Below, piece by piece: positions 1 through 64,000 of a DNA stretch of 64,000 bases. The DNA is from Microbacterium sp. HD4P20 (GTDB lineage: Bacteria; Actinomycetota; Actinomycetes; Actinomycetales; Microbacteriaceae). A program made the translations under genes and the position numbers. Under the pieces are notes generated by a model. It did no database searches and was not told the origin of the DNA. It saw only the letters and a list, made by a program, of their open reading frames with translations. Positions within the stretch are counted from its first letter, which is position 1. Every line of letters begins with the position of its first letter. The stretch lies in assembly GCF_019449275.2 (NCBI RefSeq), contig NZ_JAHZQZ020000012.1, positions 372,001 to 436,000 on the forward strand, in the 5' to 3' direction.

Positions 1-59
1 ATCCCATTCATTCGTCATGACTCCAGCGTCCCCGGCGGAGAACCTTGTGGCAAGTTGGT

Positions 60-74
60 TTGCATTAATGGCAA
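60..74. promoter_or_regulatory. Possible operator of the XRE-cupin gene
   Basis: TTGCATTAATGGCAA is an imperfect palindrome (TTGC/GCAA arms around ATTAAT), 10 bases before the first gene's ATG. Autoregulation by the XRE protein would be typical, but this is inference from one site. Confidence 0.25.
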
Positions 75-83
75 GATTGACGC

Positions 84-638
84 ATGGATGCCGAACTCGC
101 CCAAATCGGGCCGCGCCTGCGGGCAGCACGCCGCGAGCACGGCTGGACTCTCGAAGACCTTGCCACCCGAGCGGGCATGTCCGTCAGCACGCTGTCGCGC
201 CTGGAGTCCGGCAAGCGCCAGGCGTCGCTGCCTCTCCTGCTGCCGCTGACCCGGCAGCTCGGCATCCGCCTGGACGATCTCCTCCCGGTGACGCCGATCG
301 ATCCGCGGGTGCGCCGCACCGTCGAGCGCCGCGACGGAATGGTCATCGCGCCGCTGACGCTGGAGCACTCGCCCGTCCAGACCTACAAGGTGACCTATCC
401 CGCGACCGAGGCGGCGCCGGCCCCGCGCGTGCATGACGGGTACGAGTGGCTGTACGTCCTGAGTGGTCGGCTGCGCCTGGCGCTCAATGATCACGAGCAC
501 ATCATCGAGCGGGGCGAGGCGGCCGAGTTCGACACGCGGATGCCGCACAGCCTCAGTGCCACAGGGGACGGCCCGGCCGAGGTCCTGAGCATCTTCAGCG
601 CGTCGGGCGAGCGCATGCACACGCACGGGGCGCCATAA
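84..638 (+). CDS. XRE-family regulator with C-terminal cupin domain
   Basis: A 184-residue cytoplasmic DNA-binding protein. Residues about 8-63 form an XRE helix-turn-helix (LRAARREHGWTLEDLATRAG, then SVSTLSRLESGKR). Residues about 100-180 form a small cupin barrel (HDGYEWLYVLSGRLRLAL, then GEAAEFDTRMPHSL). This two-domain layout is common in regulators that sense a small molecule through the cupin. The ATG is weakly supported by a Shine-Dalgarno sequence, but the protein begins just ahead of the HTH as family members do. Its target is not evident, because the next gene starts about 290 bases downstream behind its own promoter. Family assignment is firm; ligand and regulon are unknown. Confidence 0.9.
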   Translation: MDAELAQIGPRLRAARREHGWTLEDLATRAGMSVSTLSRLESGKRQASLPLLLPLTRQLGIRLDDLLPVTPIDPRVRRTVERRDGMVIAPLTLEHSPVQTYKVTYPATEAAPAPRVHDGYEWLYVLSGRLRLALNDHEHIIERGEAAEFDTRMPHSLSATGDGPAEVLSIFSASGERMHTHGAP

Positions 639-834
639 GAGCATCGTGGACCCCCGCGATGGAGTCGTGGCGGGTGGTCGTCACCCGGGTCGGCGACACC
701 CTCGGCTGAGAGACACGGGTGCCAGCGGCAATTGACGAGTCGCGTCGTGGCGATCTCGTGATCGGTGCGGTGACCGGGACCAGCGGAAAGCCGCCCCGCG
801 GACCGCGTCCGTCAAGGGCTCCGATGGCGCAATG

Positions 835-863
835 TTGACTGCACCTGACGACGGTGGTAGCGT
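835..863 (+). promoter_or_regulatory. Promoter of the pyruvyl-transferase/ABC operon
   Basis: A -35 box TTGACT (835-840) and a -10 box TAGCGT (858-863) are separated by 17 bases. The LacI-type palindrome begins at the last -10 base, so a bound repressor would cover the start site. The rest of the 639-928 gap shows no gene or repeat. Confidence 0.6.
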
Positions 864-880
864 GACGCAACGATACGTCA
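863..880. promoter_or_regulatory. LacI-family operator, copy 1
   Basis: TGACGCAACGATACGTCA is an 18-bp imperfect palindrome with the central CG typical of LacI-family operators. It recurs with one or two changes at 6692-6709 and 7967-7984. The only LacI regulator nearby is encoded at 5591-6595 and is the likely binder (inference). Confidence 0.75.
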
Positions 881-928
881 ATCCGGTCTTTCGGATCGTC
901 TGGCAGTGAGGCCGCAAGGAGAGTGCGC

Positions 929-2242
929 ATGGGTTCGCCGAAGTCGCGGAGGGTGCTCCTGCGTTCGTCTTGGCAGGATGTGAACATCGGCGATGTCGCT
1001 CACTCACCCGGAGCGATGGCGGCATTGCTCGAGCTGGATCCGGATGCCGAGATCACGTTGTGGCCGGTTGCGCTGGGGGAGAGAGAAGAAGCGCTGGTGC
1101 GCCGCGCGTTCCCTCACGTAGGGATCGTCCGCGGAGAATGCACCAGCAGCGGCGAGCTCACCACACCTGAACTCAAGAGGGCGTGGAACTCGGCCGACGT
1201 GCTCGTTCACGGTTCGGCGGCTGATGTGGAGAATCGCCAAGCCGAGTTCGCGCACTGGTCGCGCAGCTCGGGAAGGCCGCACGGATACGCCGGCGTGACC
1301 GTCGACCCGGTCTGTCCCCCGACCTGGGGCACGCTGACAGAGCTGGAGGCGATGGCCGAGCACCTTCCCGAAGGCTTCCTCGACGAGGACGGGCGGGAAC
1401 CTCTCGATTCTGCCGAGTTCATCTTCGCGAGAGATTCGATTTCGCTGGCCTACCTGCGCGGTCAGCGGGTTCAGGCCCAGACGCTGGAGTTCGGTCCCGA
1501 CTGCACCTTCGCGTACGACTATGCCGATCGCAGCACAATCGACGTATTCCGCGAAGAACTGGGTCTGGGCGATGACGACTTCGCATGCTTCGTGCCGAGG
1601 CTGCGATACGCGCCGTACGCTCAGATGCGCGGCGAGCCGGCCACGCCGGAGAGCCTGCGCAGGGATGCGATCAACGGCGCGACGTCTCAGGCCGACTTGG
1701 GTGCCCTCGTTGCGGCGATCGTGACCTGGGTTCGTCGTACCGACTCGATGGCCGTCGTCGTTCCGGAGATGTCCTACGTACCCGCCTATTCGCGCAGTCA
1801 TCTCCTTCCCCTGCTGCCCGCGGATGTCGCACCTCGCGTGAGAATCCTGGACCGATTCTGGTCCCTGGCGGAGGCGAGCGCCGTCTATTCCATCAGTCGC
1901 GCCGTGATCAGCATGGAATGTCATTCGCCGATCATCGCGTCGGCACATGCAGTACCGACCGTGTACCTGCGCCAGCCGACCGAAACGGTGAAAGGGCGCA
2001 TGTATGACGACCTCGGCGGCTCGGACATGCTCATCGAAGTAGGTCCCGGTGCCGAGGCGGCGGCGGAAGAGACCGTCGTCAGCATCATCGACGACCCGCA
2101 GCGGTGGAGTGACACCTCCGCGAGGGTGAATGCCGTTGCTCGCAGTCGACTTCGGCAGATGGCCAAGACAATCCTGTCCGGCGAACCGGCCTCATCCTTT
2201 GAGTCGGCAATCGTCGGCGAACTAACTGGAGGAACACGATGA
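929..2242 (+). CDS. Polysaccharide pyruvyl transferase family protein
   Basis: A 437-residue cytoplasmic protein. The N-terminus (SWQDVNIGDVAHSPGAMAAL) and the C-terminal half (SISRAVISMECHSPIIASAH, then VPTVYLRQP) fit the polysaccharide pyruvyl transferase fold, whose characterised members move pyruvate from phosphoenolpyruvate to sugars. ATG 929 is chosen over GTG 923 because AAGGAGA (916-922) then has normal spacing. It overlaps the next gene by 4 bases (ATGA), so it is the first gene of a sugar-uptake operon under a LacI-type operator. A biosynthetic transferase is odd in that setting; handling of a pyruvylated sugar is one possibility. Family likely, reaction unknown. Confidence 0.75.
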   Translation: MGSPKSRRVLLRSSWQDVNIGDVAHSPGAMAALLELDPDAEITLWPVALGEREEALVRRAFPHVGIVRGECTSSGELTTPELKRAWNSADVLVHGSAADVENRQAEFAHWSRSSGRPHGYAGVTVDPVCPPTWGTLTELEAMAEHLPEGFLDEDGREPLDSAEFIFARDSISLAYLRGQRVQAQTLEFGPDCTFAYDYADRSTIDVFREELGLGDDDFACFVPRLRYAPYAQMRGEPATPESLRRDAINGATSQADLGALVAAIVTWVRRTDSMAVVVPEMSYVPAYSRSHLLPLLPADVAPRVRILDRFWSLAEASAVYSISRAVISMECHSPIIASAHAVPTVYLRQPTETVKGRMYDDLGGSDMLIEVGPGAEAAAEETVVSIIDDPQRWSDTSARVNAVARSRLRQMAKTILSGEPASSFESAIVGELTGGTR

Positions 2243-3579
2243 GAAATCCATTGAGGCCGCGCGGGACACAGCGTCTACGCCGTGGCATGACGGTTGTCGC
2301 CGCGAGTTCAGCAGTGCTGCTGACCCTCGCAGCGTGCGGCCAGGCGGACAACCAGGCCCAGGGCGAAGAGACGGCCGCGTCGGGACCCGTAGAGATCCGC
2401 GTTGCCTGGTGGGGTGCGGAAGGTCGCCATGAGCAGACTCAAGCCGCCCTGAAGGTGTGTGAAGAAGCCCTCGGCAATGTCACCACGTCGGCGGAGTTCA
2501 CCAGCCAGGGCTATGACGACCGGCTTGCCACCCAGTTCGCCGCCGGTGATGCGCCCGACATCATTCAAGTGACCAGTGGACACGTCACCTCCTATGGCCA
2601 GCGCGGTGGACTGGTGGATATCGCCACCGTCGAGGAACACATCGACACCTCGGCCATCGCACCCGGCGTGCTGAACCAGGACGCGGTCGATGGTAAGAAC
2701 TACGCGGTTCCGATCACGGTCAACGCCTCCGGCATCCTGCTCAATGTCACGCTCATGGAGCAGTACGGTCTCGAGCGCCCGGATGACGAGAACTGGACAT
2801 GGGACGACTTGTTCGACTACGCCAGCAGTGTCTACGAAGCATCCGATGGCGCGATCTGGGGGCTGCAGCAGCCGAGCGAGGACATCCGCCTGCTGGGCAT
2901 CTGGGCGCGACAGCTCGGGCACCCGGACGGCCTTTTCAGTGAAACCGGAGTGGGAGTCGACACCGAGGTCATCTCCTCGTTCCTGGAGTACGGCTACGAC
3001 CTGCAGAACGCCGAGGGGTCGGCACCTGCGTCGGTATCGATCGAGCACCAGGGTGGCGGTGTCGAGCAGACGATGATCGGTACCGGCAAGGCATTGATGG
3101 CGGTGCGTCCGATCAACGAGATCACCGCTCTCGCCGCCACTGGTTCAGAATTCGAGTTGCTGCAGTTGCCGGTCCACGAAGAGGGCGACACGGGCCAGAC
3201 CTTCCGTTCGATGAGCTGGGCGATCACCTCCGATTCTGAGCACCCGGTGGAGGCGGCGCGTTTGCTGAACTGCCTTCAAAGCAACCTGGATGCCGCTGAC
3301 ATCCTTCAGGCCGAGCGTGGCCTTCCCGCGAACCAGGAGGTCGTGGAGCACATCAGGCCCAACCTCTCTCCCGAGCAGCAGATGATGGCGGACTTCGTGG
3401 CCATCGTCGAGGAGAACGCACCTGAGGCTGCGCCGATGGCACCCCCGCCTGGCGCCGATACAGCCGAGCAGATGCTACGGCGCTACGCCGAGGACATGCT
3501 CTTCGATCGGATCTCGCCTGCCGAGGCTGCCGAGCAGTTCACGGCCGAGCTTGACCAGAGCGTCTCCGACGCACGTTGA
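2239..3579 (+). CDS. Sugar ABC transporter solute-binding lipoprotein
   Basis: A 446-residue family 1 extracellular solute-binding protein. An Arg-rich N-terminus and hydrophobic stretch end in the lipobox LAAC with lipidated Cys33, so it is anchored outside the membrane. The body matches sugar-binding lipoproteins (VRVAWWG-like start, PDIIQVTSGH, GKALMAVRP). The ATG overlaps the stop of the upstream gene, indicating coupling. It should deliver oligosaccharides to the two permeases at 3668 and 4620. No ATPase is encoded here, so a shared MsiK/MalK-type ATPase elsewhere is likely. The ligand is inferred from the neighbouring uronyl hydrolase and lyase: an unsaturated uronic-acid oligosaccharide. 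Confidence 0.9.
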   Translation: MRNPLRPRGTQRLRRGMTVVAASSAVLLTLAACGQADNQAQGEETAASGPVEIRVAWWGAEGRHEQTQAALKVCEEALGNVTTSAEFTSQGYDDRLATQFAAGDAPDIIQVTSGHVTSYGQRGGLVDIATVEEHIDTSAIAPGVLNQDAVDGKNYAVPITVNASGILLNVTLMEQYGLERPDDENWTWDDLFDYASSVYEASDGAIWGLQQPSEDIRLLGIWARQLGHPDGLFSETGVGVDTEVISSFLEYGYDLQNAEGSAPASVSIEHQGGGVEQTMIGTGKALMAVRPINEITALAATGSEFELLQLPVHEEGDTGQTFRSMSWAITSDSEHPVEAARLLNCLQSNLDAADILQAERGLPANQEVVEHIRPNLSPEQQMMADFVAIVEENAPEAAPMAPPPGADTAEQMLRRYAEDMLFDRISPAEAAEQFTAELDQSVSDAR

Positions 3580-3667
3580 CGCATGCGATCCCGTGATTCA
3601 TCCGTTGCAGCAATCCGGGGCCCACGTGCAATAGCGATGTTCGACGCCACGAGGAAGGGGGTGCGCC

Positions 3668-4627
3668 ATGGCAGTCCTACGTGAGTTTTCCAAGCTCCGC
3701 AAGGGAGCCACGACGGCTACCAAGGCGCGCCCGGCGCGAGGAGACGGCAAGGCGGCGGCCGTGTTCCTCTTGCCATGGTTCATCGGTCTGGCGCTGATCG
3801 TCGTGGGCCCGTTGCTGGCATCGCTGTACCTGTCGTTCACGAACTACGACCTGTTCCGGGATCCGGAATTCATCGGGCTCGAGAACTACACGCGTCTGTT
3901 CCAGGATCCGCGGCTGGCACAGTCGCTTCAGGTCACCTTCACCTATGTGTTCGTCTCGGTGCCATTGCAACTCGCAGCTGCGCTCGGCCTCGCGATGGTG
4001 CTGGACAAGGGCGTGCGCGGCCTGCCGTTCTATCGTTCGGTCTTCTACCTGCCATCGCTGCTCGGCGCCTCCGTGGCGATTGCGATCCTGTGGCGGCAGC
4101 TGTTCGGCACCGACGGCGTGCTCAATCAAGCCATCGAGTGGTTCAACGGCATCCAGCCGCTGATACAGATCGGCACGCACGGCTGGGTGTCCGACCCCCA
4201 GTACGCGCTTGGCACGCTCATGGTCTTGAACGTCTGGACGTTCGGCTCGCCAATGGTGATCTTCCTCGCCGGACTTCGCCAGATTCCAGAGATGTACTAC
4301 GAGGCGGCGAGCCTCGACGGTGCGTCGAAGCTCCGTCAGTTCACGAGCATCACCTTCCCGATGCTGACTCCGGTGGTGTTCTTCAACCTCGTTCTTCAGA
4401 CCATCAATGCCTTCCAGTCGTTCACCCAGGCGTTCATCGTCTCTGGGGGAACCGGCGGACCGGTTGATTCGACCCTGTTCTACACGCTGTATCTCTACCT
4501 TCAGGGTTTCGCCAACTTCAATATGGGCTATGCCTCGGCGATGGCGTGGCTCTTGGTTGTCATCATCGGAGCCATGACCGCACTCAACTTCTTCGCCTCA
4601 AAGTATTGGGTCTTCCACGATGACTGA
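3668..4627 (+). CDS. Sugar ABC transporter permease (MalF-type)
   Basis: A 319-residue inner-membrane permease with about six transmembrane helices starting at residue 31. The ATPase-coupling EAA loop is at residues 212-232 (EAASLDGASKLRQFTSITFP). It pairs with the permease at 4620, overlapping it by 8 bases, and follows the binding protein after 88 bases. A purine-rich GAGGAAGGGGG lies just before the ATG. It forms one half of the membrane channel of the importer; the family is certain and the substrate inferred from context. Confidence 0.93.
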   Translation: MAVLREFSKLRKGATTATKARPARGDGKAAAVFLLPWFIGLALIVVGPLLASLYLSFTNYDLFRDPEFIGLENYTRLFQDPRLAQSLQVTFTYVFVSVPLQLAAALGLAMVLDKGVRGLPFYRSVFYLPSLLGASVAIAILWRQLFGTDGVLNQAIEWFNGIQPLIQIGTHGWVSDPQYALGTLMVLNVWTFGSPMVIFLAGLRQIPEMYYEAASLDGASKLRQFTSITFPMLTPVVFFNLVLQTINAFQSFTQAFIVSGGTGGPVDSTLFYTLYLYLQGFANFNMGYASAMAWLLVVIIGAMTALNFFASKYWVFHDD

Positions 4628-5543
4628 ACTCATGTCACCTGCAGCCGTCACCGATTCCCCTGCAAACGTGAGCCCTTCCACCAGGCCCCCGCGCCGTCGC
4701 CGCGTTCGGCTGCCGTGGGTACGGTTGCGGACGCTGACGAAGCATGCCGTCCTCATCGCGGTTGGCCTCTTGATGATCTACCCGCTGCTTTGGATGCTGG
4801 CCTCATCGTTCAAGCCCGACGCACTCATCTTCAGCGAGCCCGGTCTGATTCCCACCGATTTCACGACGGACAACTACGCCCAGGGCTGGAACGCCCTGAG
4901 TCACCCGTTCAGCCACTACCTGCTGAATTCCTTCCTCGTGGTGGCTGGCTCGATCGTGGGCAACCTGGTGTCCTGCTCGTTGGCGGCCTATGCCTTCGCG
5001 AGGCTGAACTTCCGGCTCCGGCGGCTGTGGTTCGCGATGATGCTGATCTCGATCATGCTGCCGATCCACGTGATCATCGTCCCCCAGTACGTGCTCTTCT
5101 CTCAGATCGGGTGGCTCAACACCTTCTTGCCGCTCATCGTTCCGAAACTGCTGGCCACCGACTCCTTCTTCATCTTCCTGATGGTCCAGTTCTTCCGCGG
5201 CGTCCCCAGGGAGCTTGACGAGGCTGCCCGTATCGATGGCGCCGGCCATGCGCGGATCTTCGTCGGAATCATGCTTCCGCTGGCAGCCCCTGCGCTCGCG
5301 ACAACGGCGATCTTCACGTTCATCTGGACGTGGAACGACTTCTTCTCGCAGCTGATCTTTCTCACCGACCCGGACCTCTACACCGTCCCCATCGCTCTGC
5401 GAGCCTTCCTCGACTCAACAGGCGAGTCCTCGTGGGGTGCGATGTTCGCGATGTCGATCGTCTCGCTCATCCCTCTCTTCGTGATGTTCCTTCTGGGCCA
5501 GCGCTTCCTCGTCCGCGGGATCGCCACCACCGGTCTGAAGTAG
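4620..5543 (+). CDS. Sugar ABC transporter permease (MalG-type)
   Basis: A 307-residue permease, second half of the channel. It has a basic N-terminal tail, six predicted transmembrane helices from about residue 42, and the EAA coupling loop at residues 201-220 (EAARIDGAGHARIFVGIMLP). Its ATG lies inside the end of the upstream permease gene, so the pair is translationally coupled. The LacI regulator gene begins 47 bases later and may be co-transcribed. Confidence 0.93.
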   Translation: MTELMSPAAVTDSPANVSPSTRPPRRRRVRLPWVRLRTLTKHAVLIAVGLLMIYPLLWMLASSFKPDALIFSEPGLIPTDFTTDNYAQGWNALSHPFSHYLLNSFLVVAGSIVGNLVSCSLAAYAFARLNFRLRRLWFAMMLISIMLPIHVIIVPQYVLFSQIGWLNTFLPLIVPKLLATDSFFIFLMVQFFRGVPRELDEAARIDGAGHARIFVGIMLPLAAPALATTAIFTFIWTWNDFFSQLIFLTDPDLYTVPIALRAFLDSTGESSWGAMFAMSIVSLIPLFVMFLLGQRFLVRGIATTGLK

Positions 5544-5590
5544 CCCGTCCTTGCTACAGGTGCCTTCCCATCGCCACTAGAGTGAGCCAG

Positions 5591-6595
5591 ATGGCGACGC
5601 AGAAGGACATTGCCCGTCTAGCCGGGGTTTCTGTATCCACGGTCTCTGCGGTGATCAACGGAACCACTCACACCCGAATGAGTGACGACACTCGTACCCG
5701 CGTCGAAGCAGCGATTGCCGAGTTGGCATATGTACCCAACGATGCCGCCCGTGCATTGCGTCGTCGGCACGCCGGGACTATCGCCGTCGTCGTGGAGAAC
5801 CTCGAGAATCCGGTGTACAAGGAATTGCTGGAGGGGATCTACGAGGCCGCCGAGGAACGTGGATGGGCCATCATGCTGGGCGACACGATGTGGATGAACT
5901 CCGGCAGCCATTTCCTCGCACGGCTGCTGGGTCAGGGCTCCGTCGATGCGATCGTGCTGCGGACAGGCGAATTGCTCGATGAGGAGGTGATGGCTGCGCT
6001 CCGTTCACACCCGACACCGGTCGTGCTCGTGGAGTACCAGTCACACCACAACGGCGCGTGGGTCTCTGCGGACGAGGCCGCGGCCGGACGAGTGGCCACT
6101 GAGCATCTCATCGAGGCGGGACACGCGAACATCGCGTTCGTCGGTGGTCACGAGATCCATCCCGTGAACCCACGGCACGACGGGTACGTCAGCGCGTTGA
6201 CGCGCGCGGGGCTTGCCCCTCGTCCCCCTCTGTTCACCGGATACGGCGCCCAGGCCGGAGCGGCGGGCCTGGCGATGCTTCAATCCGGTCATGCGATGCC
6301 GACGGCCGTCGTGGTGAACAACGTCGTCTCGGCCCTGGGACTGCTGGCAGCGGCCGCCGATGCAGGAATCGAGGTTCCCCGCGAACTCTCGGTGGTTGGA
6401 ATTCACGATGCTGAGATCGCTGAGCTGGTTCGGCCGCGGCTGACGACAGTGCACTTGCCGATGCGGGTGCTGGGGATCCGGGCAGTACAGCAAGTGTCGG
6501 CCCTGCTATCGGGAGAAGCCCCCAGAGGTGGAGTCATCTCCGAGCCGCCACCCTACGTGATTCCGCGCGAGAGCGTCCGGCCTCCCATCCGCTGA
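5591..6595 (+). CDS. LacI-family transcriptional regulator
   Basis: A 334-residue repressor. The HTH is residues 4-24 (QKDIARLAGVSVSTVSAVIN), followed by the hinge and a periplasmic-binding-protein-like effector domain (TIAVVVENLENPVYKELLEG, IEAGHANIAFVGG, ELSVVGIHD). ATG 5591 puts MATQKDIARL at the N-terminus as in the family; the frame stays open upstream but that part is not protein-like. It lies between the ABC genes and the GH88 gene. Three copies of an 18-bp CG-centred palindrome in front of the operon, GH88 and the lyase make it the probable local repressor, induced by a saccharide. The effector is unknown. Confidence 0.92.
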   Translation: MATQKDIARLAGVSVSTVSAVINGTTHTRMSDDTRTRVEAAIAELAYVPNDAARALRRRHAGTIAVVVENLENPVYKELLEGIYEAAEERGWAIMLGDTMWMNSGSHFLARLLGQGSVDAIVLRTGELLDEEVMAALRSHPTPVVLVEYQSHHNGAWVSADEAAAGRVATEHLIEAGHANIAFVGGHEIHPVNPRHDGYVSALTRAGLAPRPPLFTGYGAQAGAAGLAMLQSGHAMPTAVVVNNVVSALGLLAAAADAGIEVPRELSVVGIHDAEIAELVRPRLTTVHLPMRVLGIRAVQQVSALLSGEAPRGGVISEPPPYVIPRESVRPPIR

Positions 6596-6609
6596 CGATC
6601 CGCGCGCTT

Positions 6610-6640
6610 GCTGGGCAGTGCGCCGGGGTTCGCACCCAGC
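6610..6640 (+). terminator. Hairpin after the lacI-type gene
   Basis: GCTGG (6610-6614) pairs with CCAGC (6636-6640) and GTGCG with CGCAC inside it, around an 8-base loop. It starts 14 bases past the stop. There is no T-run, so termination is likely rather than shown. Confidence 0.45.
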
Positions 6641-6662
6641 GAAGAGCGGAACCGTTCATCCC

Positions 6663-6691
6663 TTGACTCGGGTGGTGCCCTCTGCTTCTCT
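6663..6691 (+). promoter_or_regulatory. Likely promoter of the GH88 gene
   Basis: A -35 box TTGACT (6663-6668) lies 17 bases before a weak -10 (TTCTCT, 6686-6691), immediately followed by the LacI-type operator. The -35-to-operator spacing (29 bases) nearly equals that at copy 1 (28 bases). Confidence 0.4.
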
Positions 6692-6709
6692 TGACGTAAC
6701 GATACGTCA
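6692..6709. promoter_or_regulatory. LacI-family operator, copy 2
   Basis: TGACGTAACGATACGTCA, with perfect 7-base arms TGACGTA/TACGTCA and a central CG. It lies 71 bases before the GH88 start and is the most symmetrical of the three copies. Confidence 0.78.
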
Positions 6710-6780
6710 ATCGCCGGCAGAGAACCGCCTCGCTCGTCACGATCGATCCGTTCCGAACCGCGCGGGCTGAGAGGACCTTC

Positions 6781-7962
6781 ATGACCAACGAGATGACCTC
6801 GACCGCGTTCGAGTCGCTCGTCGCCGATGCGGTGGCGGATGCGATCGTGGTGGTGCGCCGCAATATCGATCGCTTCGGCGATGCTTACGTCGACGACACG
6901 ACGCGGCAGGATCGGTATCCGCTGCGTCCCGCGTACGGGCCGTTCGCCAAGGGGCAGAACCGCGGATGGACGACGAGCTTCGTGCCCGGGATGCAGTGGC
7001 TCGCCTACGATCTGACGGGAGACGAGGGGTTTCGCGAACAGGCGCTGCGCCACGCGGCCGATTTCGAGCGTCGTCTGCGCGCCGACGAGGATCTCGACAC
7101 CCACGATCTCGGATTCTTGTACACGCTGGCGGCGGTCGCGCCGTGGCGCAGGACGGCCGACGAGCGGTGGCACGCGGTCGGAATCGGGGCCGCGGAGCGA
7201 CTCATGACGCGCTTCCTCGAGCCGGCCGGGATCATCCAGGCGTGGGGGGATCTCTCGGATCTGCAGCAGCGAGGCCGTACCATCATCGACAGTCTGATGA
7301 ACATGCCGCTGCTGACATGGGCGGGCGATCAGACGGGGGATCCGCGCTTCGCCGACGCTGTCCGCCGGCACACGGCCCAGCTGTGCGCGCACATCCTGCG
7401 CGATGACGACTCGACCTTCCATACGTTCTATTGGGATGCCGAGACGGGCCGGCCGCTGCGCGGTGCGACCGAGCAGGGCGCATCCGACGACTCGTGCTGG
7501 GCGCGCGGCCAGGCGTGGGGCGTCCTCGGCTTCGCGCTGAACTATGGCGCGACGGGCGACGATACGCTGCTGGATGCTGCGTGGCGGTGTGCCGACTACC
7601 TCCTGCGCCACGTGCCCGCCGACCTCATCCCGTACTGGGACCTGGTGTACTCCGACGGCAGTGACGCTCCCCGAGACAGCTCGGCCGCCGCGATCGCGGC
7701 GTGCGGTCTCTATGAGCTCGCCGCATGCGATCCGGATCGCGCCCGCGCCGCGCGGGCGCGCCGCGAGGGTGACGCGCTGCTGGATGCGTTGATCGCCCGA
7801 GCGCGCCCCGCGAACCCGGAGGACGCGGAGGCGCTTCTGTTGCACGGCGTGTACAACCTGCCGACGCGCACCGGCGTCGACGAGGGCACCCTGTGGGGTG
7901 ACTACTTCTACATGGAAGCCCTCGTGCGCCGCACCCGTCCCGACTGGCAGAGGTACTGGTGA
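6781..7962 (+). CDS. GH88 family unsaturated uronyl hydrolase
   Basis: A 393-residue cytoplasmic (alpha/alpha)6-barrel hydrolase. Family 88 enzymes remove the 4,5-unsaturated uronic acid that polysaccharide lyases leave at the non-reducing end, by hydrating the double bond. The two Asp residues aligned with the known catalytic pair are Asp109 (DTHDLGF) and Asp170 (TIIDSLMNMPLLTWA); CWARGQAWGVLGF is a further family signature. There is no signal peptide, so it acts after uptake by the ABC importer. It lies behind LacI operator copy 2 and its stop is followed within a few bases by copy 3 for the secreted lyase. Family is certain; the exact disaccharide is unknown. Confidence 0.92.
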   Translation: MTNEMTSTAFESLVADAVADAIVVVRRNIDRFGDAYVDDTTRQDRYPLRPAYGPFAKGQNRGWTTSFVPGMQWLAYDLTGDEGFREQALRHAADFERRLRADEDLDTHDLGFLYTLAAVAPWRRTADERWHAVGIGAAERLMTRFLEPAGIIQAWGDLSDLQQRGRTIIDSLMNMPLLTWAGDQTGDPRFADAVRRHTAQLCAHILRDDDSTFHTFYWDAETGRPLRGATEQGASDDSCWARGQAWGVLGFALNYGATGDDTLLDAAWRCADYLLRHVPADLIPYWDLVYSDGSDAPRDSSAAAIAACGLYELAACDPDRARAARARREGDALLDALIARARPANPEDAEALLLHGVYNLPTRTGVDEGTLWGDYFYMEALVRRTRPDWQRYW

Positions 7963-7965
7963 GGC

Positions 7966-7995
7966 TTGACGTGACGATACGTCACGATCTACGCT
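7966..7995 (+). promoter_or_regulatory. Promoter of the heparinase-like gene
   Basis: TTGACG (7966-7971) and TACGCT (7990-7995) are 18 bases apart. The -35 box lies inside the LacI-type palindrome, so binding would block RNA polymerase. Confidence 0.55.
7967..7984. promoter_or_regulatory. LacI-family operator, copy 3
   Basis: TGACGTGACGATACGTCA, one base different from copy 2 and CG-centred. It sits 82 bases before the lyase start codon. Confidence 0.75.
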
Positions 7996-8065
7996 AACTC
8001 GCAGCTGAGGTGACGGCGCGTGCGCCCGAGGCCCGCGGCAGCCGACTGACAGAGGAGTCACGGAT

Positions 8066-11000
8066 ATGCAAGAGCGCCTTTCACACCGATTGAGCGGACG
8101 CCGTCGTGCGCAGGCCGTCGTGGCTGCAGCCATCACGCTGGCCCTCGCGTTGACCGGCGTATCGCCGGTGCCGGCCGCCGCTTCGGCCGTCGCTTCGGAC
8201 GTGTCGGACCTCGGCCAGCTCCTCGACCTGACGCGTCCGGAGCTCGCCGGCGTCGCAGCGGAGTTAGCAGCCGGCGACGACGTGGGCGCTGCCGAAGCGC
8301 TGAAGGAGTACTACGCGACGCGGACGGGCGTCGAGTACCCCTCACCGGCGGGCGGCGGGGGCGACGCCACCGCCGACGAGCTCGCGGCGGGCATCTTCCG
8401 GTTCGGCGACGAGACTCGCGACTTCTACAACGCTTCCGAGCAAAGGATCGACGTCGACTGGGCGGACCTGTGGGGTGGGACGGACGAGATCCCCGGGAGC
8501 GCGCAGACCCTGATGAGCGACTTGACGTTCATGCCCAAGCTGGCGAGCGCCTACTTGCAGGAGAGCGACCCCGACAAGCGTGCGGCGTACGCGGCGGCGT
8601 GGATGGACATTTCCCTCGACTTCGTCGCGGACAACCAGAGCTGGCCCAAGACCCGCAACCTGGCGGCCGCCAAGCGGCTCGGTCAGCTCGTCAGCTCGTT
8701 CTCCGTGTTCCGGGTGGAGCCGAGCATCGCCGCGTCCGATCTCGTCGCCTACCTGTCGGCGGTGCATGCGACAAGCGATTTCCTCGCGTCGGTGCTGCAG
8801 ACGCACGTCGGGAACAACTGGTACGTGTCGATGGCGCGGTCGATGTACGCCGCCGGGGTGTACCTGCCCGAGTTCAAGGGCGCCCTCGGCTGGGAGACGT
8901 TCGCGGCGCGAGCGGTCGAGCGGTTCCTGCGTGTCTTCCTCCAGGGCGACGGCGTCTACCGCGAGCCGACGTTCAACTACCAGGCCTATGTGGCGGACCT
9001 CATCAACTACATGATCAGAATCGCCGACGCCAACGGGCGGGAGCTTCCCCCGACTCTCATCCAGGCTGCCGACTGGATCGCGGACGTGCTGTTCGCGACC
9101 CGGCAGCCGGACCTCAACGCCGCGCTGATCGGAGACACCCCGAATGTCGACGCCGGCGCCAGCACCATCCGCGCGGCCGGTGCGCGCAACGCCTGGTCCG
9201 ACTTCACGTGGGTCGCCTCCGGCCGGACCCAGGGGACCACGCCGACTCTGGGGTCGACGCTCTACCCCATCAGCTTCGCGGTGCAACGCTCGGGGTGGGA
9301 CGCCGATGCGCGCTACCTGCTGATCAACAACCACAACAGCAGTTACACGGCCTCGCACCGGCATCCGGACGACCTCAGCATCGTCATGGCGGCGTACGGG
9401 CGTCCGCTGATCGTCGACCCCGGGGCGGCCGATTACAGCGCGACCCCGACGAACGACTGGATGCGCCGCACGACCGAGGCGCACAACACCATCGAGGTGG
9501 ACCGCGAGCCGCAGGCCGCGGGAGTCACCCGCGCGATGTCGCTCTGGCGGTCGAACGCGGGCCTCGACATCTACCGCGGCCAGGCGATGGGCTACCAGCC
9601 GGTCGCCCACGATCGGGTCGTCTACTTCGTCAAGCCGGGGTTCTGGGTGGTCTCCGATGATCTCACCGGCGACACCGCCGCGCACGACTACCGGCAACTC
9701 TGGCACTTCCCGGGTGATCCCGTCGTCGTCGACCCGGCCACGAAGGTCGCCACCGTTGGATTCGACAGCGTGGCCGGCGCCGCTCCGGTCTCGGGCGTGC
9801 AGATCGTCCCTGTGCCCGCATCCGATCTCGACGTCTCGCCGAGCGTGCACGACAACGGCGCCGTGCGCGTGGGCGAAGACATCCTCACGGACGTCGAGTA
9901 CCTGTCGTATGACTGGTCCGACACCGGCTCTACCGGCCTGGACACCGTCCTGTTCCCGGGACCGGCCGGCGCGGCCCCGTCCGTGACGGCGACGCGCATC
10001 GCTCTGCCCGGCGTGGAGCACTCCGTGGCGACCGCGCTCGAGATCGCTCTGCCGGACGGTACCGGCCGGTTCTACCTCTCGCGCGAGCAGACGCCGTCAT
10101 CCCGGGAGTTCGGGGCGGCCACGACCGACGCTGAGACCGCGTATCTCGAGCGTGCCGGGAACGGTGCGCTCACGCGGTACGCGCTCACCCGAGGGACGTC
10201 GTTGGTCGATGACGGGCAGATCGTCGTCGACGCGTCCGGGGTCGTGTCCGACGTCAGCGTGGAGCTGCACGGCACGGCCGCCAGCGTGTCGCTTGGAGAC
10301 TCCTTCACCGGGACCCTCACGTTTGCGGCGCCGGCCGCAGAGCTGGTGACCGTGAACAACATGCCGACCGCGTTCACCCGCGCGGGCGATCTCGTCACCG
10401 TGACGCTCGAGCCCACGTTCGCCACCATGCCGGTGCTCGACGAGCACTTCGACGACGCGACCCTGGATCGCGCGGTCTACGGCTTCGAGAACGGGCTCGA
10501 GGGCTGGGTGCCGCTCCAGGGCACGTGGGAGCTCGGCGGTGAGCCGTCGAATGGTCACCTCGCACAGACCGCGACCGCGGACACCGAGGCGCTTGCGGTG
10601 CAGCAGGACGTCCCGAACGACGTGAGTATGTCGGCCGACATCGTGCCGTGGCCGGCCGACCAGTCCGCCGGTCGAACCGGCCTGGCGTTCCGCTACCAGT
10701 CGCCGCTCAACCACTACCGCGCTGACGTCGTGCCGACGGCGACAGGTTCGAAGCTGCGGCTCGTCAAGGTCTACAACGGGACGACCACCCTGCTCAAGGA
10801 GGCCGACCTGCCGCTCGCCGCCGGTGCGCCGTACACGCTGACGGTGTCCGCTGTTGGGCGCCACGTGTCGGCCGCCGTCGGTGACGTGTCCGTGTCGGCG
10901 AACGACACCCAGCTCCCGAACGGCGGAGCCGCCCTCTCGGCGAACGGGCGGGCCGCGATCTTCGACAACGTCTCGATCTCGGAGGCGCTCGACCAGTCGA

Positions 11001-11806
11001 ACTGGCGGGGGATCGGAGGCGAGGTCTCCGTCGGCAACGGCCGGCTCACCCTGTCACCGGTCGACGGCCGAGCGCACGTCCTCGCCGCGTCGACGCTGCC
11101 GGAGCGGTTCTCGGAGGCATGCGACTTCGTCGTCGAGACCGAGCTCACGCTCTCTGGCATCGGCACCGCGGGCGTCTCGCTGCGCGACACCACGGACGCC
11201 TACGGGTATCGCATCCACGTCGGCCGGACGAGCCAGGGAAGCCAGTACGCGAGCATCATCCGCGAGGCGCATCGGTCGGGACCGGTCACCGTGGCGACCA
11301 CCTCGCTCAGCGACCGGCTCACGGGGCCTGTCCGCCTGGGTGCGGCGGTCCACGGGGACCTCGTCACGGTGACGCTGAACGGCGAGCAGATCCTGGAGGG
11401 GCGCGATACCGTCGTGCGCAGCGGGGGCGTCGGGCTCTATGCCTCGACGGACGCGGAATTCGAGAACCTGACGGTCGCGCGGTCGTGCGGCAGCGAGCCC
11501 ATCGCCGCCGTGCCGCCGCCGCCGCATTGGGACGCTGCCACCGTGTACCAGGAGGGCGACCTGGTCACCCACGGCGGATCGTCGTGGTTCGCGTCCTGGC
11601 GGACGCAGAACCAGGAACCGGGCGACCCGTACGGCCCGTGGCAGGAGATCGCGATCTCGGCGGACGGCACTGACTTGTGGCGACCCTCCAGGATCTTCGT
11701 CGCCGGTGACGTCGTGGAAAACGAGGGCCACCGCTACGAGGCGAAGTGGTGGACGAGGAACCAGGCGCCGGGCGATCCCAACGGGCCGTGGGAGCAGATC
11801 GAGTGA
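8066..11806 (+). CDS. Secreted heparinase II/III-like polysaccharide lyase with two C-terminal chitin-binding-type modules
   Basis: A 1246-residue exported protein. A signal peptide (about residues 16-44, ending AAASAVAS) is followed by an alpha-helical toroid (to about residue 390). Then comes the heparinase II/III beta-sandwich, with the typical segments SHRHPDDLSIVMAAYGRPL (about residue 431) and EAHNTIEVDREPQ. Residues about 800-1140 hold two concanavalin-like/LamG-type sandwiches. Two CBM5/12-like repeats end the protein, from about residue 1153 (WDAATVYQEGDLVTHGGSSW) and 1204 (SRIFVAGDVVENEGHRYEAK). It probably cleaves a uronic-acid polysaccharide outside the cell; the GH88 enzyme and ABC importer handle the products. 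AGAGGAG precedes the ATG. The polymer (xanthan-, alginate- or glycosaminoglycan-like) cannot be told from sequence. Confidence 0.85.
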   Translation: MQERLSHRLSGRRRAQAVVAAAITLALALTGVSPVPAAASAVASDVSDLGQLLDLTRPELAGVAAELAAGDDVGAAEALKEYYATRTGVEYPSPAGGGGDATADELAAGIFRFGDETRDFYNASEQRIDVDWADLWGGTDEIPGSAQTLMSDLTFMPKLASAYLQESDPDKRAAYAAAWMDISLDFVADNQSWPKTRNLAAAKRLGQLVSSFSVFRVEPSIAASDLVAYLSAVHATSDFLASVLQTHVGNNWYVSMARSMYAAGVYLPEFKGALGWETFAARAVERFLRVFLQGDGVYREPTFNYQAYVADLINYMIRIADANGRELPPTLIQAADWIADVLFATRQPDLNAALIGDTPNVDAGASTIRAAGARNAWSDFTWVASGRTQGTTPTLGSTLYPISFAVQRSGWDADARYLLINNHNSSYTASHRHPDDLSIVMAAYGRPLIVDPGAADYSATPTNDWMRRTTEAHNTIEVDREPQAAGVTRAMSLWRSNAGLDIYRGQAMGYQPVAHDRVVYFVKPGFWVVSDDLTGDTAAHDYRQLWHFPGDPVVVDPATKVATVGFDSVAGAAPVSGVQIVPVPASDLDVSPSVHDNGAVRVGEDILTDVEYLSYDWSDTGSTGLDTVLFPGPAGAAPSVTATRIALPGVEHSVATALEIALPDGTGRFYLSREQTPSSREFGAATTDAETAYLERAGNGALTRYALTRGTSLVDDGQIVVDASGVVSDVSVELHGTAASVSLGDSFTGTLTFAAPAAELVTVNNMPTAFTRAGDLVTVTLEPTFATMPVLDEHFDDATLDRAVYGFENGLEGWVPLQGTWELGGEPSNGHLAQTATADTEALAVQQDVPNDVSMSADIVPWPADQSAGRTGLAFRYQSPLNHYRADVVPTATGSKLRLVKVYNGTTTLLKEADLPLAAGAPYTLTVSAVGRHVSAAVGDVSVSANDTQLPNGGAALSANGRAAIFDNVSISEALDQSNWRGIGGEVSVGNGRLTLSPVDGRAHVLAASTLPERFSEACDFVVETELTLSGIGTAGVSLRDTTDAYGYRIHVGRTSQGSQYASIIREAHRSGPVTVATTSLSDRLTGPVRLGAAVHGDLVTVTLNGEQILEGRDTVVRSGGVGLYASTDAEFENLTVARSCGSEPIAAVPPPPHWDAATVYQEGDLVTHGGSSWFASWRTQNQEPGDPYGPWQEIAISADGTDLWRPSRIFVAGDVVENEGHRYEAKWWTRNQAPGDPNGPWEQIE

Positions 11807-11848
11807 CACCTGGACGAGCGGCCACCGCAGGGGCTCGCCGTCGCCTCG

Positions 11849-12337
11849 TCAGCGGTAGTTGATGAACTGGAGGTCGACGTCGAGGTCGGCGGCCTTGAGC
11901 ATCCGCTGAACCTCCTGCAGATCGTCGCGCGACTTCGACTGCACGCGCAGCTCGTCGCCCTGGATCTGCGACTTCACCGACTTGGGCCCCTCGTCGCGGA
12001 TGAGCTTGCTGATCTTCTTCGCGTTCTCGGACGAGATGCCGTCCTTGAGCGTCGAGGTGATGCGGTACTCCTTGCCGCTGGCCACGGGGTCGCCTGACTC
12101 GAGGCTCTTGAGCGAGATACCGCGCTTGATGAGCTTGCTCTGGAACACGTCCAGCACGGCCTTCGCGCGCTCTTCGGAGTTTGCCTTGATGAGGATCGCC
12201 TCGCCGCTCCACTCGATCGATGAGTCGGTGCCCTTGAAGTCGTAACGTTGCTCGACCTCCTTGCGGGCCTGGTTGAGCGCGTTGTCGGCCTCCTGGTGGT
12301 CGACCTTGCTGACGATGTCGAAGGAGGAATCTGCCAT
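11849..12337 (-). CDS. yajQ: YajQ family nucleotide-binding protein
   Basis: A 162-residue protein of standard YajQ length and ends ([20 protein letters not shown] at the start, [11 protein letters not shown] at the end). YajQ proteins have two ferredoxin-like domains and bind RNA or, in some bacteria, cyclic di-GMP; the role in actinobacteria is not established. It is a single gene convergent with the lyase and divergent from the maltodextrin operon, probably unrelated to either. Confidence 0.93.
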
Positions 12338-12475
12338 GCGCGGCAGTCTATCGACGTGTGGGCGCCTCGGGCAGGCGACGAGGGTGCCGTTCTCCCTCGT
12401 GCTCGCTGATCGTGGTGCAAGCGATTCCAGATCGATGCACGATGGTCACAGCCGCATATCGATCATCAAGCCGTA

Positions 12476-12504
12476 TTGCCATTACAACACTCGATGAGTA
12501 AGAA
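12476..12504 (+). promoter_or_regulatory. Possible promoter of the maltodextrin operon
   Basis: TTGCCA (12476-12481) and a weak -10 TAAGAA (12499-12504) are spaced 17 bases apart, directly ahead of the palindrome at 12505. The remainder of the 12338-12596 gap holds no gene. Confidence 0.4.
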
Positions 12505-12518
12505 TGTAAGCGCTTGCA
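12505..12518. promoter_or_regulatory. MalR/LacI-type operator
   Basis: TGTAAGCGCTTGCA contains the perfect palindrome AAGCGCTT centred on CG, a classic form for sugar-responsive LacI regulators. It differs from the TGACGT-type operators, so another LacI protein, not encoded nearby, probably controls the maltodextrin genes. Confidence 0.65.
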
Positions 12519-12596
12519 GTTCTGTGAGCGCCGAGCGAACTTCCCGGTTCCGGTCGAAGGTCGCGAGACACCCGCACTCAAGAGAGGCACACACCA

Positions 12597-13850
12597 ATGA
12601 AGGTGAACAAGAGGAGCATCGTCGCCTTCGGCGCGATGGCCGCCGTTTCATCCCTGACGCTCGTCGGCTGCGCGGGAGGCGGAGGCGATGCCGACAACGG
12701 CGGCGACGCCGCCGAATCGGCCGGGTCGATCACCGTATGGGTCGACGCTGACCGTGCTGGCGTGCTGGAAGAGGCCGCGGCCGACTTCACGGCCGATAGC
12801 GGCGTCGAGGTCGAGCTCGTTCAGAAGGAGTTCGGCGACATCCGCGACCAGTTCGTGCAGCAGGTGCCGACCGGGGAAGGTCCTGACATCGCGGTCGGCG
12901 CACACGACTGGCTCGGCGTGCTCGTCACCAACGGCGTGGTGGCGCCGGTCGAGCTCGGCGACGCGGCGGGCGACTTCGAGGAAGTCGCCATCGACGCGTG
13001 GAGCTATGAGGGTCAGACCTACGGCGTTCCGTACGCGATCGAGAACATCGCGCTGCTGCGCAACACCGACCTCGTTCCCGAGGCGCCGACCAGCTACGAC
13101 GACATGATCGCCAAGGGGCAGGCTGCCGGAACCGAGTACCCCTTCCTCGTGGGCCTGGACCCCGAGGCGGCAGACCCGTATCACCTCTACCCCTTCCAGA
13201 CGTCCTTCGGCGCCCCGGTCTTCGGTACCAACGACGACGGCAGCTACAACGCCGACGACCTCCAGATCGGCAACGAGGGTGGCCAGGCGTTCGCCACGTG
13301 GCTCGCGTCGCAGGGCGCGACGGGAACCGGTGTCTTCAACACCAACATCACCGGTGAGCTCGCGACCGAGAACTTCACCAGCGGCGCGTCGCCGTTCTAC
13401 CTGACCGGCCCGTGGAACGTCCCGGCGGCCGTGGATGCCGGCATCAACATCGCCGTCGACCCGATCCCGTCGGCCGGCGGTGGCGAGGCTCAGCCCTTCG
13501 CGGGCGTGCAGGGCTTCTTCCTGAGCTCCGAGAGCGAGAACCGCCTCGCGGCGAACGAGTTCCTCATCAACTACATCGGCAGCGAAGAGGTGCAGACCGC
13601 GCTGTACGAGGTCGGCGGCCGGGCTCCGGCGCTGACTGCGGCGTTCGATGCCGCCGTCGCGGCCGACCCGATCACGGCAGGTTTCGGTGAGGTCGGCGCC
13701 AACGCCGTCCCGATGCCGAGCATCCCCGAGATGGGCGCTGTGTGGCAGTTCTGGGGCGTCACCGAAGCCGCGATCATCAACGGCCAGGGCGGGGACCCGG
13801 TTGAGCTGTGGAACAAGATGGCGGCCGACATCCAGGCCGAGATCCAGTAA
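12597..13850 (+). CDS. Maltose/maltodextrin ABC transporter binding lipoprotein (MalE-like)
   Basis: A 417-residue solute-binding protein. The signal peptide ends in the lipobox LVGC with Cys25. The body fits MalE-like proteins: ITVWVDADRAGVLEEAAADF, the TGEGPDIAVGAHDWLG segment, PYAIENIALLRNTDLVP, and FYLTGPWNVPAAVDAG. It is the first gene of a malE-malF-malG-GH13 unit behind a LacI-type operator. A strong hairpin separates it from malF, a usual arrangement for making binding protein in excess. The maltodextrin ligand is supported by the MalF architecture and the GH13 enzyme downstream; no ATPase gene is present. Confidence 0.92.
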   Translation: MKVNKRSIVAFGAMAAVSSLTLVGCAGGGGDADNGGDAAESAGSITVWVDADRAGVLEEAAADFTADSGVEVELVQKEFGDIRDQFVQQVPTGEGPDIAVGAHDWLGVLVTNGVVAPVELGDAAGDFEEVAIDAWSYEGQTYGVPYAIENIALLRNTDLVPEAPTSYDDMIAKGQAAGTEYPFLVGLDPEAADPYHLYPFQTSFGAPVFGTNDDGSYNADDLQIGNEGGQAFATWLASQGATGTGVFNTNITGELATENFTSGASPFYLTGPWNVPAAVDAGINIAVDPIPSAGGGEAQPFAGVQGFFLSSESENRLAANEFLINYIGSEEVQTALYEVGGRAPALTAAFDAAVAADPITAGFGEVGANAVPMPSIPEMGAVWQFWGVTEAAIINGQGGDPVELWNKMAADIQAEIQ

Positions 13851-13864
13851 CACCCAGGGGCGGT

Positions 13865-13895
13865 GCGGAGCGGCATCCGGTGGATGTCGCTCCGC
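13865..13895 (+). other. Intercistronic stem-loop between malE-like and malF-like genes
   Basis: GCGGAGCGGCATCC (13865-13878) pairs with GGATGTCGCTCCGC (13882-13895) across a 3-base loop, with one G:U pair. There is no T-run, so RNA stabilisation or partial termination favouring malE expression is more likely than a full terminator. Confidence 0.6.
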
Positions 13896-13946
13896 TCGCC
13901 GCTCGCCATTCGATGCGACCCCAATGACGCAACCGGAGCGAAGCCG

Positions 13947-15569
13947 ATGACGACGCCGACCATGGACGACCGCGAGGCCGCGCTCGACCCCAGACCGACT
14001 CCGCGCGCGGCGCGCGCCGCACGACTCGCCGATGCTGCGGGAGGCGGCTGGAAGGTCGTGCTGATCAAGATCATCGCGCTCGGCCTGATCGACGCGCTCG
14101 CGGTGTACTCCATCCTCGTTCTCGTCCAGAGCGAGCAGTGGGTGCCCGCCGCCATCGTGTTCGGCGTCACCGCCTTCGCGAACTGGATCTACTTCAGTCG
14201 CGGGCATCTTCCGGCGAAGTACCTGATCCCCGGTCTGATCTTCCTCTTCGTCTTCCAGATCTTCGCCGCCGGCTACACCGGCTACATCGCGTTCACCAAT
14301 TACGGCACCGGTCACAACAGCACCAAGGAGAGCGCGATCAACGCGCTCATGCTCTCGGCGCAGGAGCGCGTCGAGGATTCGCCCGCGTACGAGCTCACTG
14401 TGGTCGAGCAGCTCGGCGAGTTCTCGTTCCTCGTCACCGATCCCGACGGCGACGTGTGGCTGGGCGGCGACGAGCGGCCGCTCGAACCGGTGGACAACGC
14501 CGAGATCGATGGCAGCAAGGCCGTCTCGGTTCCCGGCTACAACACCCTCGCGTTCGCGCAGATCGTCGCCAACCAGGGTGTCATCGCCGACATGTCGGTG
14601 CCGCTGAGCGACGACCCGAACGACGGTGCACTGCGAACCCCCGACGGATCGGTGGCGTACGTCTACGTGTCGAACCTCGTCTACGACGAGGCCGCCGACA
14701 CCATGACCGACACCCGCACCGGCGTCGTCTACAGCGACATCGGCACCGGTGCCTTCACCGCCGAGGACGGCACCGAGATGCTCCCCGGCTGGCAGATCTG
14801 GGTCGGGGGCGACAACTTCGCGCGCGCTTTCACCGAGGAGTCCATTCGGGGGCCGTTCTTCACGGTGCTCATCTGGACCTTCGTGTTCGCCTTTCTCTCC
14901 GTGGCGACCACCTTCGTGCTGGGCCTTTTTCTCGCGATCGTCTTCAATGATCCGCGCATGAAGTCCCGGAAGTACTACCGGCTCATCATGATCCTGCCGT
15001 ACGCGTTCCCCGGCTTCCTGTCAGCGCTGGTGTGGGCCGGCATGATGAATCAGGAGTTCGGCTTCTTGAATGTCGTCCTCCTGGGCGGTGCCGACGTGCC
15101 ATGGCTCACGAACGAGTGGCTGGCCAAGTTCAGCATCATCTTGGTGAACCTGTGGTTGGGGTTCCCATACATGTTCCTGATCTGCACCGGAGCGCTGCAG
15201 GCGATTCCGGACGACCTTCAAGAAGCGGCTCGCGTCGACGGCGCCACCGCGTGGCAGGTGTTCCGCAGTATCAAACTGCCGCTGCTGTTCGTCGCCGTCG
15301 CGCCGCTTCTCATCGCGTCGTTCGCCTACAACTTCAACAACTTCAGCCTGATCTACATGCTCACCGGTGGGGGTCCGCGCGATGTCACGGCAGATGTCAA
15401 CGTGGGCGCGACCGACATCCTGATCACGATGGTCTACAAGGTCGCCTTCGTCGGGTCGAGGTCGGACTACGGACTGGCAAGCGCCTTCTCGATCATCATC
15501 TTCGTGCTCGTCGGCACGATCTCGGTGATCGCCTTCCGCCGGACCAAGTCACTCGAGGAGCTGAACTGA
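13947..15569 (+). CDS. Maltodextrin ABC transporter permease (MalF-like)
   Basis: A 540-residue permease, much longer than ordinary sugar permeases. After N-terminal membrane helices (from about residue 33) there is a large extracytoplasmic insert of about 170 residues, comparable to the MalF P2 loop that contacts the binding protein. The core permease follows, with the EAA loop near residue 426 (EAARVDGATAWQVFRSIKLP). ATG 13947 is chosen because GGAG (13935-13938) lies 8 bases upstream and MTTPTMDD starts a normal tail; the open frame reaches further back without a ribosome site. It ends one base before the malG-like gene. Confidence 0.92.
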   Translation: MTTPTMDDREAALDPRPTPRAARAARLADAAGGGWKVVLIKIIALGLIDALAVYSILVLVQSEQWVPAAIVFGVTAFANWIYFSRGHLPAKYLIPGLIFLFVFQIFAAGYTGYIAFTNYGTGHNSTKESAINALMLSAQERVEDSPAYELTVVEQLGEFSFLVTDPDGDVWLGGDERPLEPVDNAEIDGSKAVSVPGYNTLAFAQIVANQGVIADMSVPLSDDPNDGALRTPDGSVAYVYVSNLVYDEAADTMTDTRTGVVYSDIGTGAFTAEDGTEMLPGWQIWVGGDNFARAFTEESIRGPFFTVLIWTFVFAFLSVATTFVLGLFLAIVFNDPRMKSRKYYRLIMILPYAFPGFLSALVWAGMMNQEFGFLNVVLLGGADVPWLTNEWLAKFSIILVNLWLGFPYMFLICTGALQAIPDDLQEAARVDGATAWQVFRSIKLPLLFVAVAPLLIASFAYNFNNFSLIYMLTGGGPRDVTADVNVGATDILITMVYKVAFVGSRSDYGLASAFSIIIFVLVGTISVIAFRRTKSLEELN

Positions 15570-15570
15570 C

Positions 15571-16554
15571 ATGAGCAATCTGCAGCCTGGCGCTCCGGCG
15601 GCCCGCGAGCTTCTCGACAGCGTCGCGAAGGACGACATTCGCCCGAGCACTTCCGTCGTGGTCACCGCTGGCACCCGCGGTACCGGCGAAGAGCCGCGCC
15701 GTTCCTTCAAGCGCTACTTCCGCGAGACCGGCTGGCGGCACCTCGTCGGCGTCGGCGTCGCGATCTTCGCGCTCTTCCCTCTGCTCTACGTGTTCTCTGC
15801 ATCGCTGAACCCCGGCGGCACCCTGCTGACGGCCAACGGACTGTTCTCCAACCTGGACTTCTCGAGCTACGCCGCGCTGTTCCAGATGCCCAACCAGCCT
15901 TACGGGGCGTGGTTCGTCAACACACTGATAATCGGGCTGGTGACAGCAGCCGGCACCGTGCTGCTCGGCGCGCTCGCCGCATACGCGTTCTCTCGCATGC
16001 GCTTCACCGGTCGCCGGTTCGGGTTGACGACGCTTCTCGTGGTGCAGATGTTCCCGCAGATGCTCGCGATGGTCGCCATCTTCCTGCTCATGGTCGCTAT
16101 CGGCGACATCTTCCCCGCGCTCGGGCTCAACAGCCGCGTCGGCCTCATCATGGTCTACCTCGGCGGTGCGCTCGGCGTGAACACATACCTCATGTACGGG
16201 TTCTTCAACACAGTGCCGTCGTCGATCGACGAGGCGGCGAAGATCGATGGCGCGGGTCATGCCCGCATCTTCTTCACGATCATCCTGCGCCTGGTCGCCC
16301 CGATCCTCGCTGTTGTCGGACTACTGTCCTTTATCGGCACGTCGAGCGAGTTCGTGCTCGCCAGCGTCATTCTCATCGACCCCGAGAATCAGACCCTGGC
16401 TGTCGGGCTCTACCGGTTCATTTCAGACGAGTTCTCCAAGAACTGGAGTGTCTTCGCCGCCGGTGCCGTCCTCGCGGCCATCCTGCCAGTGGCGTTGTTC
16501 CTCGCGTTGCAGCGCTACATCGTTGGCGGGCTGACGGCGGGCAGCGTGAAGTAG
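15571..16554 (+). CDS. Maltodextrin ABC transporter permease (MalG-like)
   Basis: A 327-residue partner permease with a long basic N-terminal tail (about 60 residues), six membrane helices, and the EAA loop at about residue 219 (DEAAKIDGAGHARIFFTIIL). It starts one base after the malF-like stop. With MalE- and MalF-like proteins it forms an importer that must borrow an ATPase from elsewhere in the genome. Confidence 0.93.
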   Translation: MSNLQPGAPAARELLDSVAKDDIRPSTSVVVTAGTRGTGEEPRRSFKRYFRETGWRHLVGVGVAIFALFPLLYVFSASLNPGGTLLTANGLFSNLDFSSYAALFQMPNQPYGAWFVNTLIIGLVTAAGTVLLGALAAYAFSRMRFTGRRFGLTTLLVVQMFPQMLAMVAIFLLMVAIGDIFPALGLNSRVGLIMVYLGGALGVNTYLMYGFFNTVPSSIDEAAKIDGAGHARIFFTIILRLVAPILAVVGLLSFIGTSSEFVLASVILIDPENQTLAVGLYRFISDEFSKNWSVFAAGAVLAAILPVALFLALQRYIVGGLTAGSVK

Positions 16555-16559
16555 TAGAC

Positions 16560-16582
16560 GGATGCCGCGGGCCGCGGCATCC
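16560..16582 (+). terminator. GGATGCC hairpin after the malG-like gene
   Basis: GGATGCCGCGG (16560-16570) and CCGCGGCATCC (16572-16582) are perfect 11-base arms with a one-base centre, 5 bases after the malG-like stop. No T-run follows. It could attenuate read-through into the GH13 gene. Confidence 0.45.
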
Positions 16583-16679
16583 TGGTTCCACCACAATTCG
16601 AGGGCTCTGTCATGGCCGTGGCCGTGCAACCACGTCGCACCCGGCGGCGCGCGCTGCCGCCTGTCCCGAAAGGCATGCC

Positions 16680-18599
16680 ATGACCCTCCTTCCCCACCAC
16701 GACGGTTCACCGCTCCACGTCTCGGACCACGCACCTTCGCTAGGCGATGTCGTCACCGTCCGACTGCGGGTTCCCGAAGGCTACGGTCCGCTATCGGCCG
16801 TTCGCACGCGCTCGAATCCCGACCACGAGCCGGAGTGGACGGATGCCGTCCCGCTCGGCACCGCCGACGGCTGGGAGTGGTGGCAGGCTCCGGTGACGGT
16901 GCGCAACCCTCGTCACGGCTATCGGTGGCTCCTCGTCCATGAGGACGGCACGGTGGAATGGTTGAACCAGACGGGCATTCATCGCCTCGAGACGCTGGAC
17001 GCCGAGGACTTCGCACTTGTGGCGAACCCCGCCCCGCCGAGCTGGCTGAACGAGTCCGTCATGTACCAAGTCTTCCCCGACCGCTTCGCGCGCTCGGCGC
17101 AGGCGGACACGCACCCCACGCCGGAGTGGGCGATCGCGGCGTCGTGGGACGAGCCGGTCGACCCCGTCATGCCCGGGCGCTCGCAGCAGTTCTACGGTGG
17201 CGACCTCGACGGCATCATCGAGAAGCTCGACCACCTGGTCTCGCTGGGTGTCAACCTGCTCTACCTCACGCCGATCTTCCCGGCCGCTTCGAACCACCGC
17301 TACGACGCGTCGAGCTTCGACAGTGTCGATCCACTGCTCGGCGGGGAGGAGGCGTACATCCGCCTGATCGATGCGGCACATTCTCGCGGCATCCGTGTCA
17401 TCGGAGACCTCACCAGCAACCATTCGGGCGATCGCCACGAATGGTTCCAGGGTGCACTCGGGCATCCTGGTGCACCCGAGGAGGAGTTCTACTACTTCAC
17501 CGACCCCGGGAACACCCAGTACATATCGTGGCTCGGCACGCCCACCTTGCCCAAGTTCAACTGGGCATCCGATGAGCTGCGGCGGCGATTCATCGACGGT
17601 CCCGACTCGGTCGTCGCGAAGTGGCTGAAGCCGCCCTTCAACGCCGACGGCTGGCGCATCGACGTCGCCAACATGACCGGCCGGCTCGGCGATGTGGACC
17701 TCAACGCCGAGGTGCGCCAGCTGCTGCGGCGCACGATGATCGAGATCAACCCCGACACGATCCTCCTCGGCGAGTCGACCAACGATGCGGCCAGCGACCT
17801 GCAGGGCGACGGCTGGCACGGCGCGATGACCTACCCCGGGTTCACGAGGCCGCTGTGGGGATGGCTCAGCGAACCCACGGGGGCACCGTATCTGACCGCC
17901 GAGGGCGAGGAGCAGACCGAGCCGTGGTTCTTCGGGCAGCCCATCGGCGGCATTCCCCGGTACAGCGCGCGGCAGTTCGTCGACGCCGTCGTCCGCTTCA
18001 CGGCCGGCATCCCGTGGCGCGTGCGACTCGCGAACATGCAGCCCCTCGATACCCACGACACCGGACGCTTCGCAACGAACGCCGCCCCGGGAACGATTCC
18101 TCTCGCCGTGGGACTCATGCTGACGATGCCCGGGCTGCCGGTCGTGTTCGCGGGCGACGAGTTCGGCCTGACCGGCGCCGACGGCGAGGCCAGTCGCACA
18201 CCCATCCCGTGGGGTGCAGAGAACGAGCCGGCAACCGCCGACCGCCTCGCATTGTATCGAGAGCTCATCGCCTTGCGCCACGCCCACCCTGTCCTTTCGA
18301 CCGGGGGCATGCGCTGGGTGCACGTCGACGACGAAACGGTGGCGTTCGTGCGTGAATCGGCCCACGAGACGCTTCTCGTCCTCGCAGCGACCGGCGACGT
18401 GGATGCCGAGATCCCGGCGGCGTCGCTGCCGGGAGCTGCTGCGGCCGAGACACTGTTCGGCGACGCCACCCTGGCCGTCGCGGACGACGGCTCGGTTCTG
18501 CTGTCGGCCGACGCGCCCGTCTTCGCGGTGTGGCGCCTGGCGGGTGTCGCGACTCCCGCGTGGCCGGCAGGAGTCAGCCCGAACGCGGATGCCTCGTGA
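16680..18599 (+). CDS. GH13 alpha-glucanase (maltodextrin glucosidase/neopullulanase-like)
   Basis: A 639-residue cytoplasmic enzyme. Residues 1-120 form an N-terminal beta-sandwich domain as in neopullulanases and maltodextrin glucosidases. The catalytic barrel begins at about residue 125 (SVMYQVFPDRFARS). The four family motifs are present: DLTSNHSG, GWRIDVAN with nucleophile Asp328, LGEST with acid/base Glu365, and DTHDTGR with Asp460. With no signal peptide it acts on imported maltodextrins, fitting its place behind malEFG-like genes. The ATG lies just after GAAAGGC. The exact specificity within GH13 is not resolved. Its stop overlaps the start of the next gene. Confidence 0.9.
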   Translation: MTLLPHHDGSPLHVSDHAPSLGDVVTVRLRVPEGYGPLSAVRTRSNPDHEPEWTDAVPLGTADGWEWWQAPVTVRNPRHGYRWLLVHEDGTVEWLNQTGIHRLETLDAEDFALVANPAPPSWLNESVMYQVFPDRFARSAQADTHPTPEWAIAASWDEPVDPVMPGRSQQFYGGDLDGIIEKLDHLVSLGVNLLYLTPIFPAASNHRYDASSFDSVDPLLGGEEAYIRLIDAAHSRGIRVIGDLTSNHSGDRHEWFQGALGHPGAPEEEFYYFTDPGNTQYISWLGTPTLPKFNWASDELRRRFIDGPDSVVAKWLKPPFNADGWRIDVANMTGRLGDVDLNAEVRQLLRRTMIEINPDTILLGESTNDAASDLQGDGWHGAMTYPGFTRPLWGWLSEPTGAPYLTAEGEEQTEPWFFGQPIGGIPRYSARQFVDAVVRFTAGIPWRVRLANMQPLDTHDTGRFATNAAPGTIPLAVGLMLTMPGLPVVFAGDEFGLTGADGEASRTPIPWGAENEPATADRLALYRELIALRHAHPVLSTGGMRWVHVDDETVAFVRESAHETLLVLAATGDVDAEIPAASLPGAAAAETLFGDATLAVADDGSVLLSADAPVFAVWRLAGVATPAWPAGVSPNADAS

Positions 18600-19387
18600 C
18601 CGATCCCGAGCGGTTCGCGCGACTGAGCGCCGACCTCGTCGGACGCGTGCGCGAGCACGACGGTCTCATCGGTCTCGTCTTGCTGGGCTCGGCGTCCGAA
18701 GAAGGGCGCGAGCGACGCGACGAGTGGTCGGATCACGACTTCTTCGCGCTCACCGACGTCGGGCGCGGCCCGGAGATCCGCCCCGACCTCTCGTGGCTGC
18801 CGGACCAGCACCGCCTGGTCCTCACAGCGCGTGAGGGCGAGATCGGCTTCGTCGCGATCTACGACGACGGGCACGTCTTCGAGTTCGCACTCTCGGACGC
18901 GGCAGAACTCGCAGGGGCGCTGGTACGCGACGCCACCGTGGTGGTGGACGATGCCGCCGGCACGACGGCCGCGCTCGTGGACGAGTCGCGCATCCGCGCA
19001 GAGGCGGCAGACCGATTCGATCCCGCCAACGACGTCCGTCTCGTCCTCGTGAAGCTGCTCATCGGGGTCGGGCGGGTGCGTCGGGGCGAAGGGCTCGTCG
19101 GCAGTGCCTTCATCCGGCAGTGGGCCGTGCAGCAGCTCGTGCGGGCGATCCGCGCCCGGTTCTCGACGGCATCCACCTCTCTCCGAGACACGATCGACCC
19201 GATGCGGCGGTTCGAGAAGGACTTCCCGCGGTGGGGAGCGCACATCGCGTCGGCGCTGGAGCTGCCCATCGAGGAAGCCGCGTACGAGTTGTACCGGCTG
19301 ACGCGCGAGATCCTCGAACCCGGTTGGAGTGACTTCCCGTCCGAGGCCGCGGATGTGGTTGCACGGCGTCTGGATTGGAGAGCATGA
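18596..19387 (+). CDS. Nucleotidyltransferase-fold protein coupled to the GH13 gene
   Basis: A 263-residue protein starting at GTG 18596, which overlaps the GH13 stop (GTGA), so translation is coupled. Residues 25-50 carry the nucleotidyltransferase signature: GSAS at 31-34 followed by SDHDFF, placing metal-binding Asp46 and Asp48. The remainder is helical, like aminoglycoside adenylyltransferases, but nothing shows antibiotic specificity. The association with maltodextrin genes is unexplained; it could modify a sugar, a metabolite or a protein. Fold assignment is good, function unknown. Confidence 0.75.
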   Translation: MTDPERFARLSADLVGRVREHDGLIGLVLLGSASEEGRERRDEWSDHDFFALTDVGRGPEIRPDLSWLPDQHRLVLTAREGEIGFVAIYDDGHVFEFALSDAAELAGALVRDATVVVDDAAGTTAALVDESRIRAEAADRFDPANDVRLVLVKLLIGVGRVRRGEGLVGSAFIRQWAVQQLVRAIRARFSTASTSLRDTIDPMRRFEKDFPRWGAHIASALELPIEEAAYELYRLTREILEPGWSDFPSEAADVVARRLDWRA

Positions 19388-19397
19388 CCCGCCACGG

Positions 19398-20144
19398 TCA
19401 GTCGGTGACGGCGACCGCCCAGCGGAAGTGGTTGCGCAGCACGTAGCCGCCGTCCGCTCCGCGGAACGGCGCGGCCGCGGCCACCACCACGCCGTGCAGC
19501 TCAGTGAGCGTCGCGGCATCCTCGCCGAGCAGGATGCCGCGCACGAGCGTCGTGTCGTCGCCCGCACGCCACGGGGTCGCGACGATGCCCGACGCGACCA
19601 CCTCGAGGCCGGCATCCATCATCGTGTCCTCGATGCCACCCGCCGGGCGCAGGGGACCGTCCGGATGCTGCTCCTCATCGAGCGCCTCGGCGACGGCGCG
19701 TTCGATCACGTCGATGTCGCTGCGGGCGGCCTCAGCCCAGTTCGCGATGCCGATCCGCCCGCCGGGCACCACGACGCGGGCGAACTCTCGTAGGGCGCCG
19801 ACCGTGTCGTCGGCGAACTGCAGCGCGTTGACGGCGGTGACGACGTCGAAGCGCCCGGCGTCGAAAGGAAGGTGCTCGGCGTCGGCCTCGACCACGGGAG
19901 CGTGGACGGATGCCGCAGCCGCCATCGCCGGCGCTGGATCGGCGCCGACGGGCTCGGCGCCGATTGCGCGCAGCCGCGCCAAGAACTCGCCGCTCCCGCA
20001 TCCGACGTCGAGCACTCGTGTGCCCGAACCGATGCCGCACCGCGCGATGAGCTTGTCCTGAGCGGGAGCCGCGAACGAACCCCACAGCGCCGACCAGCCT
20101 GCCGCGACCTCCGACCAGCCTGCGGCATCCGCTCCATCGACCAT
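19398..20144 (-). CDS. Class I SAM-dependent methyltransferase
   Basis: A 248-residue cytoplasmic methyltransferase. The SAM-binding motif I is VLDVGCGSGEF (about residues 44-54), motif II surrounds ADAEHLPFDAGRFDVVTAVN, and the post-motif GG is in VVVPGGRIGIANWAEA. It is in the UbiE/MenG-like superfamily, but the substrate cannot be assigned. It is convergent with the upstream gene by 10 bases and divergent from the BASS transporter, with three repeats in between. Confidence 0.88.
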   Translation of the reverse strand: MVDGADAAGWSEVAAGWSALWGSFAAPAQDKLIARCGIGSGTRVLDVGCGSGEFLARLRAIGAEPVGADPAPAMAAAASVHAPVVEADAEHLPFDAGRFDVVTAVNALQFADDTVGALREFARVVVPGGRIGIANWAEAARSDIDVIERAVAEALDEEQHPDGPLRPAGGIEDTMMDAGLEVVASGIVATPWRAGDDTTLVRGILLGEDAATLTELHGVVVAAAAPFRGADGGYVLRNHFRWAVAVTD

Positions 20145-20169
20145 CCCGTCACCCTATCGAGGCTCGGTC

Positions 20170-20228
20170 GTCCACCATTTGGGTGGACGTGTCCACCGAA
20201 TGGGCGACGCGTCCCCTCAATGGGTGAC
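20170..20228. repeat. Three tandem imperfect palindromic repeats
   Basis: Units at 20170-20188, 20191-20208 and 20211-20228 follow the pattern GTCC(A/C)CC..nTGGG(T/C)G(G)AC. The first is a near-perfect inverted repeat (GTCCACC/GGTGGAC) and the others are weaker. They repeat every 20-21 bases, two helical turns, in the divergent gap between the methyltransferase and the BASS transporter. Cooperative operator sites are the simplest reading. Confidence 0.55.
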
Positions 20229-20260
20229 ACGGGGTCGCGCCATGCGTCACACTGAGTCCC

Positions 20261-21160
20261 ATGTCAGCGTTGACCAGCATCGGCCTTCCCGTGGCCCTCG
20301 GCATCATCATGTTCGGACTCGGACTGAGCCTCACCGTCGGCGATTTCGCCCGTGTCCTGAAGCAGCCGAAGGCGGTGATCGTCGCGCTGCTGTGCCAGCT
20401 CATCTTGCTGCCGGCGGTCTGCTTCGGGCTGGTGCTGGCGTTCCAGCTGCCGCCGGTGCTGGCCGTCGGCATGATGATGCTCGCCGCGTCGCCCGGCGGC
20501 ACGACGGCGAATCTCTACAGTCACCTGTTCCGGGGCGACGTGGCCCTCAACATCTCGCTCACCGCCGTGAACTCCGTGATCGCTGTCGTCACGCTGCCGG
20601 TGATCACGAACCTCGCGATCCTGTACTTCAACCCGTTCGACGACCAGCTCGGGCTGCAGTGGTCGAAGGCGCTCGAGGTGTTCGCGATCGTGCTTCTCCC
20701 GGTGGCGCTCGGCATGATCGTCCGCCGCTTCTGGCCTGGCTTCGCAAAGGCGATGGACAAGCCGGTGCGCATCGCATCCGTCATCATCCTTGTCATCGTG
20801 ATCGTCGGCGCCGTCGCACAGAACTGGGCTCTCCTCGTCGAGAACTTCGGGCGACTGTCGCTCATCACGATCGTGTTCTGTGTCATCAGTCTGACGGTCG
20901 GGTACGTGGTGCCGCGCCTGATCAAGGTGGGCAAACGCCAGGCGATCGCGTCGTCGTTCGAGATCGGCATCCACAACGCCACGCTGGCGATCGTGATCGC
21001 CCAGACCGTGCTCGGCTCGGTGGAGCTCAGCCTGCCCGCGGCGGTCTACGGCGTGCTGATGTTCTTCATCGCGTTCGGGTTCGGCTTCCTCATTCGCGAC
21101 CGGGCCGCCGTCGGGCCCGAGAGCGAGGTGTCCGCCCCCGGATCGGCGCGACCTTCGTAG
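20261..21160 (+). CDS. Bile acid:sodium symporter (BASS) family transporter
   Basis: A 299-residue membrane protein with about nine hydrophobic helices. Family features are the N-terminal MFGLGLSLTVGDF, the SPGGTTANLYSHLF segment of the discontinuous helix, and the second crossover region FEIGIHNATLAIVIA. Members move organic anions such as bile acids, pantothenate or keto acids with sodium; the substrate here is unknown. It is a single gene with an ATG about 100 bases from the repeat cluster at 20170-20228, which may regulate it. Confidence 0.9.
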   Translation: MSALTSIGLPVALGIIMFGLGLSLTVGDFARVLKQPKAVIVALLCQLILLPAVCFGLVLAFQLPPVLAVGMMMLAASPGGTTANLYSHLFRGDVALNISLTAVNSVIAVVTLPVITNLAILYFNPFDDQLGLQWSKALEVFAIVLLPVALGMIVRRFWPGFAKAMDKPVRIASVIILVIVIVGAVAQNWALLVENFGRLSLITIVFCVISLTVGYVVPRLIKVGKRQAIASSFEIGIHNATLAIVIAQTVLGSVELSLPAAVYGVLMFFIAFGFGFLIRDRAAVGPESEVSAPGSARPS

Positions 21161-21182
21161 ACTGGGGCGGCGAGGAGGTGCC

Positions 21183-21683
21183 ATGCGCCCGCTGACCGAA
21201 CACGAGGTGCGTTCGTCATTCGTGAACGCCTCACCTGACGAACTCCGCGTCGTCGCGCTGCCCGCCGATTTCGTCCTCACCGACTGGGACCACTTGGACT
21301 TCCTGGCGTGGCGCGATCCACGCAGCCGTGGCCGCGGGTACCTGATCGCCGAACTCGACGGCGAGCCCGCCGGCATCGTGCTGCGTGCCGCCGAGGGCAG
21401 CTCGCGGGCACGTGCGGCGATGTGCGATCTGTGCCACACAATGCAGCCCGCCGATCAGGTGGTCATGTACACGGCCCGCAAGGCGGGGGATGCCGGGGCC
21501 CACGGCGACAGCGTCGGCACCTACATGTGCGCCGACCTGTCCTGTCACGAGAACGTGCGACTCGCCGCTCCGCTCGCTCCCAACGAGGTGCGCGCGAGCG
21601 TCGATCGCAAGATCGACGGTACGAAGCGTCGCACCGAGGCGTTCGTCGGCCGCGTGGCCGAGACGGCGGCGGTCCGCCGATGA
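21183..21683 (+). CDS. FBP-domain (FusB/elongation factor G-binding type) zinc-finger protein
   Basis: A 166-residue cytoplasmic protein. Its C-terminal half has a treble-clef zinc knuckle with Cys81, Cys84, Cys116 and Cys121 (MCDLCHTMQ, then MCADLSC), typical of FBP/FusB-like proteins that bind elongation factor G and help release stalled ribosomes. GAGGAGGTG precedes the ATG. The ATG of the PfkB-like kinase overlaps its stop, so the two are co-translated, although no common role is evident. No resistance function can be claimed from sequence. Confidence 0.85.
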   Translation: MRPLTEHEVRSSFVNASPDELRVVALPADFVLTDWDHLDFLAWRDPRSRGRGYLIAELDGEPAGIVLRAAEGSSRARAAMCDLCHTMQPADQVVMYTARKAGDAGAHGDSVGTYMCADLSCHENVRLAAPLAPNEVRASVDRKIDGTKRRTEAFVGRVAETAAVRR

Positions 21684-22621
21684 GCGTCGTGGTGGTGGGG
21701 GACGCCCTCATCGACGAACTGCGTGACGAGCACGGCGTGCGCGAGTTCGTCGGGGGAGCGGCGCTGAATGTGGCGGTCGGTCTGGCACGTCTCGGCGTGC
21801 CCGCGACCCTGGTGGCGATGCTGGGCGATGACGAGCCCGCCTCGCGCATCCGGCGGTACCTCGCCGACTTCGGCGTGGAGCTTCTCGCGACTCCGTCGCT
21901 GCTGGGCACCGCCCGCGCCGTGAGCACGCGCTCGGGCGGTGGCGAGCCGACCTACGACTTCAACGAAGCGGCACAGCAGCGGCGCATCCGGTTCGGCGAT
22001 CGCGAGCGGGAGGCGATGGCGGATGCTGCGCTCGTGGTCGTGAGCTGCTTCGCCTTCGATGACGCCGAGCAGATCGACGATCTGGCCGCCGTGATCGCCG
22101 ATGCCGGGGCACTTGCGCTGAGCGAGGGACGAGCCGAAGTGTCCGTCGCCGTCGACCCCAACCCGCGGACCGGAATGCTGCGCGACAAGTCCGACTTCGT
22201 GCGCGGTTTCGAGCGGCTCGCAGCGCGGGCCGCGCTCGTGAAGGTCGGCGACGACGACGCCGCCCTGCTGTACGGCGATCGCCTGGACGCGCTGCGGGCA
22301 CGCCTCATCGATCTCGGCGCCCGGGCCGTGCTGGCCACGGAGGGCGCCGCGGGCGCCACCATCGAGGCCGGCGACATCGTGGTCACCCGGCCGATCTCGA
22401 ACCTGCCCGGACGCGTCGTCGACACGATGGGAGCCGGCGACGCAGCGTTCGCAGCGACGGTCGCTTCGATCCTCGAGACCGTGCCCGTCACGACCGACGA
22501 GTGGGCGGAGGTGCTGCAGAACGCGATGGATGTGGCCGCCGCGACCTGTCGTTTCGAGGGTGCGCTGCTGCGCACCCCGAGCGCCCTGACGAACATGGAT
22601 CTGGATCGCCTGGGCACCTGA
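21680..22621 (+). CDS. PfkB-family carbohydrate kinase
   Basis: A 313-residue ribokinase-like sugar kinase. The N-terminal signature is VGGAALNVAVGLARLGVPAT. The C-terminal ATP site DTMGAGDAAFAAT carries the catalytic Asp254. Length and motifs match fructokinase-type members. It starts at ATG 21680 overlapping the preceding stop. The sugar is not evident; fructose is the commonest substrate in the family. Confidence 0.9.
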   Translation: MSVVVVGDALIDELRDEHGVREFVGGAALNVAVGLARLGVPATLVAMLGDDEPASRIRRYLADFGVELLATPSLLGTARAVSTRSGGGEPTYDFNEAAQQRRIRFGDREREAMADAALVVVSCFAFDDAEQIDDLAAVIADAGALALSEGRAEVSVAVDPNPRTGMLRDKSDFVRGFERLAARAALVKVGDDDAALLYGDRLDALRARLIDLGARAVLATEGAAGATIEAGDIVVTRPISNLPGRVVDTMGAGDAAFAATVASILETVPVTTDEWAEVLQNAMDVAAATCRFEGALLRTPSALTNMDLDRLGT

Positions 22622-22643
22622 TCGCGCGGTCGGTGGCGCCGAT

Positions 22644-22672
22644 TTCGAGCACCGCCGCCGACAGCGTAAGAT
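22644..22672 (+). promoter_or_regulatory. Possible promoter of tRNA-Tyr
   Basis: A -10 box TAAGAT (22667-22672) has a weak -35 (TTCGAG, 22644-22649) at 17-base spacing, about 50 bases before the mature tRNA start. Confidence 0.4.
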
Positions 22673-22721
22673 GGTGGATCGCGCCTCCGGTCGACTGTAC
22701 AAGCCGGGCGGGTGCGCACTT

Positions 22722-22803
22722 GGCGAGTTACCCAAGCGGCCAAAGGGATCTGACTGTAAATCAGCCGGCGTAGCCTTCGGGGGTTCGAATCCCTCACTCG
22801 CCA
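22722..22803 (+). tRNA. tRNA-Tyr (anticodon GTA)
   Basis: The acceptor arm GGCGAGT pairs with ACTCGCC, and the anticodon loop is CTGTAAA. A long variable arm makes it a class II tRNA, as expected for bacterial tRNA-Tyr, and the T arm is GGGGGTTCGAATCCCT. CCA is not fully encoded. Confidence 0.96.
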
Positions 22804-22813
22804 CCGTGTGACC

Positions 22814-22838
22814 ACGCGCCCCGCACTGCGGGGCGCGT
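22814..22838 (+). terminator. Terminator after tRNA-Tyr
   Basis: ACGCGCCCCGC (22814-22824) and GCGGGGCGCGT (22828-22838) form a perfect 11-bp stem with a 3-base loop, followed by a loosely T-rich stretch. It can also end the aztA transcript, which ends close by on the other strand. Confidence 0.75.
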
Positions 22839-22850
22839 CGTCGTTTCGGC

Positions 22851-23507
22851 TCAGGCCGGCGCGCTGTCGACGACTCTGCCCTCGTCGAGACGGATCACGC
22901 GGTCCGCTTCCGCGATGAGATCCTCGTCGTGCGTCACGCAGACCACGGCCGCACCGCGTCGGGTCTCGGAGGCGATGGCTTCGCGGATGCGGCGCCCGCT
23001 CGCCGCGTCGAGAGCGGTCGTGGGTTCGTCCAGCAGCAGCAGTTCCGCACCTCGGGCGAGTCCCTGAGCGAGCAGTGCGCGCTGACGCTGCCCACCCGAG
23101 AGCTCCGCGAAGGGCCGCCGTTGCACGTCCGTCAGTGCGAGCCTCTCGAGGGCACCGTCGACAGCACGCCGGGCGATGGCATCCATCGGCCGCCATGCGC
23201 CGAGCCGCCCCCACGCGCCGACCGTGATGACGTCGCGCACCGTGACCGGCAGCAGCTCCGCCACCGCTGCGCGCTGCGGAACGAAGCTCACCGAATCGGC
23301 GGCGAGGCGGACCGCGCCCGACGACGGATTCCGCGTTCCCGCGATCACCTCGAGCAGCGTCGACTTTCCCGCGCCGTTGGGGCCGGCGACCGCCGTCAGG
23401 GAGCCCCGCGCGATGATCGCGTCGATGTGGCACAGCACCTCGTGCCCGCCGAGTTCGACGTGGACGCTGTCGAGCTGCACGATCGGTGCGGCCATGGTGG
23501 TGGTCAT
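22851..23507 (-). CDS. aztA: Zinc ABC transporter ATPase (AztA-like)
   Basis: A 218-residue ATPase with Walker A GPNGAGKST, signature LSGGQRQR, Walker B LLLLDEP and the switch His in CVTHDED. It energises metal import through the AztB-like permease encoded divergently. Start 23507 gives MTTTMAAPIVQL; an in-frame ATG at 23495 is an alternative. The divergent promoter gap of 58 bases contains a Zur-like box, so both directions should be derepressed under zinc limitation. The zinc assignment rests on the AztC/AztD neighbours. Confidence 0.85.
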   Translation of the reverse strand: MTTTMAAPIVQLDSVHVELGGHEVLCHIDAIIARGSLTAVAGPNGAGKSTLLEVIAGTRNPSSGAVRLAADSVSFVPQRAAVAELLPVTVRDVITVGAWGRLGAWRPMDAIARRAVDGALERLALTDVQRRPFAELSGGQRQRALLAQGLARGAELLLLDEPTTALDAASGRRIREAIASETRRGAAVVCVTHDEDLIAEADRVIRLDEGRVVDSAPA

Positions 23508-23528
23508 CGCTCCAAGCCTACCGCGAGT

Positions 23529-23545
23529 TTGAGAATCGTTATCAA
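23529..23545. promoter_or_regulatory. Zur-like box between aztA and aztB
   Basis: TTGAGAATCGTTATCAA is an imperfect 17-bp palindrome (TTGAnAA/TTnTCAA arms) fitting the actinobacterial Zur consensus. It lies between two divergent zinc-transporter genes, so one repressor could control both. No zur gene is in the window. Confidence 0.75.
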
Positions 23546-23565
23546 CAAGGGTACCGTCGTCCCTC

Positions 23566-24408
23566 GTGACCTGGCTCGCCGATCCCTTCGCTCTCGACTT
23601 CGTGCAGCGCGCCTTCGTGGGCGGCTCGCTCGTGGCGATCCTGTGCGGCGTGGTCGGAACCTGGGTCGTCATCCGCGGCATGGCCTTCCTCGGCGAAGCG
23701 CTCGGGCACGGGATGCTCCCCGGCGTCGCCCTTGCGACCGTGCTGGGGTTCCCGGTCCTGATCGGTGCGACGCTCAGCGCCGTCGCGATGAGCCTGGGGA
23801 TCGGCGCGCTGCAGCGCCGCGGACGGCTCTCGTACGACACGAGCATCGGATTGCTCTTCGTCGCGATGCTCGCGCTCGGCGTGATCGTGATCTCGCATTC
23901 GGCCAGCTTCGCGACGGATGCCACGGCCATCCTCTTCGGCGACATCCTGGCGATCTCGGGTCCTGACCTCGTGGTCCTCGGCGCGGCCACGGCCGTCGGC
24001 CTGCTGCTCGCTATCGCCGCTCACCGCCCCCTGGTCGCCCTCGCGATCGACCCGCGGACAGCCGCAGTGCTCGGGCTCGCTCCGCGGGCGGCGCACACGA
24101 CCCTCGTCGCGCTCGTCACCCTCGCCGTCGTCGCCTCGTACCAGGCGGTCGGGTCACTGCTGGTGGTCGGTCTGCTGCTCGCGCCGGCGGTCGCCGCGGC
24201 CCAGTGGACCTCCCGCATCCCGTCGCGCATGCTGCTTGCCGCAGCGCTGGGCGTGGCCGCCGTCGCGGGCGGGCTGCTGCTGTCGTGGCATGCCGGAACG
24301 GCGGCCGGGGCATCCGTCGCTCTTGTCGCGATCGGCTTCGCGGGGCTGTCGTGGCTCGCGAGGGCGGCTCGCGACAGCGTGCGCACATCGCCGCTTCCCG
24401 CCACCTGA
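23566..24408 (+). CDS. aztB: Zinc ABC transporter permease (AztB-like)
   Basis: A 280-residue family 3 metal permease with about eight membrane helices. Typical features are MAFLGEALGHGMLPGVALA near residue 45 and the coupling region AVGSLLVVGLLLAPAVAAA. GTG 23566 is used because it opens directly after the Zur box and gives a normal N-terminus (VTWLADPFALDFVQRAF). It heads the operon with AztD- and AztC-like genes and works with the divergently encoded ATPase. Confidence 0.87.
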   Translation: MTWLADPFALDFVQRAFVGGSLVAILCGVVGTWVVIRGMAFLGEALGHGMLPGVALATVLGFPVLIGATLSAVAMSLGIGALQRRGRLSYDTSIGLLFVAMLALGVIVISHSASFATDATAILFGDILAISGPDLVVLGAATAVGLLLAIAAHRPLVALAIDPRTAAVLGLAPRAAHTTLVALVTLAVVASYQAVGSLLVVGLLLAPAVAAAQWTSRIPSRMLLAAALGVAAVAGGLLLSWHAGTAAGASVALVAIGFAGLSWLARAARDSVRTSPLPAT

Positions 24409-24439
24409 ACCCTCCCCACGTTCGAACGAAAAGGATCCT

Positions 24440-25681
24440 GTGCGTCGCTCTGCCGTCTCTCTTCCCCTTGCCGGGCTGCTGCTCGTCACGCTCGCCGGAT
24501 GCGCGGGTGCGTCCGCAGCTGCGCCTGCCACCCCGACCGGAGAGGGTGGCGACGGCGACGGCCACGGCAACATCCAGGGTGCCGCCGAGGTCAGCGAGCC
24601 CCCACTCGGCCTCACCACCATCGACCCGGACGGCGGCGTCCTCCACCTGGATCTGCTGGACGAGAGCGTCGCCGACCTGGGACGCGTCCCGTCCCCGTCG
24701 CAGGTCGCCGGTGACGGCCGCTACCTGTTCGCGACCGGCCCCGACGGCGTCACCGTCGTCGACAGCGGCCGGTGGACGTGGGACCACGTGGACCACTTCC
24801 ACTACTACCGCGCCGAGCCGCGCATCGTCGGCGAGGTGCCGGGCGCGGGGCCGGCGACCGTCGCCACCACGAACTCCTCCACCACCGGAGGCACGGGAAT
24901 CTACTTCGCCGAGTCCGGTGATGCCGTGCTGCTCGACACCGAAGCGCTCTCGAAGGGCGAGATCGTCGAGAAGTTCCGGGTCGAGACCACGCCGCACGAC
25001 GGGCTCGTCGTACCCGTCGGGTCGTTCGCGCTCGTGACCGAGCCGCGCGGCGGCGTGGTCTCGACGGTCGCCGTCTATGACGAATCGGCGATGCCGGTGC
25101 GCGGAGCGACGGCCGAATGCCCCGACGCGCGCGGCACCATCACGACGCGCGTCGGTGCCGTGATCGGCTGCGGCGACGGCGCACTGCTGGCGACGGTCGA
25201 AGACGGCGAGGTCGCGATCGAGCACATCCCGTACCCGGCGGGGACGACTGCGGCACGCGCCACGGCGTTCGCCAACCGCGAGGGACGGCCGACCGTCGCG
25301 GCGCTCGCCGGCGACGACGGGATCTGGCTGCTCGACACCCGCGCGCGCTCGTGGACCCTGCGCCCGGCGCCCGCGCCGCTCGTGCAGGTGACGGCGGTCG
25401 ACAACAAAGCGGAGCACGTGCTGGCCCTCACGACGGACGGTCGCGTGCTCGTGCTCGACGGCACCACGGGGGCCCTCCTCGCCGAGACGGCGCCACTGGT
25501 CGCCGAGTCGCTCTCGGGCGGCGTCGGCGCGCCGGCGTTGATCGCCGACGAGCAGCGCGCCTACCTCAACGGGCCCGCCGAGCAGCGTCTGTACGAGATC
25601 GACTTCGCGGATGCTGCGCGCGTGGCACGTGTCTTCGACACCGATGTGGCGCCGACGTTCCTGGTGGAGACCGGGCGATGA
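24440..25681 (+). CDS. AztD-like periplasmic zinc chaperone, first copy (lipoprotein)
   Basis: A 413-residue exported lipoprotein. GTG 24440 follows AAAAGGA. The signal peptide ends in the lipobox LAGC with Cys21. The mature part is a repetitive beta-propeller-like protein with degenerate blades such as SQVAGDGRYLFATGPDGVTV and LALTTDGRVLVLDGTTG, and a short His-containing segment DHVDHFHYY near residue 117. AztD proteins hand zinc to AztC. This copy is more divergent than the one at 26620 and lacks much of the usual His-rich part. It overlaps the AztC start by 4 bases (ATGA). Confidence 0.7.
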   Translation: MRRSAVSLPLAGLLLVTLAGCAGASAAAPATPTGEGGDGDGHGNIQGAAEVSEPPLGLTTIDPDGGVLHLDLLDESVADLGRVPSPSQVAGDGRYLFATGPDGVTVVDSGRWTWDHVDHFHYYRAEPRIVGEVPGAGPATVATTNSSTTGGTGIYFAESGDAVLLDTEALSKGEIVEKFRVETTPHDGLVVPVGSFALVTEPRGGVVSTVAVYDESAMPVRGATAECPDARGTITTRVGAVIGCGDGALLATVEDGEVAIEHIPYPAGTTAARATAFANREGRPTVAALAGDDGIWLLDTRARSWTLRPAPAPLVQVTAVDNKAEHVLALTTDGRVLVLDGTTGALLAETAPLVAESLSGGVGAPALIADEQRAYLNGPAEQRLYEIDFADAARVARVFDTDVAPTFLVETGR

Positions 25682-26592
25682 TGCGGCGTCTGGCTCCCGT
25701 CTGCGTGATCGCCGGGATGCTCGCCGCCATGCTCGCCGCGTGCGCGCCCGCTGCCGACGACCGGCCGCTCGTGGTGGTGTCGACGAACATCCTCGGCGAC
25801 GTCGTGGGCGAGCTCGTCGGCGACGAGGCCGAGGTGATGACCCTGATGCGCCCCAACGCCGATCCCCACTCGTTCGAGATCTCGGCGCAGGAGGCGGCGC
25901 GACTGCGCTCCGCCGATCTCGTCGTCTCGAACGGACTCGGGCTGGAGGAAGGCCTGCAGCAGCATCTGGATGCGGCGGCCGCCGACGGCGTGGCGACGTT
26001 CGTGGCGGGTGATGTCATCGAGGTCCTCGACTACCGCGAGGGCGACGCCGCCGGCACGCCCGACCCCCATTTCTGGACGGATCCCGCGCGTATGGCCGAT
26101 GTCGTCGAGGCGCTCGTTCCCGAACTGTCCGCGCTGCCCGGCGTCGACACCGACGCGGTCGCCGCGCAGGCCGATGCGTATGGCGCCGAGCTGGCGGCGC
26201 TCGACGCCGAGATGACCGCGGCGTTCGCCGGCATCCCCGACGCGACTCGTGCACTCGTGACCAATCATCATGTCTTCGGCTATCTCGCCGAGCGCTTCGA
26301 CTTCCACGTGATCGGCGCCGTCATCCCGGGCGGCACGACCCTTGCCGCGCCGAGCACGTCGGATCTGGCCGATCTCGTGTCGGCCATCGAACAGACCGGC
26401 GTGCCGGCGATCTTCGCCGAGTCGTCGTCGCCAGACAGGCTGATGCGCGCGCTCGCCGACGAGGCCGACGTACACGTGGACGTCATCGAGCTGTACACCG
26501 AGTCGCTCACCGAACCGGGCGGGGGCGCCGCCGACTACCTGACCATGATGCGCGTCAACACGGAGCGCATCGCCACCGGGCTCTCCTCCTGA
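25678..26592 (+). CDS. aztC: Zinc-binding lipoprotein of the ABC importer (AztC-like)
   Basis: A 304-residue cluster A-I metal-binding protein. The lipobox is LAAC with Cys22. Candidate zinc ligands are His64 (NADPHSFEI), His131 (DPHFWTDP) and His198 (TNHHVFGYL), with a carboxylate from the C-terminal lobe such as Glu248. There is no long His-rich loop as in ZnuA, which is the AztC trait. It starts at ATG 25678 overlapping the upstream stop and lies between two AztD-like genes. Confidence 0.88.
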   Translation: MMRRLAPVCVIAGMLAAMLAACAPAADDRPLVVVSTNILGDVVGELVGDEAEVMTLMRPNADPHSFEISAQEAARLRSADLVVSNGLGLEEGLQQHLDAAAADGVATFVAGDVIEVLDYREGDAAGTPDPHFWTDPARMADVVEALVPELSALPGVDTDAVAAQADAYGAELAALDAEMTAAFAGIPDATRALVTNHHVFGYLAERFDFHVIGAVIPGGTTLAAPSTSDLADLVSAIEQTGVPAIFAESSSPDRLMRALADEADVHVDVIELYTESLTEPGGGAADYLTMMRVNTERIATGLSS

Positions 26593-26619
26593 GCCACCAA
26601 GAAGAAAGAGGATACTTCC

Positions 26620-27837
26620 ATGCGCACACGCACATTGCGCCGCGCCGGACTGCTGGTCGTCGCCGCCGGCGCGATCACCACCCTTGCCGCCTGTTCGACT
26701 CCATCTGCCGACTCGGCGGGGTCAGGCGGCACCGCCACCGAGACCTCGACCGAGGTCGCGGGTGATCGCGTCGCCCTCTCGTACGAAGGCGGCATCCTGG
26801 TCCTCGACGGCGACACTCTCGAGACCGTCGCCGATCTCGAGAGCGAGGAGTTCACACGCCTGAACGCCGCGGGCGACGGCCGTCACGTGATGGTCACCAT
26901 GAGCGAGGGCTTCCAGGTGCTCGACACGGCAGCGGGCACCACCGAGGACCCCGCGCTCACCGATCTGATCTTCCCGGCAGACACGCCCGGGCACGTCGTG
27001 CGCCACGACGGCAAGACGATCCTCTACGCCGACGGCACAAGCGACACCACCATCTTCGACACCGATGCGCTGGCCGATGCCGAGGGTGAGCTGCCCGAGA
27101 CAGAGACGATCGAGGGCGTCGAGGCGCACCACGGCGTGTCGGTCGTGCTCGAGGACGGCACGTTCCTCACGACGGTCGGCAACGCCGACGGTCGCAACGG
27201 CATCGTCGTGACGGATGCCGAGGGCCAGACGATCGCCGAGAGCGACCAGTGCCCCGGCGTGCACGGCGAGGGGACGGCAGCCGATGAGGCCGTCGTGTTC
27301 GGCTGCGAGAACGGCGCGCTGCTCTACCACCACGGCGAGATCGTCAAGCTCGACGCTCCCGACCAGCCCTACGGCCGCATGGGCAACGCCTACGTGAGTG
27401 AGACCAGCCCGCTCGTGGTCGGCGACTACAAGAGCGACCCGGATGCCGAGGGTTACCTTCTGGGGGCCGTCACGGTGATCGACACCGAGGCGCACACGCT
27501 CGAGGTGGTCGACCTGCCGGACGGCGTCGAGTACACCTTCCGCGACGTCGCACGCGGACCGGGCGACCTCGCCTACATCCTCGCCAGCGACGGGTCGATC
27601 CACGTGTTCGATCCCGAGACCCGTGAGATCACCGAGTCCTTCCCGGTGATCGCGCCGTGGGAGGGTCCGGGCGAGTGGCAGGACGCGCACCCCGCGATCG
27701 TCATCGCGGGCGACATCGCCTACGTGACCGAACCTGCCGCGAACGCGGTGCACGCGGTCGACCTCGGAACGGGAGAGATCGTCGCCACGGCCGACCTCGA
27801 GGTGGCGCCGGTCGAGATCGCCGTCGCGGCCGGTTGA
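26620..27837 (+). CDS. aztD: AztD-like periplasmic zinc chaperone, second copy (lipoprotein)
   Basis: A 405-residue lipoprotein with lipobox LAAC at Cys25, then a propeller with blades such as RVALSYEGGILVLDGDTLET and GFQVLDTAAGTTEDP. His-rich sites include HHGVSVVLEDG, CPGVHGEG paired with VFGCENGALLYHH, and a later DAHP. This matches zinc metallochaperone AztD more closely than the first copy. AAGAAAGAGG precedes the ATG. It is the last gene of the operon, closed by a strong terminator. Confidence 0.85.
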   Translation: MRTRTLRRAGLLVVAAGAITTLAACSTPSADSAGSGGTATETSTEVAGDRVALSYEGGILVLDGDTLETVADLESEEFTRLNAAGDGRHVMVTMSEGFQVLDTAAGTTEDPALTDLIFPADTPGHVVRHDGKTILYADGTSDTTIFDTDALADAEGELPETETIEGVEAHHGVSVVLEDGTFLTTVGNADGRNGIVVTDAEGQTIAESDQCPGVHGEGTAADEAVVFGCENGALLYHHGEIVKLDAPDQPYGRMGNAYVSETSPLVVGDYKSDPDAEGYLLGAVTVIDTEAHTLEVVDLPDGVEYTFRDVARGPGDLAYILASDGSIHVFDPETREITESFPVIAPWEGPGEWQDAHPAIVIAGDIAYVTEPAANAVHAVDLGTGEIVATADLEVAPVEIAVAAG

Positions 27838-27843
27838 CCCGGG

Positions 27844-27873
27844 GGAGGAGGGGCGGTCCGCCGCCCCTCCTCC
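27844..27873 (+). terminator. Terminator of the azt operon
   Basis: GGAGGAGGGGCGG (27844-27856) pairs with CCGCCCCTCCTCC (27861-27873), a perfect 13-bp stem with loop TCCG, 6 bases after the stop. Confidence 0.8.
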
Positions 27874-27996
27874 ACAGCGTTCAGACCATCCGCGGGCGTT
27901 TGAGATGGTGCACACCGGCACGCGGGCCTCCCGAGGCTGAGACTCCGCATGCCAGGATGGGCAGTGCGGGATCGCCCGCGACACGAGAGGACCGCC

Positions 27997-28977
27997 ATGA
28001 CCGTGCCCGATCCGTACGCGACGGCAGAGACGCGCCGCGACGACGCCCCGACCTCCTTCCTCCTGCGCGCCGCCATCTGGGTGGCCATCGGCGCCCTGAT
28101 CGCCGCAGCGATCGTCTGCGTGGTGTGGGTGCTCGTCGGCGGCCAGAACGGCATCGTGGGACGGGCGTTCCTGACGATCCTGCTGCTGGTGGGCTTCGCC
28201 GCAGTCGCCATCCTCGACTCGCACCTCGCTCCCCGCCGTCCCGCCTGGTTCGCGCTGGCCAGCATGGGTACGTGGATCGTGATCCTGCTGCTCGGCGCCG
28301 TGATGATCTGGATGCCGGAGCGCTACTACTGGGGCGGCTTCTCGCGATTCATTCAGTTCCTGCTGATCGTGCTCATCCTTCAGCTGGGCCTGCTGCACCT
28401 GCGCCTGTACATGAAGGCGTTCCAGCGGTACGACACCCCCTTCACCAGGGTCGTCGCGATCGTCACCATCACGCTCGTCGTCGCCCTCGCCGCCCTCCTG
28501 GTGATCCCGCTCGCGTTCGGCGAGTACCTGAACCTCGCCGACCTCTACTGGCGCATCGTCGTCGCCGTCGCGATCCTCGCCGCGGTCGGCACGGCGCTGA
28601 TTCCGCTCGTGAACGTCCTGTTCGCCCCGAAGAAACCGCGCTCGGCCGTCGCCTCCTACGGGCAGGCTCCCGTGCCCGCTGCTCCTGCCCCGCCCGCGGC
28701 CGGACCTGCGTCGCAGGATCGACAGGAACTGCTGCCGTGGCCGATGTACGTGGACGGCGTCACCCCGCTGCCGATGCTGCCCGACGGCTCGCCCGACTGG
28801 AACGCCTACTACACCGGCTACCCGTCGCCCGGAGCTCACGTGTTCGGCGCCACCGAACAAGCGGCGCCCACGCAGCCTGCCCCCGCGGACGCCGGGGCCC
28901 CGCCGCCGCCGGCGGCACCCACGGCACCCGGCTACGAGGGCTATCCGCCTCCGCCGCCGCTCCCGCCGCGCGAGTGA
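27997..28977 (+). CDS. Six-helix membrane protein with proline-rich tail, function unknown
   Basis: A 326-residue membrane protein. Hydrophobic helices are visible at about residues 16-44, 50-72, 78-98, 107-127, 142-164 and 178-200. A cytoplasmic, Pro/Ala-rich tail ends in PPPPPLPPRE and contains LPWPMYVDGVTPLPMLPDGS. ATG 27997 follows GAGAGGACC. I do not recognise a family with a known role. It is a single gene between the azt terminator and a convergent oxidoreductase gene. Confidence 0.75.
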   Translation: MTVPDPYATAETRRDDAPTSFLLRAAIWVAIGALIAAAIVCVVWVLVGGQNGIVGRAFLTILLLVGFAAVAILDSHLAPRRPAWFALASMGTWIVILLLGAVMIWMPERYYWGGFSRFIQFLLIVLILQLGLLHLRLYMKAFQRYDTPFTRVVAIVTITLVVALAALLVIPLAFGEYLNLADLYWRIVVAVAILAAVGTALIPLVNVLFAPKKPRSAVASYGQAPVPAAPAPPAAGPASQDRQELLPWPMYVDGVTPLPMLPDGSPDWNAYYTGYPSPGAHVFGATEQAAPTQPAPADAGAPPPPAAPTAPGYEGYPPPPPLPPRE

Positions 28978-29008
28978 TGCTCGGTGCACAGCAGGCCGAT
29001 CCCGCCCT

Positions 29009-29025
29009 GCCCGGCGCCGCCGGGC
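29009..29025. terminator. Short hairpin between convergent genes
   Basis: GCCCGGC (29009-29015) pairs with GCCGGGC (29019-29025) in the 80-base gap between two convergent genes. There is no T-run; it is a weak bidirectional candidate. Confidence 0.35.
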
Positions 29026-29057
29026 GGTGACGGGTTGCGCGTGGGGGCGCCGTCGAC

Positions 29058-30650
29058 TCAGATCGGCAGCATTTCGAGGGCGGCCATCGCGGCGTTGTGT
29101 CCGCCCAGGCCGCTGACGCCGCCGGCGCGCCGCGCTCCCGCGCCGCACAGCAGCACGGCCGGATGAGCCGTCGCGACGCCCCAGCGCTGCGCCGGAGTTG
29201 CGAGGTTCTCGTCATCGGATGCCCACGGCCACGACAGTTCACCGTGGAAGATGTCGCCGCCGATCATGCCGAGCGAGGCCTCGAGGTCGCCGGTCGTCCG
29301 GGCCTCGATGCACGGCGTGCCGTCGGGAGCCTCGTACACGCAGTCCGCGATCGGCTCGGCCAGCACTGAGTCGAGCGAACGCTGAGCCGCCGCCAGCAAC
29401 GCCGCACGCGCGGCATCCGGATCCTGCCCTGCCACGAGACGGTGGGGCACCTGCAGACCGAAGAGCGTGAGCGTCTGGGTGCCAGAGGCGCGCAATTCCG
29501 CGCCGAGAATCGAGGGGTCCGTCAGTGAGTGGCAGTAGACCTCGGCTGGAAGAGGATCGGGGATGCCGCCACCCACCGCGGTGGTGTAGGCCTGATCGAG
29601 CTGCGACATCGTCTCGTTGATGTGGAACGTGCCGGCGAACGCCGCCTCCGGCGAGACGTGCGCGTCCTTCAGGCGAGGCAGCCGCCGCAGCAGCATATTG
29701 ACCTTGAGCTGCGCGCCCTCGGGGACCGGTGTCGCCTCGGCCCCGCCCGATGACGTGTCCGGCAGCAGACGTTGCAGCAGCGCCGGACCGACGGCGCTGA
29801 GGACGAGCCGGCCGTGCACCGTCTCGGGCTGAGCGCCACCCACCTCGACCACGCCGTCGGGCGAGATCGAGATCACATCAGCACCGGTGCGCAACTCCGC
29901 CCCTGCCGCGCGCGCGGCCCGGGCGAGCTCGTCAGTGACCTGCCCCATGCCGCCGACGGGTACGTCCCAGTCGCCGGTGCCCCCGCCGATCACGTGATAG
30001 AGGAAGCAGCGGTTCTGCCGCAGGCCCGGGTCGTCGGAGCGGGAGAAGGTGCCGATGAGGCCGTCGGTCAGCGCGATGCCGCGGGCGATGTCGGTGTCGA
30101 GCGCGCGGCGCAGCATCGCGCCGAGGGGCTGCTCCACGACGTCGTCCCACAGCGCGTCGTCTCCGAGGCGAGCGCGCATCGCCGTGCGGGTCCCGAGCGG
30201 TTCGGTCATCGAAGGGAAGACGGCGCCGGCCATCGGCGCGACGCGGTCGCCGAGCGCCTTGAAGCGCGCCGCCTCGGCCCCGTCCCCGGCACGGGCGAAC
30301 GAAGCTGTCGTGGCTGCGGCATCCCGCGTGTCGACGAGGATCCCTCGCGACGGGTCGGCGGGGTCCGGTGTGTACGACGAGTAGCGCCGCCGCAGCAGCC
30401 GGATGTCGAGGCCGAGGTCGGCGACGATGCGGGCGGGCAGCAGGCTGACCAGGTACGAGTACCGCGAGAGTCGTGCATCAACCCCCTCCCAGGGCCGCTC
30501 CGACACGGCTGCGCCGCCGACATGGTCCAACCGCTCGAGGACGACCACCGTCCGTCCGGCGCGCGCGAGGTAGGCGGCGGCCACGAGCGCATTGTGCCCG
30601 CCCCCGACGATGACGACGTCGTACACGCGAGTCCGCGGCCCGTTGCCCAT
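29058..30650 (-). CDS. Phytoene desaturase-like FAD-dependent oxidoreductase
   Basis: A 530-residue flavoprotein. The N-terminal dinucleotide site is VVIVGGGHNALVAAAYLARA, followed by VVVLERLDHVGGAA. The C-terminal FAD region is VLLCGAGARRAGGVSGLGGH. It belongs to the CrtI/PYROXD2-like NAD(P)/FAD-dependent group, but no carotenoid genes surround it and the group has many substrates. The start at 30650 (MGNGPRTRVYDV) is chosen because the frame upstream reads through the repeat tract and gives an Arg/Gly-rich artefact. Confidence 0.85.
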   Translation of the reverse strand: MGNGPRTRVYDVVIVGGGHNALVAAAYLARAGRTVVVLERLDHVGGAAVSERPWEGVDARLSRYSYLVSLLPARIVADLGLDIRLLRRRYSSYTPDPADPSRGILVDTRDAAATTASFARAGDGAEAARFKALGDRVAPMAGAVFPSMTEPLGTRTAMRARLGDDALWDDVVEQPLGAMLRRALDTDIARGIALTDGLIGTFSRSDDPGLRQNRCFLYHVIGGGTGDWDVPVGGMGQVTDELARAARAAGAELRTGADVISISPDGVVEVGGAQPETVHGRLVLSAVGPALLQRLLPDTSSGGAEATPVPEGAQLKVNMLLRRLPRLKDAHVSPEAAFAGTFHINETMSQLDQAYTTAVGGGIPDPLPAEVYCHSLTDPSILGAELRASGTQTLTLFGLQVPHRLVAGQDPDAARAALLAAAQRSLDSVLAEPIADCVYEAPDGTPCIEARTTGDLEASLGMIGGDIFHGELSWPWASDDENLATPAQRWGVATAHPAVLLCGAGARRAGGVSGLGGHNAAMAALEMLPI

Positions 30651-30682
30651 ACCGACACGGTATCCCCGGGCGGCCCGCCACG

Positions 30683-30724
30683 CCCCCGCCCGCCCTGCCC
30701 CCGCCCGCCCTGCCCCCGCCCGCC
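30683..30724. repeat. C-rich 15-bp tandem repeat
   Basis: The unit CCCCCGCCCGCCCTG occurs twice exactly (30683-30697, 30698-30712) plus a partial third. It is just upstream of the oxidoreductase start. Confidence 0.85.
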
Positions 30725-30744
30725 GCGTGCCGGTGTACAACCTC

Positions 30745-30792
30745 GGATCCGCACCTGCGGATCCGCACCTGCGGATCCGCACCTGCGGATCC
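30745..30792. repeat. 14-bp tandem palindromic repeat GGATCCGCACCTGC
   Basis: Four GGATCC blocks (30745, 30759, 30773, 30787) are separated by GCACCTGC. Each GGATCCGCA and TGCGGATCC pair forms a perfect 9-bp inverted repeat around CC. The same palindrome reappears in the larger repeat at 30840-30940. Together with the flanking repeats it fills the 336-base gap between the divergent genes at 30650 and 30987; no gene is seen there. Confidence 0.9.
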
Positions 30793-30839
30793 CCGCACCG
30801 ACACGCCGTTCCGGCACGCCGCGGCGCGGGCGCGTCGCA

Positions 30840-30940
30840 CCCGCTGTCCGCACCTGCGGATCCGATTCTGTGCGCTGCGCGGCGCGGCCTCTCCCGCTGT
30901 CCGCACCTGCGGATCCGATTCTGTGCGCGGCGCGGCCTCT
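30840..30940. repeat. Tandem duplication of about 50 bp containing TCCGCACCTGCGGATCCG
   Basis: Copy A (30840-30892) and copy B (30893-30940) are identical except that A has five extra bases (TGCGC). Each carries the palindrome TCCGCACCTGCGGA followed by TCCGATTCTGTGCGC. The duplication ends 46 bases before the next gene's ATG. Confidence 0.88.
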
Positions 30941-30986
30941 CCTGCGGGCGGACGACCCAGGGGGAGGGGCGGGATAGCGTGGTGGC

Positions 30987-31787
30987 ATGAGCCTGCCCCG
31001 CGACCTCGAAGCCCTCGCCGTCGACATCGCCCGCGAGGCCGGCGAGCTCGCTCGGGTCCGGCGCGAAGCGGGTGTGGCGATCGCCGCCACGAAGTCCGCT
31101 CTGGCCGACATCGTCACCGAGGCCGACCGCGAGGTCGAAGCGCTGATCCGGTCCCGGTTGCGCACGGCCCGACCCGACGATGGGTTTCTCGGTGAAGAGA
31201 CGGGCGCCGAACCGGGCACCAGCGGCATCACGTGGGTGGTCGACCCGATCGACGGCACAGTCAACTACGCCTACGGCATCCCGACCTACGCCGTGAGCAT
31301 CGCCGCCGTCCAGGGCGACCCGAGCCCCGAAGCGTGGGATCCGCTCGCGGGAGTCGTCTTCAACCCGCCCGGTCGCGAGCTCTTCCGCGCCGCGCGCGGC
31401 GAAGGCGCGTGGCTCGGGATGACGCGGCTCGGCGTGAGCGCCGAGGTCGGGCCCGCGGGCGCCCTGCTTGCCACCGGCTTCGGCTACAACGCCGAGACAC
31501 GGCCCGACGACCTCGCGCTCACCGGGCGCGTGCTGCCGCTCGCGAGAGACATCCGTCGCGCGGGCGCCGCCTCACTCGACCTTGCCTACGTCGCCTCGGC
31601 GCGACTCGACGGCTACTTCGAGCGCGGACTCAAGCCGTGGGACTTCGCGGCGGGAGCGCTGCTCGTGACGGAGGCGGGTGGCAGATTCCGCCGTGCCACA
31701 CCGGATGAGTCCGGGCGTTCTCCGCTGGTGATCGCCGCATGTCCCGCGGTTTTCGACGCGCTCGCAGAGGTGACCGAACTGGTGTGA
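30987..31787 (+). CDS. Inositol monophosphatase family protein
   Basis: A 266-residue Mg-dependent sugar/inositol phosphatase-like enzyme. The metal-site motifs are GEETG (about residue 71), WVVDPIDGTVNYAYG (about residues 81-95) and the C-terminal KPWDFAAGALLVTEAGG. The family covers inositol-1-phosphatase, fructose-1,6-bisphosphatase and histidinol-phosphatase activities, which cannot be separated here. It is a single gene behind the repeat tract and followed by a hairpin. Confidence 0.9.
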   Translation: MSLPRDLEALAVDIAREAGELARVRREAGVAIAATKSALADIVTEADREVEALIRSRLRTARPDDGFLGEETGAEPGTSGITWVVDPIDGTVNYAYGIPTYAVSIAAVQGDPSPEAWDPLAGVVFNPPGRELFRAARGEGAWLGMTRLGVSAEVGPAGALLATGFGYNAETRPDDLALTGRVLPLARDIRRAGAASLDLAYVASARLDGYFERGLKPWDFAAGALLVTEAGGRFRRATPDESGRSPLVIAACPAVFDALAEVTELV

Positions 31788-31809
31788 GCGTGGGAGGGCT
31801 CCCATGCTC
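31786..31809 (+). terminator. Hairpin after the phosphatase gene
   Basis: GAGC-TGGGAG and CTCCCA-GCTC arms (31786-31796, 31799-31809) close around GG, with one mismatch. The hairpin starts at the stop codon. Confidence 0.6.
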
Positions 31810-31871
31810 GAGGCGTAACGTCGAAACGGAACCCGAGTCGCACATGGCATTCCCAGGACGAGCGAGGTAGT

Positions 31872-31898
31872 GTTTACCCGATCGTTACCTTCGTCACC
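31872..31898 (+). promoter_or_regulatory. Direct GTTACC-like repeats, possible MtrA-type site
   Basis: TTTACC (31873-31878), GTTACC (31884-31889) and GTCACC (31893-31898) are spaced 9-11 bases apart in front of the M23 peptidase gene. MtrA response regulators of actinobacteria bind such direct repeats upstream of cell-wall hydrolases; assignment here is inference. Confidence 0.35.
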
Positions 31899-31977
31899 CG
31901 AAATGGCGAAGTGGTCATAAGCCCGAACGACCGTTTCCTGCGTCCCCCCGCAGCACGACCGAAAGCCCCCTGCCGCT

Positions 31978-33696
31978 TTGCCTTTCGACGCCCCACAGGC
32001 CGAGTCTGCTCCCACGCGCAGATCGAGTCGGACCTCCGCTGCGCCCGTCCAGGCGACGACGACTGAGGTCGCCGCGGCGTCGCGTGCGGCGGCTCGACGT
32101 CAGGCAAGCGCAGGTCAGGCACGGCCGGCGGTCGTGTGGGGCCGCACCGTCACGCAGGCCGTCGCTGCCGCAGCCGCCTCGGTCACGACTTCGGCCACCG
32201 AGACTGCCATCGCGGAAACTGCGGCAGCGCAGACTGCGACCACCGAAACCTCGGCGCCGTACGCTCCGGTCGCGGAGCCCACGGTCGCGGAGCCCACGGT
32301 CGCGGAGCCCACGGCCGCGGAGCCCACGGTCGCGGAGCCCACGCTCGCCGACGCCCCGCAGGCGGGCGTCCCCGCGGCCGGCGACGCGAGCCTGGCGACA
32401 CCGACGCTCGAGGTCGCGGCGGCCATTGCCGCGGCGATGCACTCGCCGGTCTCGGCCTCCGATGCGCCTCTCAGCAGGCGCGCGCGTCGCGCGACGCTGA
32501 GCGCATCGCAGCCGATTCCCGTGCCGGTGATCGCGAACGAGGTTCCGGCTGAGCCAGATCGGCCGATGGCGTCCTTCCGCCAGGAGCTTCGGACCCCCGA
32601 GGCCCCCGCGCCCCTGATGGAGTCCGTCCTCGCCCCGGCGGAGCCTTTCGAACTTCTGGAGCCGGCCGCCGACGCCCAGCCGGCCGCCGACGCCCCGCCG
32701 GCCGCCGACGCCGCGCCGGCCGACAGCGCGCCGGCCGCCGAGGCGACTGAAGCGCCCGAGACCGCGAGCGAGTCGACCGCACGGCCCACGGCATCCGGGG
32801 TCGATGAGTTCGAGGCCGCGGCGCGCCTCTTCTCTTTCACCGGCGAGACGCCGGTGCAGGGTCCTGCCGCCGCCCCGGAGGCGACGGAGCAGCCCGCAGA
32901 CCCTCAGCGCGAGCGCGCACACACCGTTCCGCGGCGGGCCAAGACGCCGCGCGCGCCGTTGACGCGAGTCGCGACCACGTCGTTCTCGATCGGCGCTTTC
33001 GGCATCGTCGGCCTCCTCACGGTCGGGTTGACGACCCCGTCCCAGGCCGTGGCGGCGGCCAGTGGTGCGGATGCCTCGTTGTCGGTCGTCGCCCCCGCCG
33101 ACGGATCCGTGACCGAGGTCGACGAGGACGAGATCCAGGCGTACGTCGCTCCGGCGACCGTCCAGCCCGACGCGCTCGACCGCACCGAGCAGTACGGAAC
33201 GACGACGACGGCAGAACTCGCCTCGGAAGCCGGCATCCGGAACTTCTCGAACCTGTTCCACAACGACCCGAATTCCAACATCCAATGGCCCTTCGCCGTG
33301 GGTGTGACCATGTCGTACGGGTTCGGGATGCGCTCCGGTCGCATGCACGAAGGCATCGACTTCACCCCGGGCGCCGGCTCGCCGATCCAGGCGATCGCCG
33401 ACGGCACCGTGCGGGTCGCCTCCGAGGCAGGTGGCGCGTACGGCGTGCACGTGATCATCGACCACATGGTCGACGGTCAGCTCGTCTCGAGCCACTACGC
33501 CCACATGCAGTACGGCTCGATGCAGGTCACCGCCGGCCAGCACGTGACGGTGGGCACCGTGCTCGGTCGCACCGGCAACACCGGACGCTCATATGGGGCC
33601 CACACCCACTTCGAGATCCTGATGAACGGCACCACGCCGATCGACCCGATGCCTTGGCTGCGTGAGCACACGGACGGCACCCACGTCGTGGGTTGA
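31978..33696 (+). CDS. M23 family peptidase with long Ala/Pro-rich stalk
   Basis: A 572-residue cell-wall peptidase-like protein. Residues 1-335 are low-complexity Ala/Pro/Glu/Thr, including five VAEPT repeats. One membrane segment (about residues 337-362, IGAFGIVGLLTVGLTTPSQA) anchors it. The C-terminal LytM/M23 domain has the zinc motifs HEGID (His457, Asp461) and HTHFE (His542, His544), so it should be active on peptidoglycan crosslinks. The start TTG 31978 is the only start codon near the beginning of the open frame and has no clear ribosome site, so the N-terminus is uncertain. It is followed by tRNA genes. Confidence 0.85.
   Translation: MPFDAPQAESAPTRRSSRTSAAPVQATTTEVAAASRAAARRQASAGQARPAVVWGRTVTQAVAAAAASVTTSATETAIAETAAAQTATTETSAPYAPVAEPTVAEPTVAEPTAAEPTVAEPTLADAPQAGVPAAGDASLATPTLEVAAAIAAAMHSPVSASDAPLSRRARRATLSASQPIPVPVIANEVPAEPDRPMASFRQELRTPEAPAPLMESVLAPAEPFELLEPAADAQPAADAPPAADAAPADSAPAAEATEAPETASESTARPTASGVDEFEAAARLFSFTGETPVQGPAAAPEATEQPADPQRERAHTVPRRAKTPRAPLTRVATTSFSIGAFGIVGLLTVGLTTPSQAVAAASGADASLSVVAPADGSVTEVDEDEIQAYVAPATVQPDALDRTEQYGTTTTAELASEAGIRNFSNLFHNDPNSNIQWPFAVGVTMSYGFGMRSGRMHEGIDFTPGAGSPIQAIADGTVRVASEAGGAYGVHVIIDHMVDGQLVSSHYAHMQYGSMQVTAGQHVTVGTVLGRTGNTGRSYGAHTHFEILMNGTTPIDPMPWLREHTDGTHVVG
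32269..32343 (+). repeat. Five 15-bp repeats inside the M23 gene
   Basis: The unit GTCGCGGAGCCCACG occurs five times in frame (fourth copy GCCGCG) and encodes the VAEPT repeats of the stalk. It is a likely site of copy-number variation between strains. Confidence 0.9.
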
Positions 33697-33759
33697 TGCG
33701 ATTCTGGAGGATGCTGCGGCTCTGGTATTCTCTTCTAGTTGCCTGCTCGCAGGCAGCAC

Positions 33760-33833
33760 GCCCCGATAGCTCAGTGGCAGAGCACTTCCATGGTAAGGAA
33801 GGGGTCGTCAGTTCAATCCTGACTCGGGGCTCG
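33760..33833 (+). tRNA. tRNA-Thr (anticodon GGT)
   Basis: The acceptor GCCCCGA pairs with TCGGGGC. The anticodon stem-loop is CTTCC-ATGGTAA-GGAAG and the T arm GTCAGTTCAATCCTGAC. A -10-like TATTCT lies about 30 bases upstream. Confidence 0.95.
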
Positions 33834-33868
33834 CAAGCATTCGAATCTCGACCGTCCGGATGCCTCGC

Positions 33869-33942
33869 GGCAGGGTAGCTCAGTTGGTGAGAGCGCACGA
33901 CTCATAATCGTGAGGTCGCGGGTTCAAGCCCCGCTCCTGCTA
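33869..33942 (+). tRNA. tRNA-Met (anticodon CAT)
   Basis: The acceptor GGCAGGG pairs with TCCTGCT (G:U at both ends). The anticodon stem-loop is CACGA-CTCATAA-TCGTG and the T arm GCGGGTTCAAGCCCCGC. The elongator type is likely; a lysidine-modified tRNA-Ile cannot be excluded from sequence alone. It lies 35 bases after tRNA-Thr and is probably co-transcribed. Confidence 0.93.
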
Positions 33943-33947
33943 CGGAT

Positions 33948-33982
33948 AGCCCCGGAATCTCGCCGATTCTCCGGGGCTTTCT
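33948..33982 (+). terminator. Terminator after the tRNA pair
   Basis: AGCCCCGG (33948-33955) pairs with CCGGGGCT (33971-33978), followed by TTTC. It separates the tRNAs from the convergent MmgE/PrpD gene. Confidence 0.75.
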
Positions 33983-33993
33983 GCATCCCCGGT

Positions 33994-35376
33994 CTAGAAC
34001 GGCAGAAGCGTCCGCTCCATCGCGCGGAAGAGCTCGCCGTACCCGGCCTGCCGTTCGAGGGTCGCGGTGAAGTCGACGACGACATCCTGCGCCGCGGCGG
34101 AGATATGCGAGTCGGCCGTGCGTCGGAACTTGCGTTCGAAGTCCGCGTCGGTCATCGGGGTCTCCACCGAGCCTGGCCCGCTGATCACCTCTTTGCTGAT
34201 CCGCTCGCCCGATCGGAGCTTCACGGTGACACGGTTGGCGAGGTGGCGGGGGAAGAGCGCCGTCAGCGCCGTATCCTCTTCGACGGTCGTCGTGTCCATC
34301 AGGATTCGCACGCGCGGGTCACGGATCTTCTCGGCGGAGTACGAACCCAGGTCGATGTCGCCGTCGATGAGAGCGCGCGCCACGTTGTACGCCAGGCTGT
34401 GGTCGGCGGTCTCGCGGGTGGCGGGCTGCCACTTCGCTGCATCCGCGAGAACCCGACGGTTGAACTCCGACGTCTCGATCAGGATGCTCTCGATGTCGTC
34501 GAGATGAGGGATGCTGGGTCTCAACCCGATCGCGGCCCACACGGCGGTGTGCAACTCCCCATTCGTGGGAAATGTCTTGGTGAGCGATCTCATGATCGCG
34601 AAGTCGCCGTTTTCACACGTTCCGAATGCGTCGACGTCCAGCTCGAACCGACCGGACACTTGCGCGAAGAAGCCTGCGTCGCCCTCGAAGATCGGCGATG
34701 GGCCGGTCATGCCGTAGGAGGCGAGCTGGGCGGCGAAGACCGCGTTGCGTGCGGCGTTCGCTGCGGAGCATCCCTTCCAATCCGAAAGCGCACCGGTGCG
34801 CACCTGGCGCATCGAGACGTGCCCGCTCAGTGCGAGGTTGATGGCGTGCTCGGCTTGCGTCTGGTCGAGCATCAACAGTCGTGCCGCCGCGGCGGCCACG
34901 GCGACGTTGACGTAGTTGACGTGGTCCCAGCCGCGCTTGTTCAGGCCGGCGGCGTCTTGGAGGCGCATCTGCACCTCGTACGCCACGACGATCGCCGCGA
35001 CAAGTTCGGCCCCCGGCAAGGACTGCGCCTCTGCCAGCGCCAGGCAGGCCGGAATGCTGTCGCTCGGGTGTCCGGGCTCGCGGGCCATGTAGCCGTCGTT
35101 GTAGTCCAGGAACCGCACCATCACCCCGTTGGTGAACGCCGCGAGATCGGGGGTGGTCTGCATTCGGGTGCCGAGGATCGTCGACCCGGGCACGGGAACG
35201 GCGCGGGCGACCGCGATCGCGGCGTCGACGGGAGGAGCGTCGTACGCGCCAACAGCGCAGGCCAGGCTGTCGAGGAGCCGCTGCCGCACGCAGGCGACCA
35301 CCTCGGTGGGCAGGTCATCCGCCGAAGATCCGAGCGCATACCGCGCCAGGCGCGAGGCGATGGGCTCAGATGTCAT
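33994..35376 (-). CDS. MmgE/PrpD family protein
   Basis: A 460-residue member of the family that includes 2-methylcitrate dehydratase, cis-aconitate decarboxylase and iminodisuccinate epimerase. Family traits are DSLACAVGAYDAP near the N-terminus, FLDYNDGYMAREPGHPSDSI with the conserved Asp/His-rich stretch, the DWKGCSAANAARNAVFAAQL segment, and KTFPTNGELHTAVWAA. Start 35376 gives MTSEPIASRLARYAL as in family members. It is the last gene of the AtuA-DUF4387-PrpD operon under GntR control. The substrate is probably a branched or tricarboxylic acid, but this is inference. Confidence 0.88.
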   Translation of the reverse strand: MTSEPIASRLARYALGSSADDLPTEVVACVRQRLLDSLACAVGAYDAPPVDAAIAVARAVPVPGSTILGTRMQTTPDLAAFTNGVMVRFLDYNDGYMAREPGHPSDSIPACLALAEAQSLPGAELVAAIVVAYEVQMRLQDAAGLNKRGWDHVNYVNVAVAAAAARLLMLDQTQAEHAINLALSGHVSMRQVRTGALSDWKGCSAANAARNAVFAAQLASYGMTGPSPIFEGDAGFFAQVSGRFELDVDAFGTCENGDFAIMRSLTKTFPTNGELHTAVWAAIGLRPSIPHLDDIESILIETSEFNRRVLADAAKWQPATRETADHSLAYNVARALIDGDIDLGSYSAEKIRDPRVRILMDTTTVEEDTALTALFPRHLANRVTVKLRSGERISKEVISGPGSVETPMTDADFERKFRRTADSHISAAAQDVVVDFTATLERQAGYGELFRAMERTLLPF

Positions 35377-35454
35377 CGTTCGCTCTTCGGATGTGTCCGG
35401 CGCGATTTCCCGAGCCGACGGCGATCGAATCTGTCTCGGCATCCGTCGTCACGG

Positions 35455-35799
35455 TCACGTCGTCTCGAAGCTCGGGATCTCGATCGCCGCGAGCAGCACA
35501 TGCTGCTGCCCCGAATGCATGTCGCGGTCGGCGAAGCTGCCCTGCACGACGGGCCGGGGGAACGAGATCTTGATCGCTCGCAGCAGCGGCATCGGAAACA
35601 CTTGAACCTTCGCTGGATCGGTGCGGTAGAGCGCCGCGATCAGCGCAGGGTCGACGACGTCGGATGCTCGTACCCTGTCGAAGACCTCATCGGTCGGCAG
35701 GAACACGTCGAGGGTCAGCCAGAAGGGACCGGCGTTCTTGGCGCGTACGAGGTCGGCGACGTCGTCGAGGGTCTGGCTGGCTGCGGTCTGCTCAGACAC
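35455..35799 (-). CDS. DUF4387 family protein
   Basis: A 114-residue protein matching DUF4387 (DVADLVRAKNAGPFWLTLDV, then DRDMHSGQQHVLLAAIEIP). It overlaps the end of the AtuA-like gene by 8 bases, so the two are translationally coupled. The repeated pairing of DUF4387 and AtuA-like proteins suggests a small and a large subunit of one enzyme. Its biochemical role is not known. Confidence 0.85.
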   Translation of the reverse strand: MSEQTAASQTLDDVADLVRAKNAGPFWLTLDVFLPTDEVFDRVRASDVVDPALIAALYRTDPAKVQVFPMPLLRAIKISFPRPVVQGSFADRDMHSGQQHVLLAAIEIPSFETT

Positions 35800-37207
35800 G
35801 AGGAGCCACCTCCTGGTACTCGGTGCGGAACAGCTCGCTCTCGTCGTCGACGGCGATCGTATGCTGCAGAACGAACTCGTAGGTGGCGCCCCGCTCCATC
35901 TCGGCCGGCGAGGTCGCGAACGCGAAGCTCGGCAGGTGGGTCATGCCTTCCAAAGGAAGGTGGAGCATGAGCGGGTTGGCGATCTTCGCGATAGCGGTCG
36001 CGGTCACCTGGTCGGCCGCACGGGAGCGGAACAGCACACCGACCTCGCGTGGCGGCTCGCCGCCGGGTTCGAGGTCGCCCAGTACGGCGTTGTGGCCGTA
36101 GGCGCGCAGTTCGGCATCGTACTCGCTGCGTTCGAGACCGAGGTGCTTGCGCACACGGCGGTGCAGTTCGCCCTCGAACCGCGCCAGCCAGGCATCCATC
36201 TGCTCGAGGATGTGCGGATCGCGGATGCCGACCAGCGACACCGTCTCGTATCCGCCGAGCGCGGCGCCCTCGAGTTTGATCGTCGCCTGGGCCGCCTCTT
36301 CGAAGATCGAGCCCTCCACGCGGGTGACCCGATCGTCCACCGCGGTGTAGACCGCGGCGCTCGTGTCGAGGGTGCCGCTGGGCTCGCGGAGGCGGAAGGG
36401 GTCCGCGCTCTCGTACAGCATGTGAGCGGCGACCGTCATGGGCGTGGCGGCGGACGCGTCGTCGAGCGGGTGGATGCTGAAGCCGGCGTCGTCGATCTCG
36501 ACGAGCACTCCGCCGCCGAGCGGATCGGTCGTGCACTGGCTGCCGCACTCCACGGTCTTGGCCGCGTGCCACGTCGGACCTGGGGCGATGCCACGCCCGA
36601 GCGCGATGCCGGCGACGGATGCGGTGTCGGTTGCGCGCCCCGTGAGCACCAGGTCGGCCCCCGCCGCGAGCGCCGCGGCGATCGGCGCATGCCCCATGAG
36701 GCCGACGATGTGCTCGCAGCGCTCGACGGTTTCGGCCGTGAGCGGTCCTGCCGGTTCGAGCGGCGCGACGCGGTCGGCGGTGACGGCGTCGAGGACTGTG
36801 TCGTGGGCGAGCTCGCTGTAGATCCTCGCCATCGTGAAGCTCAAGGTCTCCTCGTCGGCGATCTCCTCCGCGATCCCGGCGACCCAATCGACGCCGGAAT
36901 CGGTGCCCGAAGTGCCGCATGTCGTGACGACGACGGGGATCCCCGCCTGTTGTGCGGCGACGATGATCGTTCGCAGATCGCTCTTGAGCGACCCGCGGGA
37001 CGTCTTGGCCACGCCTGCACCCAGGTAATGCGGCCCGGAGTCGGTGGAGCCGCCGTCCACGGCGATCGCGTCGGCGCCGAGCGAGATTCCGCGCGCCACC
37101 GGTTCCTCGCTGATGCCGCCGCCGAGCATGCCGATGGGGAAGATGATCCGGACCGAGTCGCCTACTTGCGATCGCGGTCCGTTGGTCACATCAGTGCGTG
37201 AAGTCAT
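35792..37207 (-). CDS. AtuA-like (DUF1446) acyl-metabolism protein
   Basis: A 471-residue protein of the acyclic terpene utilisation AtuA family. Signatures include ADAIAVDGGSTDSGPHYLGA, VVTTCGTSGTDSGVDWV, LVLTGRATDTASVAGIALG and ECGSQCTTDPLGGG. Start 37207 is preferred to ATG 37216 because AGAAGGG then lies 9 bases away instead of touching the codon. It is the first gene of the operon with DUF4387 and PrpD, with a 16-bp palindrome 27 bases ahead. AtuA is needed for citronellol/geraniol use in Pseudomonas, but its reaction is unproven and terpenes need not be the substrate here. Confidence 0.85.
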   Translation of the reverse strand: MTSRTDVTNGPRSQVGDSVRIIFPIGMLGGGISEEPVARGISLGADAIAVDGGSTDSGPHYLGAGVAKTSRGSLKSDLRTIIVAAQQAGIPVVVTTCGTSGTDSGVDWVAGIAEEIADEETLSFTMARIYSELAHDTVLDAVTADRVAPLEPAGPLTAETVERCEHIVGLMGHAPIAAALAAGADLVLTGRATDTASVAGIALGRGIAPGPTWHAAKTVECGSQCTTDPLGGGVLVEIDDAGFSIHPLDDASAATPMTVAAHMLYESADPFRLREPSGTLDTSAAVYTAVDDRVTRVEGSIFEEAAQATIKLEGAALGGYETVSLVGIRDPHILEQMDAWLARFEGELHRRVRKHLGLERSEYDAELRAYGHNAVLGDLEPGGEPPREVGVLFRSRAADQVTATAIAKIANPLMLHLPLEGMTHLPSFAFATSPAEMERGATYEFVLQHTIAVDDESELFRTEYQEVAPRV

Positions 37208-37233
37208 AGAGGCCATCCCTTCTGGAGCAATCT

Positions 37234-37249
37234 ATTTGCTATAGCAAAT
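37234..37249. promoter_or_regulatory. GntR operator, copy 1
   Basis: ATTTGCTATAGCAAAT is a perfect 16-bp palindrome between the divergent atuA-like and gntR genes. It recurs with one central change at 38785-38800. Confidence 0.8.
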
Positions 37250-37327
37250 TGTGTCAAGCGCGTCATTCCCCATAGTCGACGGCGACTCCGAGTACCGTGA
37301 AGAGATGCCGACCGGGATCGAGATTTC

Positions 37328-37993
37328 ATGAGCCACGACGTCGTGTTGCCACAGGTCGCGCGCGCCGGTGTCCTGTCGGAACAGGTCTATCGGTCGCTGC
37401 GCGAGAGCATCGCCGACGGCCGGCTCGTGCCGGGCAGCCGGATCACTGAACGCCAGTTGGCGGCTGCTCTCGATGTCAGCCCCACGCCGGTACGCGAGGC
37501 GCTCGGCAAGCTCGAGCACGAGGGACTTGTCGAGCGGGTGGGCGCCCGTCGGCTGCAAGTCGTGGATCACCCGACCGAGACCCTTCACGAGCTGATGGAG
37601 GTCGAAGTCATGCTCCGCGGCGCCGAGGCCCGCTTCGCGGCACGCAAGATCACCCCCGAGGCAATCGAGCGGATGCGTGGGTACATCGATGAGCTGGTCG
37701 CCGCCGGTGACGCGCTCACATTGGAGCAGCAGTTCGAGATGGCCCAGCTCTTCGACGCCGAGATCATCCGCGCCGCGGCGAACCCCGCGTTGCGAAGCCT
37801 CATCGAGAGCTATGCGATCTACGGCACCGACCACCGCCTCAGCCGAGCGGCCGAGGATGCGAGGGACCCCGGATGGGTCGAGAGCCGGATCGCGGGCCAT
37901 CGCGCAATCGTCGAGGCCCTCGCGGCGGGCGACGAAGTCGCCGCGGAGCGGGCTATGCGAGCGAACGCCCGATCGGCGATCAAGAACTTCTGA
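37328..37993 (+). CDS. GntR-family regulator (FCD/FadR type)
   Basis: A 221-residue repressor. The winged helix is residues about 14-75 (SEQVYRSLRESIADGRLVPG, then ITERQLAAALDVSPTPVREA). The all-helical FCD ligand domain follows (EVMLRGAEARFAARKITPEA ... HRAIVEALAAGDEVAAERAM), in which metal-binding Asp/His residues are usual. It is divergent from the AtuA operon with a perfect palindrome in the gap, and a second copy lies between the RraA-like and MFS genes, so both units are probably its targets. The effector should be the acid that the pathway degrades. Confidence 0.92.
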   Translation: MSHDVVLPQVARAGVLSEQVYRSLRESIADGRLVPGSRITERQLAAALDVSPTPVREALGKLEHEGLVERVGARRLQVVDHPTETLHELMEVEVMLRGAEARFAARKITPEAIERMRGYIDELVAAGDALTLEQQFEMAQLFDAEIIRAAANPALRSLIESYAIYGTDHRLSRAAEDARDPGWVESRIAGHRAIVEALAAGDEVAAERAMRANARSAIKNF

Positions 37994-38022
37994 ATTCCCT
38001 GCACTGCTCCGTTGTGGCACCT

Positions 38023-38040
38023 GCGAGCCAAGACGCTCGC
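38023..38040. terminator. Hairpin between gntR and the RraA-like gene
   Basis: GCGAGC (38023-38028) and GCTCGC (38035-38040) flank a 6-base loop in the gap between two convergent genes. It is a possible bidirectional terminator. Confidence 0.4.
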
Positions 38041-38045
38041 GACGG

Positions 38046-38738
38046 CTACCCCCCGTAGCCGCGCACCCGCTTGTACCCGTCCAAGGTGAACTCCGCGCTG
38101 GCGATGAAGTCGAGATCCCGCCGCTCGGTCGATTGGATCGCCTCGACCTCGGTCCGGATCTTGGGAAGGCTCTCCCACGGGACGGTGACGATGCCGTTCG
38201 CGTCGCCATGCAGGATGTCGCCCGTGCGGACGAGTTGGCCGTCGATGGAGACCGGATCCCCGACCTTGGACAGCTCGAAGTTGGCGTGCGAGACGACCGC
38301 GTACCGCATGAAGTAGTGGAAGCCACGAGCGCGGACCTCGGCGACATCGCGGAGCGCGCCGTCGGTGATCATCCCGATCGCGCCGAGCCGGCTGGCGAGG
38401 GTGACCATGATCTCACCCGCGTACGCGACACGGCTGGGGGTTCCGCTCGCATCCTTCATCACGATGACGACGGGGCCCTCCGTCTGGTCGAGCGTCGTCC
38501 ACAGATCCCAATAGCCCTCCTGTCGGGCCGGCCGTCCCACCGCGTTGTCCACCGTCACGGTGAGCGCGGTCCCCACCATCGTCCCCAGTTCGGGAAACGC
38601 GCACTGGATGGAACCGCCGACGTACCCGTCGCTGCGGTCCCGCAACGACAACCGCTCGAGCGCATTGGCGATCGTGGGGCTGTCGACCCGTCGCAGATAC
38701 GACAGATCCGACTCGGAAAGCGATTGTGATGAGGCCAT
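38046..38738 (-). CDS. RraA family protein (4-hydroxy-4-methyl-2-oxoglutarate aldolase-like)
   Basis: A 230-residue member of the RraA/HMG-aldolase fold. Family segments are DSPTIANALERL at the N-terminus, the IGMITDGALRDVAEVRARGF active-site stretch with the conserved Arg-Asp, and GDILHGDANGIVTVP. Members include class II aldolases/oxaloacetate decarboxylases and the RNase E inhibitor RraA. In a catabolic cluster the aldolase or decarboxylase role on a 2-oxo acid is more likely. It is divergent from the MFS gene with a GntR operator between them. Confidence 0.88.
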   Translation of the reverse strand: MASSQSLSESDLSYLRRVDSPTIANALERLSLRDRSDGYVGGSIQCAFPELGTMVGTALTVTVDNAVGRPARQEGYWDLWTTLDQTEGPVVIVMKDASGTPSRVAYAGEIMVTLASRLGAIGMITDGALRDVAEVRARGFHYFMRYAVVSHANFELSKVGDPVSIDGQLVRTGDILHGDANGIVTVPWESLPKIRTEVEAIQSTERRDLDFIASAEFTLDGYKRVRGYGG

Positions 38739-38784
38739 ATCCCTGCACTTCTCTGTGACATCGGCTCAGGTGCCGAGGTTTCCT

Positions 38785-38800
38785 ATTTGCAATAGCAAAT
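38785..38800. promoter_or_regulatory. GntR operator, copy 2
   Basis: ATTTGCAATAGCAAAT is identical to copy 1 except for one central base. It lies between the divergent RraA-like and MFS genes, 47 and 67 bases from their starts. Confidence 0.8.
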
Positions 38801-38866
38801 GATAACCTGCTCGGACTTTGCTCGAGCGCATTGCCGCGCTCGGCGCTGATCGACAATGGAGTCAAC

Positions 38867-40165
38867 GTGAACAGTGCTCGTCCCGAACGGCCCCCGCGTC
38901 GGAGCTTTCAGCTGCGTCTCGCCTTGCTCGTGGCACTGGGGGTGTTCGCGCAAGAGTCTGTATGGAACTTCCACGACGCGCAGACACCGGTGACGCTCGC
39001 CGAGTACTCCACGAGCATCGCCCTCATCGGGCTCATCATGGGGCTGGACAACATCGTCGGCATCTTCATTCAGCCGCTGATGGGGTACTTCAGCGACCGG
39101 ACGCGAAGCCGGTGGGGTCGGCGGACGCCGTTCATCGTCGTCGGAGTACCGATTGCCGCGCTGTTGTTCGTGCTGATCCCGCTGGCCCCGAGCTTTCCCA
39201 TCCTCATCGCGATCATCGTGCTGTTCTCGTTGACCGCGAACTCGTTCAAGCCGCTGACCGAGGCGCTCATCGCGGACAACCAGCTGCCCGAGCATCGCAG
39301 CAAGGCGAACGCGGTCGGGCGGTTCGCGTCGGGTCTGACGATCATCGTGTCGGCGCTGCTCAGCCTGTTCGTCGTCGACGAGAGCGTCGAACTCGCCTAT
39401 GTCATCGCGGCGGTCGTCATGGTGGCCTGCTTCGCGATCCTGCTGCTCGCGCTGCGCGAGCAGCGCACCGCGGCCTATCGCGCCGTGGTCGACGAAGACC
39501 GGGCGCTGGGTCGGGACACGACGGGACTCCTCGCGGTGTTCAAGGACATCTTCACCGACCGTGACCGCAGTCGTCTGTTCATGGTCGCCGCCGTCATCGT
39601 GACATGGGGGGCATGGGCGAGCATCCGTGCCCTGCTGAGCCTGTACGGAGTCGAGCAGCTCGGGCTCTCTCGCGGCGAGGCGGGCGGCATGACGCTGCCG
39701 GCGAGCGTCGCGTTCCTCTTGGTGATCATTCCCGTCGCGATCCTCTCCGACCGGTACGGCCGGCGGCGGATGATGCGTATCGGCATCGTCGTCTTCGCCG
39801 TCGGCGCCCTGATCGCGTTCGTCCTCAACACCTCCACGGTCGCGACGCTCGTGGGCGTCCTCATCGCGGCCGCCGGGTTCTCGGGCTTCGCCGTCAACGC
39901 CACGGTGATGCTGTGGAATCTCGCTCCCTCGCAGCGGCTCATCGGCGTCTACACCGGCATCTTCGCCGTGGCTCAGGCCATCGGCTCCTCTGTCGGCCCG
40001 GCAACCGTCGGCGCGTTGGTCGACGCGACCGACTGGAGCTTCCTCATGCTCTTCCTCGTCGCGCTCTCACTCGTCGGACTCGCCCTCACCTTCGGCGTCC
40101 GCCGCGAATACGCCCCCTCGCAGCTTGCGGAAGAGAAGTACGTGGAAGCAGAGCGCGCCGAATGA
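38867..40165 (+). CDS. MFS transporter
   Basis: A 432-residue, twelve-helix major facilitator. The loop 2-3 motif is MGYFSDRTRSRWGRRTPFIV and the equivalent loop in the second half is ILSDRYGRRRMMRIG. It resembles the SLC45-like group of sugar and organic-solute carriers. GTG 38867 is chosen because GGAG lies 5 bases upstream; TTG 38831 would add a tail without a ribosome site. It overlaps the next gene (ATGA) and probably imports the compound degraded by the GntR-controlled enzymes. Confidence 0.87.
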   Translation: MNSARPERPPRRSFQLRLALLVALGVFAQESVWNFHDAQTPVTLAEYSTSIALIGLIMGLDNIVGIFIQPLMGYFSDRTRSRWGRRTPFIVVGVPIAALLFVLIPLAPSFPILIAIIVLFSLTANSFKPLTEALIADNQLPEHRSKANAVGRFASGLTIIVSALLSLFVVDESVELAYVIAAVVMVACFAILLLALREQRTAAYRAVVDEDRALGRDTTGLLAVFKDIFTDRDRSRLFMVAAVIVTWGAWASIRALLSLYGVEQLGLSRGEAGGMTLPASVAFLLVIIPVAILSDRYGRRRMMRIGIVVFAVGALIAFVLNTSTVATLVGVLIAAAGFSGFAVNATVMLWNLAPSQRLIGVYTGIFAVAQAIGSSVGPATVGALVDATDWSFLMLFLVALSLVGLALTFGVRREYAPSQLAEEKYVEAERAE

Positions 40166-41073
40166 TCTCGATCGTCCTGCCGGACGACGAGCTGCGGCAC
40201 CGGCTCGGCGCGCGACTCGGGGACGCGCGCGTGCAGGTCTGGGCACCGAATTCGTCGGACCCGCTCATCGGCCCGATCGACCTGCTCGTCCTGCCGTACA
40301 TGATCGCCCCGCGCGAGCTGCGCCACCTACGGGGGCTGCCGATCTCTATGGTCCAGAGCCAGACTCTCGGATACGACGGCGTCAGCGAGACCCTCCCGTC
40401 CGGCATCAGGTACTGCAACGCGACCGACGTGCACGAGGGATCCACCGCCGAGCTGACGGTCGGTCTCATACTCGCCGCGCAGCGCGGCATACCCGATGCC
40501 GTACGCGACGCGGACCGCGGCGTGTGGGAACACCGGCGGCATCCTGGTCTTGCAGACAAGCGCGTCGTGCTCGTCGGCGTGGGCGGGGTCGGCGCCGAGA
40601 TCCGCCGGCGCATCGCGCCGTTCGGTGCCCACCTCGATCTGGTGGCGCGCACGCCTCGTGCCGGTGTGCACGGTGTAGACCGTCTGCCCGAGTTGCTGTC
40701 CCACGCCGACATCGTGATCATCGCCGTCCCGCTCACCGACGACACCCGCCGGTTCATCGACTCGCGCTTCCTCGCGGCCATGCGCGACGGTGCCCTGCTC
40801 GTCAACGTTTCCAGGGGAGAGATCGTCGACACAGAGGCGCTCGTGGGCGAACTCCAGGAGGCCCGCCTGCGCGCTGCGCTTGACGTCACCGATCCGGAGC
40901 CGTTGCCCGCAGACCATCCGCTGTGGAGGCTTCCCGGGGTCCTCATCACCCCCCACGCCGGCGGCGACACGGATGCGATGGACGCCCGAGTGGACGGCCT
41001 GATTCTCGAGCAAGTACGCCGGCTGCGCGCCGGCGAGGCGCCGCTCAACCTTGTCTACGATGCCGCCGGCTGA
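40162..41073 (+). CDS. D-2-hydroxyacid dehydrogenase
   Basis: A 303-residue NAD-dependent dehydrogenase. The Rossmann motif is VLVGVGGVGAEI (residues about 136-147). The catalytic triad equivalents are Arg218 (NVSRGEIVD), Glu246 (DPEPLP) and His265 (ITPHAGG). ATG 40162 overlaps the MFS stop, so transport and oxidoreduction are coupled. It would interconvert a 2-hydroxy and a 2-oxo acid, which fits with the RraA-like aldolase and PrpD in the same regulon. The substrate is unknown. Confidence 0.9.
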   Translation: MISIVLPDDELRHRLGARLGDARVQVWAPNSSDPLIGPIDLLVLPYMIAPRELRHLRGLPISMVQSQTLGYDGVSETLPSGIRYCNATDVHEGSTAELTVGLILAAQRGIPDAVRDADRGVWEHRRHPGLADKRVVLVGVGGVGAEIRRRIAPFGAHLDLVARTPRAGVHGVDRLPELLSHADIVIIAVPLTDDTRRFIDSRFLAAMRDGALLVNVSRGEIVDTEALVGELQEARLRAALDVTDPEPLPADHPLWRLPGVLITPHAGGDTDAMDARVDGLILEQVRRLRAGEAPLNLVYDAAG

Positions 41074-41090
41074 TCCGGGATCACGGCGGC
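41062..41090 (+). terminator. Terminator of the MFS-dehydrogenase unit
   Basis: GCCGCCG (41062-41068) pairs with CGGCGGC (41084-41090) and TGATCC with GGATCA inside it. The hairpin spans the stop codon. Confidence 0.6.
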
Positions 41091-41181
41091 ACCTCGGCCA
41101 GGCCGTTCCGCGTGCCCTCGGGTCGCATAGCGGTCAGTCCCGATAGCGTCGGAGCCGCAGGGCGAAGACAACGGGGGAGAC

Positions 41182-42234
41182 ATGGCAGCTGAGTCCACGG
41201 CCGACGACCGCGTGGCCGGGCCGGGCACGCGCCGGCACCGCGGCCTGCTCATCGCGCTGGGCGCGCTGCTGTTCCTCGTACTGGTGGTCGTAGCCGTCAC
41301 GTCGGTGACGCCGTGGCCCTCGGCGATGCTGATCCGGTCGGTGTTCGAGCGCGGTGGGGCGGCGACGGCCGCCGAGATGGAGAAGCACGTCCCCGAGAAC
41401 GCGTCCCTGCGGGAGGAGACCGACATCACCTACGCCGATGACCAGACGGGACTCACGCTCGACATGTACACGACCGCCGCCGAGGGTGAAGCGCTGCCGA
41501 CGGTGGTGTGGATCCACGGCGGCGCGTGGATCTCGGGATCGAGTGCTGACGTCGATCCGTACATGCGGATACTCGCCGACGCCGGTTACACCGCCATCGC
41601 GGTGAACTACACACTCGGACCGGAGGCCGCATACCCCACGGCGGTGGACGAACTGAACGACGCGTTCGCGTACATCGACGAGAATGCCGCAGAGCTCTCG
41701 GTGGATCCGAACACGATCGTCATTGCCGGGGACTCCGCGGGCGGCCAGCTCGCCAGCCAGATGGCGACGCTCTCGACGAATCCGGATTATGCCGAGCTCA
41801 TGGACCTCCGCCCCGCGCTCGACGCGGACCAGATCGCCGGCGTGATCCTCAACTGCGGCGTGTACGACCTGCGGGCGATGGCCGACCTGAACGGGCTCGT
41901 GGCGTGGGGGTTCAAGATCTCGCTCTGGTCGTACACCGGCACGAAGGACTGGTCTGCCGAGTCGTCAGGGTCGACCATGGCGACCATCCAGTTCGTCACC
42001 TCGGACTTTCCGCCCACCTACATCAGCGGCGGCAACGGCGACGGCTTGACGTGGCTCCAGTCGATCCCGATGGCGCAGCGCCTCAAGAGTCTCGACGTGC
42101 CCGTGACCGACGTGTTCTGGCCGGCCGATCACGTGCCCGCTCTGCCGCACGAGTATCAGTTCCACCTCGACCTCGACGAAGCGCAGGAGGCGCTCGGTCA
42201 CACGCTCGAGTTCCTCGAGTCGGTCACGAGCTGA
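41182..42234 (+). CDS. Membrane-anchored alpha/beta hydrolase (esterase-like)
   Basis: A 350-residue hydrolase with one N-terminal membrane helix (about residues 21-41), so the catalytic domain faces outward. The oxyanion motif is IHGGAW (111-116) and the nucleophile Ser185 is in GDSAGG. The catalytic His is probably in PADHVPALPHEYQFH near the C-terminus. It belongs to the hormone-sensitive lipase/carboxylesterase group; the substrate is unknown. It is a single gene with GGGGGAG before the ATG. Confidence 0.88.
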   Translation: MAAESTADDRVAGPGTRRHRGLLIALGALLFLVLVVVAVTSVTPWPSAMLIRSVFERGGAATAAEMEKHVPENASLREETDITYADDQTGLTLDMYTTAAEGEALPTVVWIHGGAWISGSSADVDPYMRILADAGYTAIAVNYTLGPEAAYPTAVDELNDAFAYIDENAAELSVDPNTIVIAGDSAGGQLASQMATLSTNPDYAELMDLRPALDADQIAGVILNCGVYDLRAMADLNGLVAWGFKISLWSYTGTKDWSAESSGSTMATIQFVTSDFPPTYISGGNGDGLTWLQSIPMAQRLKSLDVPVTDVFWPADHVPALPHEYQFHLDLDEAQEALGHTLEFLESVTS

Positions 42235-42253
42235 GGGGCGGGCGTCCCTCAGT
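42232..42253. terminator. Hairpin between the esterase and NIPSNAP genes
   Basis: CTGAGGG (42232-42238) and CCCTCAG (42247-42253) lie between convergent genes. It is a likely bidirectional terminator. Confidence 0.6.
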
Positions 42254-42271
42254 CCGTCGCCTCGCATCCCC

Positions 42272-42577
42272 TCACTCGAAGACCGGCGTGAGGAATCGGC
42301 GCTCGTAGCGGCGGATGCACCGAGTGTCGCGCGCGAACTGGAAGAGCTCGATGCACTCGGGGTCTGCGAACGACGCGGTGCGGTAGCGCTCGTAGTCCGC
42401 GAGCGAGGGGAAGGTGAACAGCGCGAACGCCTCGTCGCTGTCGCCTTCGCTCGGCATGAAATAGCCGTGGTGGGTGCCGCCGAACTTCGCCACGAGGCGG
42501 ATCCACTGCTGCCCGTAGTGGGTGAACTCGGCCAGTTTGTCGGGGTCGATCTCGTAGCGCAGGTGGACAGTGATCAC
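42272..42577 (-). CDS. NIPSNAP family protein
   Basis: A 101-residue ferredoxin-like alpha/beta-barrel protein (VITVHLRYEIDPDKLAEFTH at the start, ALFTFPSLADYERYR in the middle). GTG 42577 is used because GAAGGAG lies 5 bases upstream; the frame stays open further back without a start site. NIPSNAP proteins form dimers of uncertain, possibly enzymatic, role. It is a single gene. Confidence 0.85.
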   Translation of the reverse strand: MITVHLRYEIDPDKLAEFTHYGQQWIRLVAKFGGTHHGYFMPSEGDSDEAFALFTFPSLADYERYRTASFADPECIELFQFARDTRCIRRYERRFLTPVFE

Positions 42578-42761
42578 GGATGCTCCTTCAGGCGATGGCG
42601 CGGACGCGCACTGCCGATTCTGCTCGAGCTCCGATCCGCCACACACCCGATCGTGGGCGCCCTTCGCATGATGGCGGGCGCGTGCGCATCATTGGCAGTT
42701 CACGCAGGCCGCGGCATCGCTCGCCGATCGGGAATACGGCACCGGTTCGGGCGTTGTGGCC

Positions 42762-42780
42762 TATACCCCATAGGGGTATA
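42762..42780. promoter_or_regulatory. CsoR-like copper operator
   Basis: TATACCCCATAGGGGTATA has perfect 8-base arms TATACCCC/GGGGTATA around ATA, the form bound by CsoR-type Cu(I) repressors. It lies 31 bases before the copper ATPase start. No csoR gene is in the window. The rest of the 42578-42811 gap holds nothing recognisable. Confidence 0.75.
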
Positions 42781-42811
42781 ACGGAAGCACACCGCGTTCG
42801 AGGAGAGTCCC

Positions 42812-44950
42812 GTGACCGATCCGCACGACCACCATCACGACCACGGCGCCCGCACGGCGGCGGAGCCGGACGCGCACGCTGCGCACGCCGGCCCGGAAGC
42901 GCGCGACGACGATCACGACGCGCACGCCTCCCACGACGCGCACGCGGATCACGCCGGCCACGCCGGCCACGCCGGTCACGTCGAGCGGTTCCGTCGCCTG
43001 TTCTGGATCAACCTCGCGCTCGCGGTGCCGGTCATCGCGTTCTCGAGCATGTTCGCGATGGTGCTGGGCTACTCACTGCCCGAAACACCCCTGTTCACCT
43101 GGATCGCGCCGGTCCTGGGCACCGTCATGTACTTCTGGGGCGGCTGGCCGTTCCTCTCGGGCGCCGTCGACGAGCTGCGCGCGCGCCGGCCCGGCATGAT
43201 GCTGCTGATCGGCCTCGCGATCACCGTCGCGTTCGTCGCATCGTGGGGCGCGAGCCTCGGGAAGCTGCACCATCAGCTGGACTTCTGGTGGGAGCTCGCG
43301 CTGCTGATCGTGATCATGCTGCTCGGTCATTGGATCGAGATGCGCTCGCTCGCGCAGACGACATCGGCACTGGACTCTCTCGCGGCGCTGCTGCCCGATG
43401 AGGCGGAACGGGTCGAGGGCGACGCGATCGTGCAGGTCGCACCATCCGACCTGCGCGTGGGCGACGTGGTGGTCGTGCGACCTGGTGCGAGCGTGCCCGC
43501 GGACGGCCGCATCGTCGACGGTCGCGCCGACATGGACGAGTCGATGGTGACGGGCGAATCGCGCACGGTCGCCCGCACGGTGGGGGATGCGGTCACGGCC
43601 GGCACCGTCGCGACCGACTCCGGACTGCGGGTCGAGGTGACCGCGACCGGCGAAGACACCGCGCTCGCCGGCATCCGTCGGCTCGTCGCGGAGGCGCAGA
43701 GTTCGTCATCGCGCGCGCAGCGCCTGGCCGATCGCGCGGCGGGCTGGCTGTTCTGGTTCGCGCTCGGCGCCGGGCTGATCACCGCCATCGTCTGGACGGC
43801 ACTCGGGCTGCCCGACGAGGCGGTCGTGCGCACGATCACCGTGCTCGTGATCGCGTGCCCGCACGCGCTCGGGCTCGCCATTCCGCTGGTCGTCTCGATC
43901 GCGACCGAGCGCGCGGCCCGGGGCGGCGTTCTCGTGAAGGATCGGCTCGCCCTCGAGACGATGCGCACGGTCGATGCGGTGTTGTTCGACAAGACCGGCA
44001 CTCTCACCAAGGGCGAGCCGACGGTCGTCGAGGTCGCGACATCCGGCGAGCTGGACGCCGATGCCGTGCTCGCGCTCGCCGCGGCCGCCGAGGCCGACAG
44101 CGAGCACCCGCTCGCCCGCGCGATCGTCCGGGCGGCGCAGGAGCGCGGTCTCACCGTGCCCGCCGCCACCGGGTTCGCATCGTCACCTGCCGTGGGAGTG
44201 ACCGCGACGGTCGAGGGCCACCAGGTGCGCGTCGGCGGTCCAAGGATGCTCGAAGAGGTCGGTGCGACAGACGACCCCGCTTCGTCGGACTGGCGCGAGC
44301 AGGGCTCGATCGTCCTGCACGTGGTGCGGGACGACGCGGTCGTGGGGGCGCTGGCGCTCGCGGACGAGGTCCGTGCCGAATCGCGTGAGGCCGTCGACGC
44401 CCTGCACCGGCTGGGCGTGGAGGTCGTGATGATCACGGGGGATGCCGAGCCCGTGGCCGAGACAGTGGCCGGTGCCCTCGGCATCCGTCGCGTCTTCGCC
44501 GGCGTCCGCCCCGAAGACAAGGCCGCGAAGGTGGCCGAGCTGCAGAGCGAGGGCAAGAAGGTCGCGATGGTGGGCGACGGCGTCAACGACGCACCCGCGC
44601 TGGCGCGAGCCGACGTCGGGATCGCGATCGGTGCAGGAACCGACGTCGCGATCGGCTCCGCCGGGGTGATCCTCGCCTCGAGTGATCCGCGGTCGGTGCT
44701 CTCGGTGATCGAGCTCTCGCGGGCGAGCTATCGCAAGATGACGCAGAACCTGTGGTGGGCGGCCGGATACAACCTCATCTCGGTGCCGCTCGCCGCGGGC
44801 GTCCTCGCTCCGATCGGGTTCGTTCTACCGATGTCGGTCGGCGCCATCCTGATGTCGCTGTCGACCATCGTCGTCGCGCTGAACGCCCAGCTGCTGCGTC
44901 GGCTCGATCTGAGCCCCGAGGCGAGCACGCGCGCGGTGCTGGGGCGCTGA
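42812..44950 (+). CDS. copB: P1B-3 copper-transporting ATPase (CopB-like)
   Basis: A 712-residue heavy-metal P-type ATPase. Residues 1-60 are His/Asp/Ala-rich (HDHHHDHG and repeated HAGHAGHAGH) instead of a CxxC metal domain. The metal motif in the sixth core helix is CPH (Cys349), which defines the P1B-3 group moving Cu(II)/Cu(I). The phosphorylation site is DKTGT (Asp393); TGES, SEHPLA and MVGDGVNDAPAL complete the set. It should export copper across the membrane. GTG 42812 follows GAGGAGAG. A CsoR-like operator just upstream suggests induction by copper. Confidence 0.93.
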   Translation: MTDPHDHHHDHGARTAAEPDAHAAHAGPEARDDDHDAHASHDAHADHAGHAGHAGHVERFRRLFWINLALAVPVIAFSSMFAMVLGYSLPETPLFTWIAPVLGTVMYFWGGWPFLSGAVDELRARRPGMMLLIGLAITVAFVASWGASLGKLHHQLDFWWELALLIVIMLLGHWIEMRSLAQTTSALDSLAALLPDEAERVEGDAIVQVAPSDLRVGDVVVVRPGASVPADGRIVDGRADMDESMVTGESRTVARTVGDAVTAGTVATDSGLRVEVTATGEDTALAGIRRLVAEAQSSSSRAQRLADRAAGWLFWFALGAGLITAIVWTALGLPDEAVVRTITVLVIACPHALGLAIPLVVSIATERAARGGVLVKDRLALETMRTVDAVLFDKTGTLTKGEPTVVEVATSGELDADAVLALAAAAEADSEHPLARAIVRAAQERGLTVPAATGFASSPAVGVTATVEGHQVRVGGPRMLEEVGATDDPASSDWREQGSIVLHVVRDDAVVGALALADEVRAESREAVDALHRLGVEVVMITGDAEPVAETVAGALGIRRVFAGVRPEDKAAKVAELQSEGKKVAMVGDGVNDAPALARADVGIAIGAGTDVAIGSAGVILASSDPRSVLSVIELSRASYRKMTQNLWWAAGYNLISVPLAAGVLAPIGFVLPMSVGAILMSLSTIVVALNAQLLRRLDLSPEASTRAVLGR

Positions 44951-44983
44951 CCGGACGAGCGGCCCGACCCGGCTCGCGCGAGC

Positions 44984-45580
44984 TCACTCCCGGCGGGGGC
45001 GCACCAGGATCGCGGCGATGCCCCCGCCGATCGCACCGAAGAGGTGCCCCTGCCACGAGACCCCTTCGGGCGCGCCGAAGATGCCGGCCAGCATACTGGT
45101 GCCGTAGACGATCGCCACACCGATCGCGATGAGGGCGTACAGGATGCCGTGGCCCAGCGATCGAGCGACGAACGCCCGCACGAGCAGGTAGCCGAAGTAC
45201 CCGAACACCAGTCCCGAGGCACCCACCGTGACGGCGCCCGGAGCGTTGAACACCCACGTTCCGAGCCCGCCGACAACGGCGATGACAGCGGTGGCGGCCC
45301 AGAACCGGCCGATCCCGTCGAGAGCGACGAGAACGCCGAGAATCAGGAACGGCACCGTGTTCGCGAGCAGGTGCGGCCAACCGGTGTGCAGGCCCGGCGA
45401 GAGCAGCACGCCGTCGAGGCCGTCGAGTGCCCACGACTCGATCCCGTAGACGTGATTCCAGCTGCCGGGAAGCACGGCATCGAGCACGCGGACCACCCAC
45501 ATCACGGCGAGGAGGATCAGAGGCTGGACGACACGGGCGAGCGGCCCGCCGCCCCGGCGCACCGGTGGGGTCGTGGTCAT
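44984..45580 (-). CDS. Rhomboid-family intramembrane serine protease
   Basis: A 198-residue membrane protein with about six helices. The catalytic Ser122 is in TVGASGLVFGY and the partner His179 in WQGHLFGAIGG. The helix 2 motif GWPHLLANTVPF is also conserved, so it should be active, cleaving membrane-embedded substrates. Start 45580 gives MTTTPPVRRGG; the frame stays open far upstream but antisense to the DUF2510 gene. It is convergent with the copper ATPase gene. Confidence 0.9.
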   Translation of the reverse strand: MTTTPPVRRGGGPLARVVQPLILLAVMWVVRVLDAVLPGSWNHVYGIESWALDGLDGVLLSPGLHTGWPHLLANTVPFLILGVLVALDGIGRFWAATAVIAVVGGLGTWVFNAPGAVTVGASGLVFGYFGYLLVRAFVARSLGHGILYALIAIGVAIVYGTSMLAGIFGAPEGVSWQGHLFGAIGGGIAAILVRPRRE

Positions 45581-45658
45581 ATGCCCATCGTCGCATTCGC
45601 CGCGGCCACGTCGGCAGAGGGGAGTTGTGACATCGCCTCGCGCGGGTAGGGTTTGAGG

Positions 45659-46600
45659 ATGAAGACGACTCCTCCCGGGTGGTACGACGACGGCCACGGC
45701 GGACTGCGTTGGTGGGACGGCGCCCAATGGACGGAGCACGTCGCTCAGCCCGACCCTGAGGCCACGGACGCCCCCACAGAGGCCGAGATCGTGGCCGCAT
45801 CCGAAGCGGAGACCAACGCCGAGGCTCAAGCCGAGGCACAAGCCGGCGCGCTCGCTGCCGGCGTCGACCCCGCCGCCGTCGCGTCGGCGGAGGTCCCGTC
45901 GCGCGCAGCCGGTCCCGGCGATCAGGCGCCCCCCGCGAGCGACCCCGCGACCGAACTCTTCGGCGCGCAGGGTGCGATACCCGAGCAGCCGGCGACTGTC
46001 GGGGCCGTGCCGCCGCCGGGCGGGGTGGCGCAGCCCGGCTCTCCGGCCGGGGCCGCCTACCCGGGAGCGGATGCTGGGGGCGGGGCGTTCAGCGCGGCCA
46101 CCGAGTCGCGCACATCCAAGCTGTGGATCCTGTGGCTGGTGCTGGGCGTCGTCCTGCTCGGAATCGTGATCGCCGCCGCGGTGCTGATCCCGCTGCTGTT
46201 CCTCAACATGGCGACCTCCGGCGGCTCGGCGACCACCCCCGACGAGCAGGCGGCGGTCGCCGCCGTCGAGCTGTACGACGATGCCTGGCAGAACGCCGAC
46301 TGCGATGCACTGGTGACATCGACCACCGAGCAGTTCCAGGCAGACAGCGGATTCGCCGACTGCGCCGCTTTCGTCGCCGAAGCCGAGCTGTTCGACCAGA
46401 ACTTCGACGAGTACACGGTCGCGGTCGACGACGTCGTCGCCGGTGAGGGCGAGATCGTGATCACGACCACGGAGTCGTATGTCGTGGTCGTCGATGACCA
46501 GGGCAACCCCACTGACCCGACTCCCGGCGAGATCGTGTACCACTACACGCTGGTTCCGGACGACGGCGGCTGGGCGATCGACGGCGTCTCCGACGAGTAA
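45659..46600 (+). CDS. DUF2510 membrane protein
   Basis: A 313-residue protein. Residues 6-28 are a DUF2510 motif (PPGWYDDGHGGLRWWDGAQW). An Ala/Pro-rich linker follows, then one membrane helix (about residues 157-182), then an extracytoplasmic domain of about 130 residues resembling DUF4878/lumazine-like folds (ELYDDAWQNADCDALVTSTT). ATG 45659 is preferred to TTG 45653. Such proteins are common in actinobacteria but have no known function. Confidence 0.8.
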   Translation: MKTTPPGWYDDGHGGLRWWDGAQWTEHVAQPDPEATDAPTEAEIVAASEAETNAEAQAEAQAGALAAGVDPAAVASAEVPSRAAGPGDQAPPASDPATELFGAQGAIPEQPATVGAVPPPGGVAQPGSPAGAAYPGADAGGGAFSAATESRTSKLWILWLVLGVVLLGIVIAAAVLIPLLFLNMATSGGSATTPDEQAAVAAVELYDDAWQNADCDALVTSTTEQFQADSGFADCAAFVAEAELFDQNFDEYTVAVDDVVAGEGEIVITTTESYVVVVDDQGNPTDPTPGEIVYHYTLVPDDGGWAIDGVSDE

Positions 46601-46603
46601 ACC

Positions 46604-47401
46604 GTGCCCGACGTCGTGCGCCGTCCGCGGGACGCGCGCTTCATCCTCACCTGCGTCGGAGTAGGTCTTCTGGCAGGCCTGCTGTCGGGTCTGTTCGGCG
46701 TGGGAGGGGGCACGATCATCGTGCCGCTGCTCGTGCTGATCCTCGGTTTCGACCAGCGGCTGGCGGCCGGGACCTCGCTCGCGGCGATCGTGCCGATCGC
46801 GACCATCGGAGTGATCTCCTACGCCCTCCATGGCTCGGTCGCCTGGATCGCCGCGCTGCTGCTGGCGGCCGGCGCCGTGGTCGGCGCCCAGATCGGCACC
46901 TGGATGCTGCCCCGGCTGTCGCTCACCGTGCTGCGCTGGGGCTTCGTCGGCTTTCTCGTCGCGGTGATCGTGAGTCTGTTCGTCGTGATTCCGTCGCGCG
47001 AGGCCGACCTTGTCCTCACGTGGCTGTCAGGGATCGCGCTCGTCGTGGTCGGCGTGGCCACCGGCATCCTCTCGGGGCTCGTCGGTGTCGGCGGCGGGAT
47101 CGTGGTCGTGCCGGTGCTCATGCTGCTGTTCGGCACCAGCGATCTGGTCGCCAAGGGCACGTCGCTGCTCATGATGATCCCGACGGCCGTGTCGGGCACG
47201 ATCGGCAACCTCCGGCGCCGCAACGTCGACCTCGCCGCCGCCGCGCTGATCGGCGTTGCCGCGTGCACCACCACCGCGCTGGGTGCCTGGATCGCCACGC
47301 TCGTCGACCCGTTCGTGGGCAACATGCTCTTCGCCGCGTTCCTCGTCGTGATCGCGGTGCAGATGGGCCTGCGCGCCGCGCGCGGGCGCCGTCCGTCCTG
47401 A
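46604..47401 (+). CDS. TauE/SafE family permease (probable anion exporter)
   Basis: A 265-residue membrane protein with about eight helices in two homologous halves, each containing the family motif: GLLSGLFGVGGGTIIVP (about residues 25-41) and GILSGLVGVGGGIVVVP (about residues 154-170). The family exports sulfite, sulfoacetate or related anions. GTG 46604 begins 3 bases after the DUF2510 stop, so the two may be co-transcribed, and the HadA-like gene starts 34 bases later. Confidence 0.9.
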   Translation: MPDVVRRPRDARFILTCVGVGLLAGLLSGLFGVGGGTIIVPLLVLILGFDQRLAAGTSLAAIVPIATIGVISYALHGSVAWIAALLLAAGAVVGAQIGTWMLPRLSLTVLRWGFVGFLVAVIVSLFVVIPSREADLVLTWLSGIALVVVGVATGILSGLVGVGGGIVVVPVLMLLFGTSDLVAKGTSLLMMIPTAVSGTIGNLRRRNVDLAAAALIGVAACTTTALGAWIATLVDPFVGNMLFAAFLVVIAVQMGLRAARGRRPS

Positions 47402-47435
47402 CGGCGGGCGGGAGGGGCGCCGGTAGGATGGCCGG

Positions 47436-47885
47436 GTGCCAGTGAACCCCGAGCTCGTCGGACGTGAGTTCCCCCCGACGGCCCCCTACCTCGTGGGTCG
47501 CGAGAAGGTGCGCGAGTTCGCGCGCGCCGTCTTCGCCGACGACCCGCAGCACACCGACCCTCAGGCCGCGCAGGCTCTCGGCTACGCCGACGTCGTCGCG
47601 CCGCCCACCTTCGCCATGGTCGTTCAGGATCAGACGCTGCAGCAGCTGCTGGCCGAACCCGATTCGGGCATCGAACTCTCGCGTGTCCTGCACGCCGAGC
47701 AGCGCTTCCGCTACACGCGGCCGATCGTCGCCGGCGACGAGCTCACCGCGACGCTGTCGGTCACGGGCATCCGCACGATGGGCGGCAACGCGATGGTCAC
47801 CAGCGACGCCGAGATCACTGATGCGGCCGGGGCACACGTCGTGACCGCGACCTCCATCCTGCTCGTCGGGGAGAGTGAGAAGTGA
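47436..47885 (+). CDS. MaoC-like dehydratase, HadA-type subunit
   Basis: A 149-residue hot-dog protein of the FAS1-like dehydratase/UPF0336 group (PELVGREFPPTAPYLVGREK, FADDPQHTDPQAAQALGYAD, then APPTFAMVVQDQ). In mycobacteria the HadA and HadB subunits form a (3R)-hydroxyacyl dehydratase; this actinobacterium is not expected to make mycolic acids, so a general acyl hydratase role is likelier. GTG 47436 opens the frame. It overlaps the HadB-like gene by 4 bases. Confidence 0.85.
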   Translation: MPVNPELVGREFPPTAPYLVGREKVREFARAVFADDPQHTDPQAAQALGYADVVAPPTFAMVVQDQTLQQLLAEPDSGIELSRVLHAEQRFRYTRPIVAGDELTATLSVTGIRTMGGNAMVTSDAEITDAAGAHVVTATSILLVGESEK

Positions 47886-48310
47886 GCGCGCTGACCGCCC
47901 TCGCCGTCGGCGACGTCGTCGCAGAACGCACGGTGCATCTGACCCGGGAGTCGCTCGTGCGCTATGCCGGGGCATCCGGCGACTTCAATCCCATCCACTA
48001 CCGCGACGACGTGGCGGCCGCGGTCGGACTGCCCGGCGTCCTCGCGCACGGCATGCTGACGATGGGACTCGCGGTCGGAACGATTCAGACCTGGCTCACC
48101 GAGAGCGGTCTTCACGACACCGGCCGCATCCTGGAGTACGGCGTGCGTTTCACCAAGCCCGTCGTCGTCGACCCCGAGACCGGTGCCGACGTGACCGTCG
48201 TCGCGAAGGTCGGCGCCGTGGACGAGGACTCCGCGCGCATCGATCTGACCGTCTCGCATGACGGCACGACGGTGCTCGTCAAGGCGCAGGTGCGCGTGCG
48301 GACCGTTTGA
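47882..48310 (+). CDS. MaoC-like dehydratase, HadB-type catalytic subunit
   Basis: A 142-residue MaoC hydratase with the catalytic motif ASGDFNPIHYRDD (Asp and His of the hydratase-2 motif) and GVLAHGMLTMG. It is the catalytic partner of the HadA-like protein. GTG 47882 overlaps the upstream stop (GTGA). MurB begins 3 bases after its stop, a conserved actinobacterial arrangement. Confidence 0.88.
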   Translation: MSALTALAVGDVVAERTVHLTRESLVRYAGASGDFNPIHYRDDVAAAVGLPGVLAHGMLTMGLAVGTIQTWLTESGLHDTGRILEYGVRFTKPVVVDPETGADVTVVAKVGAVDEDSARIDLTVSHDGTTVLVKAQVRVRTV

Positions 48311-48313
48311 CGC

Positions 48314-49450
48314 ATGCCCGACGTGACGCCCGTTCCGCTGGCGCAGCTGACGACACTGCGCACCGGCGGCGCCCCCGCCCGCATGATCGACGCCTCCACC
48401 GCCGATGAGCTCGTCGAGGCGCTTCGTGAGGTGTGGTCCACCGGCGACCCGTGGTTCGCGCTCGGCGGGGGATCGAACCTGTTCGTGGGCGACGAGCCGT
48501 TCGACGGCACCGTGGTGCGGGTGCTGACGCAGGGGATCGAACGGATGCCGTCGCCCGTGCCGGGCCGAGTCAGGCTGCGAGTGCAGGCGGGGCACGATTG
48601 GGATTCCCTCGTCGCGTACGCGGTCGGCGAGGGCCTCGGCGGCATCGAGGCGATGTCGGGCATCCCGGGCACGGTGGGCGCCGCGCCGGTGCAGAACATC
48701 GGGGCCTATGGCCAGGAGATCGTCCAGACCCTCGCCGAGGTCGACCTCATCGACGAGTCCACCGGTGAGGTCGCGACCGTACCGGCTGCCGATCTCGGCC
48801 TGGGATTCCGCACGTCCGTGCTCAAGCACCACTACGGGTCGGTGCCGACGCGCCGCGCGGTGATCCTCTCCGTCACTCTGGACCTCGCGGAGGTCGGGCA
48901 CGGCGGACGCCGCATCGCCGGTGACCAGCTGCGCACGGCGCTGCGTCTCGCCCCCGACGACGAGGTGACCCTGGCGTGGGTGCGCGAGCGCATCCTCGAG
49001 ACGCGCCGCAGCAAGGGCATGGTGCTCGATCCCGACGATCCCGACACCTACAGCGCGGGGTCGTTCTTCCAGAACGCGGTGGTGTCGGCATCCTTCGCCC
49101 GCACGCTGCCCGACGAATGCCCGCGCTGGCCTGTCGCCCCCGACCTCGACCCGGTGCTGGTTATCCCGCTGGCATCGTTCGACGGGTTCATCCCACCGCC
49201 GAGTGCCGTCGAATCCGACGTCAAGGTCAGCGCGGCATGGCTGATCGAGCAGTCCGGACTGCGTAGAGGCTTCAAGCTGCCGCGTTCGCGGGCCGCGCTG
49301 TCGAGCAAGCACGCGCTGGCTCTGACGAACCGCGGTGAAGCGACCGCGGCCGAGCTGGCCGAACTCGCGCGGTTCATCCAGGGGCGTGTGCAATCCGATT
49401 TCGGCTTGATCCTGCAGCCCGAGCCCGTGCTGGTCAACGTCGAGCTCTAG
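48314..49450 (+). CDS. murB: UDP-N-acetylmuramate dehydrogenase
   Basis: A 378-residue FAD enzyme that reduces UDP-GlcNAc-enolpyruvate to UDP-MurNAc in peptidoglycan synthesis. Signatures are TTLRTGGAPARMIDA at the start, LGGGSNLFVGDEPFDGTVV, GIEAMSGIPGTVGAAPVQNI, and YSAGSFFQNAVV with the proton-donor Ser. The N-terminal FAD domain and C-terminal substrate domain are complete. ATG 48314 lies 3 bases after the HadB-like stop. Confidence 0.96.
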   Translation: MPDVTPVPLAQLTTLRTGGAPARMIDASTADELVEALREVWSTGDPWFALGGGSNLFVGDEPFDGTVVRVLTQGIERMPSPVPGRVRLRVQAGHDWDSLVAYAVGEGLGGIEAMSGIPGTVGAAPVQNIGAYGQEIVQTLAEVDLIDESTGEVATVPAADLGLGFRTSVLKHHYGSVPTRRAVILSVTLDLAEVGHGGRRIAGDQLRTALRLAPDDEVTLAWVRERILETRRSKGMVLDPDDPDTYSAGSFFQNAVVSASFARTLPDECPRWPVAPDLDPVLVIPLASFDGFIPPPSAVESDVKVSAAWLIEQSGLRRGFKLPRSRAALSSKHALALTNRGEATAAELAELARFIQGRVQSDFGLILQPEPVLVNVEL

Positions 49451-49458
49451 GCAGCTCG
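49441..49458. terminator. Weak hairpin at the murB end
   Basis: CGAGCT (49441-49446) and AGCTCG (49453-49458) flank the murB stop, ahead of the convergent mftF-like gene. The stem is short and there is no T-run. Confidence 0.3.
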
Positions 49459-49538
49459 TCGCGCTCCCCGCATCCGCTCGTCCATCGATCCGCACCCCGC
49501 GCCCCTCGCAACCGGTGTGTCGCCACTCGCGTCGGGCG

Positions 49539-51017
49539 TCAGGGCGCGGGAGGGACGTCGTCGTCGTCGGTGCGTGTTCGCGAGCGCCGAGCAGACGGCG
49601 TCAGTTCGATCCGCAGGGCGCGGAAGTCGGCTCGGCGCAGGCAACCCCACCAGACACCGGCGCCGTATGCCACATCGTCCAGCCGCCGTGCGACGGCGAA
49701 CCGCACGAAGTCGAGGTCGGCCCGCAGCCGGCGGTGCTCGACGACGGCGTCGACCACCGCCATCGTGCCGATGATCCATCGCGCCCGGCGTGAGACCGCG
49801 GCGGCCACCGCGGCCAGCGGCCACCAGTGGCGCAGCGCCAGGGCCGAGGTCTGCGTCAATGCACCCAGCACGCCGCCCCCGGCCAGCCGCAGTGGAAGGA
49901 TGCGCGTGCCCTCGCCGGTGCCCAGTCTTCGCGAGAGCCGCCAGGCGGTGGCGAGCGCGACGGCCAGCGCCGCGGGCACCGACCACCACCGTGCACACAA
50001 CAGCAGGACCACGACCGACGCCGACCACGGGCGCAGGATGGCCGGCGGGATCGCCTCGGGATGGCGGGCAGCCAGCGCCGCCGCGCCCGTGCCGTAGAAC
50101 AGCTTGCGGGCCAGCCACGGCCGCACGTAGGCCCGATGCTCGTGCGAGACCGTGACGGTCGGGTCGTAGCGCACGCGCCAGCCCGCCTCGGCGAGGCGCC
50201 ACACCAGGTCGACATCCTCACCGACCCGCATGCCGTCGGTGAAACCGCCGCCCAGTGCCTCGCGACGCGCGACGAGGCACGTGCTCGAGAGCCACGCCAC
50301 CGGCGATCGGGGTCGCACGAGCGCGTGCCTGCGGCCCAGGTCCACCGACGACCGGGTGTTCTCGTACCGCTCGATCCAGGTGCCGTGTCGGGGGATCCCG
50401 GCGACGCGCGGCCCGATCAGGGCCAGTCCGGGATCGCCGAAGTGCCGCAGCATCCGCTCCACGTCGTCGGGGGTGAGAGTGACGTCGGAGTCGACGAACG
50501 CGACGAACGGGGTCGTGGCGATGGCCAGTCCTCGATTGCGTGCGCTCGCGGGGCCGACGTTCTCGTCCAGACGCAGCAGCTGCGCTCCGCCGCGGGCGAC
50601 GACGTCGTGCAGGGCACGCGCGTCCCGCTCCGGCGTGCCGTCGTCGACGACCACGACCCGCATGCCCGCGAGGCCGGCGAGCAGCCGGGCCAGTTCACGG
50701 GGCCGCCCGTAGACGGGGATGACGACGGTCACCGTCTCTCGTCCGATCGGCGGCAGCGACGCCGGGTCGGGGTGGGCGATCCCCGCATCGACCAGGCGCG
50801 CCACCAGACGCATGGAGGCGGGATCGGATGCCGCGATACGGCCGTCCTGGATCAGCCCGGCGGCCATGGCGCTCAGGCGCATGACCCGCGTCGGCGCACC
50901 GCCGACCAGCATGCGGCCGCGGTCGTACCGCCAGACATCCGCTCCCACGACGGCGACGGTTCCTCGGGGCAGCTCCTTGTCGTGCGGCTGGGGCGATTCC
51001 CGCTCGGCAGGGGTCAT
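49539..51017 (-). CDS. mftF: Mycofactocin glycosyltransferase (MftF)
   Basis: A 492-residue protein. An N-terminal domain of about 90 residues, typical of MftF, is followed by a GT2 glycosyltransferase domain (TVVIPVYGRPRELARLLAGL, RNRGLAIATTPFVAFVDSDV with the metal-binding DSD, then GEDVDLVWRLAEAGWR). The C-terminal part has hydrophobic helices (about residues 330-420). MftF adds beta-1,4-linked glucoses to premycofactocin. It overlaps the MftE-like gene by 4 bases (ATGA), as in mft clusters. mftA-D are not present in the window. Confidence 0.87.
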   Translation of the reverse strand: MTPAERESPQPHDKELPRGTVAVVGADVWRYDRGRMLVGGAPTRVMRLSAMAAGLIQDGRIAASDPASMRLVARLVDAGIAHPDPASLPPIGRETVTVVIPVYGRPRELARLLAGLAGMRVVVVDDGTPERDARALHDVVARGGAQLLRLDENVGPASARNRGLAIATTPFVAFVDSDVTLTPDDVERMLRHFGDPGLALIGPRVAGIPRHGTWIERYENTRSSVDLGRRHALVRPRSPVAWLSSTCLVARREALGGGFTDGMRVGEDVDLVWRLAEAGWRVRYDPTVTVSHEHRAYVRPWLARKLFYGTGAAALAARHPEAIPPAILRPWSASVVVLLLCARWWSVPAALAVALATAWRLSRRLGTGEGTRILPLRLAGGGVLGALTQTSALALRHWWPLAAVAAAVSRRARWIIGTMAVVDAVVEHRRLRADLDFVRFAVARRLDDVAYGAGVWWGCLRRADFRALRIELTPSARRSRTRTDDDDVPPAP

Positions 51018-51709
51018 GAGCGCCCGGTCGGCGTGCGGAGGGCGGCGGCGAGCTCGTCCGCCATGCGCTCCACGAGAGCGGCGCCTTCTGCCGCCGACGC
51101 GCCGCGAGGATCGCCGAGCACGCCGTTGGGCGCGAGCGGGCGAACGCCCTCCTGACGCAGACGGGGCAGCAGGTCGGCGACGGGATCGACGTTCCCGCGC
51201 TCGGCCCGCTCCATCGCCACGCGGTCCGGCGCGAGGTGGAGCAGCAGGCTCGTCTCGCCCCGGCCGGCGTGCGCGTCACCGTGGCGGCAGGCCTGCCACG
51301 AGGCATCCGTCCCCTCCTCGCGCAGCTCCCGCACCGCGGCGGTCAGTGCCTCGACGTTGCCGCCGTGGCCGTTCACGAACGCCAGCCGCGGTGCCCAGTT
51401 GCGTGCCGAGCGCCCCACCTCGATCAACACGCGGGTGAGCGCCTCGGTGCCGATCGACACCGTGCCCGGGAAAGCCTGGTGCTCGCCACTGGAACCGTAC
51501 GAGATGGCCGGACAGACCCGCACACCGCTGCCGAGCCGGAGCGCGGCGGCGTGCGCGACCGCGACGGCGATGACGGTGTCGGTGTCGAGCGGCAGGTGGG
51601 GTCCGTGCTGTTCGGTCGAGCCGACCGGCACGAGGAGCGTCAGCCCCTCGGGGATCGCGGGCCACGGCGCATCGGCGAGCACGGGTGCCGGCGATGTGGC
51701 GGAGTGCAT
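51014..51709 (-). CDS. mftE: Mycofactocin precursor peptidase (MftE, creatininase family)
   Basis: A 231-residue creatininase-fold peptidase. The metal-site motif is VGSTEQHGPHLPLDTDT (Glu33, His35, Asp44), with NGHGGNVEAL and GDAHAGRGETSLLL downstream. In mycofactocin synthesis it releases the modified Val-Tyr dipeptide from MftA. The creatininase family has other members, but coupling to MftF and the divergent MftR/MftG genes makes MftE the best call. ATG 51709 is 80 bases from the divergent regulator start. Confidence 0.85.
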   Translation of the reverse strand: MHSATSPAPVLADAPWPAIPEGLTLLVPVGSTEQHGPHLPLDTDTVIAVAVAHAAALRLGSGVRVCPAISYGSSGEHQAFPGTVSIGTEALTRVLIEVGRSARNWAPRLAFVNGHGGNVEALTAAVRELREEGTDASWQACRHGDAHAGRGETSLLLHLAPDRVAMERAERGNVDPVADLLPRLRQEGVRPLAPNGVLGDPRGASAAEGAALVERMADELAAALRTPTGRS

Positions 51710-51764
51710 GGGCTACTGTCCTCCTTGAGAGTCGCCGCGCGTTTCCGGTGTGCGAGGAGTTTAC

Positions 51765-51779
51765 TGGCATCGAGTGCCA
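51765..51779. promoter_or_regulatory. Possible MftR operator
   Basis: TGGCATCGAGTGCCA has inverted TGGCA/TGCCA arms and lies between the divergent mftE and mftR genes, 10 bases before the regulator's ATG. It is a single copy; binding is inference. Confidence 0.4.
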
Positions 51780-51789
51780 TAGAGAAGGG

Positions 51790-52425
51790 ATGCCCGTGGT
51801 CGTTCCGGCGCCTGCCGCACCGCGCCCGCGTGGTCGTGCGAGGTCGACATCCAAGGACGAGCTCGGCCGCATCGGCCTCGATCTCTTCATAGCGCACGGC
51901 TTCGACGCCATCACGGTCGACGACATAGCCGCCGCGGCGGGCATCGGACGGCGCACCTTCTTCCGGTACTTCCCATCCAAGAACGACGTGGCGTGGGGCG
52001 ACTTCGAGCGGCTGCTGGACGCCTTCCGTGCGGCGCTGACGGGCACCCCCGCCGAGGTGCCGCCGATCGAGGCGATCCGCGCCGCCGTGCGTCGGTTCAA
52101 CGAGGTGCCCGAGGACGAACTCGACCGCCACCGCCATCGCATGCGGATTCTGCTCGAGACCCCCGAGCTGGTCGCCCACTCGACCGTTCGGTACGCGGAA
52201 TGGCGTGCCGTGATCGCCGACTTCATCGCGCGACGACGCGGTGTGCCCGCGCACTCGGCGCTTCCGCAGGCGGTCTCGTGGGCGTGCCTGGGCATCTCGC
52301 TCGCCGCCTACGAGCAATGGCTCGCGTCGGACGATGACCTGCTCGACCTCATCGACGTGTCGTTCGCGGGCCTTCGCGACGTGTTCTCGGACGTCGCGCT
52401 GACCGGAGGCTCACCGGGCTCATGA
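51790..52425 (+). CDS. mftR: Mycofactocin TetR-family regulator (MftR)
   Basis: A 211-residue TetR regulator. The HTH is within ELGRIGLDLFIAHGFDAITV followed by AAGIGRRTFFRYFPSKNDVA, close to the MftR form. The ligand domain is all-helical (RRFNEVPEDELDRHRHRMRI, then WACLGISLAAYEQWL). MftR proteins respond to acyl-CoA. ATG 51790 directly abuts AGAAGGG, so GTG 51796 with better spacing is possible. It overlaps the GMC gene by 4 bases, forming an mftR-mftG unit. Confidence 0.82.
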   Translation: MPVVVPAPAAPRPRGRARSTSKDELGRIGLDLFIAHGFDAITVDDIAAAAGIGRRTFFRYFPSKNDVAWGDFERLLDAFRAALTGTPAEVPPIEAIRAAVRRFNEVPEDELDRHRHRMRILLETPELVAHSTVRYAEWRAVIADFIARRRGVPAHSALPQAVSWACLGISLAAYEQWLASDDDLLDLIDVSFAGLRDVFSDVALTGGSPGS

Positions 52426-53933
52426 GCACTCGCCGCATCGTCGTGGTCGGCGCAGGAGGCTCGGGCATCCCGCTCGCGGCGCGGCTCGGTGCGCTCGGCC
52501 ACGCCGTGACCCTGCTCGAGGCCGGGCCGCTGCGCGCTGCGCTGGGCGACTCGGAAGCCGAGCACGGGCTCGAGCACGCCTGGACCGTGCGAGAGGGCCT
52601 GCCCGGCGGCGCGCTCACCTGGACCTATGACGCCGAGCTCTTCACGGGCCGACCATGGCGTATCGCGCGCGGTCGGCTGCTCGGCGGAAGCACATCGGTC
52701 AACGGCGCGTACTTCCAGCGACCCCACCCCGACGATTTCGCCGGATGGGCGGCCGTCGCGGGTCCGGAGTGGAGCTACGACGCCTGCCTGCCGGCGCTGC
52801 GCCGACTCGAGAGCGATCGCGACTTCGGCGGCGACGCCGTGCACGGCACGACGGGCCCGATGCCGGTGGAGCGCACCGGGGGCTCGGAGCGGGTGACGTC
52901 GGCGTTCCTGGACGCCGCACTCGCCACGGGCGCACGCCCTGAGACAGATAAGAACGCCGGCGGGCCGTCGGGGGCCGGGCTTCTGCCACGCAACGCGGTC
53001 GGCCCCGCACGCTGGGGTGTGGCCCGTGCCTACGAGAGCCTGCTGGCCGCGGCATCCGTCGAGATCCGTGCCGGCGCACTCGTGCGACGCATCGTGTTCC
53101 GGGGCGACGCTGCGGTCGGCGTCGACGTGGCGGTGGGGGCAGAGACGTCGTTCATCGGGGCGGACGAAGTGATCGTCAGTGCCGGCGCCGTCGAGACGCC
53201 CCGGCTGCTGCAGAGATCGGGGATCGGGGATGCCTCGGCACTGCCCCCTGACGTCAGGCTCGTCGCCGACTCGCGGGGTGTCGGTCGCGGACTGTCGGAC
53301 CATCCTGCCCTCGACATCGCGTGGGAGCCGCGGCCCGGCGTGGTGTCCGCCGAGCTGCACGCCGCGTGGACGGCCGCCTGGAACGCGCCCGCCGGCGAGG
53401 TCGCCGACGCCGGTGTGGAGCTGCTTCTGGCCGCGAAGCCGACGGCGGCGATCCTGAGCGGCCGCGCGACGGCGGTGGGCCCCCTCGACCTGCGGATCAC
53501 GCTGGCCGAGCCGCTCGCACGCGGACGGGTGACGGCCGAGCTGATCAGCTACGACTATCTCTCCCGCGGCGAGGACGTGGCCGCACTGCGGGCCGCAACG
53601 CGCGCGGCGGCGCGGATGCTGCGGTCGGAGCCGATGCGCGGGGTGGTGGCATCCGACGCCGTCCCCGAGTGGGTCGACTCGGTGGCGCACCACGACGCGG
53701 CCGAGCAGTGGATCCGCAGCGCGCTCGGGACGGCGCTGCATTCGTGCGGGACGGCACGCATGGGCGACGGCGACGATCCGGATGCCGTGACCGACGCGCA
53801 CGGCCGCGTGCACGGCGCGACAGGCCTGCGGGTCGCCGACGCGTCGCTGCTGCCGGCAGTGCCCTCGCGTGGCACGGCCTTGACCGCGGTATTCGTGGGC
53901 GAGCGCGTCGCCGAGCTGATCGCCTCCGAGTGA
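52422..53933 (+). CDS. mftG: GMC-family flavin oxidoreductase, MftG type
   Basis: A 503-residue GMC flavoprotein. FAD motifs are VVVGAGGSGIPLAARLGALG at the start, GRLLGGSTSVNGAYFQRPHP, and the C-terminal HSCGTARMG with GLRVADASLLPAVPSRGTAL. The residues HHDAAEQWIRSALGTALHSC contain the catalytic His. MftG reoxidises mycofactocinol and passes electrons to the respiratory chain in mycobacteria. The call rests on the mftR coupling and mftE/mftF neighbours; other GMC oxidases are similar. An IclR-type operator begins just after its stop. Confidence 0.82.
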   Translation: MSTRRIVVVGAGGSGIPLAARLGALGHAVTLLEAGPLRAALGDSEAEHGLEHAWTVREGLPGGALTWTYDAELFTGRPWRIARGRLLGGSTSVNGAYFQRPHPDDFAGWAAVAGPEWSYDACLPALRRLESDRDFGGDAVHGTTGPMPVERTGGSERVTSAFLDAALATGARPETDKNAGGPSGAGLLPRNAVGPARWGVARAYESLLAAASVEIRAGALVRRIVFRGDAAVGVDVAVGAETSFIGADEVIVSAGAVETPRLLQRSGIGDASALPPDVRLVADSRGVGRGLSDHPALDIAWEPRPGVVSAELHAAWTAAWNAPAGEVADAGVELLLAAKPTAAILSGRATAVGPLDLRITLAEPLARGRVTAELISYDYLSRGEDVAALRAATRAAARMLRSEPMRGVVASDAVPEWVDSVAHHDAAEQWIRSALGTALHSCGTARMGDGDDPDAVTDAHGRVHGATGLRVADASLLPAVPSRGTALTAVFVGERVAELIASE

Positions 53934-53944
53934 TCGAAACCGGG

Positions 53945-53959
53945 TTCCGCCCGGCGGAA
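53945..53959. promoter_or_regulatory. IclR operator, copy 1
   Basis: TTCCGCCCGGCGGAA is a perfect palindrome with 7-base arms, 106 bases before the CmcJ-like start. It matches copies at 55859-55873 and, less well, 57258-57272. Confidence 0.75.
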
Positions 53960-54064
53960 TCGAGCGACAGCCCCTCGCCTGGCGTCAATACGCTGGCCCG
54001 CGTGAACTGAGGATCACCGCCGCACGGACCGCCCGCGCGACGCGGCGATCGGGGGAGGACGAGC

Positions 54065-54919
54065 GTGGCGATCGACGAGCTCGGCACCGTGCCCGCCGTG
54101 TGGGGCGTCATGAACTACCTGTCGGAGGAGTCGACGGTGCTGCGGCGCTTCACCGCGCCAGGCAGGAGCGTGAACACCGGGCTCTACGACTCGTATGCGG
54201 TGCAGGTCTACGACGCGCGGGCTGTGCATCGCCCCTTCACCCTCGAGCGCAACGGGTTCGAGCTCGTGCACCGACCCACGCGCGTGGAGGACTTCACCGA
54301 TCGCGACGAGATCGCTCGCGTCTATGACGCCGAGATCGAGGAGTTCGTGCGCCTGCGGCTGGGTGCCGACCGCGTCGCGCTGCTGGGTGCGACGCTGCGG
54401 CGCGCCGCCGACCCCGGCGCGCACGACTCGCAGCCTGCTGCCGGCCTGGTCCACATCGACTTCTCACCCGAAGGGGCGGCCGCGCATGCCGCGGAGACGT
54501 ATGAGCGGCACTTTCCCGACGGCCCGGGGTATGCGCGAGCGGTCAGCACGAGCTGCTGGCGCGTCTTCAGCCCGCCGCCGCAGGACTGGCCGCTCGCCGT
54601 ATGCGACTTCCGCAGCCTGGGCGATGACGAGGGGCTGCCCAACACGCTTTACTTCGTCGACGCCATCCCGTCCGACCCGTTCGGCCCGATCGACGGATCG
54701 CCGCGCGCGCTCAGCGGATCGGAGTTTCACTACCGCCCGTCGCACCGTTGGTACTTCTACCCCGACATGACGCGCGACGAGCTGCTGCTGTTCGTCCTTC
54801 ACGACTCCGACCACTCCCGCGCGTGGCGCGTGATGCATTCGGCCTTCCTCGATGCCGAGGCGCACGCCGCGTCGCCGCGGCACAGCATCGAGTACCGCAC
54901 CGTCGCGTACTTCCGGTAG
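54065..54919 (+). CDS. CmcJ/NvfI-family oxidoreductase
   Basis: A 284-residue protein of the CmcJ/NvfI/AsaB-like family. Family features are VHIDFSPEGAAAHAAETYER, CWRVFSPPPQDWPLAVCDFR, HRWYFYPDMTRDELLLF and the C-terminal PRHSIEYRTVAYF. Members in fungi and Streptomyces take part in natural-product modification, probably as metal-dependent oxygenases or desaturases. GTG 54065 follows GGGGGAGG with 7-base spacing. It is convergent with the IclR gene and is preceded by an IclR-type palindrome. It could supply the alcohol oxidised by the dehydrogenases downstream, but that is speculation. Confidence 0.8.
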   Translation: MAIDELGTVPAVWGVMNYLSEESTVLRRFTAPGRSVNTGLYDSYAVQVYDARAVHRPFTLERNGFELVHRPTRVEDFTDRDEIARVYDAEIEEFVRLRLGADRVALLGATLRRAADPGAHDSQPAAGLVHIDFSPEGAAAHAAETYERHFPDGPGYARAVSTSCWRVFSPPPQDWPLAVCDFRSLGDDEGLPNTLYFVDAIPSDPFGPIDGSPRALSGSEFHYRPSHRWYFYPDMTRDELLLFVLHDSDHSRAWRVMHSAFLDAEAHAASPRHSIEYRTVAYFR

Positions 54920-54931
54920 CGACGATGGTGC

Positions 54932-55768
54932 TCAACCCGCGGCGCTGGCTCCGGCGGGCGTGCGCCGCGCCGACGGGGCGCCGAGCGCGCGGGAGATCGC
55001 GCGCGCCGTCGTGGTGAGCGCGGGCAGCGCGGCACCGGGCGTCCAGCTCTCGCGGTGCAGCGTCACGCCGACCGCCGCGATCACACGGTCGCGGGGGCCG
55101 CGGATCGCCACGGCCACGGCGATCGCGTTGTGCGTGATCGACTCGTCCGCCACGGCGACGCCGGTGCGGCGCACGTCGGCGAGCACCCGGCGCAGCTCGT
55201 ACGGATCGGTGACGGTCTTCTTGGTGTACTTCTGCAGGGGGAGGGCGAGAACCTCGTCCTGGAACTGCTGCGAGGCGTGGGCCAGCAGTACCTGTCCGGT
55301 GCCGGTCGCGTGCAGCGGCCAGCGCCCGCCGAGGCGGCTGAGCACGTGCGCCCCGCCGCGTGCCCGCAGCGATTCGACGTACACGGTGTCGTGGCCGTCG
55401 CGCACCGCCAGGTGCACATTGGCGTTCATGGCGGCCTGCAGATCGCCCAGGTGCGGCAGCGCGACCTCGCGCAGGTGCATGCCCTGCGGCTCGAGGCAGC
55501 CCAGCTCGAGGACGCGCATGCCGATCGCGTAGCGGCCTTCGCTGGAGCGCTCGAGGGCGCCCCATTCGCGAAGCTCCCCGACGAGGCGATGAGCGGTGCT
55601 GAGGCTCAAGCCTGCGCGCCGGCTGATCTCGCTGAGCGTCAGCACGAGGTGGTCCTCGTCGAACGCCTCGAGGATCGCCAGCACGCGCTGCGCGGCGGTC
55701 ATCTGTCCGCTGTGCGCCGAGCGGCGCGAGCGGGCTGAGGGGGCGGACTGAATGGGATTAATGGTCAT
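54932..55768 (-). CDS. IclR-family transcriptional regulator
   Basis: A 278-residue regulator. The winged helix is residues about 24-85 (AAQRVLAILEAFDEDHLVLT, LSEISRRAGLSLSTAHRLVG). The GAF-like effector domain follows (LRARGGAHVLSRLGGRWPLH, then TGTGQVLLAHASQQFQDEVL). Start 55768 (MTINPIQSAPSARS) has GGAGG 10 bases upstream. Three TTCCGCCnGGCGGAA-type palindromes before the CmcJ-like gene, between iclR and the 80-residue gene, and between the SDR and alcohol dehydrogenase genes suggest that it controls the whole right-hand catabolic set. Confidence 0.92.
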   Translation of the reverse strand: MTINPIQSAPSARSRRSAHSGQMTAAQRVLAILEAFDEDHLVLTLSEISRRAGLSLSTAHRLVGELREWGALERSSEGRYAIGMRVLELGCLEPQGMHLREVALPHLGDLQAAMNANVHLAVRDGHDTVYVESLRARGGAHVLSRLGGRWPLHATGTGQVLLAHASQQFQDEVLALPLQKYTKKTVTDPYELRRVLADVRRTGVAVADESITHNAIAVAVAIRGPRDRVIAAVGVTLHRESWTPGAALPALTTTARAISRALGAPSARRTPAGASAAG

Positions 55769-55858
55769 CGTCGACCAACCTCCGGAACGTCGTCGTCGCT
55801 CAGGGCGGGGGAACTGTCCCTCATCATGGGGCATTTCCCTATCAAGATAGCCACGTCG

Positions 55859-55873
55859 TTCCGCCTGGCGGAA
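55859..55873. promoter_or_regulatory. IclR operator, copy 2
   Basis: TTCCGCCTGGCGGAA is identical to copy 1 except for the central base. It lies in the gap between the divergent iclR gene and the 80-residue gene. Confidence 0.78.
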
Positions 55874-56026
55874 TGCGCGAGTGTCCTGACGCTCGCGGCG
55901 CCGCGGCATCCGTCCCGATCTTCCGCGGGATGGGATGGCATTTCGGTCCACGCGTGCCCGGTGTCTACGCTCTGGGCAGAAGGCGGTTCGGTCAGGCAGC
56001 CGACCGCACCGCACGAGGAGAAGCGC

Positions 56027-56269
56027 ATGACCATCGACCGAGGACAGCTCGACGAGTTCCGCAAGACGCTCGAGGCCGACGACTATCATCTGTCTGTCGA
56101 GTTCGTCGACGACCGGGCGCTCGCGCGCATCGAGGCAGGACCGGCGGCGTGCGCGGAGTGCCTGGTGCCCAAGGAGTTCATGCGCCAGATGCTCTCGCCC
56201 ATGCTCGGAGTAGGCGCCGAACGGATCGACATCACCTACCCCGTCGAGGTTCACACCTCGGGAGCCTGA
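56027..56269 (+). CDS. 80-residue CxxC protein, function unknown
   Basis: A small protein with an excellent ribosome site (GAGGAG, 6 bases before ATG 56027). The sequence is soluble and alpha/beta-like, with one Cys pair CAEC (residues 42-45) followed by LVPKEFMRQMLSPMLGVG and an ITYPVEV strand. The spacing is NifU-like in outline, but I do not recognise a family. It is transcribed divergently from iclR behind the IclR palindrome and is convergent with the SDR gene. A metal-binding, redox or accessory role in the pathway is possible. Confidence 0.75.
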   Translation: MTIDRGQLDEFRKTLEADDYHLSVEFVDDRALARIEAGPAACAECLVPKEFMRQMLSPMLGVGAERIDITYPVEVHTSGA

Positions 56270-56270
56270 T

Positions 56271-57194
56271 CTACGGCGCCACCCACGAAGCGGGCGCTGT
56301 CGGCGCGGGCAGCCGGTTCTCTTCGGCGTACACCGGCGACGACAGCAGGAACGGGATCGCGGCCCCGCGGGGCTCATCGAGGGGCTCATCCGGGAACGCG
56401 GCCTCGATCGTCGCGTGACGCTCGGCCACTCCCGCCCGGAACTCGGGGTGGGTGAGGATGAACATGTCGCCGCGCAGGATGCCGGCCAGCACGCGCTCGC
56501 CCGCCTCATCGGCGCTCATGTACGGCTGCTCGCGGGCGGCCTCGGTGAACGCCGGGGGCGGCGGGGCGTAGCCGGACTCGCCGTACTGCGCGGGACGGTT
56601 GGACACCGCGGCGGCAATGTTGCTGTGGGTCGGTCCGGGGCAGTACGCCGCGACGGAGATGCCCTCGCCGAGCAGTTCGATGTGCAGCGCCTCCGACAGC
56701 CCGATCACCGCCGCCTTCGTCATCGAGTACAGCCCTGCCACGATCGGCATGAGGCCCGCCATCGACGACGTGTTCACGACGGCGCCGCCTTCTCCGTGGG
56801 CGCGGATCTTGGGCACGAACGCCTGGATGCCGTTGCCCACGCCCTTGATGTTGACGTCGATGATCCAGTCCCAGTCACTCGGCGTGGCATCCATGACGGG
56901 ACCGGTCAGCCCGATGCCGGCGTTGTTGACGAGCACGTCGATGCGACCGAAGCGCTGCTCGACCGTGTCGGCGGCCGCCTTCATCGCAGCCAGGTCCGTC
57001 ACGTCGACCTGCATCGCGTGCACCGCGAGACCGCGTTCGGCGAAGACCGCGGCGGTCTCATCGAGATGCGGGGCCGTGCGCCCCGTCACCACGACGGTCA
57101 TACCCGCGCGCGCGAGCGCCAGCGCGATGCCGCGCCCGATCCCACTCGACCCTCCCGTGACGACGGCGACCTTGCCCGAGACATCCTTCAACAT
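56271..57194 (-). CDS. Short-chain dehydrogenase/reductase
   Basis: A 307-residue classical SDR. The nucleotide motif is TGGSSGIG (13-20), NNAG is at 90-93, and the catalytic Ser144, Tyr156 and Lys160 are present (NTSSMAG, YSMTK). It has an extended C-terminus of about 60 residues. It lacks the insertion typical of mycofactocin-coupled SDRs, so ordinary NAD(P) use is likely. It is divergent from the alcohol dehydrogenase at 57375 with a degenerate IclR palindrome in between. Confidence 0.9.
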   Translation of the reverse strand: MLKDVSGKVAVVTGGSSGIGRGIALALARAGMTVVVTGRTAPHLDETAAVFAERGLAVHAMQVDVTDLAAMKAAADTVEQRFGRIDVLVNNAGIGLTGPVMDATPSDWDWIIDVNIKGVGNGIQAFVPKIRAHGEGGAVVNTSSMAGLMPIVAGLYSMTKAAVIGLSEALHIELLGEGISVAAYCPGPTHSNIAAAVSNRPAQYGESGYAPPPPAFTEAAREQPYMSADEAGERVLAGILRGDMFILTHPEFRAGVAERHATIEAAFPDEPLDEPRGAAIPFLLSSPVYAEENRLPAPTAPASWVAP

Positions 57195-57257
57195 GCGCGC
57201 TCCTTCGTGCTGGTGTGCGCCCAGTCAACGTGACGGCGCAGGCACTTTCCGCTTTCC

Positions 57258-57272
57258 TTCCGTGCGGCGAAA
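57258..57272. promoter_or_regulatory. IclR operator, copy 3 (degenerate)
   Basis: TTCCGTGCGGCGAAA matches 11 of the 14 defined positions of TTCCGCCnGGCGGAA. It lies between the divergent SDR and alcohol dehydrogenase genes. Confidence 0.5.
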
Positions 57273-57374
57273 GCCCCCTGGTCACGTGCGCCGCGCGGGC
57301 GACACGGTAGAGGAAGACCGCAGCCGGCGTCGTCGCCGGCGGCTGACAGCGCAGTCCTCAGCGAAAGGCAGTCC

Positions 57375-58538
57375 ATGAGCACGACGACCAGCGCGGCCGG
57401 CAGCGCCGCCCCGGCCCGGCAGTCCGCCACGACGACCCGGGCGGTCGTGTGCCGGGCGCCGGGCACACCGTGGGAGGTCACCGAACTGGACTTGGACGAG
57501 CCTCGCGCGAACGAGGTGCGGGTCAAGGTGTACGCCGCCGGGCTGTGTCATTCCGACGACCACATCCAGAAGGGTGACGCTCCGATGCGGATGCCGGTGG
57601 TCGGTGGTCACGAGGGGTGCGGCATCGTCGACGCCGTCGGTGACGGGGTCACGCGCGTCAAGGTCGGCGACCGCATCGTCTTCTCGTTCATCCCGGCGTG
57701 CGGCAAGTGCCGCTACTGCTCGACCGGCCGGCAGAACCTGTGCGACGAGGGCAAGAACGCCTCGACGGGTGAGTTCTCCGACGGCACGTTCCGCTTCCGC
57801 CAGGACGGCGTGGACTTCGGCGGGCTGTGCGTTCTGGGCACGTTCTCGCAGTACACGGTCGTCTCGGAGTACTCCGTCGTGCCGGTGGCCGCCGATCTGC
57901 CGTTCGAGGTCGGCGCCGTGATCGGATGCGGCGTGCCCACCGGGTGGGGATCGGCCGTCCATGCGGCAGGCGTGCAGGCCGGCCAGACCGTCGTCATCTT
58001 CGGCGCGGGCGGCGTGGGCAGCAATGCCGTCCAGGGTGCGGCGCTCGCCGGCGCCGAGCGCGTCGTCGTCGTCGATCCGGTGCCGTTCAAGCGCGAGATG
58101 GCCGAGGTCTTCGGGGCGACGCACACGTTCGAGACCGCCGAGGAGGCGACTGACTTCGTCGCCGGATCCACGTGGGGCGAGCTCGCCGACCACGCGATCA
58201 TCACCGTGGGCGTGCTGCACGACAAGGTGATCCACGACGCGCTCAACATCGTCGGAAAGACCGGCCAGGTGACGATCACGGCCGTGGGCAACGGCTGGAT
58301 CGACGAGAACCCGGGCATGCTCATCGGCTTCCAGCGCCGCATCCAGGGCGCGATCTACGGGGCGTGCAACCCGCTGGTCGACATTCCGCGACTGGTGAGC
58401 CTCTACAAGAGCGGAAAGCTCAAGGTCGACGAGCTCATCACGCGGACGTACACGCTCGATGAGGTCAACCAGGGGTACCAGGACATGCTCGACGGCAAGA
58501 ACATCCGCGGCGTCGTCCTCATCGACCACGACAACTGA
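57375..58538 (+). CDS. NDMA-dependent (mycofactocin-type) alcohol dehydrogenase 1
   Basis: A 387-residue zinc alcohol dehydrogenase. Catalytic zinc ligands are Cys58 (GLCHSDDH) and His79-Glu80 (GGHEGCG). The structural zinc site is CGKCRYCSTGRQNLC (Cys109, 112, 115, 123). The cofactor site is VVIFGAGGVGSNAVQGA. It matches the NDMA-dependent group, whose tightly bound NAD is recycled by mycofactocin in place of free NAD. The first about 22 residues are an unusual Ser/Thr/Ala-rich extension. It heads the run with the aldehyde dehydrogenase and a second such enzyme. Confidence 0.88.
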   Translation: MSTTTSAAGSAAPARQSATTTRAVVCRAPGTPWEVTELDLDEPRANEVRVKVYAAGLCHSDDHIQKGDAPMRMPVVGGHEGCGIVDAVGDGVTRVKVGDRIVFSFIPACGKCRYCSTGRQNLCDEGKNASTGEFSDGTFRFRQDGVDFGGLCVLGTFSQYTVVSEYSVVPVAADLPFEVGAVIGCGVPTGWGSAVHAAGVQAGQTVVIFGAGGVGSNAVQGAALAGAERVVVVDPVPFKREMAEVFGATHTFETAEEATDFVAGSTWGELADHAIITVGVLHDKVIHDALNIVGKTGQVTITAVGNGWIDENPGMLIGFQRRIQGAIYGACNPLVDIPRLVSLYKSGKLKVDELITRTYTLDEVNQGYQDMLDGKNIRGVVLIDHDN

Positions 58539-58559
58539 TCCATCGCAGAGGACGAAGTC

Positions 58560-60044
58560 ATGACGATCACCACACCGAATCCGACCCTCACCGATTCGCT
58601 CCTCGTCGACGGCGCACAGCTGATCGGCGGCGAATGGGTGCCCTCGCACACCGCACGCACCATCGAGGTCATCAACCCCGCCAATCGCGAGCACCTCGCA
58701 TCCGTCCCCCGCAGCGACGCGAGTGACATCGATGCCGCGGTCGAGGCGGCCGAGCGCGCGTTCCCCGCGTGGCGCGACCTCAACGCCACCGCGCGGGCGG
58801 CGCTGCTGTTCCGGTGGGCCGCGCTCATCGAAGACAACCTGGCCGAGCTCGACCAGCTCGAATCGCAGGAGGTCGGGAGGCCGCACTGGGGACCGCCGCC
58901 GATGGCGGGCCAGCTGCGCTTCATCGCCGGGCAGGCCGACAAGGTGCAGGGCGTCTCGCTTCCCACCTACTCGCCCGACGCCCTCGGCTTCACGCTGCGG
59001 GAGCCGTACGGCGTGGTGGGTGCGATCATCCCGTGGAACGCGCCCGGCCCGATGTTCGTCACCGAGGTCGGCGCGGCGATCGCGGCCGGCAACACCATCG
59101 TGATGAAGCCCGCCGAAGACGCACCGCTGACGCCGCTCGCGCTGGCGAGACTGTCGATCCAGGCCGGCATCCCGGCAGGCGTGATCAACGTCGTCACCGG
59201 TTATGGGCACGAAGCCGGCGCTGCGCTCCCCGCGCATCCGCGCATCCGGCGCATGGGCTTCACCGGCTCGCCCTTCACCGGCTCTCTCATCATGGCGGCG
59301 TGCGCCGAGAACCTCACGCCGCTGCACCTGGAGCTCGGCGGCAAGTCGCCCCAGGTGGTGTTCCCGGATGCGGATCTCGACGTGGCCGTGCCGGCCATGG
59401 TGTCGGGCATCACGCTCAACACCGGGCAGATCTGCGCCGCCGGGTCGCGCGTCGTCGTGCTGCGCAGCGTCCACGACGAGCTCGTCGAGCGGCTGGCGAC
59501 CCAGATGCAGAAGATCACCGTCGGACCATGGAATCAGCCCGTCAACATGGGGCCGCTCATCAACGAGAAGCAGCACGACCGGGTGCTCGGCTATATCGAG
59601 GCGGGAAAGGATGCCGGCGCGGAACTGGTGACCGGCGGCGGGGTTCCCCGGGGCGGCGACTACGGCGACGGGTTCTTCGTCGAGCCGACCCTGTTCGACG
59701 GGGTGTCGCCCGATATGAAGATCGCCCGGGAGGAGATCTTCGGACCCGTGCTCTCGGTCATCGCCGTCGACGACGAGCGCGAGGCGATCGAGGTCGCCAA
59801 CGGCACCGACTACGGCCTCGTCGCGTCGGTGTGGACCCGCGACGTCGGCACCGCCATCCGCATGAGCCGCGCCCTGCAGGCGGGCCAGGTCGCGGTCAAC
59901 AACGCCCTCGGCGCCGCGGTCATCGGCGGCCCGTTCGGCGGCTACAAGTCCAGCGGCTTCGGCCGCACCATGGGCGCCGACTCGGTGCTCGAGTGGACCC
60001 AGGTCAAGACCGTGTCGATGCGTCCCGCGACGCCGACGCTCTGA
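58560..60044 (+). CDS. Aldehyde dehydrogenase
   Basis: A 494-residue NAD(P)-dependent aldehyde dehydrogenase. The general base is Glu258 (LELGGKSP) and the nucleophile Cys292 (NTGQICAAGS). Other signatures are VGAIIPWNAPGPMF and a C-terminal GGYKSSGFGR. It should oxidise the aldehyde made by the flanking alcohol dehydrogenases to a carboxylate. It starts 21 bases after the first one and ends 18 bases before the second. The substrate is unknown. Confidence 0.93.
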   Translation: MTITTPNPTLTDSLLVDGAQLIGGEWVPSHTARTIEVINPANREHLASVPRSDASDIDAAVEAAERAFPAWRDLNATARAALLFRWAALIEDNLAELDQLESQEVGRPHWGPPPMAGQLRFIAGQADKVQGVSLPTYSPDALGFTLREPYGVVGAIIPWNAPGPMFVTEVGAAIAAGNTIVMKPAEDAPLTPLALARLSIQAGIPAGVINVVTGYGHEAGAALPAHPRIRRMGFTGSPFTGSLIMAACAENLTPLHLELGGKSPQVVFPDADLDVAVPAMVSGITLNTGQICAAGSRVVVLRSVHDELVERLATQMQKITVGPWNQPVNMGPLINEKQHDRVLGYIEAGKDAGAELVTGGGVPRGGDYGDGFFVEPTLFDGVSPDMKIAREEIFGPVLSVIAVDDEREAIEVANGTDYGLVASVWTRDVGTAIRMSRALQAGQVAVNNALGAAVIGGPFGGYKSSGFGRTMGADSVLEWTQVKTVSMRPATPTL

Positions 60045-60062
60045 GAGGCAGGCAGTTCAGCC

Positions 60063-61193
60063 ATGGCAACCATCACCACACGCGCAGCCGTCGCGCACAG
60101 TCCTCACCAGGGGTGGGAGCTGACCGAACTGCAGCTCGACGATCCGAAGGAGCACGAGGTCCGCATCAAGCTCGTGGCGTCGGGTCTGTGCCATTCCGAC
60201 CACCACATCACCGAGGGAGACGCCCCTGTGCGCCTTCCGATCGTGGGCGGCCACGAGGGCGCGGGCATCGTCGAGTCGGTCGGCCCGAACGTGCGCCGCG
60301 TGAAGCCCGGCGATCGCGTCGTTCTGTCGTACATCCCCGCTTGCGGGGCCTGCCGCCCGTGTTCGACCGGTCACCAGAACATGTGCGTCAAGGGCCTCAA
60401 CGCCGGGACCGGCATGTTCCTCGACGGCACCTACCGCTTCCACCGCGACGGCGAAGACTATGGGGGGTTCTGCTCGCTGGGCACCTTCTCGGAGTACGCC
60501 GTCGTTTCGGAGTGGGCGGTCGTGCCGCTGCCCGGCCACATCCCCTTCACCGTCGCCTCGCTGGTCGGCTGCGGCGTGCCCACCGGCTGGGGGTCGGCGG
60601 TGTACGCCGCCGGCGTGCGAGCCGGCGACACCGTCGTCATCTTCGGGGCCGGGGGAGTCGGCAGCAACGCGGTGCAGGGTGCCCGCTTCGCCGGAGCCAA
60701 GGACGTCATCGTCATCGACCCCGTCGAGTTCAAGCGCGAGAACGCGCTGACGTTCGGTGCCACGCAGACCTTCGCAACGGCGCAGGAGGCGCACGACTTC
60801 GTGGTGTCGAGCACGTGGGGGCAGCTCGCCGATCACGCCATCATGACGCCCAATGCCGTCACCGAAGAGATGGTCAACGCCGCCGTCATGATGACGGGCA
60901 AGGGCGGCAAGGTCACGATCACCGCGGTGGGCCACCTCACCGAGAAGGCGGTGCACGTGCACGCCGGGATGCTGATCGGCTATCAGCGTCAGATCCGCGG
61001 CGCCCTTTTCGGCGACTGCAACCCGCTGTACGACATCCCGCGCCTGCTGCGGCTGTACGACTCCGGAGACCTGAAGCTCGACGAGCTCGTCAGTCGCACG
61101 TACTCGCTCGACCAGGTCAACGAGGCCTACGACGACCTCGTCGCGGGCCGCAACATCCGGGGTGTCATCGTCCACGACCCCGCGCTGGCCTGA
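60063..61193 (+). CDS. NDMA-dependent (mycofactocin-type) alcohol dehydrogenase 2
   Basis: A 376-residue close relative of the dehydrogenase at 57375. Zinc ligands are Cys43 and His64-Glu65, the structural site CGACRPCSTGHQNMC (Cys94, 97, 100, 108), and the cofactor motif VVIFGAGGVGSNAVQGA. The shared GCGVPTGWGSAV segment shows recent common origin or strong constraint. Two such enzymes around one aldehyde dehydrogenase suggest two alcohols, a diol, or heteromer formation. Confidence 0.88.
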   Translation: MATITTRAAVAHSPHQGWELTELQLDDPKEHEVRIKLVASGLCHSDHHITEGDAPVRLPIVGGHEGAGIVESVGPNVRRVKPGDRVVLSYIPACGACRPCSTGHQNMCVKGLNAGTGMFLDGTYRFHRDGEDYGGFCSLGTFSEYAVVSEWAVVPLPGHIPFTVASLVGCGVPTGWGSAVYAAGVRAGDTVVIFGAGGVGSNAVQGARFAGAKDVIVIDPVEFKRENALTFGATQTFATAQEAHDFVVSSTWGQLADHAIMTPNAVTEEMVNAAVMMTGKGGKVTITAVGHLTEKAVHVHAGMLIGYQRQIRGALFGDCNPLYDIPRLLRLYDSGDLKLDELVSRTYSLDQVNEAYDDLVAGRNIRGVIVHDPALA

Positions 61194-61242
61194 GCCGGGA
61201 CGTCCGTCCGCCCACGCGCACCGCTTTCAGGAAGGAATCCCG

Positions 61243-61791
61243 ATGCCCAACGCCATCCTCGATCCGACAGGTCGCGCGGCCGCCGCCGACGCGGCCTCGC
61301 TGGGTGGGCTCGCACCGCGGCGGGCAGACTTGCGCGGGGCGCGCGTCGGTCTGCTCGACAACACCAAGCACAACGCGATGCTGTTCCTCACCGAGGTGGG
61401 GCGGCTGCTGGTCTCGGAGCACGGCGCCGCCGACGTTTCGATCGTTGAGACCAAGGCGAGCTTCTCGGTGCCGGTGGGCGACGACATCGTGTCGCGCTAC
61501 CGGGAGGCCTGCGACGTCGTGATCACAGGGGTGGGTGACTGCGGATCGTGCAGCGCCGCCGCCGTGGCGGACGGGATCAACTTCGAGCGCGCCGGCATCC
61601 CCGCCGCAGTGGTGCTGACGGACGCTTTCCTCACGACCGGCCGGACGATGGCCCGCGTGCAGGGCGCACCGGACTACGAGTGGATCACCACTGAGCACCC
61701 GATGGCGGTGCTCGATCCGGCGCAGGTGAAGGCGCGCGCGCGGATGCTGCTTCCGCAGGTCGCTGCCGCGCTCGTCGGGGGCGGGCGATGA
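61243..61791 (+). CDS. UGSC-family protein (Cys form)
   Basis: A 182-residue protein. The motif VGDCGSCSAAAVADGI places Cys100 and Cys103 at the UGSC site, where some relatives have selenocysteine. The surrounding GVGD...DGINFERAGIPAAVVLTDAF is the conserved core. A redox or thiol function is expected, but the family is uncharacterised. AGGAAGGA (61229-61236) lies ahead of ATG 61243; the open frame extends upstream without a ribosome site. It overlaps the next gene by 4 bases (ATGA). Confidence 0.83.
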   Translation: MPNAILDPTGRAAAADAASLGGLAPRRADLRGARVGLLDNTKHNAMLFLTEVGRLLVSEHGAADVSIVETKASFSVPVGDDIVSRYREACDVVITGVGDCGSCSAAAVADGINFERAGIPAAVVLTDAFLTTGRTMARVQGAPDYEWITTEHPMAVLDPAQVKARARMLLPQVAAALVGGGR

Positions 61792-62858
61792 GCGCGCCGG
61801 CGGTCGAGGCCGAGCTCGACGCGGATGCCGCGCAGCGGGCGATCGAGCACTGCTACGAGCAGGGCTGGAGCGACGGGCTTCCACTCGTTCCCGCCACCCG
61901 TCCGCTGGTGGACGCGTTCCTCGCGGCCGCCGGCCGGCCCGCGGACGAGGTCATCGGTCACATGCCGCAGGTGGATCGTACGGTGAACGTCGAGCTCGCC
62001 GCGATCAACGCCGCGATGGCGGGTTGCCGGCCCGAGTACTTCCCCGTCGTGCTGGCGGCCTGGGAGGCGCTCATGCGCGAGCGGGCCGCAAAGGGCGGGG
62101 GCTGGCAGTCGACCAGCGGTCCGGCACCCCTGATCATCGTCAACGGTCCGATCCGCGAGCGACTCGGCTTCAACAGCACGGGCGGCGTGTTCGGGCCGGG
62201 GTTCCGTCCCAATGCCACGGTCGCCCGTGCGATCGGTCTCATCGTGCGCAACGCTTTCGGCGTGATTCCGCACGAGCTCGAACAGGCCACCCAGGGCCTT
62301 CCGGGTCGATGGTCGATCTGCTTCGGCGAGAACGAAGAGGACAGCCCGTGGCCGCCGCTCGCGGCCGAGCTCGGCGTCCCCGGCGACGCAGTGACCGCAA
62401 CCCTGCTGCGCACGTGCGAGTACGTCGACAACCGCCACACCAGCGACCCGGAGCAGCTGCTCGGCGATTTCGCCGACACGATCGGGCGGTCGGGCTCGTG
62501 GATCTTCCAGCATGCCGGTGCCGGCGTCGTGCTCTGTCCCGAGCACGCCGATCTGCTCGCGCGCGCCGGCTACAGTCGCGCGGACGTGCAGCGCTGGCTC
62601 GCCGAGCACTCGGGCCGCTCGACCGAGGCGCTGGCCCGGGCGGGGAAGGACTTCGCCGAGAAGGGCGTCCGACGCCCCGGCGACGGGACGCCCGGCGACC
62701 GCTTCCAGCGGACGATCCCCGAGGGCGCCGAGTCGAGCATCCTCGTCGCCGTCGCGGGGTCGCGGACCGCCGGCATCTCGATGGTCGTGCGCTTCTTCGC
62801 CGACTGGTCGGGCACCGGGGTGCCGATCGTGACCGCCGCGCCCGCGGATGCCGCATGA
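61788..62858 (+). CDS. Uncharacterised protein coupled to the UGSC gene
   Basis: A 356-residue soluble protein. Notable segments are AIEHCYEQGWSDGLPLVPAT near the start, LAAINAAMAGCRPEYFPVVL, GWQSTSGPAPLIIVNGPIRE, then FNSTGGVFGPGFRPNATVAR and RWSICFGENEEDSPWPPLAA. I recall such proteins near UGSC genes, but no reaction is known. The ATG overlaps the UGSC stop, so the two are probably made in equal amounts and may form one enzyme. Confidence 0.78.
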   Translation: MSAPAVEAELDADAAQRAIEHCYEQGWSDGLPLVPATRPLVDAFLAAAGRPADEVIGHMPQVDRTVNVELAAINAAMAGCRPEYFPVVLAAWEALMRERAAKGGGWQSTSGPAPLIIVNGPIRERLGFNSTGGVFGPGFRPNATVARAIGLIVRNAFGVIPHELEQATQGLPGRWSICFGENEEDSPWPPLAAELGVPGDAVTATLLRTCEYVDNRHTSDPEQLLGDFADTIGRSGSWIFQHAGAGVVLCPEHADLLARAGYSRADVQRWLAEHSGRSTEALARAGKDFAEKGVRRPGDGTPGDRFQRTIPEGAESSILVAVAGSRTAGISMVVRFFADWSGTGVPIVTAAPADAA

Positions 62859-62922
62859 TCGGCCCTCGCACTCCACGTACGGGCCGCATGCCGGCCGAAC
62901 ACCCAACGAAGGCGAGTCGCAG

Positions 62923-64000
62923 ATGACCCAGATGGTGCGTGCCGCAGTCCAGACCGGACCGCGAGCGATCGAGATGCGTGAGTTCGCGCGCCCGAAGGTA
63001 GGCGCCGACGACGGCCTGCTCCGGGTGGAGGCGAACGGCATCTGCGGAAGCGACATCGAGATCTACCGCGGTCACATCGGCACGAACCGGGACCCGTTCA
63101 TCCCAGGCCATGAGCCGATGGGGATCATCGAGGAGCTGGGCGATCGCGCCGCCGAGCGCTGGGGCGTCGAGGTCGGCGACCGCGTCGCCCTCGAGGTCAT
63201 CGTGCCGTGTCGCGCGTGCCACGACTGCCTCAGCGGCCGGTACCAGGCCTGCCGGTTCCGCAAGTACGGGCACGGCGTCACCGGCATCGACGTCGAGCCG
63301 AGCCTGTGGGGAGGTTTCGCCGAGTACCTCTACCTCTCGCCCAACACGGTGCTGCACAAGATCGACAAGACGCTGCCGGTGGAGATCGCCGCGATGTACA
63401 ACCCGCTCGGAGCGGGCGTGCGCTGGGCGGTCGATCTCGGCGAGGTCGGCCTGGGGGACTCGCTCCTCGTGCTGGGCGCGGGGCAGCGGGGCCTCGCGGC
63501 CGTCATCGCGGCGAAGGCCGCCGGCGCCTCCCAGGTGTTCGTGACGGGCCTGGAGAGCGACGCGCACAAACTCGCCGCGGCGCGAGAACTCGGGGCGGAC
63601 CACACGTTCGTCGTCGATGGCGACGATCCCGTGGATGTCGTGGCGGCGGTACACGATCTCACCGATGGCCGCGGCGTCGACGTCGCGCTCGAGGTGACGC
63701 CGATGGCGGCCAAGCCCATCACCGATGCCATGCTCGCGACCCGCCATGGTGGCCGGGTCGTGCTCGCAGGACTAAAGGGGCACCGCGAGATCCCCATCAC
63801 GACCGACCTCATCATCAATCGGGCTCTCACCATCAAGGGCGCCTTCGGCGTCGACTCGACCGCCAATAAGAAGGCCATCGCACTGCTGGAGTCGGGGCGT
63901 TTCCCGCTGGAGAAGCTGCACACGCACACCTTCGGGCTCGACCAGGTGGGTGTCGCGATCGAGACGCTCGCGGGCGAGACCGACGACAAGACCGCCATCC
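62923..64000 (+). CDS. Zinc-dependent alcohol dehydrogenase-family protein (cut by window end)
   Basis: A partial medium-chain dehydrogenase, at least 359 residues, continuing past the window. Catalytic zinc ligands are Cys41 (GICGSDIEIYRGH) and His63-Glu64 (PGHEPMG). The structural zinc Cys residues are 96, 99, 102 and 110 (CRACHDCLSGRYQAC). The cofactor loop VLGAGQRGLAAVIAAKAAGA is typical of the threonine/sorbitol dehydrogenase-like branch, not the NDMA-dependent one. It follows the UGSC pair after 64 bases and probably belongs to the same unit. Confidence 0.87.
   Translation, partial: MTQMVRAAVQTGPRAIEMREFARPKVGADDGLLRVEANGICGSDIEIYRGHIGTNRDPFIPGHEPMGIIEELGDRAAERWGVEVGDRVALEVIVPCRACHDCLSGRYQACRFRKYGHGVTGIDVEPSLWGGFAEYLYLSPNTVLHKIDKTLPVEIAAMYNPLGAGVRWAVDLGEVGLGDSLLVLGAGQRGLAAVIAAKAAGASQVFVTGLESDAHKLAAARELGADHTFVVDGDDPVDVVAAVHDLTDGRGVDVALEVTPMAAKPITDAMLATRHGGRVVLAGLKGHREIPITTDLIINRALTIKGAFGVDSTANKKAIALLESGRFPLEKLHTHTFGLDQVGVAIETLAGETDDKTAI

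Follow-up and report, generated by a model that had tools for sequence, protein, structure and literature searches.

The window, a 64-kb stretch of DNA (C3:372001-436000), lies on a 612,751-bp contig (C3) of a draft Microbacterium genome in 22 contigs, referred to here as G000. When its gene families were scored with NCBIfam and Pfam profile searches against curated cut-offs, part of a mycofactocin (mft) locus was observed at positions 49539-53933 (Table 1). The mftF-mftE pair on the minus strand diverges from the mftR-mftG pair on the plus strand, and the members of each pair overlap by 4 nt (ATGA in both cases), with all coordinates and strands as given in the original prediction. MftE aligns with creatininase structures in a PDB comparison, and MftR carries the Pfam domain TetR_C_14 ('MftR C-terminal domain'). 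The start of mftR is likely ATG 51790 rather than the mechanical ORF start at 51685. MftG does not reach the cut-off of its best family, and the same was observed for the MftG proteins of the relatives G174 (325 bits) and G222 (309 bits); the cut-off is exceeded in G210 (469), G223 (405), G164 (397) and G226 (411). The low MftG score was counted as one point against the explanation favored below.

Table 1 Features of the split mycofactocin locus. Positions are those of the window, or of contig C3 where so marked.
Feature	Position	Strand	Profile match or remark
mftF, mycofactocin glycosyltransferase, 492 aa	49539..51017	-	TIGR03965 434 bits, cut-off 280
mftE, creatininase-family peptidase, 231 aa	51014..51709	-	TIGR03964 300 bits, cut-off 172
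mftE leader including start codon, 26 nt	51707..51732	-	ACTCTCAAGGAGGACAGTAGCCCATG
Candidate MftR operator 1, between mftE and mftR	51762..51780	no strand	TACTGGCATCGAGTGCCAT
mftR, TetR-type regulator, 211 aa	51790..52425	+	TIGR03968 244 bits, cut-off 224.9
mftG, GMC-family mycofactocin dehydrogenase, 503 aa, divergent	52422..53933	+	TIGR03970 (best family) 307 bits, cut-off 387.45
CmcJ/NvfI-family oxidoreductase, first gene of inserted block	54065..54919	+	NF041278 252 bits
IclR-type regulator beside cassette	54932..55735	-	IclR_C, HTH_IclR; start uncertain
SDR oxidoreductase of cassette	56271..57194	-	SDR families
NDMA-dependent (mycofactocin-coupled) alcohol dehydrogenase 1	57375..58538	+	TIGR03989 508 bits, cut-off 440
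Aldehyde dehydrogenase	58560..60044	+	many aldehyde dehydrogenase models; 0/25 listed matches above cut-off
NDMA-dependent alcohol dehydrogenase 2	60063..61193	+	TIGR03989 510 bits, cut-off 440
UGSC-family protein, cysteine form (CGSC motif)	61162..61791	+	NF041046 152.5 bits, cut-off 125; Pfam UGSC; start uncertain
356-aa protein without family, partner of UGSC protein	61788..62858	+	
Zn-type dehydrogenase	62848..64000	+	ADH_N, ADH_zinc_N; ends at 64029, beyond the window
mftA	C3:446182-446250		TIGR03969 49.6 bits, cut-off 25
mftB, chaperone	within C3:443367-446289 (outside window)		TIGR03967 99.6 bits, cut-off 33
mftC, radical SAM maturase	within C3:443367-446289 (outside window)		TIGR03962 635 bits, cut-off 265
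mftD	within C3:443367-446289 (outside window)		TIGR03966 680 bits, cut-off 470.85
Candidate MftR operator 2, before mftA	C3:446346-446364		

Beyond mftG the window continues with a catabolic cassette, which also has a peptide-type importer. The CmcJ/NvfI gene at its near end lies between mftG and iclR1 in G000, G074 and G091 and is absent from the G174 and G191 stretches. The cassette SDR scored 133.5 bits with the model for mycofactocin-coupled SDRs (TIGR03971), below the cut-off of 300. The 356-aa protein matched no NCBIfam model at 1e-10 and no Pfam model at 0.001, and the PDB gave nothing useful; the protein is conserved in all 11 genomes that hold the cassette. These 11 genomes are all mft-positive and carry the cassette at several positions. 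Within the genus, TIGR03989 matches above cut-off were found in 16/21 mft-positive genomes and in 1/226 mft-negative ones (Fisher p 6e-20).

The original prediction described a split locus without mftA-D and, as one of two possibilities, placed the radical SAM part elsewhere. Both the split and the distant mftC were borne out. The whole-genome profile search gave one match above cut-off each for mftA, B, C, D, E and F, and those of mftA-D all fall outside the window, so that their absence holds for the window and fails for the genome. It is partly due to the right window edge, as the mftDCBA block (C3:446289-443367) begins 7.4 kb past it on the same contig. The block lies 17.4 kb beyond mftG and is oriented as mftEF, with the catabolic cassette in between; 21.1 kb separates the mftE and mftC profile matches. 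The proposed search for mftC and a peptide ending in Val-Tyr returned one mftC above cut-off and one MftA, which has the ordinary C-terminus IDGMCGVY and is the sole MftA match genome-wide. Further matches below cut-off (one for mftC, four for mftD and ten for mftF) were taken as ordinary homologues of large superfamilies; the same models also score below cut-off in control genomes without the system. Because each of the A-F families has a single match above cut-off, we read the two pieces as one complete pathway, with no second pathway present. The contiguity of mftABCDEF, which is usual but not required, is broken here and in many relatives as well.

When the gene order was compared among Microbacterium relatives, G174 and G191 were found to have the canonical order murB, mftFEDCBA, mftRG, catabolic cassette, aat. 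They are the nearest well-supported relatives in the trees and share with G000 the same genes, the flanking murB and aat and a cassette beside mftG; they differ in that mftDCBA stands between mftE and mftR. Relative to them, the blocks [mftDCBA] and [mftRG + cassette] are swapped here without inversion. In G000, G074, G091, G222, G174 and G191 the locus is enclosed by murB and aat, whichever of the two blocks comes first. The exchanged order was observed in 4/21 mft-positive genomes (G000, G074, G091 and G222), which form one clade next to G174/G191. They were united in separate trees of mftBCD (support 0.997) and mftEFRG (0.989), and with support of 1.000 in a tree of mftCDEF. As the mftBCD and mftEFRG trees agree on this clade, the moved half did not come from a distant lineage, and horizontal gain of the mftABCD half was rejected as the main reading. 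The other split genomes share with G000 the exchanged order and two perfect operators; G222 differs in having neither the cassette nor the mftE leader described below, and G091 in being full of frameshifts (assembly 68%-complete). The quality of G091 was counted against the explanation favored below. Its genes, broken up by frameshifts, were joined from fragments before tree building, and its placement in the mftBCD tree has a support of just 0.033.

Outside the genus, mft genes have also moved apart or turned in Amycolatopsis (L019) and Acidimicrobiales (L020). In the former, mftC and mftE are 7.6 kb apart and the locus gave no match to mftD; in the latter, mftDE and mftCBA are on opposite strands. 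The mycobacterial layout is mftR / mftABCDEF-mftG in M. smegmatis, corresponding to Rv0691c-Rv0697 in M. tuberculosis, according to two reports (PMC11778925, PMC8728441). The mycobacterial cluster and the one studied here have in common the A-F and R families, the MftA end IDGMCGVY and the 15-bp operator core. They differ in that here mftABCD is parted from mftEF by mftRG and the 17.4-kb cassette, mftE rather than mftA faces mftR, two candidate operators are found instead of one, and mftG adjoins mftR and scores below the TIGR03970 cut-off.

Both halves carry a perfect TGGCAN5TGCCA, which contains the operator core GGCA-N5-TGCC. The site in the window has 0 mismatches (with up to 3 allowed, the window would be expected to hold 0.04 sites), and it equals the footprinted M. 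smegmatis operator in all 15 core bases. Two perfect sites, one before mftA and one between mftR and mftE, were found in each of G000, G074, G091 and G222. The mft loci, 366,823 bp in all, contain 13 perfect sites (mean of 0.27 and largest count of 2 in 30 shuffles), of which 12 precede an mft transcription unit and one lies inside mftF of G191. At the scale of the genome, the 15-bp pattern occurs 4 times versus 6 times for the reversed control, so the ten fixed bases alone are not specific. The other two perfect sites in the genome, C3:170187 (within an ORF similar to a MocR-type regulator/aminotransferase) and C17:320083, were accordingly dismissed as chance. A less strict 15-bp scan allowing 2 mismatches returned 10 rows for the window versus 7.8 expected and is uninformative. 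When the long site was searched at up to 3 mismatches in the window and L004, the two candidate operators were the only matches, and no MftR site was found in the cassette. The lack of specificity of the ten fixed bases counts against the explanation favored below, as do two further observations. The extended mycobacterial palindrome with outer positions, T-N2-GGCA-N5-TGCC-N2-A as published, is matched by neither of the two sites (its one match in 25 loci is in G165, away from mft genes), and the best match here to the 27-bp footprint is 19/27. From the paired sites we infer that both halves may be under MftR through the two candidate operators.

The 26-nt leader was found before mftE in G000, G074 and G091 and before mftA in the canonical G174 and G191, with one A/G difference. 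With up to 7 mismatches allowed, it occurs at no other place among the roughly 0.93 million positions of 26 sequence sets; five shuffled versions of the motif served as a control and matched 0, 0, 0, 1 and 0 times. In G174 and G191, mftE follows close behind mftD and lacks this leader. The same scan did not find the motif before mftE in G222, which again speaks against the favored explanation.

Taken together, these comparisons of sequence make it highly probable that one complete mycofactocin pathway is encoded here by a cluster that was cut in two. Tandem duplication followed by reciprocal loss, with both halves remaining under MftR control, is the history we favor. The block mftDCBA-mftRG-cassette would have been duplicated in tandem, after which mftDCBA was presumably lost from the first copy and mftRG-cassette from the second. 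Through this loss, mftE would have acquired the leader and start site that had belonged to mftA, and each half would have retained one copy of the bidirectional MftR promoter. MftR would then repress both halves via the two operators and release them together. The roles of the mft enzymes are known from mycobacteria. By these roles, MftA would be matured by MftB and MftC, cleaved by MftE, oxidized by MftD and glycosylated by MftF; the two alcohol dehydrogenases of the cassette, both NDMA-dependent, would pass electrons to the cofactor, which would be reoxidized through MftG.

The duplication step itself is deduced from gene order and leaders, and the gene order would fit a cut-and-paste event with a copied or new operator too, which counts against duplication. 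A single move of the mftABCD block past the cassette by recombination or transposition, with the second operator copied along or evolved afresh, would end in the same order and orientation of the genes. In its favor, the leader of mftA in the split genomes differs near the start codon (GCTTCAGAGAGGA vs CTCTCAAGGAGGACAGTA). However, a perfect operator stands at both halves in 4/4 split genomes, and in G091 the leader of mftA has the operator and the next bases in common with canonical mftA leaders (GTAAGCTCAC vs ATAAGCTCAC), as duplication predicts. We consider such a single move rather unlikely.

It is very improbable that a separate mycofactocin cluster exists elsewhere and that the mft genes in the window, as paralogues or remnants, act on another peptide, as the original prediction had in part allowed. 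The window itself lacks mftA-D and MftG is below its family cut-off; however, a second complete mftA-F cluster was found nowhere in the genome, the single mftE and mftF matches above cut-off are those in the window, and the operator is common to both halves. In addition, mftC and mftE above cut-off are held by the same 21/247 genomes of the genus. A second cluster was rejected on the single A-F matches above cut-off, and a different peptide is not supported, given the one MftA with its ordinary end and the single mftC, mftE and mftF matches above cut-off. An assembly artefact, conceivable in a draft genome, is scarcely credible with both halves within one contig and the same arrangement in G074, G091 and, without the cassette, G222.

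We tentatively propose that the cassette could be a mycofactocin-obligate catabolic module, around which the cofactor operon would have been rearranged in this lineage. A peptide/nickel-type importer would take up a substrate, which the two NDMA-dependent alcohol dehydrogenases and the aldehyde dehydrogenase would oxidize with mycofactocin as electron acceptor. The UGSC-type redox protein, its family-less partner and an ACMSD-like decarboxylase would complete the breakdown. Such a module may travel with the cofactor genes and dock on one side or another of the mft locus, the MftR switch being kept here by both halves. A literature search found no description of such a module, nothing joining mycofactocin with UGSC or with Microbacteriaceae and, at listing level, nothing on mycofactocin physiology in Microbacterium. 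A search on mft synteny and gene order also found nothing, its results being swamped by unrelated work.

If the sequence-based reading is correct, a cofactor operon can break up and yet stay in its regulon, with the same bidirectional promoter present at each half, and the leader of the promoter-proximal gene can pass to a gene further downstream, here mftE. The locus is also a warning that partial windows or contigs can make mycofactocin pathways look incomplete. For Microbacterium, it draws attention to a catabolic gene set linked to mft, the substrate of which could be tested.

The mycofactocin pathway of this genome is complete and ordinary; its arrangement is unusual and lineage-specific, and includes two candidate operators as well as a rearrangement scar that can still be read. 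mftF, mftE, mftR and mftG were confirmed at exactly the positions where the original prediction had placed them, and the overlaps that it claimed for mftE/mftF and mftR/mftG measure 4 nt in each pair. MftF, MftE and MftR each exceed their curated NCBIfam cut-offs. For the fourth gene the top family is MftG, but its 307 bits fall short of the cut-off, 387.45. The mftR start is likely the ATG at 51790, which puts the mftE and mftR start codons 80 bp apart.

The radical SAM part had been supposed to lie elsewhere. When the genome (4.03 Mb, 22 contigs; window at C3:372001-436000) was searched for mftC and a Val-Tyr-type peptide, both were found, mftC lying outside the window on the same contig, C3. 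The genome-wide search with the mftA, B, C, D, E and F families gave one match above the cut-off apiece. The mftD stop lies 7.4 kb beyond the window and 17.4 kb from the mftG stop.

Features of the mycofactocin region and of related loci (L004, own stretch to the right of the window; G000, own genome; G123, another Microbacterium genome)
Feature	Location	Strand	Remarks
mftD	C3:443367-444606	minus	680 bits
mftC	C3:444607-445902	minus	635 bits
mftB	between mftC and mftA on C3	minus	
mftA	C3:446179-446289	minus	36 aa from an ATG with a good ribosome site; C-terminus IDGMCGVY
Catabolic cassette	window 57375-64000 and L004:1-7316		
356-aa protein	window 61788-62858		
Four genes between mftA and aat	L004:10390-16910		
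Third NDMA-dependent alcohol dehydrogenase	G000:C16:93436-94545		above cut-off
NDMA-dependent alcohol dehydrogenase	G123:C4:67831-68937		above cut-off

Gene orders were compared in six flanked genomes using tblastn with our own proteins as queries. Genomes G174 and G191 have the canonical order murB, mftF E D C B A, mftR G, iclR, sdr, cassette, aat. The order in our genome, G074 and G091 is murB, mftF E, mftR G, cmcJ, iclR, sdr, cassette, mftD C B A, four further genes, aat; in the fourth split genome, G222, it is murB, mftF E, mftR G, mftD C B A, aat, without the cassette. Two adjacent blocks are thus swapped between identical flanks, with inversion in neither. The four genes before aat encode an ABM-domain protein, an IclR regulator, a PaaK-like ligase and an aldehyde dehydrogenase, and are confined to our genome, G074 and G091 among the six. 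Among 14 named loci (L013-L026), mftA-E are contiguous on one strand in seven (L014-L018, L024 and L026), and for this reason the canonical order is likely ancestral. L013 is the split locus of M. salsuginis, L019, L020 and L021 are altered in various ways, and mftC was not found in L022, L023 and L025.

The leader upstream of mftE retains a trace of the exchange. Upstream of mftA in G174 and G191 stand the operator and then ...ACTCTCAAGGAGGACAGTAACCCATG; upstream of mftE in our genome, G074 and G091 stand the operator and then ...ACTCTCAAGGAGGACAGTAGCCCATG, whose ATG is the mftE start. The operator and leader motif common to both indicate that mftE now occupies the former mftA start position. 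No further sites of the leader motif were found in the sets scanned with up to 7 mismatches allowed, nor was it found in G222; five shuffled versions gave 0, 0, 0, 1 and 0 matches. In the split genomes mftA has an operator to itself and its leader ends GCTTCAGAGAGGA...; in G091 this leader still shares with canonical mftA leaders the bases right after the operator. Two daughters of one bidirectional promoter would be the expected remnant of tandem duplication and reciprocal loss; no duplication intermediate was seen.

In the mftCDEF tree, the four split genomes form one clade (support 1.000) beside G174, G191 and G132. The clade was recovered separately in the mftBCD (0.997) and mftEFRG (0.989) trees; both halves therefore have a common history. 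Since G222 sits within this clade and G174 and G191 have the cassette beside mftG, its absence from G222 is most simply explained as loss.

The best named match to the mftE query was M. salsuginis (83%). mftE exceeded the cut-off in 21 of the 247 Microbacterium genomes drawn (own included), and mftC in the identical 21. The two genes share a contig in 17, with gaps of 0.2-0.3 kb (G164, G168, G223), 1.4-1.5 kb (G132, G174, G191, G210), 3.4-3.6 kb (G142, G222), 6.1-8.1 kb (G051, G089, G109, G151, G217) and 21.1 kb (G000, G074, G091), and are on separate contigs in four (G003, G026, G165, G226). The 6-8 kb gaps are filled mostly by SDR genes, which separate mftD from mftC or surround mftD. In G142 (C3), G026 (C4) and G168 (C87), mftD is on a contig other than those of mftC and mftE, and these genomes may have mft genes dispersed in another manner. 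Given these gaps and mftD placements, loose mft clusters are not rare in Microbacterium.

The cassette encodes an NDMA-dependent alcohol dehydrogenase, an aldehyde dehydrogenase, a second NDMA-dependent alcohol dehydrogenase, a UGSC protein, a 356-aa family-less protein, a Zn dehydrogenase, an ACMSD-like amidohydrolase and a peptide/nickel-type ABC importer. It was sought only where two TIGR03989 matches lie about 2.6 kb apart, which gave 11 of the 247 Microbacterium genomes; all 11 are mft-positive, and the cassette proteins were compared within these 11. In eight of them (G000, G074, G091, with one TIGR03989 gene of the pair frameshifted, G174, G191, G223, G164 and G089) the cassette adjoins the mft locus or lies within it, and in G217, G142 and G026 it is distant; in G217 and G026 the stretch examined stops short of oppD and oppF. 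TIGR03989 exceeded the cut-off in 16 of 21 mft-positive versus 1 of 226 mft-negative genomes (Fisher p 6e-20), a co-occurrence in line with excerpts of Haft 2011 (PMC3023750). The exception, G123, is 88% complete, has no mftC match and carries an mftG-like GMC gene (55%) in the stretch around its NDMA-dependent alcohol dehydrogenase.

The 356-aa protein has no match in Pfam or NCBIfam and adjoins the UGSC protein in every cassette. It might be the 'Unknown_1' domain, which excerpts of PMC2398784 describe as fused to UGSC proteins. G174 and G191 have a second pair of UGSC and family-less proteins (41-42% and 53% identity) just past aat, 34-40 kb into the joined stretches, together with another peptide-type importer. 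In our genome, a third NDMA-dependent alcohol dehydrogenase, distant from the mft locus, adjoins an aldehyde dehydrogenase 56% identical to that near aat.

The window and L004 each contain a single copy of the 19-bp TACTGGCATCNAGTGCCAT, with 0 mismatches; the two copies are 22.6 kb apart and both stand at mft promoters. The footprint of the M. smegmatis operator is reportedly the work of Mendauletova and Latham's group. The footprinted sequence is 5'-TCCATTCTGGCACTCGATGCCATATAT in excerpts of PMC8728441, and the mftE/mftR site is identical to it in 15/15 core bases and 19/27 overall; our candidate sites lack the outer palindrome positions as published. Perfect TGGCAN5TGCCA was found 13 times in 25 loci (366,823 bp) versus 0.27 in shuffles, 12 of these preceding mft units. 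When up to one mismatch was allowed, separately starting mftD units had a perfect site in G089 and G223 and a one-mismatch site in G217, G164, G165 and G003. No site at one mismatch was found in G051, G109, G132 (whose contig begins within mftA), G151, G168 and G226; apart from G132, the mftA leaders of these genomes have a two-mismatch form such as CGGCACTCGGTGTCA. Genome-wide, the 10 fixed bases occurred 4 times versus 6 for the reversed control, i.e. without enrichment. The case for the candidate operators is built on their position, on the long string that they have in common and on the footprint already known; it does not depend on the count.

In mycobacteria, according to excerpts of PMC11778925, the Val-Tyr core is matured by MftC and released by MftE, while MftD produces the redox-active form, MftF glycosylates and MftG hands electrons to the respiratory chain; by analogy, the Microbacterium enzymes would have the same roles. 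According to PMC8728441, M. smegmatis MftR acts through one site and is released by long-chain acyl-CoA. Our genome has two candidate sites, through which MftR would switch both mft halves.
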